This document shows, one piece after another, positions 1 through 64,000 of a stretch of 64,000 bases of DNA. Within the stretch, counting starts at the first letter, position 1. The number at the start of each line of letters is the position of its first letter. The notes beneath the pieces were generated by a model, which had not been told where the DNA came from, ran no database searches, and was given only the letters and a program-made list of their open reading frames with translations. The translations under genes were made by a program, and so were the position numbers. The DNA is from Rhea pennata. Taxonomy: Eukaryota; Chordata; Aves; Rheiformes; Rheidae. Location of the stretch: NCBI RefSeq assembly GCF_028389875.1, contig NC_084674.1:10883501-10947500 (forward strand), in the 5' to 3' direction.

Positions 1-2814
1 CCTACTCTTCACGTAGCTCTGGCGAATCCAGCTCGGCGACAGGCTTTGCACTCAAACCAGCACTCTTCAAGCCACTGAAGCCAAGAACCACTGAAGCCAC
101 CTGACAATGCCAAGCACTAAGCCTACCCTAACTGGCTGCCACAGACAACTCATATAGCCGACACCGGACAACTCTGACCCGTCTGGGAGACGGGAATGCT
201 GAGGAGGGCAGCACAGTCAGCCCTGCAGAGGGATGAGTACAGACACGGGACAGCAGCAGAGCCACCCTTGCAGTATGCAGTACGTGCCGGGTTTCCTGCA
301 ACATAGCAGTGACTCTGGCTGCACTAGATGACGTTGGGAGGATCCCTCGCAGCTGCGAACATCACCGTGGCAAGCAGGGCTGACCACCCTAGCGCTGGCA
401 GACCGCCGCTCACACTACCATCTCTCAGCTCCAGTCCCCAGTAACACTGAAACAGGCCAGCTACAAAATGATTCCCAGCACTGTAAAAGCTAACCCGGAC
501 TCAGCAACTGCAGGGAAGCTTTCCCAGCTGACCTTCTTTGCCTACAGGGTGAAAACCCCAGAAAGAACAGGAAATGAGCAGCAGCGGCTGCTCCGCACAG
601 GGCCGAGCTAGGTGCCATCTCCTCCGAAGGGTGGCGCAAGGATAACTGCTAAACAGGGTGGCAGCAAGTTCCAAGAAGGGCTCCGCCGGTTTGGGGAAGC
701 ATTCCTTACCCTTTCCCAGACCAGGCCAAGGGAGAGCCAGAAGGGTCAGCGTGTCTGCTTTGACTCTTAGTCACTCCTCCTGGAGAGGTCTGCTACTCTT
801 ATGCCTCACTGGAGGCTGAGCTCCCTCAGGCACTTTGCTGACAGTTATTCCTAACGGAAAACAGGAACCAAGCAGTGCTGAGACTTTGCCTGACTTTTGC
901 CAGAATGCAGATCACAAACTGAGGCCATGCTGGGCACCCCAGGGCTTCCGACAAGTGCAAACAAAGCACAGGTTATTCTGATTGATTTATTCTAATCCTT
1001 GAGACTTTCTCCTGATCTGTAATCAGGAAATGTGCGGCATGGTGGGCTATTCAGCAGCCAAGTGTCCAGGGGCACAAGATTTTTGGCACTGCTATTACAG
1101 TATTAGCTCTGTGGGAGATGCTGTAGAGGAGAGATAGTGAAACTCCCCCGGCTAAATGCCATATATACCTTTGAGAGACACCGGATGAGCTGTGCATTAG
1201 TTTAAAAATATTACACAACACTTCCACAAGCACTGTAAGCTGGGAAAGCCTGGCATTATTGCTAGAAGAGGAGGTACCTCCCTTCTCACCCATGCTCTAT
1301 GTCAGTGCAAGCATCCACATGGCTGCAGGGTGCACCAGATCAGGAACCCATCCAGACTGAAACTGGTTTTTGCCAAATTTGTTTTAGCCTCAATCAGTTC
1401 CCCAACCTCATTCACTACGTGGCTGCACAAATGTTTGTACCGGCCCAAGGAAAGGGTGACCATGGGGACAGGAGCAAGTGGCTGGGGAGAACTGGACCAC
1501 CTTGTCCCACAGCAGCACCAGACCGGGCTAGTTTAAACTGTTCCCTGAACAGCAGCAGCAGGTGCACAATAAGAAGCAGCATGTCAAATGTGACTGGAGC
1601 ATGTTTAGCCCTGAGCAGGGGAAAGGTTCCCTATTTCTGTCCTACAGCATCTCCTCCTCAGTGCTCAAAGGCCTCTTCACTGGATAGCTATGAAGAAGGC
1701 TCTTCTCCCCTCCCATCTTCTGCCTTCCAATGACTTTTGAATCCTCCACATCTTGAACACGTCTGACAACGATACTTCCCTTGTGCAAGCAAATACCTCT
1801 AGCACCTTCTTTTGTTGTCCCCCAAAGGAATTAGAAGTCTTGAAACTTAAACCCATTTCTTATTTCAGTTTCGTGGTGTGCCTGATATGCAGACTGAACA
1901 GGGACAAGCACAGAGCCACCCTAGACAGCCACATGCAACATTTCCATCCTCACGAAAACTACCAGGTCGCTGAAGTACCGCGGTGAGCCCTTCTAGCCGT
2001 GTTGCGTGGGGGGCCCAGCTCCCCCAGACCCTCCTGTGTGGTCTGCCCAGCCTCACACGTTTGGAGAGGGGAAAAGAGCCCGGGAATGAAGCTTCTGCTG
2101 AGCTGCTCTGGGGTCGCAGATCCAGCGCGCACAGCGCAGGCCCACACCATGCAGGCAGAGCACCCACACGCAAGCAGCGGCCCCAGGCCCCTCGGCTCCC
2201 TCCAGCTGTGCCAGGAGGCTCCTGAGCTCAGCTCCAGCCCTGCTGTGACCCACACCCGTCGTGCTGAGCTGCCCCACATGGCCTCACCCAGCCTGCTCTG
2301 CCCTCCTGCCTCCATACCGTCCTGCACCACCTCCAAATCCCCCCAGACTCTGCCCACTTCCACGCTGCCTGTTCCTGCCCTCTTCCACACTGCTTCTCAC
2401 TCGCATGGTACAGTGCCCCCAGCTCCTTCTTGCTGCTCAGTCCTCAGCCGCCGCCCCTCACCCCACACTGCTCTCCCCATGCTGCCCCCCAGGGCTCTTG
2501 CCTCTGCGCGTTTTCTGCCCTCCACCTGCCTATCACCCCCCCACACACTGCCCTCCCTCCTGTTCCTCACCCCACCTTATCTCCGGCCTCTCGCTCCACC
2601 CTGTCCCCCAGGTCCTGCCCCATTGCTGACAGGGCTCCTCATCCCCCTCTGCTCCCCCCACACCGCCGCTCAGCTCCTGCCTCCGCCCCGCCTCTGCCCC
2701 GCAGCTCCTACCATCACCCCGCACTGCCCCCAGCCTCCCCTCCCGGGCCCCGCGCTGCCCCCCGGCTCCCGCCCCGCGCCGCCGCCGCCCGGGCCCCGCC
2801 GCCGCCGCACTCAC
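1..2814 (-). other. Presumed first intron of a minus-strand gene beyond the left edge
   Basis: No convincing coding exon is seen on either strand. The stretch is moderately GC-rich at the left and becomes C-rich and low-complexity towards 2.3-2.8 kb. A CpG island with a minus-strand splice donor (GTGAGT, read on the minus strand at the left side of position 2815) lies at its right end, so it is best read as intron 1 of a minus-strand gene whose later exons lie left of the window. In human, the minus-strand neighbour downstream of LAMB2 is USP19, so USP19 is the expected identity. That is synteny only; none of its coding sequence was found here. Confidence 0.35.
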
Positions 2815-3220
2815 GGCCGCCCCGCCCCGCCCGCCGCTCCGCTCTGTTTTGTTTCGAGCCGAAGTTCCGAGCGGGCCGACTCAGGAGACAGGCCCGAGCC
2901 CGTGACGCACTTCCGGAAACCGGTTCGCGAGACCACGTGACGCAGGAGCGTGGGGGGGGAGTGGTCATGTGACCCGCTCTGGGGCCGGCCGCTAGCCTGG
3001 ACCCCCTCCCCAGGCCGGTGCCTGGCACGGCGGCTCCATGGCAACGACGCCGGCGGTGACGCCATGGCGGCGCCGGCGGGGGCGACCCGCCCCCAAGGGC
3101 GGGCAAGGGCGCGACCCGGCTCCAGGCGCTGCCGGCGGCGTCGCCATGGCAACGGGCGCGGCGGCTTGGCGCGGCCGCGCCAACGGCCGGCGGGCATCGC
3201 CCCGCGGTGTCACCCCCACA
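2560..3220 (-). promoter_or_regulatory. CpG-island promoter of the left-edge gene (USP19 by synteny)
   Basis: Very CpG-rich block. It contains an ETS-type site (cacttccggaa around 2907-2918), a CACGTGAC element near 2934 and GC boxes. A good minus-strand splice donor at 2814/2815 suggests a short non-coding first exon at roughly 2815-2920. The assignment to a minus-strand gene rests on that donor. A divergent plus-strand transcript cannot be excluded. Confidence 0.45.
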
Positions 3221-3239
3221 GGGTCGCCCCACCGCCGAC

Positions 3240-3660
3240 TCCAGCCCACAGTCACCCCTCCGCAGTGTCACCCTGCTGCCGTGACACCCACCTCCAAAGC
3301 AAACCCTCAGCCCCACGCTGTCACTGTCACCTTGCCCTACAGCATGTCACCCAGCCTCACTGTCACCCGCCTCACTGTCACCTACCCTACAGCCAGCCCC
3401 TAGCCCCACAAAATCACCCCCTTGCGGTGTCACCCATCCCACAGCCAACCCCCAGCCCTACAGCATGTCACCCTGCTGCACAGTCACCTTGCCCTACAAC
3501 GGGGCTGTGTGTCAGCCAGCCCCACACTGTCACCCCACCCCACAGCCAAGCCACAGGCTCCAACATGTCACCCTGCCCCACAGTGTCCCACAACAGGACC
3601 CCAGCCCCACACCGCCACCCCCCAGCCCCGCAGCGTGTCCCCGGTCCCCCAGCGCCCCGG
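3240..3660. repeat. Degenerate minisatellite downstream of LAMB2
   Basis: Imperfect tandem array of C-rich units carrying the recurring phrase gtcacc and the words ccccagcccc and cacagcatgtcaccc. It fills most of the interval between the left CpG island and the LAMB2 poly(A) signal. No gene is seen in it. Confidence 0.6.
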
Positions 3661-3719
3661 GCTGGGGCCCGCGGGCAGCCCAGGGCAGCGCAGGGACACA
3701 GGCAGCCTCGTGCTGTAGC

Positions 3720-3725
3720 TTTATT
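3720..3725 (-). promoter_or_regulatory. LAMB2: LAMB2 poly(A) signal
   Basis: TTTATT on the plus strand, which is AATAAA on the minus strand, lies 115 bp past the LAMB2 stop codon. The 3' UTR would be only about 130-140 nt. Confidence 0.75.
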
Positions 3726-3839
3726 CACAGGCGTGAGCAGCACCCTGGGGACCCGGGGCAGCCCGTGCCCGCCACCCCAGCGGCACAGGGGCAGGGACAC
3801 GGCCCCGTGGGGCGGGCGGGGGTCCGGCCGGCGTGGCGC

Positions 3840-6800
3840 TCACTGGCAGGTGTTGTAGATCTGGACTTGCTGGTTGATGGTGGCCAAGATGTCCCTCATC
3901 CTGGCCTCCAGCCCATCCAGCTGGGCTGCCTTGGCGTCCAGCACCCGCTCGTTCTGCTCGTAGGCCTCCTCCAGCACTGCGCAGACGGGGAAGGACGGAG
4001 GTCAACACGGCGCCGCTGGCCCGGCCCCTCGCCCGGCCCCGGCCCCCGCCTCACCTCGGAGCCGCTGGAGCTTGCTCTGCGCCTCGCGCAGCAGCCCGGC
4101 GGCCTCGGCGCGCAGCTGGTCCGCCCGGCTCCCCGCCTGCAGCGCGCCCTGCGCCCGGTGCTGCACCAGCTCCTGCGCCGTCCGGTACCGGTCCCGCAGG
4201 TGCCCCTCCAGCAGCTGCGGCGCGAGAGGGCAGCGTCAGCGCCGCCGCCGCCCCCCAGCCCCGCCGTGCACCCCCCGCCGCAGCCCCTGGCTCGCTTGCC
4301 TGCTTGGCCTCGTCGGCTCGGGCCTGCGCGCCGCCGGCCGTGTCCTCGGCTCGGGCGGCCACCAGGCTGTTGTTGGCTCGCTTCACCTTCAAGGCATCCA
4401 CCTGCCGGTCCAGCAGCCCGACCCGCTCCATGGCACTGGCCAGCTGCTGCTCCGCGTTCGTCATCTGGGCCTGCATCTGGGCACCGGCATCGACACCGTC
4501 AGGGTGCCCATGTGGTGGGGATGGTCACCACCAGGGTGTCCGTGCAGCAGGAACGGACACAGTCAGGGTGTCTGTGCAGCAGGGACAGACACCACCAGGG
4601 TGCCCACAGACCAAGGACAAACACTCAGGGTGTTTGCAGGGATGGACACCGTCAGGGTGCTCATGCTGGGGGGGACAGACACCATCAGCCTGTCCGTGCA
4701 GCAAGGATAGACACTGCTGGGGTGCTCTTAGACCAAGGATCTAAGGACACCATCAGGGAACCCACTCGATGGACAATGACACCATGAGGTTGCCCACATG
4801 GTGGGGACCACTGGCATGAAGGTGTCTCATGGCAGGGATGGACACCACCTGGGTGCCCACGTGGTGGGAATGGATACTGTCAGGGTGTCTGCGTAGCAGG
4901 GACAGATGCCATCAGGTTGCCCATAGACCATAGATGGACACCACCAGGGTACCCACATAGTAGGGCTGGACACCATGAGGTTACCCCTATGGTGGGGACC
5001 GACGGCATAAGGGTGCCCCTGGGCTTGGATGGACACTGCCAAGGTGTCCATGTGCCCGAGACCAACACCATCAGGGCGCCTGGGTGGTAGGGATGGGAGT
5101 CCACCAGTTCCCATGGGACAGAAGCCACGGGGAGCTGGAAAGAGACCCTTACCACACCAAGCGCTCTCTCGCTGTGCTGGATGTCGCTGGTGGCACCACG
5201 GATGGCATGCTCAGCCGTGCCCTGGGCTTGCTGCGCCTCCTCCAGAGCCTGCCGCACTGCCTTGGCCGTGCTCCTCACGCCCTCCGCCTGCGACCTGCAG
5301 CCGGGGTGGCCGCAGCCTCAGCACCTGCTGGGGCCCAGGTCTCTGGCAGGGCTGCGTCCCCCCGGCGCGCATCCCAGCCCCACGCTCACCTGGACCTCTG
5401 CGCATCCTGCAGCAGCTGCCCGGCCTGGCGCACATCGCCGGCCGTCTGCTCCAGGATGGCGTCCACGCTGGCCAGGCCACGCACCCGTGCCTTGATCTCC
5501 TCGGCCAGCCGGTGGATCTGGGCCGGTGAGGCGGGCAGCGACAGCTCCAGCACCCGGCTGGCCACCACCTCGATGCTCTCGGGGTCGGCCCCCTCCTCTG
5601 CGGGCAGGAGCCGTCAGTGCCATGTGGTGCTCCGGGGCAGAGGGGCGCAGGGTCGCGGGCGCCCGGGAGGCGCAGGTGGACAGGGGAGGTGGTGCCAGGC
5701 AGCGGGGAGGGCAGCGTGGGGCAGGGAGGGCAGGGGGACAGGGGCAACGGGGAATTGGAGGGCAGTGCTGGGGCTGTGCTGCGCGATGCTGTGCAGGGTT
5801 GTACAGTCCACGGGCAGTGCAGGGGCCGCGCGGTGCCACGCGGTGCCATGCAAGGCAGTGCGGTGCCATGCAGCGCCGGGCAGGGGCCGCCGGCCCCCGC
5901 TGCATGCCGCCACTCACGGCTCAGGAAGGCCTTGACGTGGCTGATGAGCTCCCGCAGCTCCTTGTTGGAGCGCTCCATGCGGGCCCTGGTCTGGTTTGCC
6001 TTGTCCAGAGCTGCCTGTGCCCGGAGCCGGGCCTCATCCGCCTTCCCCTTGGCCTCGGCCACCTGGGCAGGGGCCAGAGACCCTCAGCGCCCGACGGGCT
6101 CGGCCGCGCAGCCCAGTGCCCGCCGGCCCCGCGGCACGCACCTTGTGGGAGAGCTGGGCCACGTCGCCGGCGGCCCGCTGCAGCTCCTCCCGGGTATGGC
6201 GTGCCCGGTCCAGCGCGCTGTCAGCCGTGGACACGGCCCCGCCGCAGCTCAGTCCCCCGCAGCGCTGTCCCCCGTCCTCGTCCCGGCACCCAGCTCCTCC
6301 GCAAGGGCTCTCGGAGCAGGGCGCGTCGGCTGCAGCCCCGCACACCTGGAAGGGAGCGCAGGCTCGAGGAGGCTCTGGGCACCGTCCTCGGTCCCTGCCC
6401 CGTGCCCCTCACCTTCTCGTTGAGCGGCTGCAGGCTCAGCGCCTGTGCCCGTGCCGCCAGCTCCGTCAGCGCCCACCGGCTGGCTGCGTTGTGCCGGTTG
6501 AAGTCGTCCCGGCGGCTGGCCAGGAGCTGCTCTGCGCGGCGCCGCGTGGCTGCCGAGGCGCTCGCGGGGCCGTGGGTGGCACTGTCTGCACGGCGCTCGG
6601 CCTCCTGCGACTCCGCGTGGGACTGGTGGATGCTGTCGTAGGCGCCTGGGGGGGCGGCACGGGAGTTGTGAGACCCCCGGCCACAGCCCTGCTGCCCCGA
6701 TGCGGCCCCCCGGCACGGGGCTCCCGACTTCCTCACCGAGGAAGTTGGAGGTCTTGAGGGTGTGCAGCCGCTGGCCCAGCTCCTGCACGCTGTGGTTGAG

Positions 6801-6921
6801 GGCGCGGGCGCCCCGGTCCACGGTGCTCAGCACATGGCTGGCGTTGAAGTTGGCGTCCTGTGCGGCCGTCAGCTCGCCCTCCAGCCGCGTCAGCCTCTCC
6901 GTGGCCTCCCCGATCTGCTGC
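3840..6921 (-). other. LAMB2: LAMB2 exons 25-33: coiled coil and beta knob
   Basis: Exons: 6737-6921, 6413-6645, 6142-6345, 5918-6062, 5390-5597, 5153-5294, 4300-4476, 4055-4214, 3840-3976, residues 1277-1806. Heptad-rich helix assembles with alpha and gamma chains. Exon 27 carries the six-Cys beta knob (about residues 1417-1455). Exon 28 contains an LRE tripeptide ([10 protein letters not shown]), the motif described as a motor-neuron adhesion site in rodent LAMB2. Exon 31 is followed by a GC donor (CAG then gcaagc at 4299-4294). Stop TGA is 3840-3842. Confidence 0.9.
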
Positions 6922-9900
6922 CTGCGAGGCAAAATGGGTGAAAACCCGCTGCCAGGGCCACCCTGGGGACCCGCGCCCAGCGCTGGCGCTCACCGCAGCC
7001 AGTCCACGGTGCGCATCAGGTGGGTGGCAGTGGCCGCTGTGGCGTTGCGGGCAGCGACGACGGCCTGCGCGGAGGCCAGGCTCTCCTGCAGCCGGCGGAA
7101 GGTGCCCTCGAAGGCGCCGGCAGTGCCGGTGTGCTGCAGCAGGCTGGCCCGCTGCGCCAGCGCCCGGGTGCGAGCAGCCAGGTCCTGCACCACGCGGTCC
7201 CAGTCCCCGAAGCAGGGGTGGCAGGGCTGGCAGGCGGGGAAGGCGCCGGCAAAGCCCCGGGCGCACTGGTCGCAGCGGACGCCTGAGACGCCAGGCCGGC
7301 AGTCACAGTGCCCGCTGCCGCGGTGGCACTGGGTGCTGGCAATGCCGCGGGGGTCGCAGTCGCAGGCTGCGGGGAGAGCAGGGCACCTGCAGCCTCGCCG
7401 CGGCGGGGGAGCCATTCCCCCCACGGCAGCCCCGGCTCTCACCTCGGCACTTCTGCTGTGGGTCACCCCAGTGGTTCTCCTGGCAGTCAGCGCAGGTCCG
7501 GCCGCCGAAGCCCGGCTGGCACGAGCACTGCCCCGTGAACTGAAACAGGGAGGCTGAGGCTGGCACCGGTGCTGGGCGCCCCGGCACCCCCGCCACCCGT
7601 CCCCAGGGTGTCTCACCTGGTTGCAGGTGGGCACCAGGGCGTGCTGGGGGTGGCAGGCACAGGGTTCGCAGCCCTGCCCGCTGCCCAGGTTCCAGAAGTT
7701 GGGGCTGCAGCGGTCACAGCTCTGACCCTCCACGTGGGGCAGGCAGCGGCACTGCCCACTGCGCCCATCGCACTGGCACTGCTGCGGCCCACAGGTGCTG
7801 GGGTCGGTGCCCAGTGCATTGCAAGAGCAACCTGCAAACGGATAGGTGCTGAGTACCGAGTGGGGATGGGACAGGGATGGGAGTGGGGATGAGAGTGGGG
7901 ATGGGATGAGGAAAGGATTGGGGCAGGGATGAGGAAAGGATTGGGGCAGGGATGAGATTGGGGCAGGGATAGGATGGGGAAGGTGATGGAAAAGGGATGG
8001 GGGCAGGAGCAAGGCAGGGCCACAGGCACTCCCCCCCCACAGCGTGCATGGGCAGGGGGCGGCTGTGGGCGTGCAGGGTCCCTGGGGCCGGGCCGGGCCG
8101 TGCAGTGGAGCTGGAGGCAGGTCTGCAGGCAGCGCAGGTACTCACGCCTGCAGCTGTGCCGCGTGGCGTCCCCGTAGTAGCCGGGCTGGCACTCTGCGCA
8201 GTGGGGCCCCGCCGTGTTGTAGAGGCAGCGCAGGCAGCGCCCTGTGCGCCGGTCGCAGGCGTCCGGGTCGGTCATGTCAATGTTGTTGTGGCACTGGCAG
8301 GGCAGGCAGCGCCCACCAAACTGCAGCGGGTCCCCGTAGTACCCGGGCGCGCACTCGTCACAGCGGGGACCTGCTGGCACAGCGAGCTGGGCAGTGCCGG
8401 GAGCTGGGGCAGGGCACCCCTGGCCGCCCTCGGGGCTCCCCAATGCCAGCACCCACCTGTGTACCCAGGGCTGCAGTGGCAGACGACTTGTTGGGAGTGC
8501 CCATCCTGGTGGCAGGAGGTGGCGAAGTGGCGGCTGCTGCCGGGTCCCTCGGGGCAGGGGCAGGGCCGGCAGTGCTGGCCCGAGCCCAGCGCCGGGTTCC
8601 CAAAGTGCCCGGCCGCGCACCTGGGGACAGGCGGTGAGCGGGAGCCTGAGCTGCCGGTGGCACCGTGCCCCAGCCCGCGGCGCCCCACTTACCGCTGGCA
8701 CCTCTCGCCGTCCGTGTGGTCGCGGCAGCGCAGGCAGGCGCCGGTGCGGGGGTCGCAGTCCTCGGCGTGCCCGTTGCACTGGCAGGGCCGGCAGGCCGGG
8801 AAGCCCCAGTGGCCCGGCTGGCAGCGGTCGCAGCGCAGCCCGTGGGCGCCCTCGCGGCAGGCGCACTGCCCCGTGGTGCTGTCGCAGATGCTGCTCACCG
8901 ACCCCTCGCTGCTGCACTGGCACGCTGCGAGGCAGGGCGCTGAGAGCGTCGGCGCTGGGGCCGCCGCCGCCGAGCGTCCCTCCCCGCGCGTCCCCGCGGA
9001 GCCGCCCGGCTCCTCCTCGGGGCACTCACCTCGGCACCCGCCAGGCACGAAGCCGAAGGTTCCCAGGGAGCAGCGGTGGCAGCGGCGCCCCACCACGTTG
9101 GCTTTGCACTGGCACTGCCCGCCCTGGGGCCGGCACTCGGCGCTGAGCGAGCCCTGGGGGTCGCAGAGGCAGGCTGCGGGCAGAGCGTGGCGTGAGCGCG
9201 GCGGCCCCACGGCCACGGGGCGCGAGCGCGCGTGCGGGGCCGTACTCACGCAGCGCCCCGTCGTGCAGGACGGCCGACATGCTGCTGAGAAGGCTGGAGC
9301 ACGGCTCGGCCACAGGCGACTGCCCCACGGCGTGGAAGTGCTGGGCGCAACGGTACCGCTCAAAGGTCTCCCGACGCCCCGCGGCGCTGGGGTCGCCTGC
9401 GATGAACATCTCCAGGGAGGAGTAACGGGGCAGGAGCACCAGCTGGGGGAGACAGGGAATCGGGACACCCCCCTCATCTCTCCCCTCACCTCCCATGGGT
9501 GCATCCCGTGCGCAACCCAGCTGCCCCACATGCACCCTGCGCAATGCCCAGCCTGCTCCACGCTGCACCCCGTGCACCAATCAGCCACCCTGTGCACCCT
9601 CCCTGGCCCCCACAGCCAGGTGCCCCCCGGGGACGCCCCTCACCGAGTCGATGAGCACGCTGGCGGAGGGCGGCTCTTGCCGGGCTGCAGCACAGCCCAG
9701 CTCCAGGCGGAGGGTGTAGGAGACGCCCTTCTCCAGGCAGACGGGCTGGGGCAGCACCACGTACCTGCGGGGCAGCAGAAGGCAGGCACGGGCAGATGGG
9801 TTCCCCCTGCCCCCTCCGGCTCCCCGGGCAGCTCGGCCCGGCCCCGGCGGGGCGCTCACCTCGCGCCGGACGGGAGGCTGGCGGAGAGCTGGTCGTCGGC

Positions 9901-12900
9901 CGGGATGGTGTTTCCACAGGGGCTGCTGGCGGAGACGGGGCTGGGGCGCAGCACCCGCAGCCTAACCTCCTTCCAGGGCTCCGGGTGCTGCAGGCAGAGA
10001 ACAGGGCAATCGCCGCCCCGAAAGCCTCGCCGGCCCGCGATGATCGCGGCCCCTCGGCCGGGAACGCGGCTCAGCCTCCCCGGCCCGGCTCACCTGGGGC
10101 TCGTAGCGGATGACCACGTCGTACTCCATGGAGAAGGGCACGTTGCCCACGTGAAACTCCACCGAGCTGCCCTCCGTCACGCGGGCAAACCCCCTCCCCG
10201 TCCACGAGGCCGGGCGGCCCGCGGGGGGCTCGCGCTCCACCACCGAGCCCTGGTGCGAGGGGCAGTTGTGCGATGCGACCCCGCAGGGTGCCATGGCCGC
10301 AGGCATCGCTCCCCTCTGCTGCAGGGCAGGGTGCCTACGAGCCTGGGCACCTGCAGCTCCCCGCAGTGCCCAGCTTGCCCGGGGGCGGCTCTGCCCCTCA
10401 CCTGCTGCAGCCGGGCATCCTCAGCCTCGTAGGTGTAGTGGTCCAGGTTGATGTGGTAGAAACCGGGCTCCACCTGGCCACACCGCCGTCCCACCATGTG
10501 GCTGCGGCACCGGCACTGCCCCGTCTCCGCAGCACACCTGGCACGCCGACGGCACTGTCAGCACCGAGCCCTGGCGCTGCATGCTGGCAGGGTGCCCCGC
10601 CGCTGCCCCCAGCCCCAAACTTACAGGTTGTCTCGGGCGCCTCCCACGTCGCAGTCGCAGGGCTGGCACCCCGGGAGGTCGTGGCTCAGTGCCCAGTGCT
10701 CGGGCTGCAGGGAGCGAGAGCGTCAGCGAGCGCCCGGCTCCGGCGCCATGCCCCCGAGCACCGCGCACGGCCGCCGGGCAGCTGCGCAAGCAGCCCCACT
10801 CACCAAGCACTGGTCACAGTTGCGCCCGGTCACCAGCCGCTTGCAGAGACAGTCGCCGCTGACGGGGTCGCACCGGCTGCCCTCGGCCACGGTGCCGCGG
10901 GGGTCACACTGGCACCCTACGCAGAGAGCCAGCCGTGTCCGGCAAGGCCAAGCCATACGCCGAGCCCCGGCGGGTGCCCCAGAGCCTGCGGGAGCCAGCG
11001 CCGCCGGCGGTACCTACGCTGGCAGCCCTGCGGGTTGGCGGCACTGAGCCCGAAGAAGCCGGGCTTGCAGCGGTCGCAGCGGGGGCCCTGCACGTGCTCC
11101 TTGCAGCGGCACTGCCCCGCGAGGAGCCCCCGGGCCGGGTCGTCGGCAGCGTCGCACAGCCCGCCGTCCAGCGAGCCCTCGGGGTCGCAGTCGCAGGCTG
11201 CGGGCGCAGGCAGCGTCAGCATCCGTGGCCGGCCGCGCACCCTCGGGCGCCTGCCCGGGCACCCCAGCACACCCAGCCCCACCTCGGCACACCGCAGGGT
11301 CCCGCAGGTCCTTGCTGGGGTCCTTGTAGTAGAAGGGCTTGCAGAGGTGGCAGCGGCGGCCCATGGTGTTGTGCTGGCAGCCGTCGCACACGGCCCCGCT
11401 CGCGTTCCCCGTGGCCAGGTACACGGCCATGTCGAAGTGGCACCGCCGCGAGTGCTCGTTGCAGTCGCACCCTGCGGGGCCGGCACCGCGGGGGGGCATG
11501 CAGCACCCCGACCCCGGCCCCCAGCCCCGGCACGCAGCACCCCGACCCCGGCATGCAGCACCCCGACCCCGGCCCCCAGCCCCGGCACGCAGCACCCTGA
11601 CCCTGGCACGCAGCACCCCGACCCCCCGCCCCGGTATGCAGCACCCTGACCCCGACCCGCAGCCCCAGCACGCAGCACCCCGACCCCAACCTCATCATGC
11701 AGCACCCCGACCCTGACCCGCAGCCGCAGCACCCTGACCCCAAACTCAGCACGCAGTGCCCCAGCTCCAAACCCCACATGCAGCACCCCAGCCCCAACCC
11801 CCAAACCCAGCATACAGCTCCCTGACGCCAACTCCAAATCCAGCCTGCAGCACCCAAATCCCACCAAACCCTGGTGCAGCCCCCAGGACCCCCCAAAACC
11901 AAACTGTGGCATGCAGCACCCTCAATCCTCAAGGCCCTTTGAACCACGGCATGCAGCACACCGAATCCCAAGCACAGCTTGCAGGACCCCACGCCCCCAA
12001 ACATGGCCTGCAAGATCCCCAAACTGGCCTCCAAACCACAGCCCGGCACGCAGCACCCCCAAGCCCCCTGGCACAGCGCAGCCTGCCAGACCGTGCCAGG
12101 GTCCCAGCGCCGGGCGCCCCGCGCCAGCAGCACTCACGGCGGCAGGCGTTGGTGCTGGTGCCCTGCGCCGGGCGCCAGGGCAGGTCGTGGTAGAAATCCT
12201 CGCAGCGCTCGCAGTTGAGGCCCTGCGTGTGGTGCTTGCAGACGCAGCGACCGTGCACCTGCCGGGACACAGCGGTGAGGGGCACGGGACCGGGAATCCA
12301 GGCTGCCCAGCTCCAGTGCGGCACCGCGGCGGAGCGTGCGGGGCCGGGCTCGCCCTACCATGCCGGCGGCGGCGGCGGGGGCCCCGCTGAGCGGGGCGCA
12401 CTCCGAGGCGTGCCCGTAGCAGAAGCAGTTGCCGCGCAGCACCAGCTCGTAGAGCGCGTAGTAGTACTTCTCGCGGATCTCCCGCCGCGAGTCCAGCAGG
12501 TTGTCGCCCAGCGTGTGCAGCTTGGTGAAGTTCACCCGCAGGTTGGTGACGCGCAGCAGGTCTGGCATGGGGGGAGAGCAGTGTCAGCGCCGGGTGTTGC
12601 ACGCCCAGCTCCGGCAGCGTGCGGCCCGCACGGGGTGTGCGTGGCTGGGCTGGGCTGGGCTGTGCGCGGCTGCGCACCATCAGCCTGGGTGATGCCCGGC
12701 TGTGCAACACCCGCCCGGGCCGTGCACGCGGTCCTGGCTCTGCACAGTCCCAGGCGGGAGAGGGGCTGGGAGCTCCCCAGAGCAGAGGTTTCCCCTAGGG
12801 AAGGGCAGGTCTGGGGGCCCGGGGGCGCCGCTGCTCGGGGTGCGCGTGGGGCAGCACTGTGCATGGTGGGCGCAGCCTCGCGCTGCCCCGGCTCCCCGGC

Positions 12901-14835
12901 ACGACAGCACGGCTCGGCTCCCCGGGGAGCGCAGTTTCCCAGCAAGCCTGCCCTGCAGATTCCTCCCCTCCTCCTGCTCCCAGCCTAAATTTAGCCGTGG
13001 GCAGTCAACCCCCTCCATCTCATGCACGGCCCGGCCTGCAGCCTTTCTCGCCGTGGATCCCTTCCTGCTCGGCACTGGGGTGGGCCCAGCTCTGGCACGG
13101 CCCAGCGGCCGGCGGGGCCGTCCCGGCGCTCCCGGCAGGCCCTTCCCTCTCCGCTGGGTGCCCCGCGCTCGCTGTGACGCAGCTCGGCTTTTAGCTGCAA
13201 GCCCGGGCTGCAGCCCCCAGCGCGGCCCCCCGAGGCTCCCGTCGGCTGGGCTGAGCCCCCGCGGGCTGGACCCGGCCCCAACCCCCGCGGCGGAGCTCCG
13301 AGCTGGGGAAGAGCAGCCAAAATAGCGGCACCCAAAATAGAGCAGCCAGGCTGGAGCCCCTGAGCAGCCGGCGACTCACTCTGGATGTCGGGACTGTAGG
13401 GGTCCGGGATGGGGATGGCAGGGTCCAGCACCCGGTAGATCACCTGCAAAAACGGAGAAGGCAGAGCGGCAAGCGGAGGCCAGGGGCAGCCCCGGCCGGG
13501 CGCCCGCCCCGCTCCGCTCCCGGTGCCGTGCACCGTGCGAGCCAGGCTGCGGCTCCCCCCACGCCGGCAGCGCCCGCGGCGCGGCGCCGGGCTCTCACCT
13601 CTCCCTCGGTGGAGGGCTCGATGTCGGAGTAGCGCGACTCGCAGACGACGTCGTCGACGCGGCGCGGGGGCCCGCGGGGCACGCGGGGGAAGGCGCCCGC
13701 GCAGTCGTAGGCAAAGTAGCGGTACGCGCGCCAGGTGCGCCCGAAGTCGGCCGAGCGCTCCACCAGCATGGCCGCGGGCCGGAAGGTCTACGGGACGCCA
13801 GGCTGCGGCCGTGCCCCCGGGCGCCGCGGCGGTGGCCGCCGCCGGCACCGGCAGGGGGAAGGGGCGGCCCCGTGGGGGGACCCACGCGCTGCGGACCCAC
13901 CTTGAAGGTCATGATGAGGTGGGTGAAGTGGAACTCGGCCTCCAGGTCCAGCTGGATGCTGACGTGCTCCACGCCTGTGGGACGGCACGCTTGAGCCCTG
14001 CCGCCGCCGCCGCCGCCGCCGCGGCTGAGCCACGCTTCCCGCGCATGGGCGGGCGGCAGGAAGGGGAGCCCCCTGCCCGGCGGGAGCTCACCGTTCTCCG
14101 ACTGCCACCAGGCCTTCTTGGGGCGGGGGGCGAAGGTGGTGAGCACGTTCTCGATGCGGTGGCTGCCCGCGTTGCCGCGGGCATCGTAGGGCCGCCGCGA
14201 GTCGCACACGAAGCACTTCTTCTCGTCCTGCGGCCGGGAGCGGGGTGCTCAGCGGGGCGGCCACGGACCCCCCGCCCCCCCCCGGCCCCCCCCCGGCCCG
14301 CTCACCTGCAGGTGGCTGACGATGCAGTAGGGCTGGGGCCGGCGGAGGCCGCAGGTGGAGGAGGCGTGCAGGCGCTGGGCTCGCCCCACCAGCAGGTCGC
14401 CCGTGGCCGGGTAGCAGCTGCCCTGGGCGCAGCCCCGGGGGGCGTCGGGCGCCTGCCCCAGGGCCCCCCGTGGCGCTGCGGGGGCAGCGGCGGCTCAGGC
14501 CGGCGCAGGGCTCGGCGCGGCCGCGCAGGGGGGGGACCAGAGCGGCCCCGCGGCGCCCCCCTCCACCCCCCCCCCACCCTCCCGGGGCGGCGGGGACGGG
14601 AAGGGCCGCCCGGGCGGCGGGGCCCCTTCCGCGGCCGCCCGGAAACCCCCGCCGGGGCCCGGCCGCCGCCGCCGCCCGCCCTCGACGCCGCGCCGGGGCC
14701 GCACTCACCGGCCAGCGGCAGCAGCGGCAGCAGCAGCAGCAGCGGCAGGAGGCAGCGGGGGCTGCGCACGGCCGCGGCCCGCGGCGCCGCCGCGCCGGCG
14801 CCCCGCGGTCGCTGCCCACTCGTGGCCGTGTCCAT
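3840..14835 (-). CDS. LAMB2: Laminin subunit beta-2, complete, 33 coding exons
   Basis: Secreted basement-membrane glycoprotein that trimerises with alpha and gamma laminin chains; in vertebrates it is enriched at neuromuscular synapses and in the kidney glomerulus. Hand-built exons total 5421 nt (1806 codons), against about 1798 in human. Order: Leu-rich signal peptide (residues about 28-42), LN domain, five LE repeats, LF domain, eight LE repeats, coiled coil broken by the Cys-rich beta knob, and a C-terminal YNTCQ with the Cys that pairs with a gamma chain. The knob ([17 protein letters not shown]) and the ending ([12 protein letters not shown]) closely match LAMB2 rather than LAMB1. The start is the only ATG ahead of a signal peptide in exon 1. 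All splice sites are GT-AG except a GC donor after exon 31. Every phase is consistent. The exon coordinates are in the block entries. Confidence 0.93.
4490..5110. repeat. Minisatellite in LAMB2 intron 30
   Basis: About 18 imperfect copies of a 30-36 bp unit built on the phrase agggtgcccatgtggtgggg followed by gacaccatc. It fills the intron between exons 30 and 31 almost completely and lies close to the GC-donor exon 31. Confidence 0.8.
6994..9173 (-). other. LAMB2: LAMB2 exons 18-24: LE repeats 6-13
   Basis: Exons: 9030-9173, 8693-8924, 8457-8620, 8146-8370, 7617-7831, 7443-7539, 6994-7366, residues 794-1276. Tandem laminin-type EGF repeats ([59 protein letters not shown]) end at [15 protein letters not shown], where the coiled coil starts inside exon 24. 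This rod-like region is spacer and, in the family, partner-binding surface. Confidence 0.9.
7860..8010. repeat. Purine-rich tandem repeat in LAMB2 intron 21
   Basis: Imperfect copies of gggatgaggaaaggattggg and of shorter gggatggg units. Strongly strand-biased (G/A on the plus strand, C/T on the transcribed-sense strand). Confidence 0.7.
9250..12258 (-). other. LAMB2: LAMB2 exons 8-17: LE repeats 1-5 and LF domain
   Basis: Exons: 12138-12258, 11283-11471, 11018-11197, 10804-10916, 10625-10704, 10402-10537, 10094-10249, 9860-9987, 9644-9764, 9250-9442, residues 322-793. The LE repeats show the eight-Cys EGF-like pattern (for example [29 protein letters not shown]). The LF/domain IV module follows from about residue 575 ([38 protein letters not shown]) and ends at GALR in exon 17. 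Exons 8 and 9 are almost identical in DNA to the matching exons of LAMB2L. Confidence 0.9.
11480..11880. repeat. Minisatellite in LAMB2 intron 8
   Basis: Copies of a unit of roughly 20-40 bp based on gcagcaccccgaccccggc and ccccagccccggcac, decaying to the right into cagcaccccaaatccc forms. The same repeat family fills the matching intron 8 of LAMB2L (25670-26215). The first part of the array, with the adjoining exon 9, is identical in the two genes. Confidence 0.85.
12359..14835 (-). other. LAMB2: LAMB2 exons 1-7: signal peptide and LN domain
   Basis: Exons (minus strand, 5' to 3'): 14709-14835, 14306-14475, 14092-14227, 13901-13974, 13599-13787, 13380-13443, 12359-12561, covering residues 1-321. 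Exon 1 holds a basic N-terminus followed by a Leu-rich signal segment ([16 protein letters not shown]). The LN polymerisation domain runs from about residue 55 to 290, with hallmarks [35 protein letters not shown] and YYYALYEL. Exon 7 runs into the first LE repeat ([13 protein letters not shown]). The LN domain drives laminin network assembly in this family. Confidence 0.9.
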
Positions 14836-15043
14836 GCCCGCGCCCGCGTCCCGTGAGCCGCGCGGAGCCGCGCCGCGCCGCGCCCGGCCCTCCCGCCGCC
14901 CCCTCGGCGCTTGGCTGCGCGGAAGGCGCGGGGCGGATCCCGGCCGGAGCGGCGGCCGCGCCGCCGGCGGAGCCCCCCCGCCCGCTCCGACGGCCGCGGC
15001 GCCGAGCCAGACACCAGACACGGGCGCAGCCGCTGCTCGGCGC
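14836..15043 (-). promoter_or_regulatory. LAMB2: LAMB2 5' flank squeezed between LAMB2L and LAMB2
   Basis: Only about 209 bp lie between the LAMB2L poly(A) signal and the LAMB2 ATG. The block is extremely CpG-rich, with no TATA box that I can see. It must hold the LAMB2 5' UTR and core promoter, unless the two genes share transcription. Confidence 0.5.
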
Positions 15044-15049
15044 TTTATT
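15044..15049 (-). promoter_or_regulatory. LAMB2L poly(A) signal
   Basis: TTTATT on the plus strand (AATAAA on the minus strand), 85 bp after the LAMB2L stop codon, so the 3' UTR is very short. Confidence 0.75.
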
Positions 15050-15133
15050 CGGAGGCCCCGCGGCCGGGGGCCGGGGGCCCGCCGGGCCCTGGGCGACGCG
15101 CGGGGCTGGCCCGGGCGGCGGGGCCCGGGCGCC

Positions 15134-18100
15134 CTAGCAGGTGGCGTAAGCGTTGGCCCTCTCCCGGATCTCCTCCAGCAGCCCCGAGACGCGCCGCTCC
15201 AGCGCCTGCAGCCGCGTCGCCTTCGCCGCCATCGCCTGCTCGTTGGCGCCCAGGTGCTGCTCCAGCTCTGCGGGGACGGGCGGCGTCGGGGCACGGCCGG
15301 GGCGCGCCGCCCCTCGCGCCCCCGCCGCCCGCGCTGCCCCCCTACCTTCCAGCTTCCTCTTGCTGCTGTTGGCCTTGTCCAGGAGGTCCTGGGCCTGCTG
15401 CGTGATGTGCATCACGCGCTGCCGGGCGGCCGGGGACGCCCCGTCCAGCTCGCTCACCCGGCCCTTCAGCACCAGGTACCGCTGCGCCACCTGCGCCAGA
15501 TCCTGGCAGCAGGAAGAGGGGACGCGTCGCGCCGAGGCCGAGCCCCCCCGGCGCCCGGCCGGCCGTGCCCCGCCGCTCTGCCCCCCCCCACCCCGGGGCT
15601 CACCTGGCTGAGCGTCCCCGCGGCGGCGGTGGCGAGCTGCGCCCGGGCCTCGGCTCGCTGGGCCAAGCGCCGGCCGTCTCGGCTCTGCTCCTGCAGCGCG
15701 GCGACGCGCTGCGCCAGCTCCCGCAGCCGCTTCCGCGCCCGCTGCTCCTTCCCCTCCAGCGCCTGCAGCTTGCGCTCCGCCTGGGCGAGCGGGCGGCACC
15801 AGGCTGCCAGCGCGCACGGCGACCCGCCTGCCTGTGCCCCCCGGCCCCGGCGTCCCCAGCGTGCCCGGGCTGCCGGCCTCGCTCCCCCGGCATGCCCACG
15901 GCACGGCCTCGCTCCCCATGGCATCTTCCCCCGGTTTACCCATGGCACCAGCCCCATTACCCCAACATACCCACAGCATCAGCTCCGTGACCCCAGTATA
16001 CCCACGGCGTGGGCCCCATGACCTCAATGTACCCACAGCACCAGCCCCGTGACCCCCAATACAGCTGTGACACCGGCCCAGCACCATTACGCGCAATAGA
16101 CCCATGGCACGGTGTACCCATGGCATGGCCCTGTGACCCCCGATGTACCCATGGCACCAGCCCCATTGCCCCAGTGAACCTGTGGCACCAGCCCTGTGAC
16201 CCCCAATACGCCCATGGCACTGGCTCTATCACCTCACTACCCCCACGGCGCCAGCCCCAGTCGCCCCCGCGCACCCGCGGTGCTTGCCCTCCTCCCCGGC
16301 ACATCCCAGCACCAGTCCTGCACCCCGTTAACGGCTATGCCCAGGGCACCGGCCCCGCTGCCCCCCGTGCACGCACAGCCCCGGCCCCCCCGGCCCCGGC
16401 GCCAGCTCCTCGCACCTCCTTGGCGCGGCTCTCCGCCGCGCGGATGGCGTCCCCGGCGCTCTGCAGCGCGCTCCCCGCCGCCGCCGCCTGGGCCTGCGCC
16501 GTCTGCAGCGCCCGCCGCGTGCCCGCCAGCACGTCCCGCACGCCCTCCGCCCGCTCCCTGCGGGGACACGGGCGGCTCCAGCCCCTGCCCCGCGGCTGGC
16601 TCGTCCCTCGATGCCGGGACCCCGCTCGCGGCCCCCCGCGGCGCCCGGCACTCGCCTGGCCTCCTGCCCCCGCTGCAGCAGGCTGCGGGCCGCGGCCAGC
16701 CCCTGCGCCGTGCCGTTCAGCACCGCGTCCACCCCGTCCAGCTGGCCGATGCTCTGCCGGATCTCGAGCAGCAGCTCCTGGATCCTGCCGGGGCTGCTGG
16801 GCAGGGAGATGTTCAGCACCTGCCGGGCCACCAGCTCGATGCTGGCCGGGTCGGCCCCCTCCTCTGCGGAGACACGGAGCGGGGCTGAGCTCGGTGCCGG
16901 CGCCGCGCTGCCCCGTGCCCGGCGCCCGCCCCGTGCCCAGCCCTACCTGCCAGGAAGGCCTTGATGCGGCGGATGAAGTCGCGCAGCTGCGCCGTGGCCT
17001 TCTCGGCGCGGGTGCGGGCTGCCTGCGAGCGCCCCAGCGCCTCCTCGGCCTGGCTCCGCGCACCCCGCGCCAGGTCCTGCACCTCCCGCATCTGGGGGGG
17101 CGGGGGCGGCGACAGGGGCGCTGAGCGTGGGGCGCAGCGCTCGTGGGCACGGGGGGGTGGGCACGGGGCCATGGGGATGGGTGAGGGGGCACAGGGGCAT
17201 GTGCAGAGGGGCACAGAGGGGCGTGCAAGAGGGTGTGCAAGGGGGTGCAAGGAGGGGGCACGGGAGGGACGTGCAAAGGGGCACAAGGGGATGTGCAAGG
17301 GGGCACAGAAAGGGCACGGGTGGGACGTGCAAAGGGGCACAAGAGGGATGCAGAGGTGACAAGGACACGAGCACGGGAGCACGAGGACACTGCACAAGGG
17401 GCAGCCGCAGGGGCGCAGCGGGGCCGGGCCGGCCCGGGGGGCAGCGCGGGGGGCCCGTGGTGCCGAGCCCCGCCGGCCCGGCCGTCCCTACCTTGTGCGC
17501 CACGGCGCCCAGCTGCGCCAGCACTGCGTCCAGCTGCCGCGAGGTGTTGCGGGCGGCGCGCAGGGCGCGGGCGGACACGGGCAGGGCGCCGGCGCAGCCC
17601 GCGCCCCCGCAGCGCCGCCCGCCGCCGCCGTCCCGGCACAAGGCTCCTCCGCAGGGGGCTTGCGTGCAGCTCCGGTCCCCGGGCGCCCCGCAGATCTGCA
17701 GGGCGGCGCGGCGCGGAGCTGAGCCGGGGAGGGGGGACGCGGCACGGACGGGGCAGGGGACAGGAGGGCGTCCCCGCCGGCACCCGCGCATGCCCGGCGC
17801 CGCGCTCACCTTGGCGTTGACGCCGGCCACGCCGAGCTCGGCCGCCCGCTTCCGCGCCTCCCGCAGCGACTTGCGCTGGGCGGCCGCGGCGCGGCGCGAA
17901 GCGTCGCCCCGGCGTCGCAGCGCCCGCTCGGCCGCCCGCCGCGTGGCCTGCGCCTGGCTCAGCGCGCCCGCCGCCCGCTCCGCCGCCTGCCGCGAGGCCG
18001 CCGCCGCCGCCGCCGCCACCGCGTGCCGGGAGGCCTCTGCGGGCGGGCGGTGGCGTCAGGGCACGGCCGCCGCCGGCCCCCGCCGCCGCCGGCCCCTCGC

Positions 18101-21100
18101 CCGCCGCTCTTACCCGCGAAGGCGGCGCCCGGCACGGTGCCCAGGGCGCGCTCGAGGCGGGACGCGGTGCCGCGGAGCTCGCCCAGCTCCCGGCGCAGCC
18201 CGGCCAGCCGCTGCCGCCGCTGCGCCTCCCCCCTCGCCAGCCGCTCCAGGCGCTGCTCCAGCTCCCGCAGCTGCTCCCACGAGCCGTCCAGCTCCGTCCT
18301 GCGCAGCGGCCGCGTCTCAGGGGCTCCCCGCGCCCAGCCGAGGCCCCCGACCCCGCCGCCGCCCCCCGCGGCGCCCACTCGCCTGCTGCCGTCCAGCCGC
18401 TCGCCCAGGCTGCGCAGGAGCTGCGGGCGCTCGCCGTGGGCCAGCAGCTGCCCCAGGCGCCCCAGGGCCTCCTGCAGCGCCCGCAGGCGCCTGGGGCTCG
18501 GCGGCGGCGCGGGGCCGCCCTGGCGCAGCGCCCGCGCCTGCGCCCGCAGCCGCCGCAGCGTCTCCCGCAGGCTGCCCAGCGCCGGGTCCCAGCGCCCGAA
18601 GCAGGGGTGGCAGGGCGGGCAGCGGGGGAAGGCGTCCTGGTAGCCCCGCTGGCAGCGGTCGCAGCGCGGCCCCCCGAAGCCCGGCCGGCACGGGCACTGC
18701 CCGCCGGCCCGCTCGCACTGCGGGCTCTCGGCGCCCAGCGGCTCGCACTCGCAGGCTGCGGGCACGGGCGCCATCACGCCTCGGCCGCCGCGCGGGGCCC
18801 TGCATCCCCCACGGCCCGCCGTGTCCCCAGGGCGCCCCATGTCCCGGGGATCCCGCTGTGACACTAGGGACCCCCATGAGCCCAGGGTCCCACCACATCC
18901 CCGGGCTCCCACCGTGTCCCCAGGGTCCCATCGTTTCCCCAGGTCCCCATGTCCTCAGCATCCCACCGTGTCCACAGGGCCCCTCTGTCCCCAGGTCCCA
19001 CTATCACCCCAGGAACCCCCCATGTCCCCAAGGACCCCCCCTATGTCCTCAGCATCCCATCATGTCCCCAGGGTCTCTGTGTCCCTGGGGCCCAATGACC
19101 CCAGGGTCCCCCATGTCCCCAGCGACCTCCAGACCTCAGTATCCCACCATGTCCCCAGGGCACCCATGTCCCCAGGGTCCCACCATGTCCCCAGGTCCTC
19201 ACCACATCCTCAAGGTCCCACTATGTCCCCATGTCCCCAAGGCCCCACCATGTTCTCAGGGTCACCATGTCCCCAGGGTCCCACCATGTCCCCAGGGTCC
19301 CCAGAGGCCCACGTCCCCAGAGCCTCCTGCATCCCAGGGCCTGCCGTGTCCCCAGACACCCTGTGTGCCCAAGACCCCTCGTTTCCCCAGGGCCCCCATA
19401 CTCCTGACATCCCCTGTCCCCGGAGCCCCGGTGTCCCCGGCCCCTCGGACACGCTCCCACCTCGGCACTCCAGCTCGGGGTCACCCCAGTGATGCTCCTG
19501 GCACTGGGAGCAGACGCGGCCCCCGAAGCCGGGGCGGCACAGGCACTGCCCCGTGACCTGCAGCGAGAGCGACGTGCTCAGCGGCGCCCGGAGGCGACGG
19601 AGCCGCGGTGCCAGCGGCGCGGGGCACTCACCGCGTCGCAGGCCGGGTGCAGGGCGTGCGTGGGGTGGCAGTCGCAGGGCTCGCAGCCCCCCGGCTCCCC
19701 CAGGCTCCAGAAGTGGGGGGCGCAGCGGTCACAGCTCCTGCCCACCACATTGGGGCGGCAGGCGCAGGCGCCCGAGGCTCGGTCGCAGGCGCAGGTGCCC
19801 GCGGCGCAGTGCGAGGCCAGCGTCCCCCGTGGGTCGCAGCTGCAGCCTGTGGGGCGGGCGGCCGCGTGGGGCCCAGCCCCGACCCCAACACCCCCCAGTG
19901 CCCTGCCTGGCACTGACCCCCCTGCACCCCCAACCTGCCTGCGTGCTCCTGACCCCCACGCGGACACCACCCCTTGCGTGGCCCCAAGTCCCCGCTCTGC
20001 CCTGAATGCTTGTGTGGCCCCAATCCCTGCACAGCTCCAGACCCCCTGCACGGCCCCAGACCCCCTGCATGGCCCCAGACCCCCTGCACGGCCCCAGACC
20101 CCCTGTATGGCCCTGAACCCCCTGCATGGCCCCAGACCCCCTGCATGGCCCTGAACCCCCTGCATGGCCCCAATTCCTGCACAGCCCCAGATCCCTGCGT
20201 GGCCCCAGCCTCTTGCACAGCCCCAGCCCCTTGCACGGCCCCAAAAGCTCAACACAGCCCCCAAACCCCTTGCCTGGCCCTGACCCCTTGCATAGCCCCC
20301 AAAACCCTGGGGTCCTGCCTGACCCCTGCAGCACCCTGCACCCCTGCACAGCCCCGGCCCCCCACACGGCCCCGGCGGCTCGCCCGGCGCCAGCCCTCGG
20401 GCTCCGCGGCGCCCCGCTCACGCCGGCAGCTGCGTTGCAGGGCATTGCCGTAGTAGCCGGGCTGGCACTCGGTGCAGCGGGGCCCAGCAGTGTGGTACAG
20501 GCAGCGCAGGCAGTGCCCCGTGCGGGGGTCGCAGGCCCCCGGGTCGCTGGCGTCGATGTTGTTGTTGCACTGGCAGGGCCGGCAGACGCCCCCCTCCATC
20601 TCCGGCGCCCCGAAGTACCCGGGCGAGCAGCGGTCGCAGCGGGGCCCTGCGGGCAGCAGCGGAGGGCCCGTGGGTGCTGGGGGCGCCCAGCACCCCTCAG
20701 AGCATCCCCCGGCGGTGCTGGCGCGGCGCCCCTCACCGGCGTATCCGGGCGCGCAGAGGCACACGATGTGGCCAGTGGCCTGGTTGGCGTGGCAGGCGCT
20801 CCCGTGGTAGTGCCGCGTGCCGGGGAAGCCGGGGCAGGGGCAGGGCCGGCACTGCTGCCCCGAGCCCAGCACCGGGTCCCCGTAGTAGCCATCCTGGCAC
20901 CTGCGAGCAGCAGGGCTGAGCGGCCGGCGGGCGACGCGCCCCGCGGCGCGGCCGCCCCGTCCCGTCCCGCTCACCTCTCGCAGTGCCGGCCGGCGGTGTG
21001 GTCACGGCAGCGCAGGCAGGCGCCGGTGCGGGGCTCGCAGTCCTCGGCGTGCCCGTTGCACTGGCAGGGCCGGCAGGCCGGGAAGCCCCAGTGGCCCGGC

Positions 21101-24100
21101 TGGCACTGGTCGCACTGGCGGCCCACGGCACCGGGCTGGCATCGGCACTGCCCGCTCACCGCGTCACACGTCCGTGACGCCGAGCCCTCGGGGGAGCAGG
21201 CGCAGGCTGCGAGACGGCACCGCCGGGGTCAGGCGCACGGGGCGCACGGACGGCGGGACGGACGGATGGGGGCACCCGGGGCACGGCCGGCCCGCGGGCT
21301 GCGGGGCGGGAGGACGCGGGTGCACGGATGGGCCACGGGGCGGGTGAGCAGGCAGGTGGGCAGACGGGTGAGAGGTCGCGAGCAGGAGCAGTGCCCAGCC
21401 CCGCGTAGACCCCCGCAGGGTACGTGGAAGGACAGACAGACAGATGGATGTGGGACTCGGACCCAGAGCACGGCCACCCCACAGGCTGCGGGACAGCAGG
21501 GCTGAGACAGAGGCGCGGATGGACAGATGGACGGGCGGGTGATGGCCGCAAGCTGGAGCACCAGCCAGGCCCACGCGGGACAGACGGACAGGAGCACCCG
21601 CACGGCTGGGGCCCGGGGCACCGCCAGCGCAGGGGTCCCGCTCCCCGCGGCACGGCATGGCGCGGCGCCCGGCACGGCCCGACCCGCTACTCACGGCTGC
21701 AGCCCAGGGGCCCGAAGCCGTAGCTGCCGGGGGCGCAGCGGTCGCAGCGGCGCCCGACGACGTGGGGCTTGCACTGGCACTGCCCGCCCAGCGCCTGGCA
21801 CACGCCGCTGCGGGAGCCCTGCGGGTCGCACTGGCAGGCTGCGGGGTGGGAACGGCGTGGAGCAGGGCCGCCCAGGCACCCGCCGCCCCCCACGGGGGGC
21901 ACAGCCCCATCCCGACCCCCTGCACCGGGCATACTGCCCCCCTGCAAGGGGTATGGTCCCATCCTGACCCACTGCAATGGGCATGGCCCCATCCTGACCC
22001 GCTGCACCGGGCATACTGCCCCCCTGCAGTCCCATCCTGACCCACTGCAATGGGCACAGCCCCATCCTGACCCGCTGCACCGGGCATACTGCCCCCCTGC
22101 AGTCCCATCCTGACCCACTGCAATGGGCACAGCCCCATCCTGACCCGCTGCACCGGGCATACTGCCCCCCTGCAGTCCCATCCTGACCCACTGCAATGGG
22201 CACGGCCCCATCCTGACCCACTGCACCGGGCATACTGCCCCCCTGCAGTCCCATCCTGACCCGCTGCACCGGGCACGGCCCCATCCCGACCCACGGCAGC
22301 GTGCACAGCCCCGGCCCCACTCACGCAGCGCCCCGTCGTGCAGCAGGGCCGAGACGCTGCAGACGAGGCGGGCGCAGGCCTCGGCCAGGGCGGGCGGCGG
22401 CACCATGCGGAAAGCCTCCAGGCACCGGTAACGCTCCAGCTCCTCGCGGCGCTGCGCCGCCGCCGCCTCGGCGCCCTCGAAGCCCGGCAGCTCCGGCACC
22501 CGCGGCAGGAGCACCAGCTGCGCCAGGAGAGCCGGGCGGCGGGGAGGTGGGCGAGGGGCAGAGCGGCCTGGCACCGGGCGGCGGGGCAGCCCCGACCCTG
22601 CGGGGGGCTCGTCCGCCCCAGCCCCACGGGGACCCCCAGCTTCAGCTCTATCAACATCCCCATCGCCACCGACCTCCCCCTCCCCAGCCCCACAGACCTC
22701 CCCAGCCCCATTGACCTCCCCAGCCCCACTGACACCCCCAGCCCCACCGACCTCCCCGGCTCCGATGACGTTTCCAACCCCACTGGCTATCCCGATCCCA
22801 CTGATATCCCCATGGACAACCCCAGCCCCACGGGTGTCCCCAAGCCCATCCCAGCAGTGTCCCCTCTGGCAGCCCCGTCGACGCCTCCCTCCCCGTCCCC
22901 AGCCCCCCAGGCAGCTCCAGGCCGAGAGCAGCCCGGGGGCCGTGACCGCGCCGTGCTGCCCGGTCCCCGCTCCTCGCCCCGGCCTCCCCGAGTGCCCCTC
23001 ACCGAGTCGACGAGGACGAAGGCGCCGGGGTGGCGCCGGGCGACACCGGCCCGCTGCAGCCGCACGGCCACCTCGTACGGGGTGCTGGGCTCGAAGCAGA
23101 AGGGCCGGGAGAGCAGCACGTACCTGCGTGGGGGCGGGCGTCAGGGTTCACGCGATGGCCGGGGCCGCCGTGCCCGTGCCCGTGCCCGTGCCTGTGCCCG
23201 TGCCGGTGCTGGTGCCCGTGCTGGCGCCTCACCTCCGCGTGTGCGGCAGGCTCTGGCGGTACATCTGCTCGGAGGGCAGCAGGTTCCCGCAGCGCGGGCT
23301 GGTGGGCAGCGCCCGGGAGCTGACGCTCACCACGGCCTCCCAGTCCTCGGCCGACTGCGGCGAGAGAGGCGAGGGGGCCGTGGGTGGGGGGCCGCGGGGG
23401 GCCGCGCGCCCCGGCTGGCCGGCTGCCGGCCCGCGGGAGGGCGCCGGCGGCCGGGCCGGGCTCACCTCGGGCTCGTAGCGCAGCAGGATCTCGTACTCCA
23501 TGGGGTAGGGCACGTCGTCGACGCGGAAGGTGAGGCCGGCGCCGTCCCGCACGCGGGCGAACCCCGGCCCCGTCCACGTCACCATGCGCCCGGCTCCGTC
23601 CCGCGCCACCTCCTCCACGTCCGGCCCGCCGGCTGCGCCGGGGGGCTGCTGGCGGCCGCGGCGGGACGGGGGCCGCGGCGGGCTGCGCCGGCGCCGCGGC
23701 CGCCCTTTCCGCCCGCCGGGCACGCCGTTGTCGCCCTCCGGGCAGTGCAGCGGCGCCTCGGCCCGCGGGGCGCCCTGCGGGGACGCGGCGTCGGTGCGGC
23801 GGGGCGCCGGGGCCGCGGCGCCCGCGGGGCTCCCCGCGGCTACTCACCGGGAGCTGGGGGTGGCCGGGCCCGCGGCCCGCGGCGCGCTCGGCCTCGTAGG
23901 TGCGGTGGTCGAGCGGGGCGCAGAAGAAGCCGGGCTGCACCTGGTCGCACTGGCGCCCCATGAGATGGGGGCGGCATGGGCAGGCGCCGTCCGCCGCGGA
24001 GCACCTGCGGGCGAGCGGCCCGCCGTCCGTCTGTCCGTCTGTCCATCCTTGCCCACCAGCGCCGTCCGGCAGCCGCCCAGGCTCGTCCCATCGCTCACTT

Positions 24101-27100
24101 CCCACGCTCGCCCCTCCGTCCGCCCCTGCCCCAGCCCCCCGCCCCGTCCCGCCCCCCGTCCCGTCCCCGCCGCGGGCCCCACCGGTTGCTGTAGGCTCCC
24201 CCGAAGTCGCAGGCGCAGGGCCGGCAGCCCCCCGCGTCGTAGCTCAGGCCCCAGAACTCGGGCTGCAGCGAGACGGGCGCCAGCTGAGCGGGCGGCCGGG
24301 GGGCGGCCGCGGGGCAGGGCCGTGGGGCAGGGCCGTGGGGCAGGGCCGTGGGGCTGGCCGTGGGGCCAGGGACACTCACCACGCACTGGCTGCACGAGCG
24401 CCCGGCCACGAAGCGCTTGCAGTAGCAGTCGCCGCTGACGGGGTCGCAGGGGGAGCTGCCCGCCACGGTGCCCCGCGGGTCGCACCGGCACGCTGCCCAC
24501 GCACACGCGCCCGCCGCGGGCTCGCACCGCGGCCGTGGGCTCGCCCCGCCGCCGCCCGCCCCCCGGCAGCCCACCCGCCCTGAGCCGGCCCCATCCCTCC
24601 GCCCCACCCTCCCATCCCAATCCTTATCCTATTCCCCCGTCCCACATCTCATCCCTCCATTCCCCATCCCTCCATCCTCCTTTTCACCATCCCACATCCC
24701 TCCATCCCTCCATCTCCCTCCCTCCATCCCCATCCCCCATCCCATCCCTCCATCCCACATCCCCCCATCCCTCTATCTCCCTCCCTCCATTCCCCACCCC
24801 TCCATCCCGCATCCTTCCATCCTGCATCCCTCCATCACTCCAGCTCCATCCCTCCATCCCCTTCCTCCATCCCCTTCCTCCATCCCATCCCTCCATCCCT
24901 CTATCTCCCTCCCTCCATTCCCCATCCCTCCATCCCACATCCTTCCATCCCACATCCCTCCATTCCTCCAGCTCTGTCACTCCATCCCCATCCCTCCAAC
25001 CCCTTCCTCCATCCCATCCCTCCATCCCCATCCTTCCACCCCTCTATATTCCTCCCTCCATTCCCCATCCCTGCATTCTCCTTTCCTCCATCCCACATCC
25101 CTCTGTGCCTTTCTCCACCCCCTTCCTCCATTCCCTACCCCTCCATCCCATCCCTCCATCCCACCCCTCCACCCATCCCCGTCCCGCCGGACGCTGCTCA
25201 CGCTGGCAGCCCTGCGGGTCCCCGTGGCTGAGGCCGTAGGCGCCGGGGCGGCAGCGGTCGCACCGGGGCCCGGCCACGTGCTCCTTGCAGCGGCACTGCC
25301 CCGCGATCATGCCCAGCGCCGCGTCCGTGTGCCCGTCGCACGCGCCGCCATCCAGCGAGCCCGCCGGGTCGCAGTCGCAGGCTGCGGAGACAGGGCCCGC
25401 GTGGGGCTGGGCTGGCCGGGGGCAGCGCGGGGGGCCGGGCAGCGCGGCGGGCACTCACGGGCGCAGGCGGTGGGGGCGCGGATGTCGGCGCGCGGGTGCC
25501 GGTAGTAGAAGGGCTTGCAGAGGTGGCAGCGGCGGCCCATGGTGTTGTGCTGGCAGCCGTCGCACACGGCCCCGCTCGCGTTCCCCGTGGCCAGGTACAC
25601 GGCCATGTCGAAGTGGCACCGCCGCGAGTGCTCGTTGCAGTCGCACCCTGCGGGGCCGGCACCGCGGGGGGGCATGCAGCACCCCGACCCCGGCCCCCAG
25701 CCCCGGCACGCAGCACCCCGACCCCGGCATGCAGCACCCCGACCCCGGTCCCCAGCCCCGGCATGCAGCACCCCGACCTCAGCATGCAGCACCCCGACCC
25801 CCAGCCCTGGCACACAGCGCCCTGACCCCGGTCCCCCGCCCCGGCATTCAGCGCCCCGACCCCGGCCCCCAGCCCCGGCACGCAGCACCCCGACCTTGGC
25901 ATGCAGCGTCCCGACCCCCAGCCCCGGCACGCAGCACCCCGACCCCGGCATGCAGCGCCCCGACCCCGGTCCCCAGCCCCGGCACGCAGCACCCTGACCC
26001 CAACCTCGTCATGCAGCACCCCGACCCCGGTCCCCAGCCCCAGCACGCAGCACCCCGACCTTGGCATGCAGCGTCCCGACCCCCAGCCCCGGCACGCAGC
26101 ACCCCGACCTTGGCATGCAGCGCCCCGACCCCGGTCCCCAGCCCCGGCATGCAGCACCCCGACCTTGGCATGCAGCGTCCCGACCCCCAGCCCCAGCACA
26201 CAGCACCCCCAAGCCCCAAACCAGGACAGCCAGCCCGACACAGCCCCAGCGCCGGGCAGGAGCCCGGGCCTGGCGGGGCCCGCGCGCCCCGCGCCGGCAG
26301 CACTCACGGCGGCAGGCGTTGGTGCTGGTGCCCTGCGCCGGGCGCCAGGGCAGGTCGTGGTAGAAATCCTCGCAGCGCTCGCAGTTGAGGCCCTGCGTGT
26401 GGTGCTGGCAGACGCAGCGGCCGTGCACCTGCGGGCGGGCGCCCGGCTCAGCCCCGGGGCCGGCGGGCCGGGCGGCGGGGGGCCGGGCGCAGGGGCCCTC
26501 ACCATGCCGGGGCTGGGGCGCAGGGCGCCAGGCGCCGGGGCGCACTCGGCCGCGTGCCCGTGGCAGAAGCAGCTGCCGCGCAGCACCAGCTCGTCCACGG
26601 CGTAGTAGTACTTGTGCAGCACCTCGCGCCGCGAGTCCAGCAGGTTGTCGCCCAGCGTGTGCAGCTTGGTGAGGTTCACCCGCAGGTTGGTGACGCGCAG
26701 CAGGTCTGCGGGCGGCAGCGTCAGCGCCCGCCGCGCCGCCCGCGCCTGCCGCGCCGCGCCGCGCCGCCCCCCGAGCCGGCGGCTCCCCCGGCCACGCACC
26801 CTGGACCTCCGGGCTGTAGGGATCCTCCACGGGGACGGAGGGATCCAGCACCTTGAAGATGACCTGGGGGCAGCGAGGGGCTGCTGAGCGAGGCGCCCGG
26901 CGCCCGGCGCCGCGCGGGCCACCCCGGCCCCACGCACCTCGCCGCGGCTGGAGGGCTCGATCTCGGAGTAGCGCTGGTCACAGAGCACGTCGTCGAGGCG
27001 CCCCGAGGGCCGGCCGCCGGCGCCCGGGAACAGCTTGGAGCAGTCGTAGGCGAAGTAGCGGTACGCGCGCCAGGTGCGCCCGAAGTCGGCCGAGCGCTCC

Positions 27101-28809
27101 ACCAGCATGGCCGCGGGCCGGAAGGTCTGCGGGACGCCAGGCTGCGGCCGTGCCCCCGGGCGCCGCTCTGCCGCGCCGGCACCGGCGGGCGCCCGGCGGC
27201 ACCGCGCTGCGCCCTGCCCCGCGCCGCTACCTTGAAGGTCATGATGAGGTGGGTGAAGTGGAACTCGCCCTCCAGGTCCAGCCGGATGCTGACGTGCTCC
27301 ACGCCTGCGGGACGGAGGGCTCACGGCTGCTCCCCCCCCCCCGACCGCGCACCCCGCGGCGCCGCCGGCCCGGCCTCACCGTTCTCCGACTGCCACCACG
27401 TGCGCTCGCCGTCGGGGCCGCTCAGGTAGATGACGTTCTCGATGCGGTGGCTGTCGCGCAGCGCCGGGTCCCGCGAGTCGCAGGTGAAGCATTTCTCAGA
27501 GTCCTGCACCGGGGAGCGGCTCAACGCCGGGGGCCGCCGGCTGGGCGCTGCGCCGGACCCGCGTCCGGCCGTGCCCGCGGCCACGTGGGTCTGGGCTGCA
27601 CGCGTGGGGCTGTGCGTGCCAGGGGGTGTGCGTGCCAGGGGGTGTGCATGCCCAGGGTTGTGTATGTTGGGGGTTGTGCATGCCGGGTGGGTTGTGCATG
27701 CCCGAGGTTGTACGTGCTGGGGGTTGTGCATGCTGGGGGCTGTACGTGCTGGGGGCTGTGCGTGCCGGGTTGCACGTGCAGGGGGTCGTGCGTGCCCGGG
27801 GCCGCGCGGCTCACCTGCAGGTGGCTGACGATGCAGTACTCCTGGGGCCCATGGAGGCCGCAGGTGGACGTGGCGCTGAGGCTCTGGGCTCGCCCCACCA
27901 GCAGGTTCCCGGTGGCCGGGTAGCAGCTGCCCTGGGCGCAGCCGTGGGACAGGTCGGGCTCCTCCGAGCCCGCCGCCGCCGGCACCCCCACTGCCGAGAG
28001 CGCAAGGATGAGCCTGGAGGGGGTCTGCGCCGGGGCTCCTGCGCCCCCTGCACCCTCTGTCCTGCGCCCCTGCTCACCCCCACACACCCTGCGCCCCCGT
28101 CCTTCCCCATGCCACCCCATCCCGTCCCCACATCCTGACCCAGTGATGCAGCACGAAGCTCCATGACCTGGAAAGGTCCCAGTGGGCCGGCCGGGGCCTC
28201 GGGCGTGGGGGGACGATGGGGGAGTAAGGGCACAGGACTCCTGGCGGGAGGTCTTGGGTGGGGTGTGTGTGTGCGTGTGCAAGAGACCTAGGTGTGCGCA
28301 GAAAGGGCGGTTGCGTGTGCAAAGGGCCCATGCAGAGCGTGGCTGGGCACGTAGGGGCACGGGTGCTGCCGGCCCTGGTGCCCCCGGGTTCCCGGCGCGC
28401 TGTGTCCGGCGCCACGCGTGCACGAGCGTGTGCGTGCTCACACACGCTGTGAGAGTGCGTGTGCGCTCCGCGTGCTCTGCATGCACGCACGTGCGGTGGA
28501 GCCGCGCGCGCCCATGGTGCTCCGGGGGGGAGGAGGGGGGCGGAGAGCCCCGGGCAGCCGGCGGCGCGGTGCCGGCGGGAGCCAGGAGCCAGGTCAGGCG
28601 CTTGCTAATCCCGCCGGGCTCAGCGCGGCCCGGATTCCTCGCTGGGATTTGCAGCCGAGCGCCAGGCCCTCGCTGCCCCCCCCCTGCGGTGGGTGCCGCC
28701 CCCGGCTCTCCCTGCACCCCGCGGCACCCCGGGGCACCCCACGCCAGGAGCCCGGCCCCGGCCCCGGGAAGCGCTTACCCAGGAGGAGAGCGAGCGCCAC
28801 GAGGTCCAT
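15134..28809 (-). CDS. LAMB2L: Laminin beta-2-like chain (LAMB2L), complete, 33 coding exons
   Basis: Tandem paralogue of LAMB2 with the same domain order and an open frame across all exons: 5475 nt, 1824 codons. Exon count and all intron phases match LAMB2, and most exon lengths are equal. It keeps a signal peptide ([18 protein letters not shown]), LN, LE, LF, LE, coiled coil, six-Cys knob ([17 protein letters not shown]) and a final Cys (NAYATC then stop). In human the corresponding locus is a pseudogene (LAMB2P1). A fourth beta chain has been described in birds, and this is probably that gene. Introns 24 and 29 have GC donors. Domain IV has an Arg/Pro-rich insert. The coiled coil is more divergent from LAMB2 than the N-terminal half. 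Confidence 0.88.
15880..16270. repeat. Minisatellite in LAMB2L intron 30
   Basis: Imperfect repeats of a unit of about 36 bp carrying cccatggcaccagccccat and gaccccaatgtacccac. It occupies most of the intron between exons 30 and 31. Confidence 0.8.
17120..17400. repeat. G/A-rich tandem repeat in LAMB2L intron 27
   Basis: Units such as ggggcacaagggatgtgcaa and gggacgtgcaaaggggcaca repeat imperfectly across the intron between exons 27 and 28. Confidence 0.75.
18815..19430. repeat. Minisatellite in LAMB2L intron 23
   Basis: About 30 imperfect copies of a 20-25 bp unit based on tccccagggtcccaccatg. No exon signal is seen inside the array. Confidence 0.85.
20025..20300. repeat. Minisatellite in LAMB2L intron 21
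   Basis: Tandem 21-bp unit ccccagaccccctgcacgg and close variants, about 12 copies, within the intron between exons 21 and 22. Confidence 0.85.
21900..22290. repeat. 73-bp tandem repeat in LAMB2L intron 17
   Basis: Copies begin agtcccatcctgaccc at 22028, 22101, 22174 and 22247, giving an exact 73-bp period. Each unit contains two diverged half-units (ending cactgcaatgggcac and gctgcaccgggcatac). The first three copies are nearly identical and the flanks decay. Confidence 0.9.
22625..22870. repeat. C-rich tandem repeat in LAMB2L intron 16
   Basis: Imperfect 18-24 bp units of the form cccagccccactgacctcc. It lies between exons 16 and 17. Confidence 0.7.
23160..23225. repeat. (GTGCCC)n hexanucleotide repeat, LAMB2L intron 15
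   Basis: About ten copies of gtgccc with few interruptions, immediately before the exon 15 donor side. Confidence 0.85.
24295..24365. repeat. 15-bp repeat in LAMB2L intron 11
   Basis: Four near-perfect copies of gggcagggccgtggg next to the exon 11 acceptor side. Confidence 0.75.
24590..25190. repeat. Long polypyrimidine (CCATCCCT)n-like tract in LAMB2L intron 10
   Basis: About 600 bp made almost entirely of C, T and A in words such as ccatccctccatcccaca, with larger units repeating inside it. On the transcribed-sense strand it is G/A-rich. Confidence 0.9.
25665..26220. repeat. Minisatellite in LAMB2L intron 8
   Basis: Same family as the array in LAMB2 intron 8, but longer: gcagcaccccgaccccggc and gcatgcagcgtcccgaccc units, with higher-order repeats (for example the cttggcatgcagcgtcccg phrase recurring around 25895, 26063 and 26165). 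Confidence 0.88.
26503..28809 (-). other. LAMB2L: LAMB2L exons 1-7: signal peptide and LN domain
   Basis: Exons: 28779-28809, 27815-27990, 27380-27503, 27231-27304, 26938-27126, 26800-26863, 26503-26705, residues 1-287. Exon 1 encodes only the first ten residues, and the signal peptide is completed in exon 2. LN hallmarks: [43 protein letters not shown]. Exon 5 and part of intron 4 are nearly identical to LAMB2. Confidence 0.88.
27590..27800. repeat. Minisatellite in LAMB2L intron 2
   Basis: Units of 18-22 bp of the form gggggttgtgcatgctggg, about ten copies, ending just before the exon 2 donor side. Confidence 0.85.
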
Positions 28810-31060
28810 GGGCAGCCGTGGTGGTGGCCTGGGGGACGCGGAGGAGGCGCTGCAGCGGGGCCGAGAGCCCGGCTCTGGTGCAGCGCTGCACCCTGGGGAC
28901 CCCCCGACTCCCGTGCACCCCCAGGCGACAGCAGCGGGCAGGGGGCCGGGCCGGGGGCCGGGGTGATGCTGCTGTGGCCGCATCCTGAGCCGAGCCCCGC
29001 ACCAGCCACACCGCCCCCCCGGCCCTGCCTCCGGCCGCCCCGGGGAGGATCTGTCCCCACGAGCGCTGGTGTCCCGGAGGGTCCCGGTGCCAGCAGCACC
29101 GGAGCGGGCCGGGCAAGGCCATCCCGGCGGCTGGCCGAGGTCCCGCTGTTAAATTTAGGCTTGAGTCGCCTTTTGTGCTTTCTTCTCTGCCGTAACTGCC
29201 TGTTCCCGACCGTGCAACCACCGGATCAAAGCCTGGCCGGAGCGCTGCCTAAACACACCTTTCCTGTCCCGGCGCGGCGCGGCGCGGCTCGGCGGGGGCC
29301 GCGGGGACACGACGGGCAGAGCCCGGCCAGCCGCCGGGGCTCCCTGCCGCCGTGCCCGCTCGAAGTCGCGGCGCGGGGCCGCGTGCCGGCGCGGGGGTCC
29401 CCGAGCCCCGCAGGCCGGGCGGTACCTGGCTCCGGCGCGGCTGGGCAGGCTGCTGCGGCGTGGGGCTGGTGCGCGGCGGGGAGCGCCGGGGGGATGGAGG
29501 CCCGCTGCGCCCCGGACGGCGCGGTGCGGAGTGAGCCGGGCGGCGAGGGAGGCGATGGGAAAGCGGGCAGCTCTCCCGGCCCCCCTCCCCGCGGCGCCCG
29601 ATTCTTATTCAAATGCGCTGCCCGCCGCAAGGCACGGCCGTCTCCAGGCTACGGGAATGTCACTGCCGATTCCTTCTGCCTGGAGGCTCCCGCCGCCCGC
29701 CGGGGCCGCGCTCGGCCGCCGGCGCGTCCGGCCCAGGCGTCGGCAGCCCGGACGCGCCCCGGCGGGCGAGCGAAGGCGCCTCGCGGGAAGGCGCCCGCCG
29801 CCAACGCGCCGGGGCCCGGCGGGACGCGAGGCGCAGCCGCGACGCCCCGACCTCCCCCGGCACGGCGCCGCCGGCGCCAGCGCCCTCGCCGCGGAGGCGG
29901 CTCCGCGGGCGAAGCCCGGGCACGCGCTACCTGCGGGCGCTGCAACGGGAGCCGCCCCGGCTCTCCGGGGCGGGGGGGGGGATCCCACGGCCCCTTCCCC
30001 ACGTGCCGCCCGCTCCCGGCCCGGGGCCTCCTACCTGCGCGCGCGGGCCGTGCCCTGGGGTGCGCCGCGGAGCGGGGCCAGCGCGGCCCCGCCGGCCGCC
30101 GGGCTCCGGGCTGGGCCGAGCTCCTTGTTCCTGGAGGAGGGCGGCCGGCGGCGGCGCGGCGCCTGTCTCCTCCTCCGGCGAGCCGTGCCAGGCGAGGGGA
30201 GGGACCCGCCCGCGCCCGGCGCCTGCCAAGGTGAGGCAAAGGCCAGGTACGGCGACGGCGCAGGCGGTGCCCCGCGCCGCGGCATCTCCTCGGGGCCCCC
30301 GAGACAGGCAGCCCGGGGCGCGTCCCCGAGCGGGCACCGCCGCCAGCCGCGCTCCCCCGGCACCGCACCGCCGCGCCGGCCGGCAGGACGCATCCCGCTG
30401 CCTCCCCGCGCCGGCGCCCCGGGCACCGCCGAGCCCCGGCCGGCCCGGCACCGCTCACCGCGCCGGCGGTGCCCGGATCCCTCCGACCGGCAGCCCCAGA
30501 GCCCTGCTGGGAGCACGGCTGTGCGCGGCTCCGCCGAACCGCGTTCCCGCACGGGGACGGTGCCTTTTGTTAGCCAAGGCTGAAGGAAGGAAGAGGTCTC
30601 GCGTGCTCTGCACACCAAGGCTAAGCCCTGGCCGCGCGCCGGCGAGCAAGGTCGCGGGAAGATAAAGCAGCAGCCCCGGCCCCCGGCGTGTGACAGCGCC
30701 CGGCCCCCCGCGGGACAGCAGGCGCGAGGGAGGAGCGGGCCCAGGCTCGCGCGGGGGAGAGGCTCCCCGCCGGGCGCCGCGCTGCCGCGACCTCCGCATG
30801 CCGAAGGACCTCAGCTCCCGGCTCCGGCACCGCGAGCCTCCCGCCTCGCTCCGCGGGCAGAGCCCGGCGGCTGCCGGGGAGGCAGGGGAAGGGCGGCTGC
30901 CTGCTCAGGCGTCGCGGTGGGAGCAGCCTCGCGCCCACCTCCGCAGGGCAGAGCAGCTGCTGCCGCCGCCGCCCGGGAACACGAGGAGCTGAGGGTCTCC
31001 CCGGGGCTCCAGCAGCGCCGGGGGGGACGGCTGAGGCACACCAGCTCAGGCTGCAGCGAG
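28810..31060. promoter_or_regulatory. LAMB2L 5' flank and a large CpG island
   Basis: CpG density is high from about 28.5 kb, and very high from 29.25 to 31.0 kb. LAMB2L coding exon 1 ends at 28809, so its promoter should lie in the left part. The core of the island is over 1 kb further out and has no recognised gene. It contains candidate splice donors on both strands: plus CCAAG then gtgagg at about 30230; minus GCAG then gtagga near 30034. It may hold a non-coding LAMB2L first exon or a separate transcript. The long open frames here are GC-content artefacts. Confidence 0.5.
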
Positions 31061-34000
31061 GCAATGGGAGAGCCGGACGATTAACTGATAGAGAGCCATT
31101 ACCACGGGTCAGGGTGTCTGTATCAAAGGGATCTTGCCAAGCAAACCTTATTTGCTTTGATAAAGGTGATGGTAACAGGATCTTTCAAGACATTTGGCCT
31201 TGCAAAGGAAATTAAAAGCAGCAGAGAAGGATCCTCAGGTAGACAGAAAAGAGTGGGACTGGTGCACACTGAGGGAGATCAGACGCTCTCGGGAGAGCCG
31301 AGAAATGGAAGGCATCCCCTCCCTTTTCAGCAAGGGACACTGCTGAACGCAGAGCTCCCTGGGCGTGAGACTGCAGGCCTTCAGTAACTGGCAGTGCCAC
31401 GACCAGGCTGGTGAGAACAGGCAAAAGCCAGAGCACAAATCCAGCGCTGGAGGCCTGGGGGTACACGAGCTTGCGAAGCCCTGGGGTTTACCATGGAAAA
31501 GGCCTGGGGCACCTGCTGATCACATAAGCCATCACCATGGCACAACCACAGGAGGCGTCGGGATCCATAGGTGAAAGAAGCAGCGAGGGTTTGTCTTCAG
31601 CTCTGGTCCTGTGTACTCCCAGCTGAAAAGCACCGGAAGGGTCAGCCCGGTGCCAGAAATACCCACCCATCCGGCCTCAAAGAGCCTCTCTTGCAAGAGC
31701 TTGGTCCTCCCCGTCACACTGTGGAGGCGAGGGACTGTCTACAAGAACAAGCGCAGGGCAGGGGAGCTGTTGGAGCTAAAAGTGCTGACAAGAACCAGCA
31801 GGAAGCGGCTGGCTCCAAATTAGGTCCAGAAAGTGGCAGATGAGTACCTGGAAGCACGAGGGGCCAGAGAAGACACAGCCCTGGCTGGGGATCCTGGAGA
31901 GTCCTGTGCAATGGGGGGCTACAAGGCTATTGGGAAAGGGAGTAGATACAGAGCAGTAGGAGCAATCCACAGGCCAGGAGAAATTTTTCCCAGGAAGGCT
32001 TGTGGAGCTCAGCCAGCTTGTCTCATCTGCAGGGGCAGGAGCAGCATCCAAACACTGCTGGTGAGGAGGAACCCAGGGAGGACAGGTCCTTAATGCTTCA
32101 CAGGTCATCTGGCAGGGAGCTGAGCCCCTTTCCAGGCAGGTGATAACTCCTACAGAGACCTCCAGGGCAGGAGGTCCTCAGTCAAATAAGCTCTCGAGCG
32201 CAGTGTAAGCCACAGGCAGCCTGTAGCCTGGGCAGCTCCATCCCCGGAGCAGCGAAGGCCCAGCAAATTCAGCCACCAGCAAAGTTTCCCTTCCCAAGCC
32301 ACCCCCGCACGCTGAGGCCAGGCCTGCTCTCAGCTGCTTCTCCCCCACACGCCCGCAGCGCCTGCTGCGGCTCCGCTGCTGTCCACCCTGGGCTCGCGGA
32401 GGGAATTCAGCCCAGATCACGTGGTCCGCAGCGCGGCGGGAAGGGGAGAGGACGCAGGCGGGGGGAGCAAGCTCTCCTCCGCTGCACACGGATCTGCCAG
32501 CAATTCTGACTCAGCTCTCAGTCACCAGCATGTCAAAGCTGCTGAATATCCACAGTTACCTTGGAAATCAGCAACTTGAGCTCCACCAACACCTCTCAGG
32601 AGTAATTAGTGCACTTTCGCCATCATCGGCAAACCGTTTGGCTCCTGGCTCCGAGGGGCAGAAGCGGGAAGAGCCAGCACTTGCAGCTCTGTGGGCTTGC
32701 AGAGCAGGGCCCCAAAGGCCGGCAGAGCCTCTGAGCTCCTCCGGCAGGAAACCGGTCTGCAGGAGTGCTGGGGCAGCCTCTCACGCCTGGTCAGCCTTGC
32801 CTGGACTGACAGCGTTGCATCTCTGCAGGTGGCCAGCACTTCCCTGAACGCCCGTATTAAGCAGGAAGACCACTTAACCACTTCCCTTCCAGGGGAATTA
32901 GCTCGAGCGGTCTCCATGCCTCTGCGCCTGACTCACCCAGGCACCGCAGCTTTCAGGTCTCTGTGAGAGAAAAAAGGTAGTCGCCAGCTGCTCCCCAGTA
33001 CGGGGAAGAGATGATGCTTGTCTGAGGCCACAGGCCCAGCACCATCAGTGCTGGGCCAGCGCACCCACTGCCCAGCGGTACAAACTGGGTCCGGATCACA
33101 CGCAGGCGAACAACAGCATTTCTGTTGAATTAGTCAGCCACAATACTGGCTGCAGATCAGGCAGATGCAGAAAGAAGTTAGAGGATGAGCAGACAGTCAG
33201 GACCTGGCAAAGAGCCTGTCAGCACAGAGTCAACCCAACACGTATCTAGAAACTAAACTAGCAGATTTATGCCAGTTTACACTGGTTCAGCACCAGTAGC
33301 ACTTGTTTGGAACATTTTCGATCCTGAGCCAGGCATTCTTGAACTGGATTTAGGTAACCCCAAACCCCACGGGGCATTCAGCGCTGCACTGGCAGGAATC
33401 GGAGTGGGAGGAAGAGAGCAGCGGCGGCAGTCTCCAGCTAGGCATGTCCTGCACAGTGGCCAAGCACACCGGAGACACCGCTCCGTTGAGATCAGCTGGG
33501 GTTCAAGTTGGGAGCCCCAAGAGGAACGGCCTGGCAGGGCCCAAAGACAAGTTGGACACGCTGGGCGGTTCTGAGCACCATTTTACTGAAGGGCTGGACA
33601 CCTGCTGGGACTTCATAACAAAAAGTTCACTTCATGTAAGAAAAAAGACAGTCTGTTTTTTGTCCCATTCCCTCTCAAGAGCGGAATAATACTAACACTG
33701 CCTTTTCACTAAACAATGCCATTCCAAAATATACAACACAGTGTGGAGCAGCCCAGCCTCATATTAAACATTAAATATTAATATAGCTTCAAAAACATTC
33801 TACACAAACAAATGAAACAGTATAAAGTTCATACAAGAACAAAGTGATCAGTTGTAAATTCGCCATACAAAAGTTTGTTACTCGTCCTTCTGCTGGGCGA
33901 TGGCCGTTTCCCATTGGGCTCGCTGGGACAGGGAAGCTGCGGGGCGCTGGCACGAGCAGTCTGGGCATGGCAGGTCCCTGCTCCCACGGGCGTCGCTCAG

Positions 34001-37000
34001 GATTTCCGGCCACCGGGGAACATCTGTGGCTAAGCTGGCTGCACCAGTCCCAGCCAGAGCGAGTCGGTCACACTGCAGTCATGGAGCCAGTTCTCTTGGA
34101 GACGATGGTCGGCAAAGATGAGTTCACGGGGCTGGGCAGTGCCTCTCGCTACCCTAGATCCCCCATGCCCCACAGACCGACTGCTGTGCCACTGCTCTGG
34201 AAATAATGTTCCTCAGAAATGCTGCATCAGGAACTATGAGGAGAAAATGACATTACACTCCGGACACTGCATCCTCCCCATGACAAATTCCAATGCTAAT
34301 CACGTCCCTTCCTGGGCCTTGGTAGTCTGACGGGCTGGGGCACGTTTCAAAGTGCTCTGCTTTGAATTCTAGGCCCCTGAGGGAGGAGGGGAGGCATCTC
34401 TGGGGGCAGCTTTGCAGCACCCTCTCTTTTATATCAGCACTGTGTGCCTGACTGTCTGTGGGAATCATCAGACTCTCACAGGGGCTGCCTGTAGCAACAG
34501 GAAGGGAAAGGGCTAATTAAGACAATGAGGAGAGAGGCCCAGACGATAATAAGGCCTTTCAGGGACTCCCCAGGGGCAAGGCCTAATCATCCCCGCAGGG
34601 GAAGTTATTTCAGATGCTCATACAAGGAAGAGCTGCCCTCTCTGTGAGGGCTTCCAGAGGGAACAAACCAGCACATACTGGGGGCTCTCCAAGCTGAGAG
34701 CTTGGACCTTCCTGCGCTTCCCTTCCTCGTGACCACCTAAGCAAAGCCAGTTTGTGCAACTAATGAGAGATGGAAACCAAAGGCTCAAGGAGGTGCTTGC
34801 TTCAAAAAGGCATCTCCCTGCCCTCCAGGGCCTGCAGCACCAAGTGCCTCACGTAATGCCACCAGACAGAGAAGGAAAGACTCCTTTAGCTGCCAGGGAT
34901 GGAGTTCAAGAAGTGCTACCAGTATGCTACATACTTAGCTCCCTCTATTTGGGGAAATCCTCCTGTAGCAGAAGCAAACAAAGCTGGTCAGACGGACACT
35001 GCTGGCATCTTTGGTTTTTCCTAATCCCAGCTTCTTCATTTTTCACCAGACTCCTCTATCTTCTTAAGCAAACTGAGGGGTCCAGTCACAGCACCACTGC
35101 TTTGGAGGCAGCAACCAGCCAAGCTGTTTAGTGCTAATGCTGTCACATCTACAGATACTGTAGAGTCGACAGCTGAGGTTGAGCTGGTGATGAGGGCTGG
35201 CTCTCCTGCCATCTGGGACAAGGTCTCTGCTCCAGAGTCAGCAAGGCACCTGGCACCTGTCTAACAGCATCCAGCTCCAGGCAGGAGCAGTCTGCAAGGA
35301 GAAGGAAACCTGAGCATGGCACAGAGCCCAGGAGCGTGAGGGCCTGGGAACCACCTTCCTTGATACCCTCTCCAAGGACGGTCCCAGCCTGCCCAGCTCA
35401 GAAAGAAAAGTGCTGCAGCACCTTCGAGAAGGCAAAAGCTGCCACAGAACAGTGCTTTTCCTCAAGCCACCTCAGCTCCCGGAAAGCTGCCTCCATCTGA
35501 CCACAGGATCAGAAAGGCCAGTGTCGCTTTGTATACTGAAAAATAGAAAGTCACTTCCACCCAAACCAAGCTGCTTGAGCTGCAGGTGCTCCTCGCAGCA
35601 TGGCACGAACTCTGCCAAGCATGGCAGAAACCAGGATCCACCCACCTCAACCTCCCTTCCAGTCTGGGAGGCTTCCCAACTAGCGTTACACTGTCCAACT
35701 GCAGTTAAGAGAAAAGTTTGCTCTCTGTCAGCACATGTACCTCATGCTATGGCGATAGGCCCAGCTCCCAGACAAGGTAGGAAACTCTGGCCCAAAGGGA
35801 AAGCGTCTGGAGAGACTGCTACCCTTCTGCATGCTAGCAAGATCTGGTCATGGAACCAGGGTGACAGTCACAAGTCAGAGAGCCAAACCGCTACTCAGTC
35901 TTGTGCTCATGTCCAAAACCCAGGGCATCCCCCCATCATGCCACAGTTGGGGCAGGGGGATTTCCACCCAGCTCCACCAGTGGAGAAGTGCTGCTGGTGT
36001 CTAAGGGGGCTCTGGCAGCAGGAAGGCACAATACATGCAGCTACCAGGCAGGGCTGTCGAGCTAGACGTGCAGCAAGCCCTCAGCAACTGAATGACCCCA
36101 CTCACCAGTGGTGCTTTACCCCCTGACTGCTGAGATGGTCTTAGCTGGTGACTTGAACTCTGTGCAACGGAAAGCCAGACAACGAGGGCTTTCAGCCATG
36201 CCGAAGGGAGCAGAACGCCGTCTCTGTAGAACAGGCTGCACCAGCTCCTCACCGCTCTGCAGGGGACTGGCCGCAGCAGGTCCTGGAGCAGGGCTGTGCT
36301 TGTCCTGTGAGCATGGCAGCAACAGGCTGGGCGGACGATGCTCTGGTCTGAGAAGTATCCAGCTACATTAGCGCTCACTACGCTCTGCAGAATGAACACA
36401 CCTCTTCCCCAACTAAAATACCAAGATATTTAGAGTTCTACTAGCGGGCTACAAAACAGGAGTAAAAAAGAATCCCTTCTTATTTTGCAAAAGAGTGCTT
36501 AAGAACTTCTGCACAAGGATCACTACTGTAGCTGGCTCTGGGGTACAATGCAAACAGTTTAGAAACAGCAGCACCACACTATGTGGCTTGCAGGGAAGAA
36601 ATTTATCCAGCTGAAAGTGGTGGCAGAAGGTGAAAACTGATCCCTGTGCACATAAGCTTTAAAACAATGTTTCTACTAATTAATATAACTTCAACCTGGT
36701 ATGCGATGTCAGCTCTCCCTTCACCTGCCTGCCGGGTAAGATGCTCTCCCCGTGGACCTCACTGACGCACGTCTGAAGCACACAGGAAGCCGGTCTGGTG
36801 CAGGTGAAGCACAAACTCTTGCTTCTCAGCAGCTGAATAAAAGGAAAAATGATTTCCACAAACTCAGTCTGAAGAACAGTCCTTTCAACTCTGTTTGAAT
36901 CATTTCTTGAAGTGACAGTGGCACAAATCCATGTGGTAAAAGCATTCCTAAGAGAGTGTCTCCAAAGCTCTTGGCTGTCACAACGCCTAGGAACAGCATA

Positions 37001-37159
37001 GGCCAGGTTAGGCACTTGGATGAATTCAAAGTGACTAATACAGGAACAGGTCTGAACAACCTGCATACAGCACACTCAGAGACCAGAGCATTCCAGGCAA
37101 CACATTCTCTACCTGCCGTGCCAGTTACTGCCATGCAGATCTCTGGAAGGCAAATGGTC

Positions 37160-37260
37160 TAATCGTAGCTATAGAAAATTTTAAGTTGGAAGGGACCACT
37201 TGAGATCTCTGGTTAGATCAAGCTTTAGACTTGTTTTGATCAGACCTTTCATCTTCCCTA
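37160..37260 (-). mobile_element. CR1 LINE 3'-end remnant
   Basis: The segment atagaaaattttaagttgga followed by agggaccacttgagatctct matches the conserved antisense 3' region of avian CR1 (GTTGGAAGGGACC...GATC). Short, 5'-truncated and diverged. The orientation is minus if that match is right. Confidence 0.55.
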
Positions 37261-40189
37261 AGCACCAGCCAACACACAGTTACAGCACAGTCCCTTCTGC
37301 AGCCTCCTGCACACCAGTGTCAAAGGACCCAGATGCCAGGAGTAGCTGCACACAGCCACAAGACTTAGGACTGCAAAGTCTACCACTAACAGATTGCAGG
37401 GACCCTCTGTGCCAACACTGGACTCACTGGGAAGTAACTGTCAGGCAGCACTTGCTGACATTGGCACAAGAAGCTATAAAAAACCTCTGTGACTAACAAG
37501 CTGCATTCCTTCCAGCCAAATTCCAAAGTCATCTGCACAGGAAAAGAGGAGACATCAGGACAGCAGAGAATCACTGTGAAAGGCACACAGCAAACTAGAT
37601 CTGAACTCTGAGAGCTCCAGAGCTGCCTGATTAGCTCAGGTGTCCTGTGGTCCCTATTACAGATAGGCAGAAATGCTGCCAGGGATTTGACTGATCACAG
37701 GCAAGTCCCTAAGTGCACAGTTTCAGGGCGCTCAATTCCCTCGCAGGAGCCTCAGTGATACAGTCTTAGCACGCGAACATTTCCAACACCCACTTCTCTT
37801 TGCAGAGCAGAAGACCTTTAGGCTGGTGACCTGGGGAGGATACCAGGCGAGCCATCATTATCAACTGTTTTCAGAACTCAGCTCAATGCCTAGAAAGGCA
37901 CAGCTCTGCTAGGGCAGTATGTTCTGCTTGATGTGTTTAGCAACAGTATAAGCCAAGTCTCTGACTGGCAAAGATTCAGACTGGTGAAACGCAAGAGGTG
38001 ACAGAACAGTAGGGAGGCAGGGAGCAATTCAGCAGAGAGAAGAAGTACGACAAAGGCAAAGGATACATCCTGATGTGTCGGCCTCAGGTGCTCAGCTTCC
38101 TGGAGGCTGTTCAGGCAGGAGGAAAAGCAACTTCAATCTGAATTCAGCTGCTCTTCCCCCTAGAGCCCAGGCACTCGGCTAGAACATCTGCTCCCTGCAC
38201 AGAAAGGGCTCTGGAGACTGTTCTTGGTGCCCTTATATGGGGTTGGGAACAAGGGGAAGCCACAAGAGCAGCCTGTCAGGCAGCAATACCACAGGCTGGA
38301 GTTCAGAGCCCTCCTCAGGAAACAGCCAAGAAGAGAAACTCCAGTGCAAGGCTTCAAGACCTGGCATTTGAGAGCGTGGGAATGAGAAGGGTCTGAAGGG
38401 ATGGAAACAAAAGAGACAAAGCAACACTGGCTGGGCAACAGTGATGGAGGGTCTCTCTTCATCCAGCATCATGTCAGGAAAGGGGATCTCTCTGCCAGGG
38501 CATTTTAAAAACAGAAGCAGAAGAAAATATTTCCTCCTGCTCTCCAGCCAACCAGTGGCATTCACAGGTCAGCCTCAAACACTGCAGCAAATTATGATCT
38601 TTGACAGCAACTCAGTTACGCACAGCAAAAACACAAACCCAAGCGTGTGACTCACAGCCTGCAACCACCTCCTGAGGTGGAAAACTTCTACCCCGCTAAC
38701 GGCACTGCCCTACCTGGGGGAGTCAGGAGAACCCTGGTTGAGCCTCAGGACGCCCAGTTTCTCCACTACATACTTCAGCTTTCCTCTCTGAGCTGGGAAT
38801 CAGATACTGACCCTTGCTATAAAGCACTGAAATCCAGACAGATGCTAGAGAAGAGCTGGAATGTAGGGAGTTGTGGTTTTCCAGAGGAGCTCAGCCTTCC
38901 AGCCAATATCCACATGGATTACTAGGTCAGACAACTGATATTTTGAGCTGGTGAGAGAACAAGTCAATTACTTGCCTGCTGCTGCAGAGGTCTGAATGTA
39001 CTTGGCCTGACACTGCTCCCTCTCCCCAGGCTGCCGTATTTTGCTTTTGCAGTATCCAAACTGGGATCTTACAGTCAGTCACAAGTAGGACTACGAAGGC
39101 TGTCCCTCCCAGGTGGCTGCTGCAGCACCAATTGCTTGAACATGAGTGTTTCTCATGTAGTTTGCAGATCCTCTCTCCGCAGAGAAGAGGCCTGACCTCA
39201 GGCTGTGCAGAGTCTGCATTCACATCCAGCAACGTGCCCCCAGGTGCAGGAAGCCTCATCACAGCCTGTCTGCAGCGGTTCTGCAGTGTCTCCTGGGGAC
39301 GGGCAGAGCCTGCAGTCAAGAGAGCTTTCACACCTACCACAAACCATCTCACAACATCCCAGAAACAACAGCAGAGCTGTTATCCATCATGTGTTAATGA
39401 TGGTGGGGTAATTCTCCTCTCCTACTGCTTCACCCCCACAAACTGATAGCAAGAAACTCTCTACATTTGTTTTAAGTGCTGGGATATATCCTCCCAATCC
39501 TTCTGCTTTTCTGCTTTGATTCAGACTCAGATACTCCACTGAACTCAAGGAGAGCCAGGATATATCTAATACATTCAAACACAGCAGATATCCTCTCTAC
39601 TGGCACCTAGAATCTGCTCCTGAAATGTTCAGTAACAGCAAAACAGTAAGTTGTGGACAGGAAAGAGCAAGTAATTGCTATTAACAGCTCCAGCTTTTAG
39701 GCTGGCAACAGTCACAAGTTCATTTTCTAAGTTTGCACCTGGGATACAAAGGAGCAAAACACCACTGGGATCTGAGACAGAATTGCTCTTTGGAGCAAAC
39801 CCATAAGATGAGTTCAGAGCTTCTGCTACCAAGAAGTGGAGGAGGCACCTAAAAGCGTCAGGCAGACTTGCAGGCAGTAGCCCAGTAACACTCTTGTGCC
39901 TGTGTGGAGGTAATACCAAAAGTACGATTAGAACAATACTCTGACTATCAGCTGGTCATTCTCCTAAATTGTATGATGTTTTTGGAGACGAATGAGTAGC
40001 TATAATTCTGCCTGCTTCTGAGCTGTACAAAAGAGCCCAGAATACTGTCACAACACTGAATTACAAAGAAATGCTGGCACCTTTCAACAAAACACTGGCT
40101 GAAGGGGAGGAGGAACAAAAGCTATTGAACCCAATCCCAGAAGAGTGGAAGAAGTGCATCTTCCCACAGTTCCTGGGCAATATGCACAT

Positions 40190-40216
40190 ATATAGATATA
40201 TAGATATATAGATAAT
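40190..40216. repeat. (ATATAG)n microsatellite
   Basis: Short run of tatagatatatagatata downstream of CCDC71. Confidence 0.85.
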
Positions 40217-40649
40217 AAAGTTATAAAATTTGATCAAAATAAAACCAGTAAATGTACAGCTTGAAAAAGAGCAAATATCACAGTGCATCAATGTCATGAG
40301 AAAGTCGTATGTTTTCCCCCTGCATGAGAGCACAGCCTGCCACATTTAGAAAAGATCCCACAGAAAGTGAACACTTTGACCTGCTCAGCTTGCTGCGGGC
40401 AAGGAGTCACCATCCTGTATTCATAAACGTGGTTTTGTACTTATGCAGTCAGTTCTGCATAGCAATGGTAGACAGCCAGGAACAGCACTGGAGCAGGCTG
40501 CTCCATCTGCAGGTATTAGTCGACATGTCGTCACCAGACACTAGAGATCCAAAGTTGATCTTAAACTTCTCCACACTCTGGCACCTGGCTCATACTTACT
40601 TACGAAAAAAAAAAAAAGAAGAAAAAAAAAAGTGACAAAGTGAAGAAAT

Positions 40650-41861
40650 TCAGGAGACACTGTGAGAATGAGACAAGGGCTGAATTCGGATCACAGGGGA
40701 CAGGTTGACCCTAAGAATTTTCTGTGCTCTCCTCCTCACTTCATCATCAGAAGAGTTGTCCACCTTGATTGCCTGGAATTTCAGCAGATTCAAAGTGCTC
40801 TGAGCCCGCTGAGGTTTGTTTTGGACAGGAATGGTATTTGTTTTCTTCTTCTTCTGTGGTGCTTCTCTCACCTCTGTAGCTCTTTTCCTCTTCTGCCCGA
40901 CAGTCTCCTGGTGACTGCTGCTATCCTTCCACTCCATTTTCCCCAGGGGAGCCTCCTTAGCTTTGATTTTCAAAGCCTTGGATTGTGCTGCTACAGTGTT
41001 GCCTTTAGATGAGCTCCCCGTGACTCTCCCATTGAGGACTCCCGAGGCTTTGCAGGCATTACTCTCCTGCAGCACACCACCCTTTGGTCCCTTCAGAAGA
41101 TTTAATGTGAGGGTGGCACAATCTGGTCCTTTCTTCAGACGCTTATAACCCTTAGCTTCTGTTATTTTAGTGCTCTTGCCTGAGGAAGACTGCCTCGGTG
41201 GACTCGAAGCCTTGAGGAGTTTAAGGTCTGAGGGCGAGATTCCAAGATGCCCCTGTTTGTACTTGGATTCCAAACAGGATGCGGTGGTTTTCAGTGGCAC
41301 CAGAGCTTCCAGAACCACAGACAGTCTCATTGCTGGATATACATCAGGATACATATTCGCAGGAAAGCCCACTGCCGAGGCCTTAGATGTGCCAGATCTT
41401 GTCTGCTTCAGGGAGTTTAGCAGCAGATTTGTGGAATTACTTTTAGAGACAGGCTTAGCAGAGACCTTAGAAGAGTTCACGGAAATGCTGGTGGATGAAG
41501 CGGGCACCTTTGCCACAGCTGCTGTGTTTCTAGCTGGAGTTTTAGCAGAATCGGATGCGGTTGCAGCAGCAGCGGTTGCTGCAGTGGAAACATGTTGTGT
41601 GCTCTCTTTTGCTTGATTAGGCGTGTCTGCTGTACATGAACTGTAACCATATACATCTTTACTCCTTAGGATTGTGGGCTGATAGCCTTCCTCCTTGAGG
41701 CCCTGAATAAAGGCCACCAGCTGGGTCTCTGTGTCTGAAAGGTCCTTGGACATTGGGTTGAAGACTCGGAGGGCTTCCTCCAGCACTTTTTGTCCTGCAG
41801 AAGAAATTCTCGACCAGGAATGGACAGCTTTTTCTTCCACATTGTTCACTGCAATATTCAT
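40650..41861 (-). CDS. CCDC71: Coiled-coil domain-containing protein 71
   Basis: Single coding exon, 403 residues. The N-terminus (VEEKAVHSWSRISSAGQKVLEEALRVFNPMSKDLSDTE in pieces) and the C-terminus (LLKFQAIKVDNSSDDEVRRR, then ILRVNLSPVIRIQPL) match human CCDC71 closely. The centre, low-complexity Ala/Ser then Lys-rich, is diverged. Basic, probably nuclear; no function established that I know. Two in-frame ATGs exist, at 41873 and 41861. I chose the second because it has a better context (G at -3) and gives the same spacing to VEEKAVHSW as human. The exon begins at about 41899 after a pyrimidine-rich acceptor (gttgtttttccag). Stop TGA is 40650-40652. Confidence 0.93.
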   Translation of the reverse strand: MNIAVNNVEEKAVHSWSRISSAGQKVLEEALRVFNPMSKDLSDTETQLVAFIQGLKEEGYQPTILRSKDVYGYSSCTADTPNQAKESTQHVSTAATAAAATASDSAKTPARNTAAVAKVPASSTSISVNSSKVSAKPVSKSNSTNLLLNSLKQTRSGTSKASAVGFPANMYPDVYPAMRLSVVLEALVPLKTTASCLESKYKQGHLGISPSDLKLLKASSPPRQSSSGKSTKITEAKGYKRLKKGPDCATLTLNLLKGPKGGVLQESNACKASGVLNGRVTGSSSKGNTVAAQSKALKIKAKEAPLGKMEWKDSSSHQETVGQKRKRATEVREAPQKKKKTNTIPVQNKPQRAQSTLNLLKFQAIKVDNSSDDEVRRRAQKILRVNLSPVIRIQPLSHSHSVS

Positions 41862-41899
41862 GGCATTAGGCAAGGAGGCGCTTCAAAAGGTCCAAATTA

Positions 41900-44464
41900 C
41901 TGGAAAAACAACACTTGACACCTCAAAAGGAGAGAGAAGATAGTTAGCTTACAGCAACTGGAACCATCTCGCATTTTTAAGTAGGGACCTGAAACCATTA
42001 AGACTAGACCTGGCTACTCGTAAACATCAGGTCCGATTCTGTGCATAAGTCAAATTAGCAAGAGCATCATGAAAATTCTGTCACTGTTTTGTTTCTGCAG
42101 TAAAACTAAAGCATCTCTATTGCAGAAATAACTTCAGTCCTAAACAAAAGTTTCAGGCAATCCCATCCAACCCATCCCAAGTTGAACTGTTCCAGCGGTT
42201 AACTCAGTGAAATTTGCAGCTCATTTCCAGTTTGAGTTTGATAAGCCTCAGCTTCTGGTAATCAGATCTCATATCTCATTTTGCCTTTGTAAAGCAGCCC
42301 TCCATTAAATGTTTTCCCTGTGCATGTACTGAGAATAACACGATCAAGCCATCTCAACACTCTTCAATGAACTATACAGCCTGAGTTCCTCAAGTCTATC
42401 CTGGTGTCACGTTCAATTTTCCAGCTTTCTATTTGATTCTGCTCAAAACTGATGCTGAGTCCCTGCCAAATTTGCAGCATCCTCCTGAAGACAGCAGAGC
42501 TGGAGGCTATTTCAGTCGTGCTTCATTGATGCCAGGTACTGCGGAAATACAACTCCATTCCTTGTTTTTTCCCCATGTTTAAACAATGGTCTACAACATG
42601 CTGTCACAGCAAACTGCTGTTGACCCAAGGATACTCACAGCCAAGTGAGTAGGAAGTAGGAAATTCAAGAAGAGCAGCAAGCAGGAAGCAGATAGCATCA
42701 GAGCCGTGCATACAACGGCCTGAGGAATGACACTCAGCTCACCCGTACAGGCACTAGGCAACTATCTGCCTTGGACGGAAGCACTAACTACTGCTTTTAA
42801 AAAAGGAAGTTGAAGAGCAGCCCAGGCAGGAACCTGGGAGAACTCAAACTATCTCACACTGAGCTGGCTGCCCAGCTGACTCCACAGATGAAGCAGTGGC
42901 AAGAGGTTAGTCTTTAGCTTCTCAACTTCATCAGGAGTGTTCAGTGAACAATCTTCTTCAGAGAAATGTTGAAGGTCTCACAGACACTATCAAAGAGGGC
43001 AGGAAGCGAACGAGAAAGTCATGACTGGAAAATTAGCACCTGAGCAGACAAAGTTCTCTCTAGAGCTCCAATTATTCTGCAGCCACAGAGCCCGGGAGAG
43101 TCAGTTGTGAACGAGGTGTCCGTGCCACCACGAATGGTATGGAGAGAAGACACAAACCTACAGCTTAAGCCAAAAGTCGACAAAAGGATCCCAAAGGGGC
43201 AGCACAGGTCAGCAGGTAGGTAACAGGCTCCACATGACTGGTTCATCTCCATCGAGTCTTCTGTAGACGTCGCAGCAGAGGGATTTGGAGAAGGACAACG
43301 CAGTTGCTTTGCAACAGTCAGGACATCTCCCATAGAGGCGGGCAGGAAAGAAAGCACCGCGCTGAAGCTGGCATCATTGGCTAGATATTAGATTTGTCAT
43401 CTCAAAAATGAACAAGAAGTACTAGGCAGAGTGAAGCAAGTGAGGATGCAAAAGCTTAATTCTGATCTGGTAGAGAGGAAGAAGGCACAACTATCAGCAG
43501 GTTTTCAACAGATAGCAAGCAGGTAGCAAAATATTTAATCTGCCAGGAACTTCATGCTGCACGAAGCCCAGGAACAGCCAGAACACCTTAACAGGTATTT
43601 CTATGTCATCTGGGCTGGGACCTGACATTCATGGCAACTCTGTTCCTATAACACATGGTACGAGAGAAAGATGGCTATATACAGCTACGCACTGATTTAT
43701 CTTGTCCAGCCAAAATCAAGTTTGTTCAGTCAACACATTACCTGAGGATCTGCCCTAGCAAAAGCATCAAAAGGCCACAGACCCACAACGCTCCTGATAC
43801 CGATGCAGCATCCCCACAAGCAGAGTGCTGACAGAATGAATCCTTACGCAATGCTCCAGCTCTGCCAGGCCAGGCTTAGCAGTCTGACTACCCAGGATCA
43901 GACTACTAGCCCTTGACAAACAGCTGGGCTGCACAATGCTTCACTGGATGCACTGGAGGGGCGAGCGGGCTGCCAGCGCAGACGACACCGTGGCGCTGGG
44001 CTGCGACAGGCTGCAGAGATGAGCCCGTGGAGGCTGGTGTGGACACCAAGGAGCACTCACTGGAGACCACCCACGGGCAAGCAGCCTCTGGCTCGGTGTC
44101 TCCCAGCGTTCTGCCCCTCTGGGGAGGGGATGCCCCGTCCCCGCTGCCCGCCCCTCACCCTAGGCTCGGCCCAGCACAGGGAGACCTGACCGGCCACCCT
44201 CGGCCCACCGGCTCCCGCGGGCTGGAGGCCCCCAGTGCGCGGGCGCCCCACGCGGGGCCGGTGCGGGGAGGTGTTTGGTGCAGACAGCGGGTGCGGTCCC
44301 CCCGCGCGGCCTCCGCGCCAGCTCCGGGGCCCGTGGGCGGCGGCCAGAGCGGGACTCTCGGCGCCGCGGCTCCGCCTGCGGCACCCGGGGGCCGCCCCGT
44401 CGGGCGGCCCGGCAGCGCCCCCGCCCGGGAGCGCGGGGCCCGGGCACCGCCGGCCCCAACCTAC
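41900..44464 (-). other. CCDC71: CCDC71 intron 1 (5' UTR intron)
   Basis: The acceptor at 41899/41900 and a minus-strand donor (CCG then gtaggt, exon side starting at 44465) bracket a 2.6-kb intron that leads back to the CpG island at 44.2-44.9 kb. No coding exon is seen. It holds an old CR1/L3-like fragment. Confidence 0.55.
42300..42510 (-). mobile_element. Old CR1/L3-type LINE fragment
   Basis: The words tatacagcctgagttcctca, tctatcctggtgtcacgttc and ccagctttc follow, in order, the antisense CR1/L3 pattern (CTGAACAGCCC...TCCTCATAAGTCATG...CCAGCCC). Strongly diverged, boundaries uncertain. Confidence 0.4.
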
Positions 44465-44851
44465 CGGCCGCCGCGAGACCCGCACCCGCCGCTGCGCTGC
44501 AACCTCCGCTCCAACATGGCCGCCCGCGGAGCGCCGGAAGGGCCCGCTGCTTCCGCTTCCGCTTCCGCTCCCGCTTCCGCCCCTCCGCGCCTCCCCCGGG
44601 CCGCGCCCGCACCCCGCGGCGGCGCCTTCGGCCGCACGCCCTCGGCGCCCGGGCCCCGCCCCCTCGCGGGCCCCGCCCCCGTCAGGCCCCGCCCCCGTCA
44701 GGCCCCGCCCCCGTCAGGCCCCGCCTCCTGCCCCCCGCGGAGCCGGCAGGGGGCGCCGCGCGGGGCCGCTCCGGGCGGCGGCGGAAGTGGCGCGCCGGAA
44801 GCGGCGCCGTATCCAGGTAACGGCGGCGCGGCGCGGCCCGGTGCCGGCGCG
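44200..44851. promoter_or_regulatory. Bidirectional CpG-island promoter, CCDC71 / HAD-like gene
   Basis: CpG-dense block between the presumed CCDC71 first exon (minus, from 44465 rightwards) and the plus-strand start at 44852. It contains a run of cttccg hexamers at 44549-44580 (ETS-like), four tandem 16-bp GC-box units (ggccccgcccccgtca, about 44668-44730), further ETS-type GGAAG sites at 44780-44802 and an AACATGGCCGCC element at about 44512 resembling a YY1 site. No TATA box. Confidence 0.6.
44668..44730. repeat. Tandem 16-bp GC-box array
   Basis: ggccccgcccccgtca repeated about four times head to tail. Each unit carries a CCCCGCCCC Sp/KLF-type box. Confidence 0.85.
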
Positions 44852-47800
44852 ATGAGCGGGCGGGCGGCGCGGCGGCGGCGGCGGCGGCGGCTGGTGCTGC
44901 ACGTGGACCTCAACAACACGGTGGTGGCGGCGGACGCGGTGTCGGGGCAGGGCCCGCGCGCCGCGCTGAACAGCTTCCTCAGCACCGTCACGTGGGGCGC
45001 CGCCGGGCCCGCCGGTGAGCCCGCAGCCGCGCGGGCCGCGGAGCCGGCCGCGGAGCCGGGGCCTTCCGCGGGGCCCGGCCGCTCAGGGGCACGGCCAGGC
45101 CGCGGCACGCCCAGCCCGCGGGATGGCGGGCGCTGGGCCCGATGCCTCGCCGGGGGCTCCCCGCGGACACCGGGGCTCCTCCCCGGGGACGCCCGGGGCT
45201 CAGCTCCGCTGGCGGCAGTCAGCGAGCGCGATCTTCTCTCTTTCAGGCGAGTGGCAGTGGGCGAGCGACCGCCCTTCGCTGGGACCCCCCTGCCCAGGCG
45301 CCGTCAGCTACTACTGCCGGTACGGCCGCGATCCTGCCTTCACGGAGCTGGGCCCGGGCCAGCGCTTCAGCAGCCTCCACACGCACTACCTGCAGCTCCT
45401 GGAGTGGCCGGGCAAGCCTCACAAGGTGTTCTCTGTTCAGGGCGAGGAGAACAAGCATTACCACTTCATCCTGCCCTCCTTCTTCCGCCTCCTGGAGGCC
45501 CTGCACAGCGAGGGGAGGTCTTTTGCAGTTGTCTTCAGAACCTTTGGCACGGACCTGCCTCGCGCTCTCCACACTGTGCACTGCGCCCTGGCGGGGCAGC
45601 ACCCCCAGTTCCCTGTCCTGCGGGATGTGGCGGTGAGTGCGGCCTGAGAGCCGAGCTGCCGGACAAGGGCAGAAATCTTCCTGTGGTATTTACAGATGTG
45701 TCCTGCCTTGAACTCTCCGGGCCAGGCTAGTCTCAATCCGCTTAGCCCACCTGCCTTTTTAAAGCATCAGCCTCTGCTAGGAAGTGCATCCAGCTTCTCA
45801 GAAAGAGCCTGTTAGCTGGGGAAGAGCATATATACTTGTGAATTCTGTGCTGTTTCTGCTCACTAATGGCACGTGTTGTGTGGGGAGGGTCTCCTCCTCT
45901 TGAGGTGTCTCAGGTTAGAGCATCTCTTCCCACAGAGAAGAGATGTCTTTTCCTGTTTTGCTGTCTTTGCAGCAGAACAGGACTCTCTGTCAGAGCTGAT
46001 CGCAATTGTGTTCTCCCACACTTGCAGGATCCTGGACAGGAATGCTAGTACCAGGGTTGAGAAGTCACTTTGGTTGTTCCTCAGAGAACTGACAAGCAAC
46101 AGTTTGAAACAGGAGGAGCGAGTAGCTAGGTGCTCATTCGTTTTGATTCGCCAGAGGAGGAAAAGCTTTTATGTCATATGGATTCCTTCTTTTATTTGTC
46201 TTTTCCCCAGCACTGTCCTCCTGCTGTCACAAGGAGTCTCTAGCCCACTGTTTGTTGTCTGTGACAATACACTAAGCAATCTATCTGCTTTGGAAACCTT
46301 TCATCTTCTCTTGCCTCCAATGATACTGCAGCTCTCTGTGGACCTCACTCCTGGCCAAATACGTTGCAGTAAGCGAGAGGTTGTGCTGAGCAGGGGATCA
46401 GAGCGACTTTCCACCCGTGAAGATGGAAGAAAGCTTTACAATTACTTCAGCTCTTTTGAGGGAATTGGAGGCTTCCAAGACCACTTTGACTGGTGAGAAA
46501 TAGGCTGCTGAGGAAGTGAATTGGGTATCTTCTCCTCTCCTCTGATCCTCTGAGATAGCTCCTAGTTTTGAGGTCTTTGCCTTGTCACGGCTTCTATGCA
46601 GCCCCCCTGTGTCTTCTGTCTTCCCCGTAGGGAGACTGACTTAGCTCCTACATCTTTCCTCAGATCTCCGTCCCCTGATGCCCCCCTTGATTTTCTCCAA
46701 ACACCTTCTAATGCATCATCTGGCTGCAAAATGCTTCTCTGGTGGGGGCAACAGCAGACAGAGAGACAAGACTGTCTGTGTCTCCTGTCCCATTTCCCTA
46801 GTTCTAAGGAGTGAACTGAACCTTGAATGCAGACTTGCCCAGCTTTACATGTGAGCTGTTGGGGTGTCCTTCCCTGACTGTTTGCTGTCCTCCTTGCTCT
46901 TTCAGGTGGGCCAGAAATCAGTTCTCTTCACAGGGTGGGAAGCACCTTTGGATTGATCCCCATGATCCCAGTGTTCACCACATTTTTATTGATGACAACA
47001 TCCGCCTGGATGACACGGACACCATTGTTCACCCCCAGGTATGTGGCTGAGCACCCCTGGTACTAGCTGCCCTGGCTGGAGTGTGTCCCTGGTTAGTTCA
47101 GGCATATTTTGTTCGCCCTCTCTTACTGATGCAAAGGGGGATCAAGGCTCAGCTCTGGTGTCCCTACAGCCCAAGAGATTAGAATCACTGAGAACGATGC
47201 TCAGGGCTGTCGGTGGGGAGGATGAAATTGGCTGTCAGCACAAAACAGCAAGTGTTCCTGCCTTGTGCTTGCTGCCAGCTCTGCTGCTCAGCTGGAGTGA
47301 GTCATCCCCACTCCCCGCTGGAACGCCAGCCAGCCAGCCTCTGCGTGCGGCTGAACCTTGTTCACGGCACAGTGTTTAAAGGGCAGTGTTTGTGCTGGAG
47401 CATGCTTGTAGAAGGGGACATTAGTGCAGACAGAAATGAGCTTGGCAGTTGGACAGCTGTTGATGCTTGAACACGAGCAGCAGCTCCGCCTGCGAGTCTG
47501 AACCTTCCGCCTGTTTCCATCTAGGAAGAGATAGCGTGGGGGGAAGGAAGTGTGCAGCGGCCTGTGAATGGTCCACAGCGATTGCTGAGCACCTGGGGAG
47601 TGGCAAGGGAAGGGACACTCTGCATGTTCACTTGCATACAAGCTCTGTCAGTTACTGGATGTGTAGCTGGTGATGGGAGTTGTCACTGCCCAGAGCAAGC
47701 CTGTTAGAAGGAAGTTTTTGGTCTGATCTGGGTGGTTTCAAGTGAGTTAGTGCAAAAGGCTCTGCTAAGAGCCTGAGGCCTCTGCTTGCAGCAGCTGCTG

Positions 47801-48942
47801 CCTTGTCTGTCTGCAGCATCCAAAGAGCTTGGCTTGCTCAGCTCCGCCTGCTGAATTTCAGCCTTGGGCTGTTTCCCTCCCTGATCAAGGAGTTCCTCTC
47901 TTAGCCACCGGTGGGGTCAGTCGGGTGGCTTGGTTTGTCTCAAGGCATCTGTGAAGATAACCTCAGGCCCCTCGGGGCTCTCCTGACACCAGATCAGATA
48001 GGTAGGATCAAATTATCTCAGCAGCAGACTTAGCTGGGATCTGAATGGCAGCTGAGCATCTTGCCAGCAGGGCTCATTTCTGCGGTCAGGGCTTTGGCTG
48101 TCCTGCAGCCAGTACGTGCAGAAGGCTAACACCAGCTTCCTCTCCCGCTGTGTCACCAGCTGCAGGGCTGTGCCTCTGTGTCAGTGACAGCAGCAGAGCA
48201 GGGCAGTGCTGGGAGGGAAACCGATTACCAGGTGGCCTTAGGTAGGACGGGGTAAAGATCAGAAATTAAGCTTGCTGTCCTCTCTGCCGCCGTGCAGCTG
48301 CACCTGCTCTGGTGACAGCCTTATTCAGTAAAGGCAGAGCGGCCGGCAGAGGTTTTCCTGAAGTTGGCCGCTTCAGAGTGTGGTTTTCTTCCAGCTGTGT
48401 GGTGTGGCCCTTTCCTCAGGGAGGCCCTGCCACATGTCGGGAGGGTTCTGAGCCAGAGCGAGACTCCGGCCTTCCTAGAGAGAGGAAATCTGGGGAAACT
48501 TAATCTTCTACTGCTAAAGTGAAAATGGGAGCTCGTGCCCTCTGCCATCGTTTTGCTTTGCAGGAGATTCACTGTTAGTGTGAAAGAGCCTGGCAGAAGT
48601 GGGACGGGCACGCTAGTGCGTGGTGCACAGCAGGAAGTGTGCGTCGCTGCCAGGCTTTGCGAGGGGCACGGCCATAGCACTGCTGTCGGGGGAGGCTGTG
48701 AGTGCTTCTGTGCTGTGTTCTGCTCTCTCCTGCAGGTGTTTTCAGAGCAGGGCAGCAGCAGCCCTCGCTGTGCTCCCACGTCAGAGCTGTATGATATTTG
48801 CCTGGTGCAAACCCATCTCCTGGAGGCCATTGCTGATGAGAACTATTTCCTCCGCTGTGTGCAGAGGTGTGAGGAGAACTATGACCGCTACCTGGCCCGC
48901 GTGGAGAATGGCTCCCCGAGCCAGCTGTGGGATGGACAGTGA
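44852..48942 (+). CDS. Uncharacterised HAD-fold-like protein, 5 exons, 349 residues
   Basis: Exons: 44852-45014, 45247-45632, 46332-46492, 46906-47038, 48736-48942; every site is GT-AG and all phases close at TGA. After an Arg run (residues 7-13) comes LVLHVDLNNTVV, like HAD motif I (hhhhDxDxT) but with Asn21 in place of the second Asp. Residues 147-155 (FAVVFRTFG) fit motif II with Thr153. IFIDDN (263-268) fits motif IV, with Asp266 and Asp267. This suggests a haloacid-dehalogenase fold, possibly with altered or lost phosphatase chemistry. I know of no human gene at this position, and I believe relatives exist in fish; both statements are from memory. The open frame continues upstream to an ATG at 44515, so a longer N-terminus is possible. 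Function unknown. Confidence 0.8.
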
Positions 48943-49020
48943 CACCGCTTCACGGGCCCAAGCCCCAGCCTGAGCTGAGGGGCTTAAAACTGGGATGCTC
49001 CTTGCCTGCTACCTGACACA

Positions 49021-49026
49021 GATAAA
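49021..49026 (+). promoter_or_regulatory. Possible variant poly(A) signal of the HAD-like gene
   Basis: GATAAA, a weak variant of AATAAA, 78 bp after the stop codon. No canonical signal was found nearby. Confidence 0.3.
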
Positions 49027-49599
49027 GTCCCAGGCTGGGCTACTGCTTTGAACTGTCCCCTCTCCTCTCCAGTGCGTGATGTGCCCACTTGGTTGTACCA
49101 GGAACCTCCAGGCCCTCTCCACGAAACACAAGTGTCCTGGGAGCTTGTGTGACGGGATCCCTGGGAAGAAACTACTTCCGCTGGGGTCCTTTCCTCAGCT
49201 GTGCTGTGAAGAGCTGTCTGCCACACTGGAGCCCCTCTGCCGGCAGTGCTACCTCTTGCGTCTGCTCGTAGGCTGGGGCTGGGGGCTTTGTGCTGGGCCC
49301 CACGGTCTGTGCTCACGGCGTGTAGGACCAGGGGCCTCCAGCTGCTACTGCCTCCTGCAGCAGCGGCTGGTTTGGAGCTGGTGCTGCTGGAAGTGCCGTG
49401 CTGCTCGCAGTGCACGTTTGGTTGCTGCTTGCTCCACAGTGTTCTCCCTAGCCGAGCAAGTGATTTGATGTCACGTCTGCCTGTTTTTAAAGCAAATCTT
49501 TCTAATTGGCTTTTGGTGTGGGATACCTTCCTCTCCTTGACTCTGCCTGCGCTTGCAGGTGGAAAGCCCCCGTCTGTCCCCGTCTGTTCACAGAGCTCA

Positions 49600-50408
49600 G
49601 CAAAGTGAGGAGGGAGCCGACAGTCCCGGCTTCGGGACCAGCAGCACCTGCCTGACCCTGCTGAGAGGCCTCTGGGCGCTGGCTTGCCCCAGGTCGCCTC
49701 CGCGCTCGCAGTGGGCTCCGCCGTGCGTGCCCCCACGCGGGGGCTGCTCGGGAAGGGGAGCCCACGCGCGGGGGCAGCGAGCGCCCGGGAGGAGCGCGGC
49801 CTTCGGCGCGGGCCGTTCCCTGCGCCGAGCCGCTGCCGCGGAGCCTCTGCCCGCCGCTTGCCGTCAGCCGGGCCGCCGCCGCGGGGCCGCGGGAGGCGGC
49901 GGGGCCGGGCCGAGCCGAGCCGCGCCGCGCCGCGCCGGGGGCGGCCGAGCCCAGCGCAGCGCAGCGCGGGCGCGGCGGGCAAGGTGCGGCGGGGGGGCGG
50001 TGGCGGGCGCGGCGCCGCCCCCGGCGGCAGCGGGCGGGACCGGCGCGGAGCGGCGGCGGCGCGGAGCGGAGCGGCGGCGGCGCCGGCGGCGGGGTGAGCG
50101 CGGCGGGTGCGGTGCCCGCCCCGCTCCCGGGGCTCCGGCGGCGGGACGGCGCGGGCAGGGCGCGGGCGAGCTGCGCCCCGGGAGCCGCGGGGAGCCGCGG
50201 CGGGCGCGGGCTGCGCCCCGGGGAGCCCCGCGGCTGGAGGGGAGCGGTCCGTGCCCGCCAGCCGCCGCCGCTGATGCCGCCGCTCTTCTCCGCAGGAGAA
50301 GGTGTGCGGGAGCCGGGCCGGCCCCGCGCTGAGCCCCGCCACCACGGGCCGGATGGACGGCGCGGCGGGGCCCGGGGCCGCGGACCCCCGGGGCGGCTGA
50401 GCTGGTCC
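49600..50408 (+). promoter_or_regulatory. KLHDC8B: KLHDC8B CpG-island promoter and 5' UTR
   Basis: Dense CpG island. A donor (GGCGGG then gtgagc at 50094) and an acceptor (cttctccgcag, exon from 50296) define a likely non-coding first exon ending at 50093 and a 202-bp intron in the 5' UTR. Confidence 0.65.
50353..50400 (+). other. Upstream ORF in the KLHDC8B 5' UTR
   Basis: ATG at 50353 opens a 15-codon frame (MDGAAGPGAADPRGG) that stops 8 nt before the KLHDC8B ATG, in a different frame. It would be translated first by scanning ribosomes and could dampen KLHDC8B translation. Whether it is used is inference. Confidence 0.55.
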
Positions 50409-52813
50409 ATGGCCGCGGCCGCCGCCGCCTTCGCGTGGGCCTCCTTCCCCGCCATGCCGACGCGGCGCGTCTACTGCAGCGCCGCGCACCGCGACGGGCA
50501 GCTCTTCGTGCTGGGCGGCTGCGGCGGCAGCGGGCGCGCCTTGGGTGCCGCCGAGGTGCTCGACCTCCAGACCCAGCGCTGGACCACGCTCCCGCAGTTG
50601 CCCACGCCGCGGGCTGGCGCTGCCGCCCTCGCCGTGGGCAAGCAGATCCTCGTGGTGGGCGGCGTGGACGCCTCGCAGAGCCCCCTCGCCTCCGTGGAGG
50701 TCTACAACGTGGATGAGGGCAAGTGGGAGAAGAAGGCAGCCCTGGCGCAGCCATCCATGGGCATCTCCGCTGTCCAGCGAGGTGAGGGCCTGGGACACGG
50801 CCTGTGGGGGACGGGGATGCTTGCGGCGGGGTGTGAATCTTGCTGCCACTTGGGACACGGCGCAAGGGCTTTGCCCAGTAGCCCCAGGCCACCCTGTTAA
50901 TGGGGTGGTCACCCTCCAGCCCAGCTGCCCCTGCCCATTCCAGACTCATAGATGCCCCTTCCCGGGGTGGGGATGGCACTGTGCCGTGGGTGACCTCAGG
51001 CCACGTGGCTCCCGCAGGTCCTGGCCTATGAGACCTGCTCCGCCTGGGATCCGACCTGGCAGAACCCCTGCTCCGCTGAGCCCGGGCACCCAGCCGGTCC
51101 AGGGCCAAGGATGCTGCCACTCAAACTTTGCCGAGCAGCCTCTGAGCCTCGGCGCAGCAGCGCCTGGCTGCCAGCTGCACAGCGCGGAGTCGGGCTGGCC
51201 CTGTGCAGCGTCCCCCCGTCTGCTCCGCTGGCCGGGGACGCCACAGCCCCGGGTGGGTGGGCGAGGAGGGGAGAGTGCCCGCGGCCGCGGCAGGAGCCGG
51301 CGCGGGGTGCCAGCCGGCGCGGGGCGAAGTGGAAGCAGCATTTGGCAGCATGGCTGTGTTGCCATGGTGTCTCCAGGGAGATGGCGCTGACTGAGTCTAA
51401 TCAGAGCCGGTGGCCTTGTGCTCCCTGGTGCTTCCTGCCCGCGGGCAGCTGGGGCTGCGACAGGGTGAGGCCGCCCGCCGCCGGGCATCCTGCGCCGGCC
51501 CTGCCTGGCTGCACCCGCGAACGCCCCTGCCCACCTCGCTGCTGCCTGCTTTGCAGACGGCGCCGTCTACGCGCTGGGCGGGATGGGTGCGGACACAGCC
51601 CCGCAGGCGCTGGTCCGCGTGTACGAGCCGGCCAAGGACCGCTGGCAGCCCCTGCCCTCCATGCCCACCCCCTGCTACGGGGCCTCCGCCTTCCTGCAGG
51701 GCAACAAGATCTTCGTCTTGGGTAGGTGCCGCGGGGAGGGCGGCGCGGCCAGCGCAGGGCCCCCAGCCCAGCGTTGCAGCCGGTGGGCCCCATCCTGCCC
51801 GCTGAGCCCTCCCGGCGGGCGCCGGGGGCCACGCGTGCGCCGGCCGCCGCAGCGTCTCCTCTCCGCGCAGGGGGCCGGCAGGGCAAGCTGCCCGTCACCG
51901 CCTTCGAGGCCTTTGACCTGGAGACGCGGAGCTGGACGCGCTACCCCAGCGTGCCCAGCCGCCGCGCCTTCGCCGGCTGCGCCATGGCCGAGGGGGTCGT
52001 CTTCAGCCTGGGGGGCCTGCAGCAGCCGGGGCCCCACAACTTCTACTCCCGGCCCCACTTCGTCAACACCGTGGAGATGTTCGACCCCGCGCAGGGTGAG
52101 TGCTCGTCCGGGCGCTGGGAGATGTGCCCCTGGCGTCGGGACCCAGCGTGCCCATGCCGGCAGCCGCAGGCGAGCCCCGGGGCCGGCGGGGCGATGCTCG
52201 AGCGCTCTCCCCTCCCCAGGCGCCTGGAGCAAGCCGAGCCGTGCCGTCCGCATGAGGGAGAAGAGAGCCGACTTTGTGGCCGGCTGCCTTGGAGGAAGAG
52301 TGGTGGCCGTGGGCGGCCTCGGTAATGCCCGGGGAGCGGGCGCGTGTCCGGCCGCCGGTGCCGACCGGGCAGGCGGGAGCCTCCTCTTCGGAGAGGGGAA
52401 CGAGCTCTGCGAACGGAGGGGAAGATCGATCCGGTTCGGTTCCCGTCCCCGTTTTTGTCACCCAGCGGTTCGGCCGCGGCTGGGTGCTGGGGACCGCGCG
52501 GCACCCAGACTCCCTTCGTCCGTCGCCTCCCCGCCTGCTCCGCGGCGCCGTGCCGTGGGAAGCCGCGCCGTCGGCAGGGGTGCCGGGGCCGCTGAGGCCG
52601 TCCGCTCTCTTTGCAGGCAACCAGTCGTGCCCGCTGGACTCGGCCGAAGGCTTCAGCCTCTCGCGCAAGAAGTGGGAGCCGCTGCCGCCCATGCCCACCG
52701 GCCGCTGCTCCTGCTCCAGCTGCCCGGCGCCCGGCCTCCTCTTCGTCATCGGCGGCGTGGCCCAGGGCCCCAGCGGCGCCGTGGAGGCCCTGCGCCTGCG
52801 CGAGGCGCCCTGA
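50409..52813 (+). CDS. KLHDC8B: Kelch domain-containing protein 8B, complete
   Basis: Exons: 50409-50781, 51557-51721, 51871-52095, 52220-52321, 52617-52813; all GT-AG, phase 1 at every junction, 353 residues (human 354). Seven to eight Kelch repeats with GG doublets (LFVLGGCGG, ILVVGGVD, VYALGGMG, IFVLGGRQG, VFSLGGLQ, VVAVGGLG, LFVIGGVA) form a beta propeller over nearly the whole length. Segments such as SMPTPCYGAS and QQPGPHNFYSRPHFVNTVEMFD are almost identical to human. The human protein acts at the midbody in cytokinesis and has been linked to familial Hodgkin lymphoma. The start ATG has T at -3 and G at +4, a modest context, preceded by an upstream ORF. Confidence 0.95.
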
Positions 52814-53033
52814 GCGGGCGCCCCGGGGACCGGCCCCAGCGGAGCACCAAGTGCCTCAAGTCGGGGACAGGGTGGGCTCGCTCGCGGGAGCCGCCGCGGA
52901 GGCGGCGCCGGCGCCGGCGGGGCCGCGCCGTGCGTGTAGCCGTGCGTGCCGTGTCGTCGTAGACCCAGTCGGTGTCTCATGTAGCGCAGAGGTGCCCTGT
53001 AGCTCAGTGCCTAGGAGGTGACGTAGCGCCTCG

Positions 53034-53039
53034 AATAAA
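53034..53039 (+). promoter_or_regulatory. KLHDC8B: KLHDC8B poly(A) signal
   Basis: AATAAA 221 bp after the stop codon, with a GT-rich stretch (gtgccgttg, cgtcgtgtgctccc) just downstream. Confidence 0.8.
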
Positions 53040-53089
53040 CGCAACGCGTGCCGTTGTACCGCGCCGCCGTCGTGTGCTCCCTGGGCTTC

Positions 53090-54180
53090 CCCGGCAGCGC
53101 CAGCGCCGCAGCCCCTGCTGCGGGCGAGGAGGGGAGCGCGGGGCGGATGGGGGGCAGGAGAAGTCCCCGCGTCCGAGTGGGAGCGGTTGGGGATGGGAGG
53201 CAGCGGGGAGGGCGCAGCGCCCGCCGGGTCGGGGGCGGCGATCGCGGCCCCCGGGGCGCTGCCGCCGCCGCTCGCTCGCTCGCTGCAGAGTCGCTCGGAG
53301 CCCAGAGCCGCCGGGGCACAGGCGCAGGCAAGCGCTCCGTCTTTTAATGACGAGACGGGAGGAAGATCTCCCCGGTCCGGGTAAATATCAATGCCTGACC
53401 TTTCGGAAAAGGCAGCCGGCGCGATCCCCGGGCGGGCGGCGAGGACGGCGAGGTGGGAAGCCCAATTAGAGCCGCGTGCGGCATTAGCTAGAGCGCTGCC
53501 GGAGCCGGCGGCTGCGGCTGCTGTGGGCGTCACGCGGGAAAAGTTGGAAACGGCTCAGGCAAGAGAAAGTCCGAGGCCTGAAACGCCTCCTGCGCGTCAG
53601 CGGGGTGAACTTCTGGAGGCGCTTAGGTGAGGGGGGAGCCGGGGGGCGAAGGCGCCGCGATGCTGCCCCGCCGTGCCCTCCCGGCCGCTCGCCCGCCTTT
53701 CCGGAGGAATATCCTCGGACGCCCGGGCTCCGACCTCGGCCAAGTCGGCCTTGCGCCTGCCTCTGGAGTTGCTATAGAAACTGCCGTGTGCCGGAGCGAA
53801 GCGCCGACGGGGAGCCCCGAATCCGCAGCCCAGCGCTAGCCGGCAGCCAGGCTGGCTCGCAGGGCCGGCGGTGTGCCGGCGAGCCCCGAGGCCGGGCGGA
53901 GGGACGCCGCGGGGCTGCAGGACCCTCTCCGTCCCGGAAAGCCGGGAGCTGACCAGCCTCGGCCACGGTCTCCTCGTCCCCCCACCAGGCTGCCCGCCGG
54001 AGCGATGCTACGTCCCGCCGGCGTTCCCGGCCCAGCGCGGGAGAACCTCCTCCCCAGGCAGTGCCGGAGCTGGCCCCGCGGAGCCTGCGGGCACGTCCAC
54101 CAGCCGCAGCGCCGCTCGGCCGTTTCGAGCCCGTTTTTTCGCGGGGAGGCACCGACACGGCGCTAAGGGCTGCAGCGGGG
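53090..54180. promoter_or_regulatory. Orphan CpG island between KLHDC8B and IHO1
   Basis: GC-rich, CpG-dense block starting about 60 bp beyond the KLHDC8B poly(A) signal. A good plus-strand splice donor (GCTTAG then gtgagg at about 53628) could end a non-coding exon. Possible uses are a distal IHO1 promoter or a non-coding RNA. No protein is recognised in it. Confidence 0.4.
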
Positions 54181-56340
54181 CGTTGCTGCAGTACGGCAGT
54201 TTAGTGTCGGAGCAGCATGTTCACGCTCCGAATCCAGGTGTCTTTAAGCATCTTAGTTTTCAGCATCGCTCGCTTGTTCGTTAGCAGAAATTAGGAATGG
54301 GACTCGGAGCTTCTAATGAGCGCTAAAGCCATGACAGCGGCAACCGGTGAGCAGAGATAGCGAGGGGAAGATTCATCGCTACGTAAAGATTCATTATCAC
54401 GTAAGGACACGTGCCGTAGCTACGCTAAAACAGTAGCTCACGGGGTGACCCTGCTTTTCTGGGATTAGGCTATGGAAGCGAGCAGAAAGAATCTCTGACT
54501 TTTCCTAAAAGTTTGGTTTTCTCACTCTTTTCTATCTCTCCTTTTAGATGCAGGACCAAAATCTTGCCCAAATGAGGGGAAGGGAGAGGCTGGAGGGGTA
54601 GCCAAGGAGAAATCTTCAGTCAAAAGGCAAAATAAATCGCGATGGCCTTGAACGTGCTTGGAGACTGACACAGCGCCGGCTGAAGAGTTCCTGTGAGTTT
54701 CCAACGAAATCATGTGCAGAGAAAAAAAAGTTAAGGAACATGTGCAAAATATATTGTTGTCTATCTCCTGGCATGTTATTCTAATTTCTACCAAAAGAAA
54801 AGCTTCAAGTGCCTGGCCACACTCCCTGATGCTAGAAGCACAGTCTGTTACTTCAGATATAAGTAGTGCTACAAGCCAGTGCCTGGCAACATCGCTAATC
54901 TCAGAGGAGCCGCGTTACGGATGAGGGAGGGAGGGCGACTGGAACAGCAGTTAGCTGTCAAACCCATGATTAAAAAAATATGTTTCCTCATAGTATTTTT
55001 TTTTTTTTTTTTGGTTTTCAGGGGAAATGGAAATGCAAAATCGCATTTATCATATTCCACAAAGTCGGTAGACGCTGAAACTGGAAAGCTCCAGACGCAT
55101 CAGAAATACGAATAGCTCCGCATAATAACTAAAATAATGCACTGAGCATGCACCAACCTTATCTCCGGCACACAAAACGCCGGAAAATCCAATCCTAATA
55201 GCAGTGGAAAGGTCGTAAGTGAATTCAGGGACCTACGAGCTCTTGAGAAGAGAGCTCCAGACAACCTTTGCAGTCAGGGGACGTTCGGATGAGGCAGACA
55301 GCCGCGTGTGAGGCAGTGCCACGTACGCCCCACGGCGCGGGGCACGGCCCGGGCCGCACAGCGGTCTGTACAGCAGAGCCGCGCGGAGCTCGGCAGCGCA
55401 GCGAGCCCTTCGTTTATGCGACATTCAGGCGTGTCGCCTGCAGCCGGGCTCGCTGGAGGGAGGGCGCAGGTTAAGCCCGCAGCTGGCTTGGCCATCGCTG
55501 CAGTCCTGGAGCGAGAACCCGATCCTCCGCCTAAGTCTTGGAGAATCTGAACCCTCATCTGGTCTGAGAGCGCAGAAACCACCTGGATACATCCGAGCTA
55601 TTTACATCAGACTTCGCACTGCTGTTTACAAGCAAAAACAATACAGCAATGTCACTCTGCAAAGTTTCTTAAGGGTAAAAGTCCAGATTTCTTTTTTTCT
55701 TTTAGCAAAAGCTTTGTTTCTGCAGTATTTGCTAAAGAAACCAGATATACACATCAAGCAGGGCATTAGTTTGGCACCGCTGAGCTTCAGGCTTTTCACT
55801 CGGAAATGAGCTTGCCGGGCAAAAAGAGCAGACAGAAAATGTGCGCAATTTCTCAAATATATCTATGAATTTATATCAGCCTTATTAGTAGTGTTTTTGT
55901 GCTTACAGCGTTTCTTCAGAACCAGCAACCATTTTAACCAGCATTAAAACTACTTTGAATTCAGGAGAGAAGAAAAAAGGCAAATAGCAGTGCACCCTTT
56001 TCCCATTCCCGAAAAACGGCAGGACACAAAACACAACCGTATTTTAAAATCTTTCCCTAGGGAGTGTTTAGACCATGGGTTATTTTTGTCATACCTCTAA
56101 CGGGCAGAGCGAAACCCCTGGGCCTTTCCGAGAGCAGCGTCTCCGCGAGGGAGCTCGCAGCCCCTGGCGCAGAGCAAAGCGGCTCCCGCGGCCCCGGCCC
56201 CGCTGGCAGGCCCATCCCGGGAGCGCCGCGGGAAGCGGCTCGGCGAGGGGGGCGGCGAGCGGGGCCGAGCACCGTCCTGCCGCCCCGGGGAGTCCCGGGG
56301 AGAGCCGGGAGCAGGGTGCGATCCCGGGGGGCAGGGGGGC
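54180..56340. other. Spacer, no gene recognised
   Basis: AT-richer sequence with a poly(T) run at about 54997-55012 and a small GC-rich patch at 55.27-55.55 kb. No coding exon or recognisable repeat family found. Confidence 0.5.
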
Positions 56341-56384
56341 AGCCCCGGGTGCGATGCTGGGCCAGGGCGCCATCCTGGGGGACC

Positions 56385-56820
56385 CCAGCCCCACGGGTGA
56401 CCCCAGCCCCCCAGGTGACCCCAGGACCCTCGGCCCCACACGTGACCCTCGGCCCCCCAGCCCCACCTGTGACCTCAGACCCCCAGCCCCATGTACGACC
56501 CCAGCCCCACGGGTGACCCCAGCCCCCCAGCCCCACAGGTGACCCCAGGACCCTCGGCCCCACAGGTGACCCTCGGCCCCCCAACCCCACATGTGGCCCC
56601 AGGCCCCCAGCCCCACCTGTGACCCCAGACCCCCAGCCCCACGTGTGACCCCAGACCCCCAGCCCCATGTATGACCCCAGCCCCATGTGTGACCCCAGAC
56701 CCCCAGCCCCACGTGCGACCCCTGATGCCCCTAGCCCCACATGTGACTCCTGGCCCTCAGCCCCACGGCTGACCCCAGGCCCCCCAACCCCACGGGTGAC
56801 CCCAGGCCCCGCAGCCCGGG
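56385..56820. repeat. Minisatellite upstream of IHO1
   Basis: About 18 imperfect copies of a 22-28 bp unit, ccccagccccacgtgtgacc, with aggccc or agaccc linkers. Ends at the CpG island of the IHO1 first exon. Confidence 0.85.
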
Positions 56821-57231
56821 GCCGTCACGGGCCCTGTGGGGCGCTGCGGGGGCGCAGGCCGCGGCCTGCAGCAGAGGCGGCGGAGGCCCCACGCTGGGCA
56901 GCCCCGGGGCGCCCCACGGCGAGGGCCAGCCCAGGCGGCCGTGGGGGGCCGGGGGCGGCCGTGGGGGGCCGTGGGGCCGGGGGCGGCCGCGGGAGCCGCC
57001 CAGCGCCAGGCCCCGACGCTCCCACCCTCCACCCGACGCTTCCCGGCGGCAAAGGCGAAAATTGGGGCGTTTCTGCCGCTGCGGGGGGAGCTTCGGCTGA
57101 GGGGTGAGCGGCTCGGAGGAGGACGGCAGCGGGCAGAGACCCCGGGGCGGGCGCCGTGCGGGGACGTCGCGGCCGGGGCGCCAGGCGCCGCTCGCCGCCG
57201 CCGCTCGCCTCTTCCCGCTCCGCCGCCCACG
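56820..57231 (+). promoter_or_regulatory. IHO1: IHO1 CpG-island promoter and 5' UTR
   Basis: CpG island directly ahead of the first coding exon, with GC boxes and repeated ggggccg words. No TATA box seen. Confidence 0.5.
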
Positions 57232-57287
57232 ATGAACGTGAACGTCTGGAACATCAAGGAGATGTTCAGCACGCCCACGGCCCCGGG
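57232..57287 (+). CDS. IHO1: IHO1 (CCDC36), first coding exon only
   Basis: Encodes MNVNVWNIKEMFSTPTAP plus two bases, then a strong donor (GG then gtaagc). The human protein starts, as I recall, MNFNVWNIKEMLSIPSGSG, a clear match, and the position and strand fit synteny (right of KLHDC8B, same strand). IHO1 is a meiotic protein that binds the axis protein HORMAD1 and promotes double-strand-break formation together with REC114 and MEI4. The remaining exons (next expected motif SDSQFLFGSQF) were not found to 64000, so intron 1 is at least 6.7 kb and the gene runs off the window. Confidence 0.72.
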
Positions 57288-60200
57288 GTAAGCGCTCCGC
57301 GACTCTTTTTCTTCCTTCGTTTTCCACGTTTCTGAACGTTTGCGACGCTGGAGGCGCGGGGGCGGCGCCGGGCCGGGTGACCGGGCCGACTGGAAAACGA
57401 GCACGCGCGCTGTTTTCCCCTCGTGGTTCAGGACAGGAAGCGGTAGACGCTTTGCGGGGAAGCAAGCTAAGAGGTGCCCGGCAGGTGGAAATGGGGGACC
57501 GCGTTGCTCTGTTGCTGTGGCGTCGCGTTTCGGGAGGCTGGAGGAGGCTCCGCCACCCCTGCGCAGTCGCTGCATGGTAAAGAAGCAGCTTAGCGAACTA
57601 CGAGAAATATTCCTAGGATTAATCTACGGTTAATTATTGTCTTTTAATTAACCCATTCTGTGATTCTGCTTGTTCCTGTGTTGCTCTTAGCTACTAGGCC
57701 CTCTGATAGACTCACCGTTGTAGGGAATTTTAAAATCAACACTGGCTGCTCTGCTAAAAGCTCTTCTAAAAGCTATTCCGTGGTTCAAGTCATGCAGGGA
57801 AGTCTTATGGCTCGTCTTATGCCACACTTAGACAAGTGACTTAAATGTTCCCTTCACGCTTTATGGATAGAACAGATAAAATGAGTCATGATTTGCAATA
57901 TCATTACATATTATGTAATTATTCCATATATTGCATTTCTATATATGACACATTTTTGTTTCAAATAGAAGTCAAAGAGCAGATAGGACTGCCCACATCT
58001 ACAATATATAATGAAACACCAAATATTATTTGGGTGTAAGTATCTGGAGAGCAAATACATAAGAAGTGCTACATTTTCTATAGCAGAGTACTATCTTTTG
58101 CATCACACAGCTGAAAAATATAGCTAGACTTATCTCTTGTTTAACTTCTGGGAAGCTAATTGATGAATTTGGTCCCCTGAGCCTCTGTCAGTTAAAAAAG
58201 CTGGTTACATAAGACTTCCATTCACAGTTTTAGTCACATAGTCTCCTTGGCCTGATATTACCATGATGATGGACGATAATGAAAACATAATAATAGCTTA
58301 TTTGCCAATTATAAAAGTACTTGTCACAGGCACATGAAATAATTGAAATTTGCACAGATGCAGGGGTTAAAGGGAAGCTAATTCAGAGAAAAGCGTCTTT
58401 GTGTCTGTCACGATTTGTTCTTTATAAGTATGCATTGCGTAATTCTATTGTTTTCTTGGTACCCTGCAGCTTTCTTTTTTCTATTTATTTATTTTAAAGC
58501 AGTTACATTTAGAGTAGCCTGGAAACCCATGACTTTCCTTCTGGTCAGAGAATGAAAAGAGGAAACTTAGTGAAGAATATAGATCTATAATATCCTGTAG
58601 AGTCATGCAGTAGGAAGGGAAATGAACAGAAGAAGTACAGGTGCCTGTAGGTGATCATTTGAGTTCCTTTCTCCTCCAATGTGTCCTGTCAGCTACAATG
58701 CCTTCCCTTCCTTTGGTTTTAACTGGTTAATTAATGGAGAGAAACGTAGATAAGATTTTAACACCTGCTTCTCACCATTCCACCTTCTTCTTTGCAAGTG
58801 AGTTGCAAGGGTCAAATAGGGCATGAAACATTACTGAAAATGCAGCTGGGTTTTTGGAGAAGTTAAGAGGAAGGAGCAGGCTCTCAGCAGGCAAATTAAC
58901 TTTTTCTATAGGGAGAGAAAAGTTCGCACATAGGAGCGTGAGCATGTGTGTGAGTATTTGAAATAGTGGGAAAAGGCGTTAATTACTTTTTCCCAGCTCA
59001 CTTACTAAGCTACTAGAATCTCTTCTCACCACAGCAGGATATGATATATAATTCCCTGCCTTTGAGAGACCTTTAAAATGAAAGGACATTAGCATATAAT
59101 ATTGGCAGGATACAAACCACGCTGTTCGTTCTTTGCAAGCTCGAGGCAGGGTGTTACTTTTGAGAGCAGCTGTCACCAGGTCCCTCAGAAATGCAGAGCT
59201 CCAATGATACCGTGACATCACGATAATTTCTGCTGAAACCCCAGAGCAAGGATGATTTACTGTGAATCTTCTGTGCCTCCTTTCTCTCCGTGCTGCTCAC
59301 TGTGTTTCAGAGCAGACGGGAGACTCGGGGTTTTATCTGTGATTTGTTCTGTCGGACTGCCCCGCCAAAAGGGCACACTAAGAGAGATCGCCGAGGATCC
59401 AGGAACAGCAGTCAGGGTAGCAATGGTGCTTCAGTCAGCCTTGTATCGACTGGATTAGCGTCACCAGGGCATGAGGCTGAAACCACATTTTCAGACACCA
59501 TAAATACCTGCCTAAACCAGGAACTCCCAGGGGAAAAAATACACTTTCCTTGATCCTGAGCTGAGCACAAAACCCTCATTCGGAATATTACTATTGTAGT
59601 GCTACCATAAAAGTGATGATAATGAGCTGAAGTCAACATCTCTGCAGGAGCAACAGAAGCCAGAAATCCACTACAGAAGTATTTAATTAAAAAAAAAAAA
59701 AAAAAAAAAAGAAAAGGAGAGGATCGACATAGAAATAAGGCAGCTTGTTAAAAGGGACAGCCAAAAGAGTTAAATGCTTGCCTGAGGCATAGAGATTATC
59801 TGGACCTCATAGTGAAGCTCAGAACAAATGCATACCAGCTATCAAATGAAACTTGTGAAGGACCAGTACTAGGCCGGTATGCTTAAGTAGCACGGTAAAG
59901 AAGACTACTGAAAATGAGAAGACATCCTTCAAGAAGTTAAAATAGTATCAAAGAGAAAAACAGAGAACAAAGTATTTTACATTGAAGTTACCAGACTTAC
60001 ATTGTTCCATGAGGGGAAAAAAATGAGTAACTTGCTACAGGCAAAAAAACTAATAAATCCGCTTTCAAACACACTCTGCCAGAGAGTGTCAGGCCAATAT
60101 ATGACGAAAATATTAAAGAAGCATTCAGAAAAGGCCTGCTTGTCCTATTACTCTATATAATGGCTTATTTCTGCTGCTGGGAAAAAAACTTCGAGGCTTT

Positions 60201-63053
60201 ACAGCCTCATTCAATTGTTTCATGAAATTCCATCCCACATAGCAGGCCCACATGTTTTGAAGTCACCTGAAAATCTCAGAATTAGGAGAAAAAGAAGGAG
60301 ACAGCCAGATCGATGACTGAGAGAGCAGCCATAAAAAAATCCGGAGCCGTAGAGGAATTAGAAACTGGGGCTTTAAGTATAGTGTGCAGCCTGGAAGATG
60401 GCTTCAGACTAGGGGCAAAAAAAAAACCTGTCTCCAGATGTCTAATTCCTAATATGGTCAGGAATAAATCTGGTGTAAGTAAACAAGGCTGCTCCGAAGA
60501 AATCTCTGACTCCCTGTCTGAATATCCTCATAACGGAAAGGACCTGAGAGGCCCTGGCGACAAGCTCGCTGCTCGGGACAAAAGGGAGAATGTGGTTTCC
60601 AAGGTGAGGAATGTTTAGAGAGGATTGAATCATGTTGGAACAAATAATAGAATCGCTCATAGAAAGTAAAAATGACCTTGAGGAGTTAAAACAAGAGCAG
60701 AAGGAATCTGAGCCTAAAATCTGGACCTGGAGGTGGTGTTTGAGCTGATAACCTATAGAGGTTTCATTGTGGTTAGTACATTAGGGTCTGTGCCAAGAAA
60801 GTGTCTTACAAAATTTATTTGTAGAAATTTCTTTTAAGATATGGCTCAAGTGAAACAAATGAATTCCAACAAACAAGTCATTCCGTTCCAGAGGACAGAA
60901 AACAGACAGATAGTTTTATGCCATGGCAGTTCCCAGTGAAGAGCCGGTGAACGACCAGAAGCTGCAATAGCAGTTAAAATTCTTTAAAATGCCTCTGGCT
61001 GCGAAAGCTTTTCTGCACCTAAAGCACACGCTGATCCTTACTCAATTGCTGAACGCTTTGGCAGCCAGCAAGAAGTAACAGCAAGAAGAGCATGGCAGAG
61101 CCGGAGTCGCTTCCTATAGATACAGAATAAAGCTATGAGGAAAGCAGGTGAAAAGGAGCTGCCAGATTTTCCCATGGATTTGTTATGATGCAGTCCTGGT
61201 CCCTGAATAAAGAGAAGAACAAACTCAGATTTTCTGGACATGAATCAGGAAAAAAGGCACTTCTGTTGCACTGATGCAACTCAAGATTATTAGCAGGAGT
61301 AAAAGACCACTTCTTCAGGCAAAAAGCCTTATTGCTTGTTGAAGAAATGTATCAGGAAGGCGTAAGTGAGCTTCATCTACCAGGCTTCTGCAGAAGAAGG
61401 ATGTTGGCACAGATTCAGTGTGGATGATAAAATGAAATAAAATTGCTTACAGGAGTCTGCTGCAGCACTGTGAACAAATGTTATTTTAACACTCAGTTTG
61501 CTTTTCCAACTGACTCTTAAAACTTAATATTGGCAAGTAGGGATGGATCCAAACAACAGAGTAAAAATTGTTTCTACTGCCAGATGAGGCCTCTGATGAT
61601 TTATAGATTTTTAGCTTGCCAATGCACCTATAAACATCTAAGAAACACAAGACAAAAATACTGCACGGTGTATTTTCTTGGTTCGTTGTATCTGACAGCT
61701 ATTTTGAAGGAAGGTTAAACCTTTGAATGAAAGGTGATACCTTTGTATACAGTCATCATAAAACGTTTGGTTAGGGAAATCAGAGCTCAAAGAAATGAAA
61801 GAAGTTCCAGAAGATGTGACTTACCTTGCAGAGGGGGAATTCCCACTGACAGCATGGAAACTGAGAAGGTGAAGAACTAGTTGACTCCCCAGATATGCAG
61901 ATGGCTGCACATTTTTTTGCACGCTCGTGTTACAGAAAGCATTAGAGTTGCCAATATTGCAATACCGTGCGTAAAGTTAGGTGGGAAAAAGAAACGGTCC
62001 CATTGGTCGGTGGAGTATGATTTAGCACTTTTGTAGCTCACAAGAACTTATGACTGCACTTGTCTTATTCCTAAATCTTTTTTGTACTGGACACAGCTCC
62101 TAGTGCATATAGCATGGGAACCCTGTTGGCACAAAGGCACCAAGGACTCAGGAGATGGCTCACTGCAGCAGAAAGCCGAGTTCTCCCGAGATGAACTATT
62201 GCATCACCTAAATGAGACTTCCAACTGGGATTAGGTATCTAGAATGTTTCCTTGCTGTTTATAAGGAAGCTTTTATATTTAGGACATATCATGCGTCCAC
62301 GAAGCTCAGGAATCCTGAAAGAAATGGTCAGGTGGTTAGAAGAGCCACGGCTGTCCGATCTCACCATCACGGACCGGCCTGGGCCCAAGCGTGGCCACGC
62401 TGATGTCTTGCCCAGGTGTTAGTATATCGATTGCCAGCAGCGCTACACAAGGGAGAAAGAAATCTGCTGCTTGGGGGAATGTGTGCACTCGAGAGAGACA
62501 GCTGTCTCCTCTCCCCTCATAATTTGCAGAAGTGTCATCGTTCCTGAACTGCTCACTGGGATAGTGGATTAAGGCAGAAAAATTAAACTCTGGGGCGTTT
62601 GACAGCCTTTTTTGGTCATGGCACCAGTGCGTGGTGAGGTGGGGAAGTCACAGGGCACATAACGTCCTCTGGGCTGCAATACTCCTCAGAATGCCTGTAA
62701 TAAAAACTCTTTATTCTTAGGAAACTTACAGTTTGGACATTAAATAATATAATGGGACGGAGAAAATGAACAGGCTATGGGATATGAAATCCAGTCATGG
62801 TAACAGATACTTTCAAAGGGGAGTATGGAACTATATATTGACATTAAAACATTTAGGGACTGTAAAAACTCTTCTCCAAACTAAGAGGGAGTTTCCCTTG
62901 GCTAAAACAGGGGATAAATATAGCAAACTGGTGCAGGAGCTGCGACGCTGCTGCTGTAAGCCAGGGTCCTGTCCGTGCAGGGCCGCAGCTCCCATCTCTT
63001 CCGGCCACGCTGCCGTTCAGCAGCCACGGCATGCTCTGGGTTTGGTTTGGTTT

Positions 63054-63087
<34 letters not shown>

Positions 63088-64000
63088 CAGAAATTTATCG
63101 GAGACGGCAACAAGAAGCTGTGACAGTGAAAGTTATAGTCAGATCTTTTTAAATTAGATTTAGAGTCTTCAGACAGGTCAAAGGAGAAGTTTTGAATTCA
63201 AGTAGATTTATTGGACTTTTTGAGGATCCAGAAACTCGTACCTCATCTATTTTTGTCTGCAGCTCAGTGTACTCAGTAGGTTCAAAGCCAAAAGTATTAA
63301 TATGATATTGTCACTGATTCCACTAAATGAAGAGGAGGAGGCCTGAACAGTTCAGCCACTCCTGCTAAATCCTTTCCTGTTGTGGGAATGTATGATGTTT
63401 GGGCTCTTCCCAAAACCCAGTATTAACTGCAGCTTTCACTGCTAATAAGCGTTGGGGTGATCACCTTTTGTTAGCTGTGTGAGTGAGTCTCCTATTCCTT
63501 TTTCCTTTAGTTACATCATTTTACAGGGAAGGAAGACGCTGCCTGAGAGTCTCTTCCATTAACTTTGATCTGTAATTCTCAGTTCTGTTCACCCCTGTTT
63601 TACCAGGCACGATCAGAAGGAAGTCTTTGTGATTTAGTAGTAAACCTTTGGATTTGAACTAATTCAGTTGGTTTTCTTCTTGTCCCTTTTTTAAGAATTG
63701 TTATACCATGAGATTTTTTTTGTTGCCCTGGGCAGGCTGGGGTAAAGCTTTGTGCAGCGAGACACGGGGTGGAGGAAAGGCTCGCTCAGCCCGCGGGCGT
63801 TTCACCTATTGCTCCTGAGCAACGGCACCAAAGGAAGCAACACATCGCTTGCATTTTGTTTGCTTGAAAAACAGGACTAGGAGTATAAACCTGGCCCCAC
63901 ATTCCTTATGTCTGGACCGAGTCTGATTACTCCATCAGACTTGCAAAGATGGGGCAATGGAATAGATCATGTGAAAAATTAAAAAGCCAGCTCCTTTCCT
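57288..64000 (+). other. IHO1: IHO1 intron 1 (partial), AT-rich, no exon recognised
   Basis: AT-rich in sharp contrast to the laminin half. Poly(A) run at about 59688-59711 and poly(T) run at about 63054-63087. An exon-like segment at 57968-58034 has good splice sites but stops in the IHO1 frame. A 101-codon open frame at 60313-60618 and a short helical-looking frame at 60632 onwards (MLEQIIESLIESKNDLEELK) are not recognised. Nothing else could be supported. Confidence 0.5.
63054..63087. repeat. Poly(T) tract
   Basis: Uninterrupted run of about 30 T followed by agcagaaatttatcgg. It may be the tail of a minus-strand retrotransposed sequence, but no body could be recognised. Confidence 0.7.

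Follow-up and report, generated by a model that had tools for sequence, protein, structure and literature searches.

In HAD enzymes, motif I supplies two Asp residues: one is the nucleophile that accepts the phosphoryl group, and the other, following it at +2, is the general acid-base that activates water in the hydrolysis step (PMC8069645). When a nucleoside replaces water, HAD enzymes are described as having phosphotransferase activity (PMC3946280). The substitution discussed here is also that of the D148N mutant of Tetrahymena lipin/Pah (motif DxNxT), in which Mg2+ stays bound, with the backbone carbonyl of residue 148 as one ligand, and tungstate still binds at the nucleophile (PMC12657724). 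The D148N construct, from which the membrane helix is also missing, is completely inactive; in Tt Pah2, Asp155, at +9 from the nucleophile, binds Mg2+ (PMC12657724). HAD-like domains are also found in the Legionella effectors Ceg4 and Lem4, which are described as phosphatases (PMC7542358).

The bird gene described here lies in a 64,000-nucleotide stretch of DNA (the window). It is well formed, and none of the searched libraries contains a family model for it. The +2 position of its putative motif I is a fixed Asn. The same residue was introduced by crystallographers to stabilise a HAD phosphatase, as lipin D148N, which is inactive and still binds metal and a phosphate analogue (PMC12657724). 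With this Asn retained over the distance between bird and bacteria, and the remaining motif residues unchanged, the family offers a ready test of the role of the acid at +2, and of how a HAD turns from a hydrolase into something else.

The gene and its neighbours

Five joined exons (44852-48942, + strand; Table 1) encode 349 amino acids and a stop codon, in frame over 1050 nt, and all four introns have GT-AG borders. The motifs DLNNT, FRTFG and FIDDN start at residues 19, 151 and 264 of the protein. GC content at the three codon positions is 0.65, 0.47 and 0.75. The bird protein has five genomic matches at E ≤ 0.001 in the 1.27-Gb assembly (180 contigs), all of which are its own gene.

The start of the protein was assigned to 44852, with the upstream in-frame ATG at 44516 as a possible alternative. 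Within the CpG-rich stretch, several ETS-like sites (CCGGAAG / CTTCCGC) and a TTCCGC repeat occur at 44530-44815. The stretch with these sites, on the CCDC71 side, may be a bidirectional promoter.

The gene is flanked upstream by a CCDC71-family open reading frame on the opposite strand and downstream, on the same strand, by a kelch gene, which is probably KLHDC8B to judge by gene order. The initial annotation had proposed a complete and well-spliced 349-residue gene with these three motifs, placed between CCDC71 and KLHDC8B. The gene structure and the motifs are borne out, and the two neighbours indicate that the position is therefore also right. It had also suggested that the gene may have been lost in mammals; KLHDC8B and CCDC71 are both absent from the main text of a paper on vertebrate gene loss (PMC10416458).

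Table 1. Features of the DxN HAD gene and its surroundings in the window, and loci of a second HAD group
Feature	Position or loci	Strand	Content
Exon 1	44852..45014	+	Start codon, Arg-rich N-terminus, DLNNT motif I (Asp19, Asn21, Thr23), Asp28; HMM match 44876-44992
Exon 2	45247..45632	+	Cap-position stretch, FRTFG motif II (Thr153), acidic residue 157; HMM match 45456-45566
Exon 3	46332..46492	+	Region after motif II, poor conservation, contains Asp233; no separate match by the bacterial HMM
Exon 4	46906..47038	+	Invariant Trp238, GK (Lys249, putative motif III), FIDDN (Asp266-Asp267, putative motif IV); HMM match 46904-47035
Exon 5	48736..48942	+	C-terminal part, conserved Y318-F319, stop codon; weak HMM match 48787-48864
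CpG-rich stretch around exon 1, CCDC71 side	44000..45500		GC 0.75-0.83, CpG o/e 0.78-1.08
Possible N-terminal extension, in frame	44516..44851	+	ATG at 44516, 112 codons, low complexity, stop-free up to 44852
Neighbouring CCDC71-family ORF, upstream	40653..41882	-	PF15374, E 1.3e-163
Neighbouring kelch-repeat open frame, downstream; first part of its gene	49665..50897	+	PF01344, E 6.2e-23
DWEGT HAD loci	L048, L050-L053, L055-L059, L061, L062, L066-L068, L076, L084		Legionellales

Relatives in two bacterial groups

Relatives were sought among genome contigs of bacteria and archaea with a motif-steered alignment, followed by tblastn. The scan gave 96 pattern matches, three of which encode nearly full-length relatives: one in a Chlamydiae MAG (E 2e-15, residues 13-329), one in a Legionellaceae MAG (E 3e-10, residues 2-324) and one in an uncultured member of the Chlamydiae (E 8e-9, residues 12-324). 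A profile made from the bird protein and these three sequences (A5) matches in 27 of 232 genomes of Chlamydiota and in 6 of 143 of Legionellales, where one match is marginal (E 9.3e-4) and one covers the profile only in part. Among 398 evenly drawn genomes of Pseudomonadota, the 30-row profile described below matches one, the Legionellaceae MAG itself. Phyla beyond Chlamydiota and Pseudomonadota were covered by the single motif scan. As far as the sampled groups show, the bacterial members have a patchy distribution and occur in these two groups.

Viral contigs gave no relatives, either in a single-sequence search with the bird protein or in scans with degenerate motifs; the empty scans therefore leave giant-virus members unsupported. 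Searches with the bird protein turned up a single chance match in plasmids and another in phages (E 2 and 9), and plasmids searched with a Legionellaceae member gave none.

The sequences were assembled into an alignment of 30 rows (A6), consisting of the bird protein and 29 bacterial sequences. L025, L032, L034, L035, L043 and L044, which are fragments, weak or decayed, were left out, as was L036, which had no match in the ORF search; L006-L008 and L009-L011 denote the same genes. The relation between bird and bacteria was tested with an HMM of the 29 bacterial rows, the bird row being removed. The bird protein scores 112.9 bits (E 9e-32 for 100,000 sequences) and the best of its 500 scrambles, which faced the same HMM, scores 3.4 bits, in a test that is not fully independent because the bird sequence had been part of both the collection and the alignment of the rows. 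In a six-frame search of the window, the same HMM picks up exons 1, 2, 4 and 5, all on the + strand and in the right order (domain E 8.6e-5, 1.4e-7, 2e-8 and 0.072, the last being weak), and misses exon 3; outside the gene, the next best place has an E value of 0.76.

In the tree, the four Legionellales rows group together (support 100/99) and the bird row is not resolved, with an end branch of 2.64 and a fork support of 44/74. The bacterial neighbourhoods (20 loci) have any one neighbour in common in at most three loci, and therefore give no operon clue. By a crude hydrophobicity measure, the N-terminus is signal-peptide-like or a membrane segment in 15/30 members, of which the bird protein is not one. 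The DxN HAD gene may have passed between eukaryotes and bacteria. The family is carried by a vertebrate and by Chlamydiota and Legionellales, both of which are known for an intracellular life.

Motif residues and the relation to HAD proteins

Seven positions are invariant in all 30 rows of A6, namely D19, N21, G155, W238, K249, D266 and D267. Position 153 is T in 21 rows and S in 9, and position 157 is always acidic (D in 24, E in 6). Position 23, at +4 from the nucleophile, is T in 28/30, with one C and one V, and position 28, which is at an ungapped +9 from D19 in 30/30, is acidic in 28. Motifs I and II are separated by 99-147 residues (median 128), a cap-sized stretch which would have room for a C1 cap. 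The HAD features found are a nucleophile Asp with Thr/Val at +4, a Ser/Thr that follows a hydrophobic strand at motif II, and a Lys upstream of the motif IV acids. Motifs III and IV were assigned to K249 and D266-D267 on the strength of their invariance, their order and their spacing of 14-22 residues (median 17). The assignment does not come from the profile alignment, which in its global form pairs HAD motif IV with the region of D233 and not with D266.

The second motif I Asp of DxD-type HAD phosphatases is absent, its position being Asn in 30/30 rows. In a wider alignment of 36 rows, in which weak rows were kept, Asn21 is present in 31 of the 32 rows with an aligned motif I (L044, weak and misaligned, was set aside, and three more rows have a gap here). 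The sole exception is a Chlamydiota copy, L025, which has Lys at position 21 and has lost the motif IV acids, and is perhaps a decaying gene. The initial annotation had already read this Asn as standing in for the general acid/base Asp of DxD, and had raised its invariance as a point to check; the reading now extends to every row of A6. Deamidation of Asn21, restoring DxD, was considered and rejected as a family rule, because the labile Asn-Gly pair is found in only 9/30 rows.

The family was compared with HAD proteins by profile-profile alignment (hhalign). The template consisted of 32 HAD proteins from Legionellales, 17 of which have DxE at motif I, and it is therefore not a pure phosphatase set. 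The family scores 37.3-38.0 against this template (P 8.4e-5, about 1e-4; hhalign probability 57-60%), and 150 column shuffles of the family have a mean score of 12.8 (sd 2.1, max 21.3). A smaller set of eight HAD_2 sequences gave a score of 30.8, and seven PF12710 proteins gave no signal (17.1, P 0.12). The local alignment spans motif I to just beyond motif II, and sets DLNN on the DxD of the HADs. As a separate observation, 17 of the 32 gathered HADs form a Legionellales group with DWEGT as motif I, having Glu at +2 (Table 1).

Response regulators, which have a Rossmann-like fold, likewise rely on Asp, Thr and Lys in their active site. This identity was rejected, the profile score being 16.4, which lies within the range of its own 150 shuffles (max 20.5).

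In single-sequence searches of Pfam, NCBIfam and PDB, the bird protein has zero matches at E 10. For the HAD part of the 30 members, no Pfam or NCBIfam model matches convincingly among the matches listed, which for Pfam are 25 of 32, with E values given without cut-offs in both; PDB matches of the family profiles are chance-like. The best listed matches, each concerning a single member, are to PF13495 (9.5e-4), NF004402 (0.0015) and PF02100 (0.0037). HAD families recur among the weak matches: PF00702 in 2/30 members (best E 0.13 among the matches listed), and TIGR01488 (0.037), TIGR01990 (0.054) and TIGR02009 (0.12) in one member each. No convincing match came from PHROGs (best E 0.028 among the 25 of 29 matches listed). 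No description of the family was found in the open-access literature searched, judged by titles and the beginnings of abstracts.

The lack of convincing HAD matches in these libraries, together with the missing signal from the PF12710 and DUF2608 sets, would be expected if the family were not HAD at all, belonging to another Rossmann-like family with a chance likeness in its motifs. Against this stand the score of 38.0 compared with a shuffled maximum of 21.3, the placing of motif I on motif I, the score of the response regulators, and the HAD families that recur among the weak library matches, and we regard a chance likeness as most improbable. The motif set is invariant with Asn fixed at +2, and the profile score is above that of the shuffles. 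It is therefore concluded, as far as sequence comparison can tell, that the bird gene belongs to a HAD family that is as yet undescribed and in which DxN is the family-wide motif I. The description of the gene as an orphan and as HAD-like, made at the outset, agrees with these results.

Proposed chemistry and comparison with known systems

Putting these features together, it seems rather probable that the family is an undescribed DxN HAD with a cap-sized stretch, a Mg2+/phospho-ligand site and a long-lived aspartyl-phosphate, leading to transfer, slow hydrolysis or the use of a relocated acid. The Mg2+ ligands would be Asp19, motif IV and the main-chain carbonyl at residue 21, possibly joined by Asp28 (+9), as in lipin. 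A phosphorylated ligand would be held in the site and enclosed by the cap, and Asp19 would accept its phosphoryl group to form the aspartyl-phosphate. Asn21 would be unable to serve as a base for water, so that the aspartyl-phosphate is proposed to be long-lived. The phosphoryl group could then go to an acceptor (a phosphotransferase), be lost slowly (a slow phosphatase), or be hydrolysed by means of a relocated acid, for which the candidates are Asp157 (acidic in 30/30) or Asp28 (28/30). It is from the residues and their invariance that we infer metal and phosphate binding, an aspartyl-phosphate that is slowly hydrolysed or passed on, and with these a changed chemistry of the family. It is possible, if somewhat doubtful, that Asn was selected for, giving a durable aspartyl-phosphate that passes its phosphoryl group to a non-water acceptor or acts in signalling, without a +2 acid/base; to our knowledge, the known soluble HAD phosphotransferases use the +2 acid/base.

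In one Chlamydiota member (L022, 127-1944), the DxN HAD domain is fused to an endonuclease/exonuclease/phosphatase domain in the C-terminal part (PF03372, above cut-off with E 7e-6), which is present in 1/30 members. The best PDB match of this second domain is a mannosyl-6-phosphatase (E 3.3e-9). The fusion to a mannosyl-6-phosphatase-like domain would agree with phosphate-ester chemistry, and is a hint as to the substrate.

The main rival reading is a pseudo-phosphatase, which would bind a phospho-molecule or protein via the intact Mg2+/phosphate site without performing chemistry, and serve as a sensor, scaffold or substrate trap. It would be in keeping with the fixed Asn (zero Asp in 30/30 rows), with the lipin DxNxT mutant, which is inactive yet binds metal and phosphate analogue (PMC12657724), and with the precedent of PcrP, described as a non-catalytic, protein-binding HAD (PMC12632274). 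By analogy, the inactive lipin D148N points to a dead phosphatase no less than to a slow one, in a construct that is also without the membrane helix. However, PcrP is described as having no catalytic residues (PMC12632274), and one would expect further parts of the site to be lost in a protein that only binds. Here, from bird to bacteria, no row departs from the nucleophile Asp, the Lys or the two Asp of motif IV. We consider this reading rather unlikely.

A further alternative is a non-phosphate HAD hydrolase, cleaving for example C-X or C-P bonds. Its +2 position would deviate from Asp as seen here, and as it also does in dehalogenases and phosphonatases. Both of these belong to the HADs (PMC8069645). 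However, the Mg2+/phosphate set (T/S153, K249, D266, D267) is retained in 30/30 rows, and no dehalogenase or phosphonatase model is prominent among the matches listed, PF00702 being confined to the two members noted above. This makes such a hydrolase quite improbable.

HAD_2 and related HAD hydrolases (PF13419, PF12710; beta-phosphoglucomutase-like, with a C1 cap) resemble the DxN family in the profile alignment over motifs I-II, in the cap-sized stretch between these motifs, and in the order Thr/Ser, Lys, Asp-Asp. They differ in having DxD or DxE where the family described here has DxN; this family also has RTFGx[DE] as its motif II and an invariant W238 element, and the bird protein has no match to a family model.

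DUF2608 (PF11019) is a HAD-like family which shares the occurrence in Legionellales, where its genes (L138-L157) are found in 18/58 genomes sampled, compared with 0/14 control genomes. Unlike the family described here, it has DxD, and its profile score to the DxN family (18.2, P 0.14) is not above that of shuffles (max 27.5, n=60), the short profile alignment also falling on motif I. PF12689 (MDP-1-like) was too rare for a profile, with matches in 5/95 genomes, one of them above cut-off.

The PcrP / PA2803 subfamily is similar in being HAD with changed catalytic residues (PMC12632274). Compared by description, PcrP has its catalytic residues missing and a truncated cap (PMC12632274), whereas the DxN family keeps all the motif residues except the +2 Asp.

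For the lipin/Pah (LNS2) phosphatidic acid phosphatases, the LNS2 model does not match the bird protein in Pfam, nor is it among the 25 of 32 Pfam matches listed for the 30 members. PF08235 (LNS2) matches in 0/349 genomes of bacteria and in none of the control genomes. The likeness lies in the acid at +9 from the nucleophile, which is Asp28 here and Asp155 in Tt Pah2 (PMC12657724). The difference lies in motif I, which is DxD (DxDxT) in lipins and DxN in 30/30 rows of the family described here.
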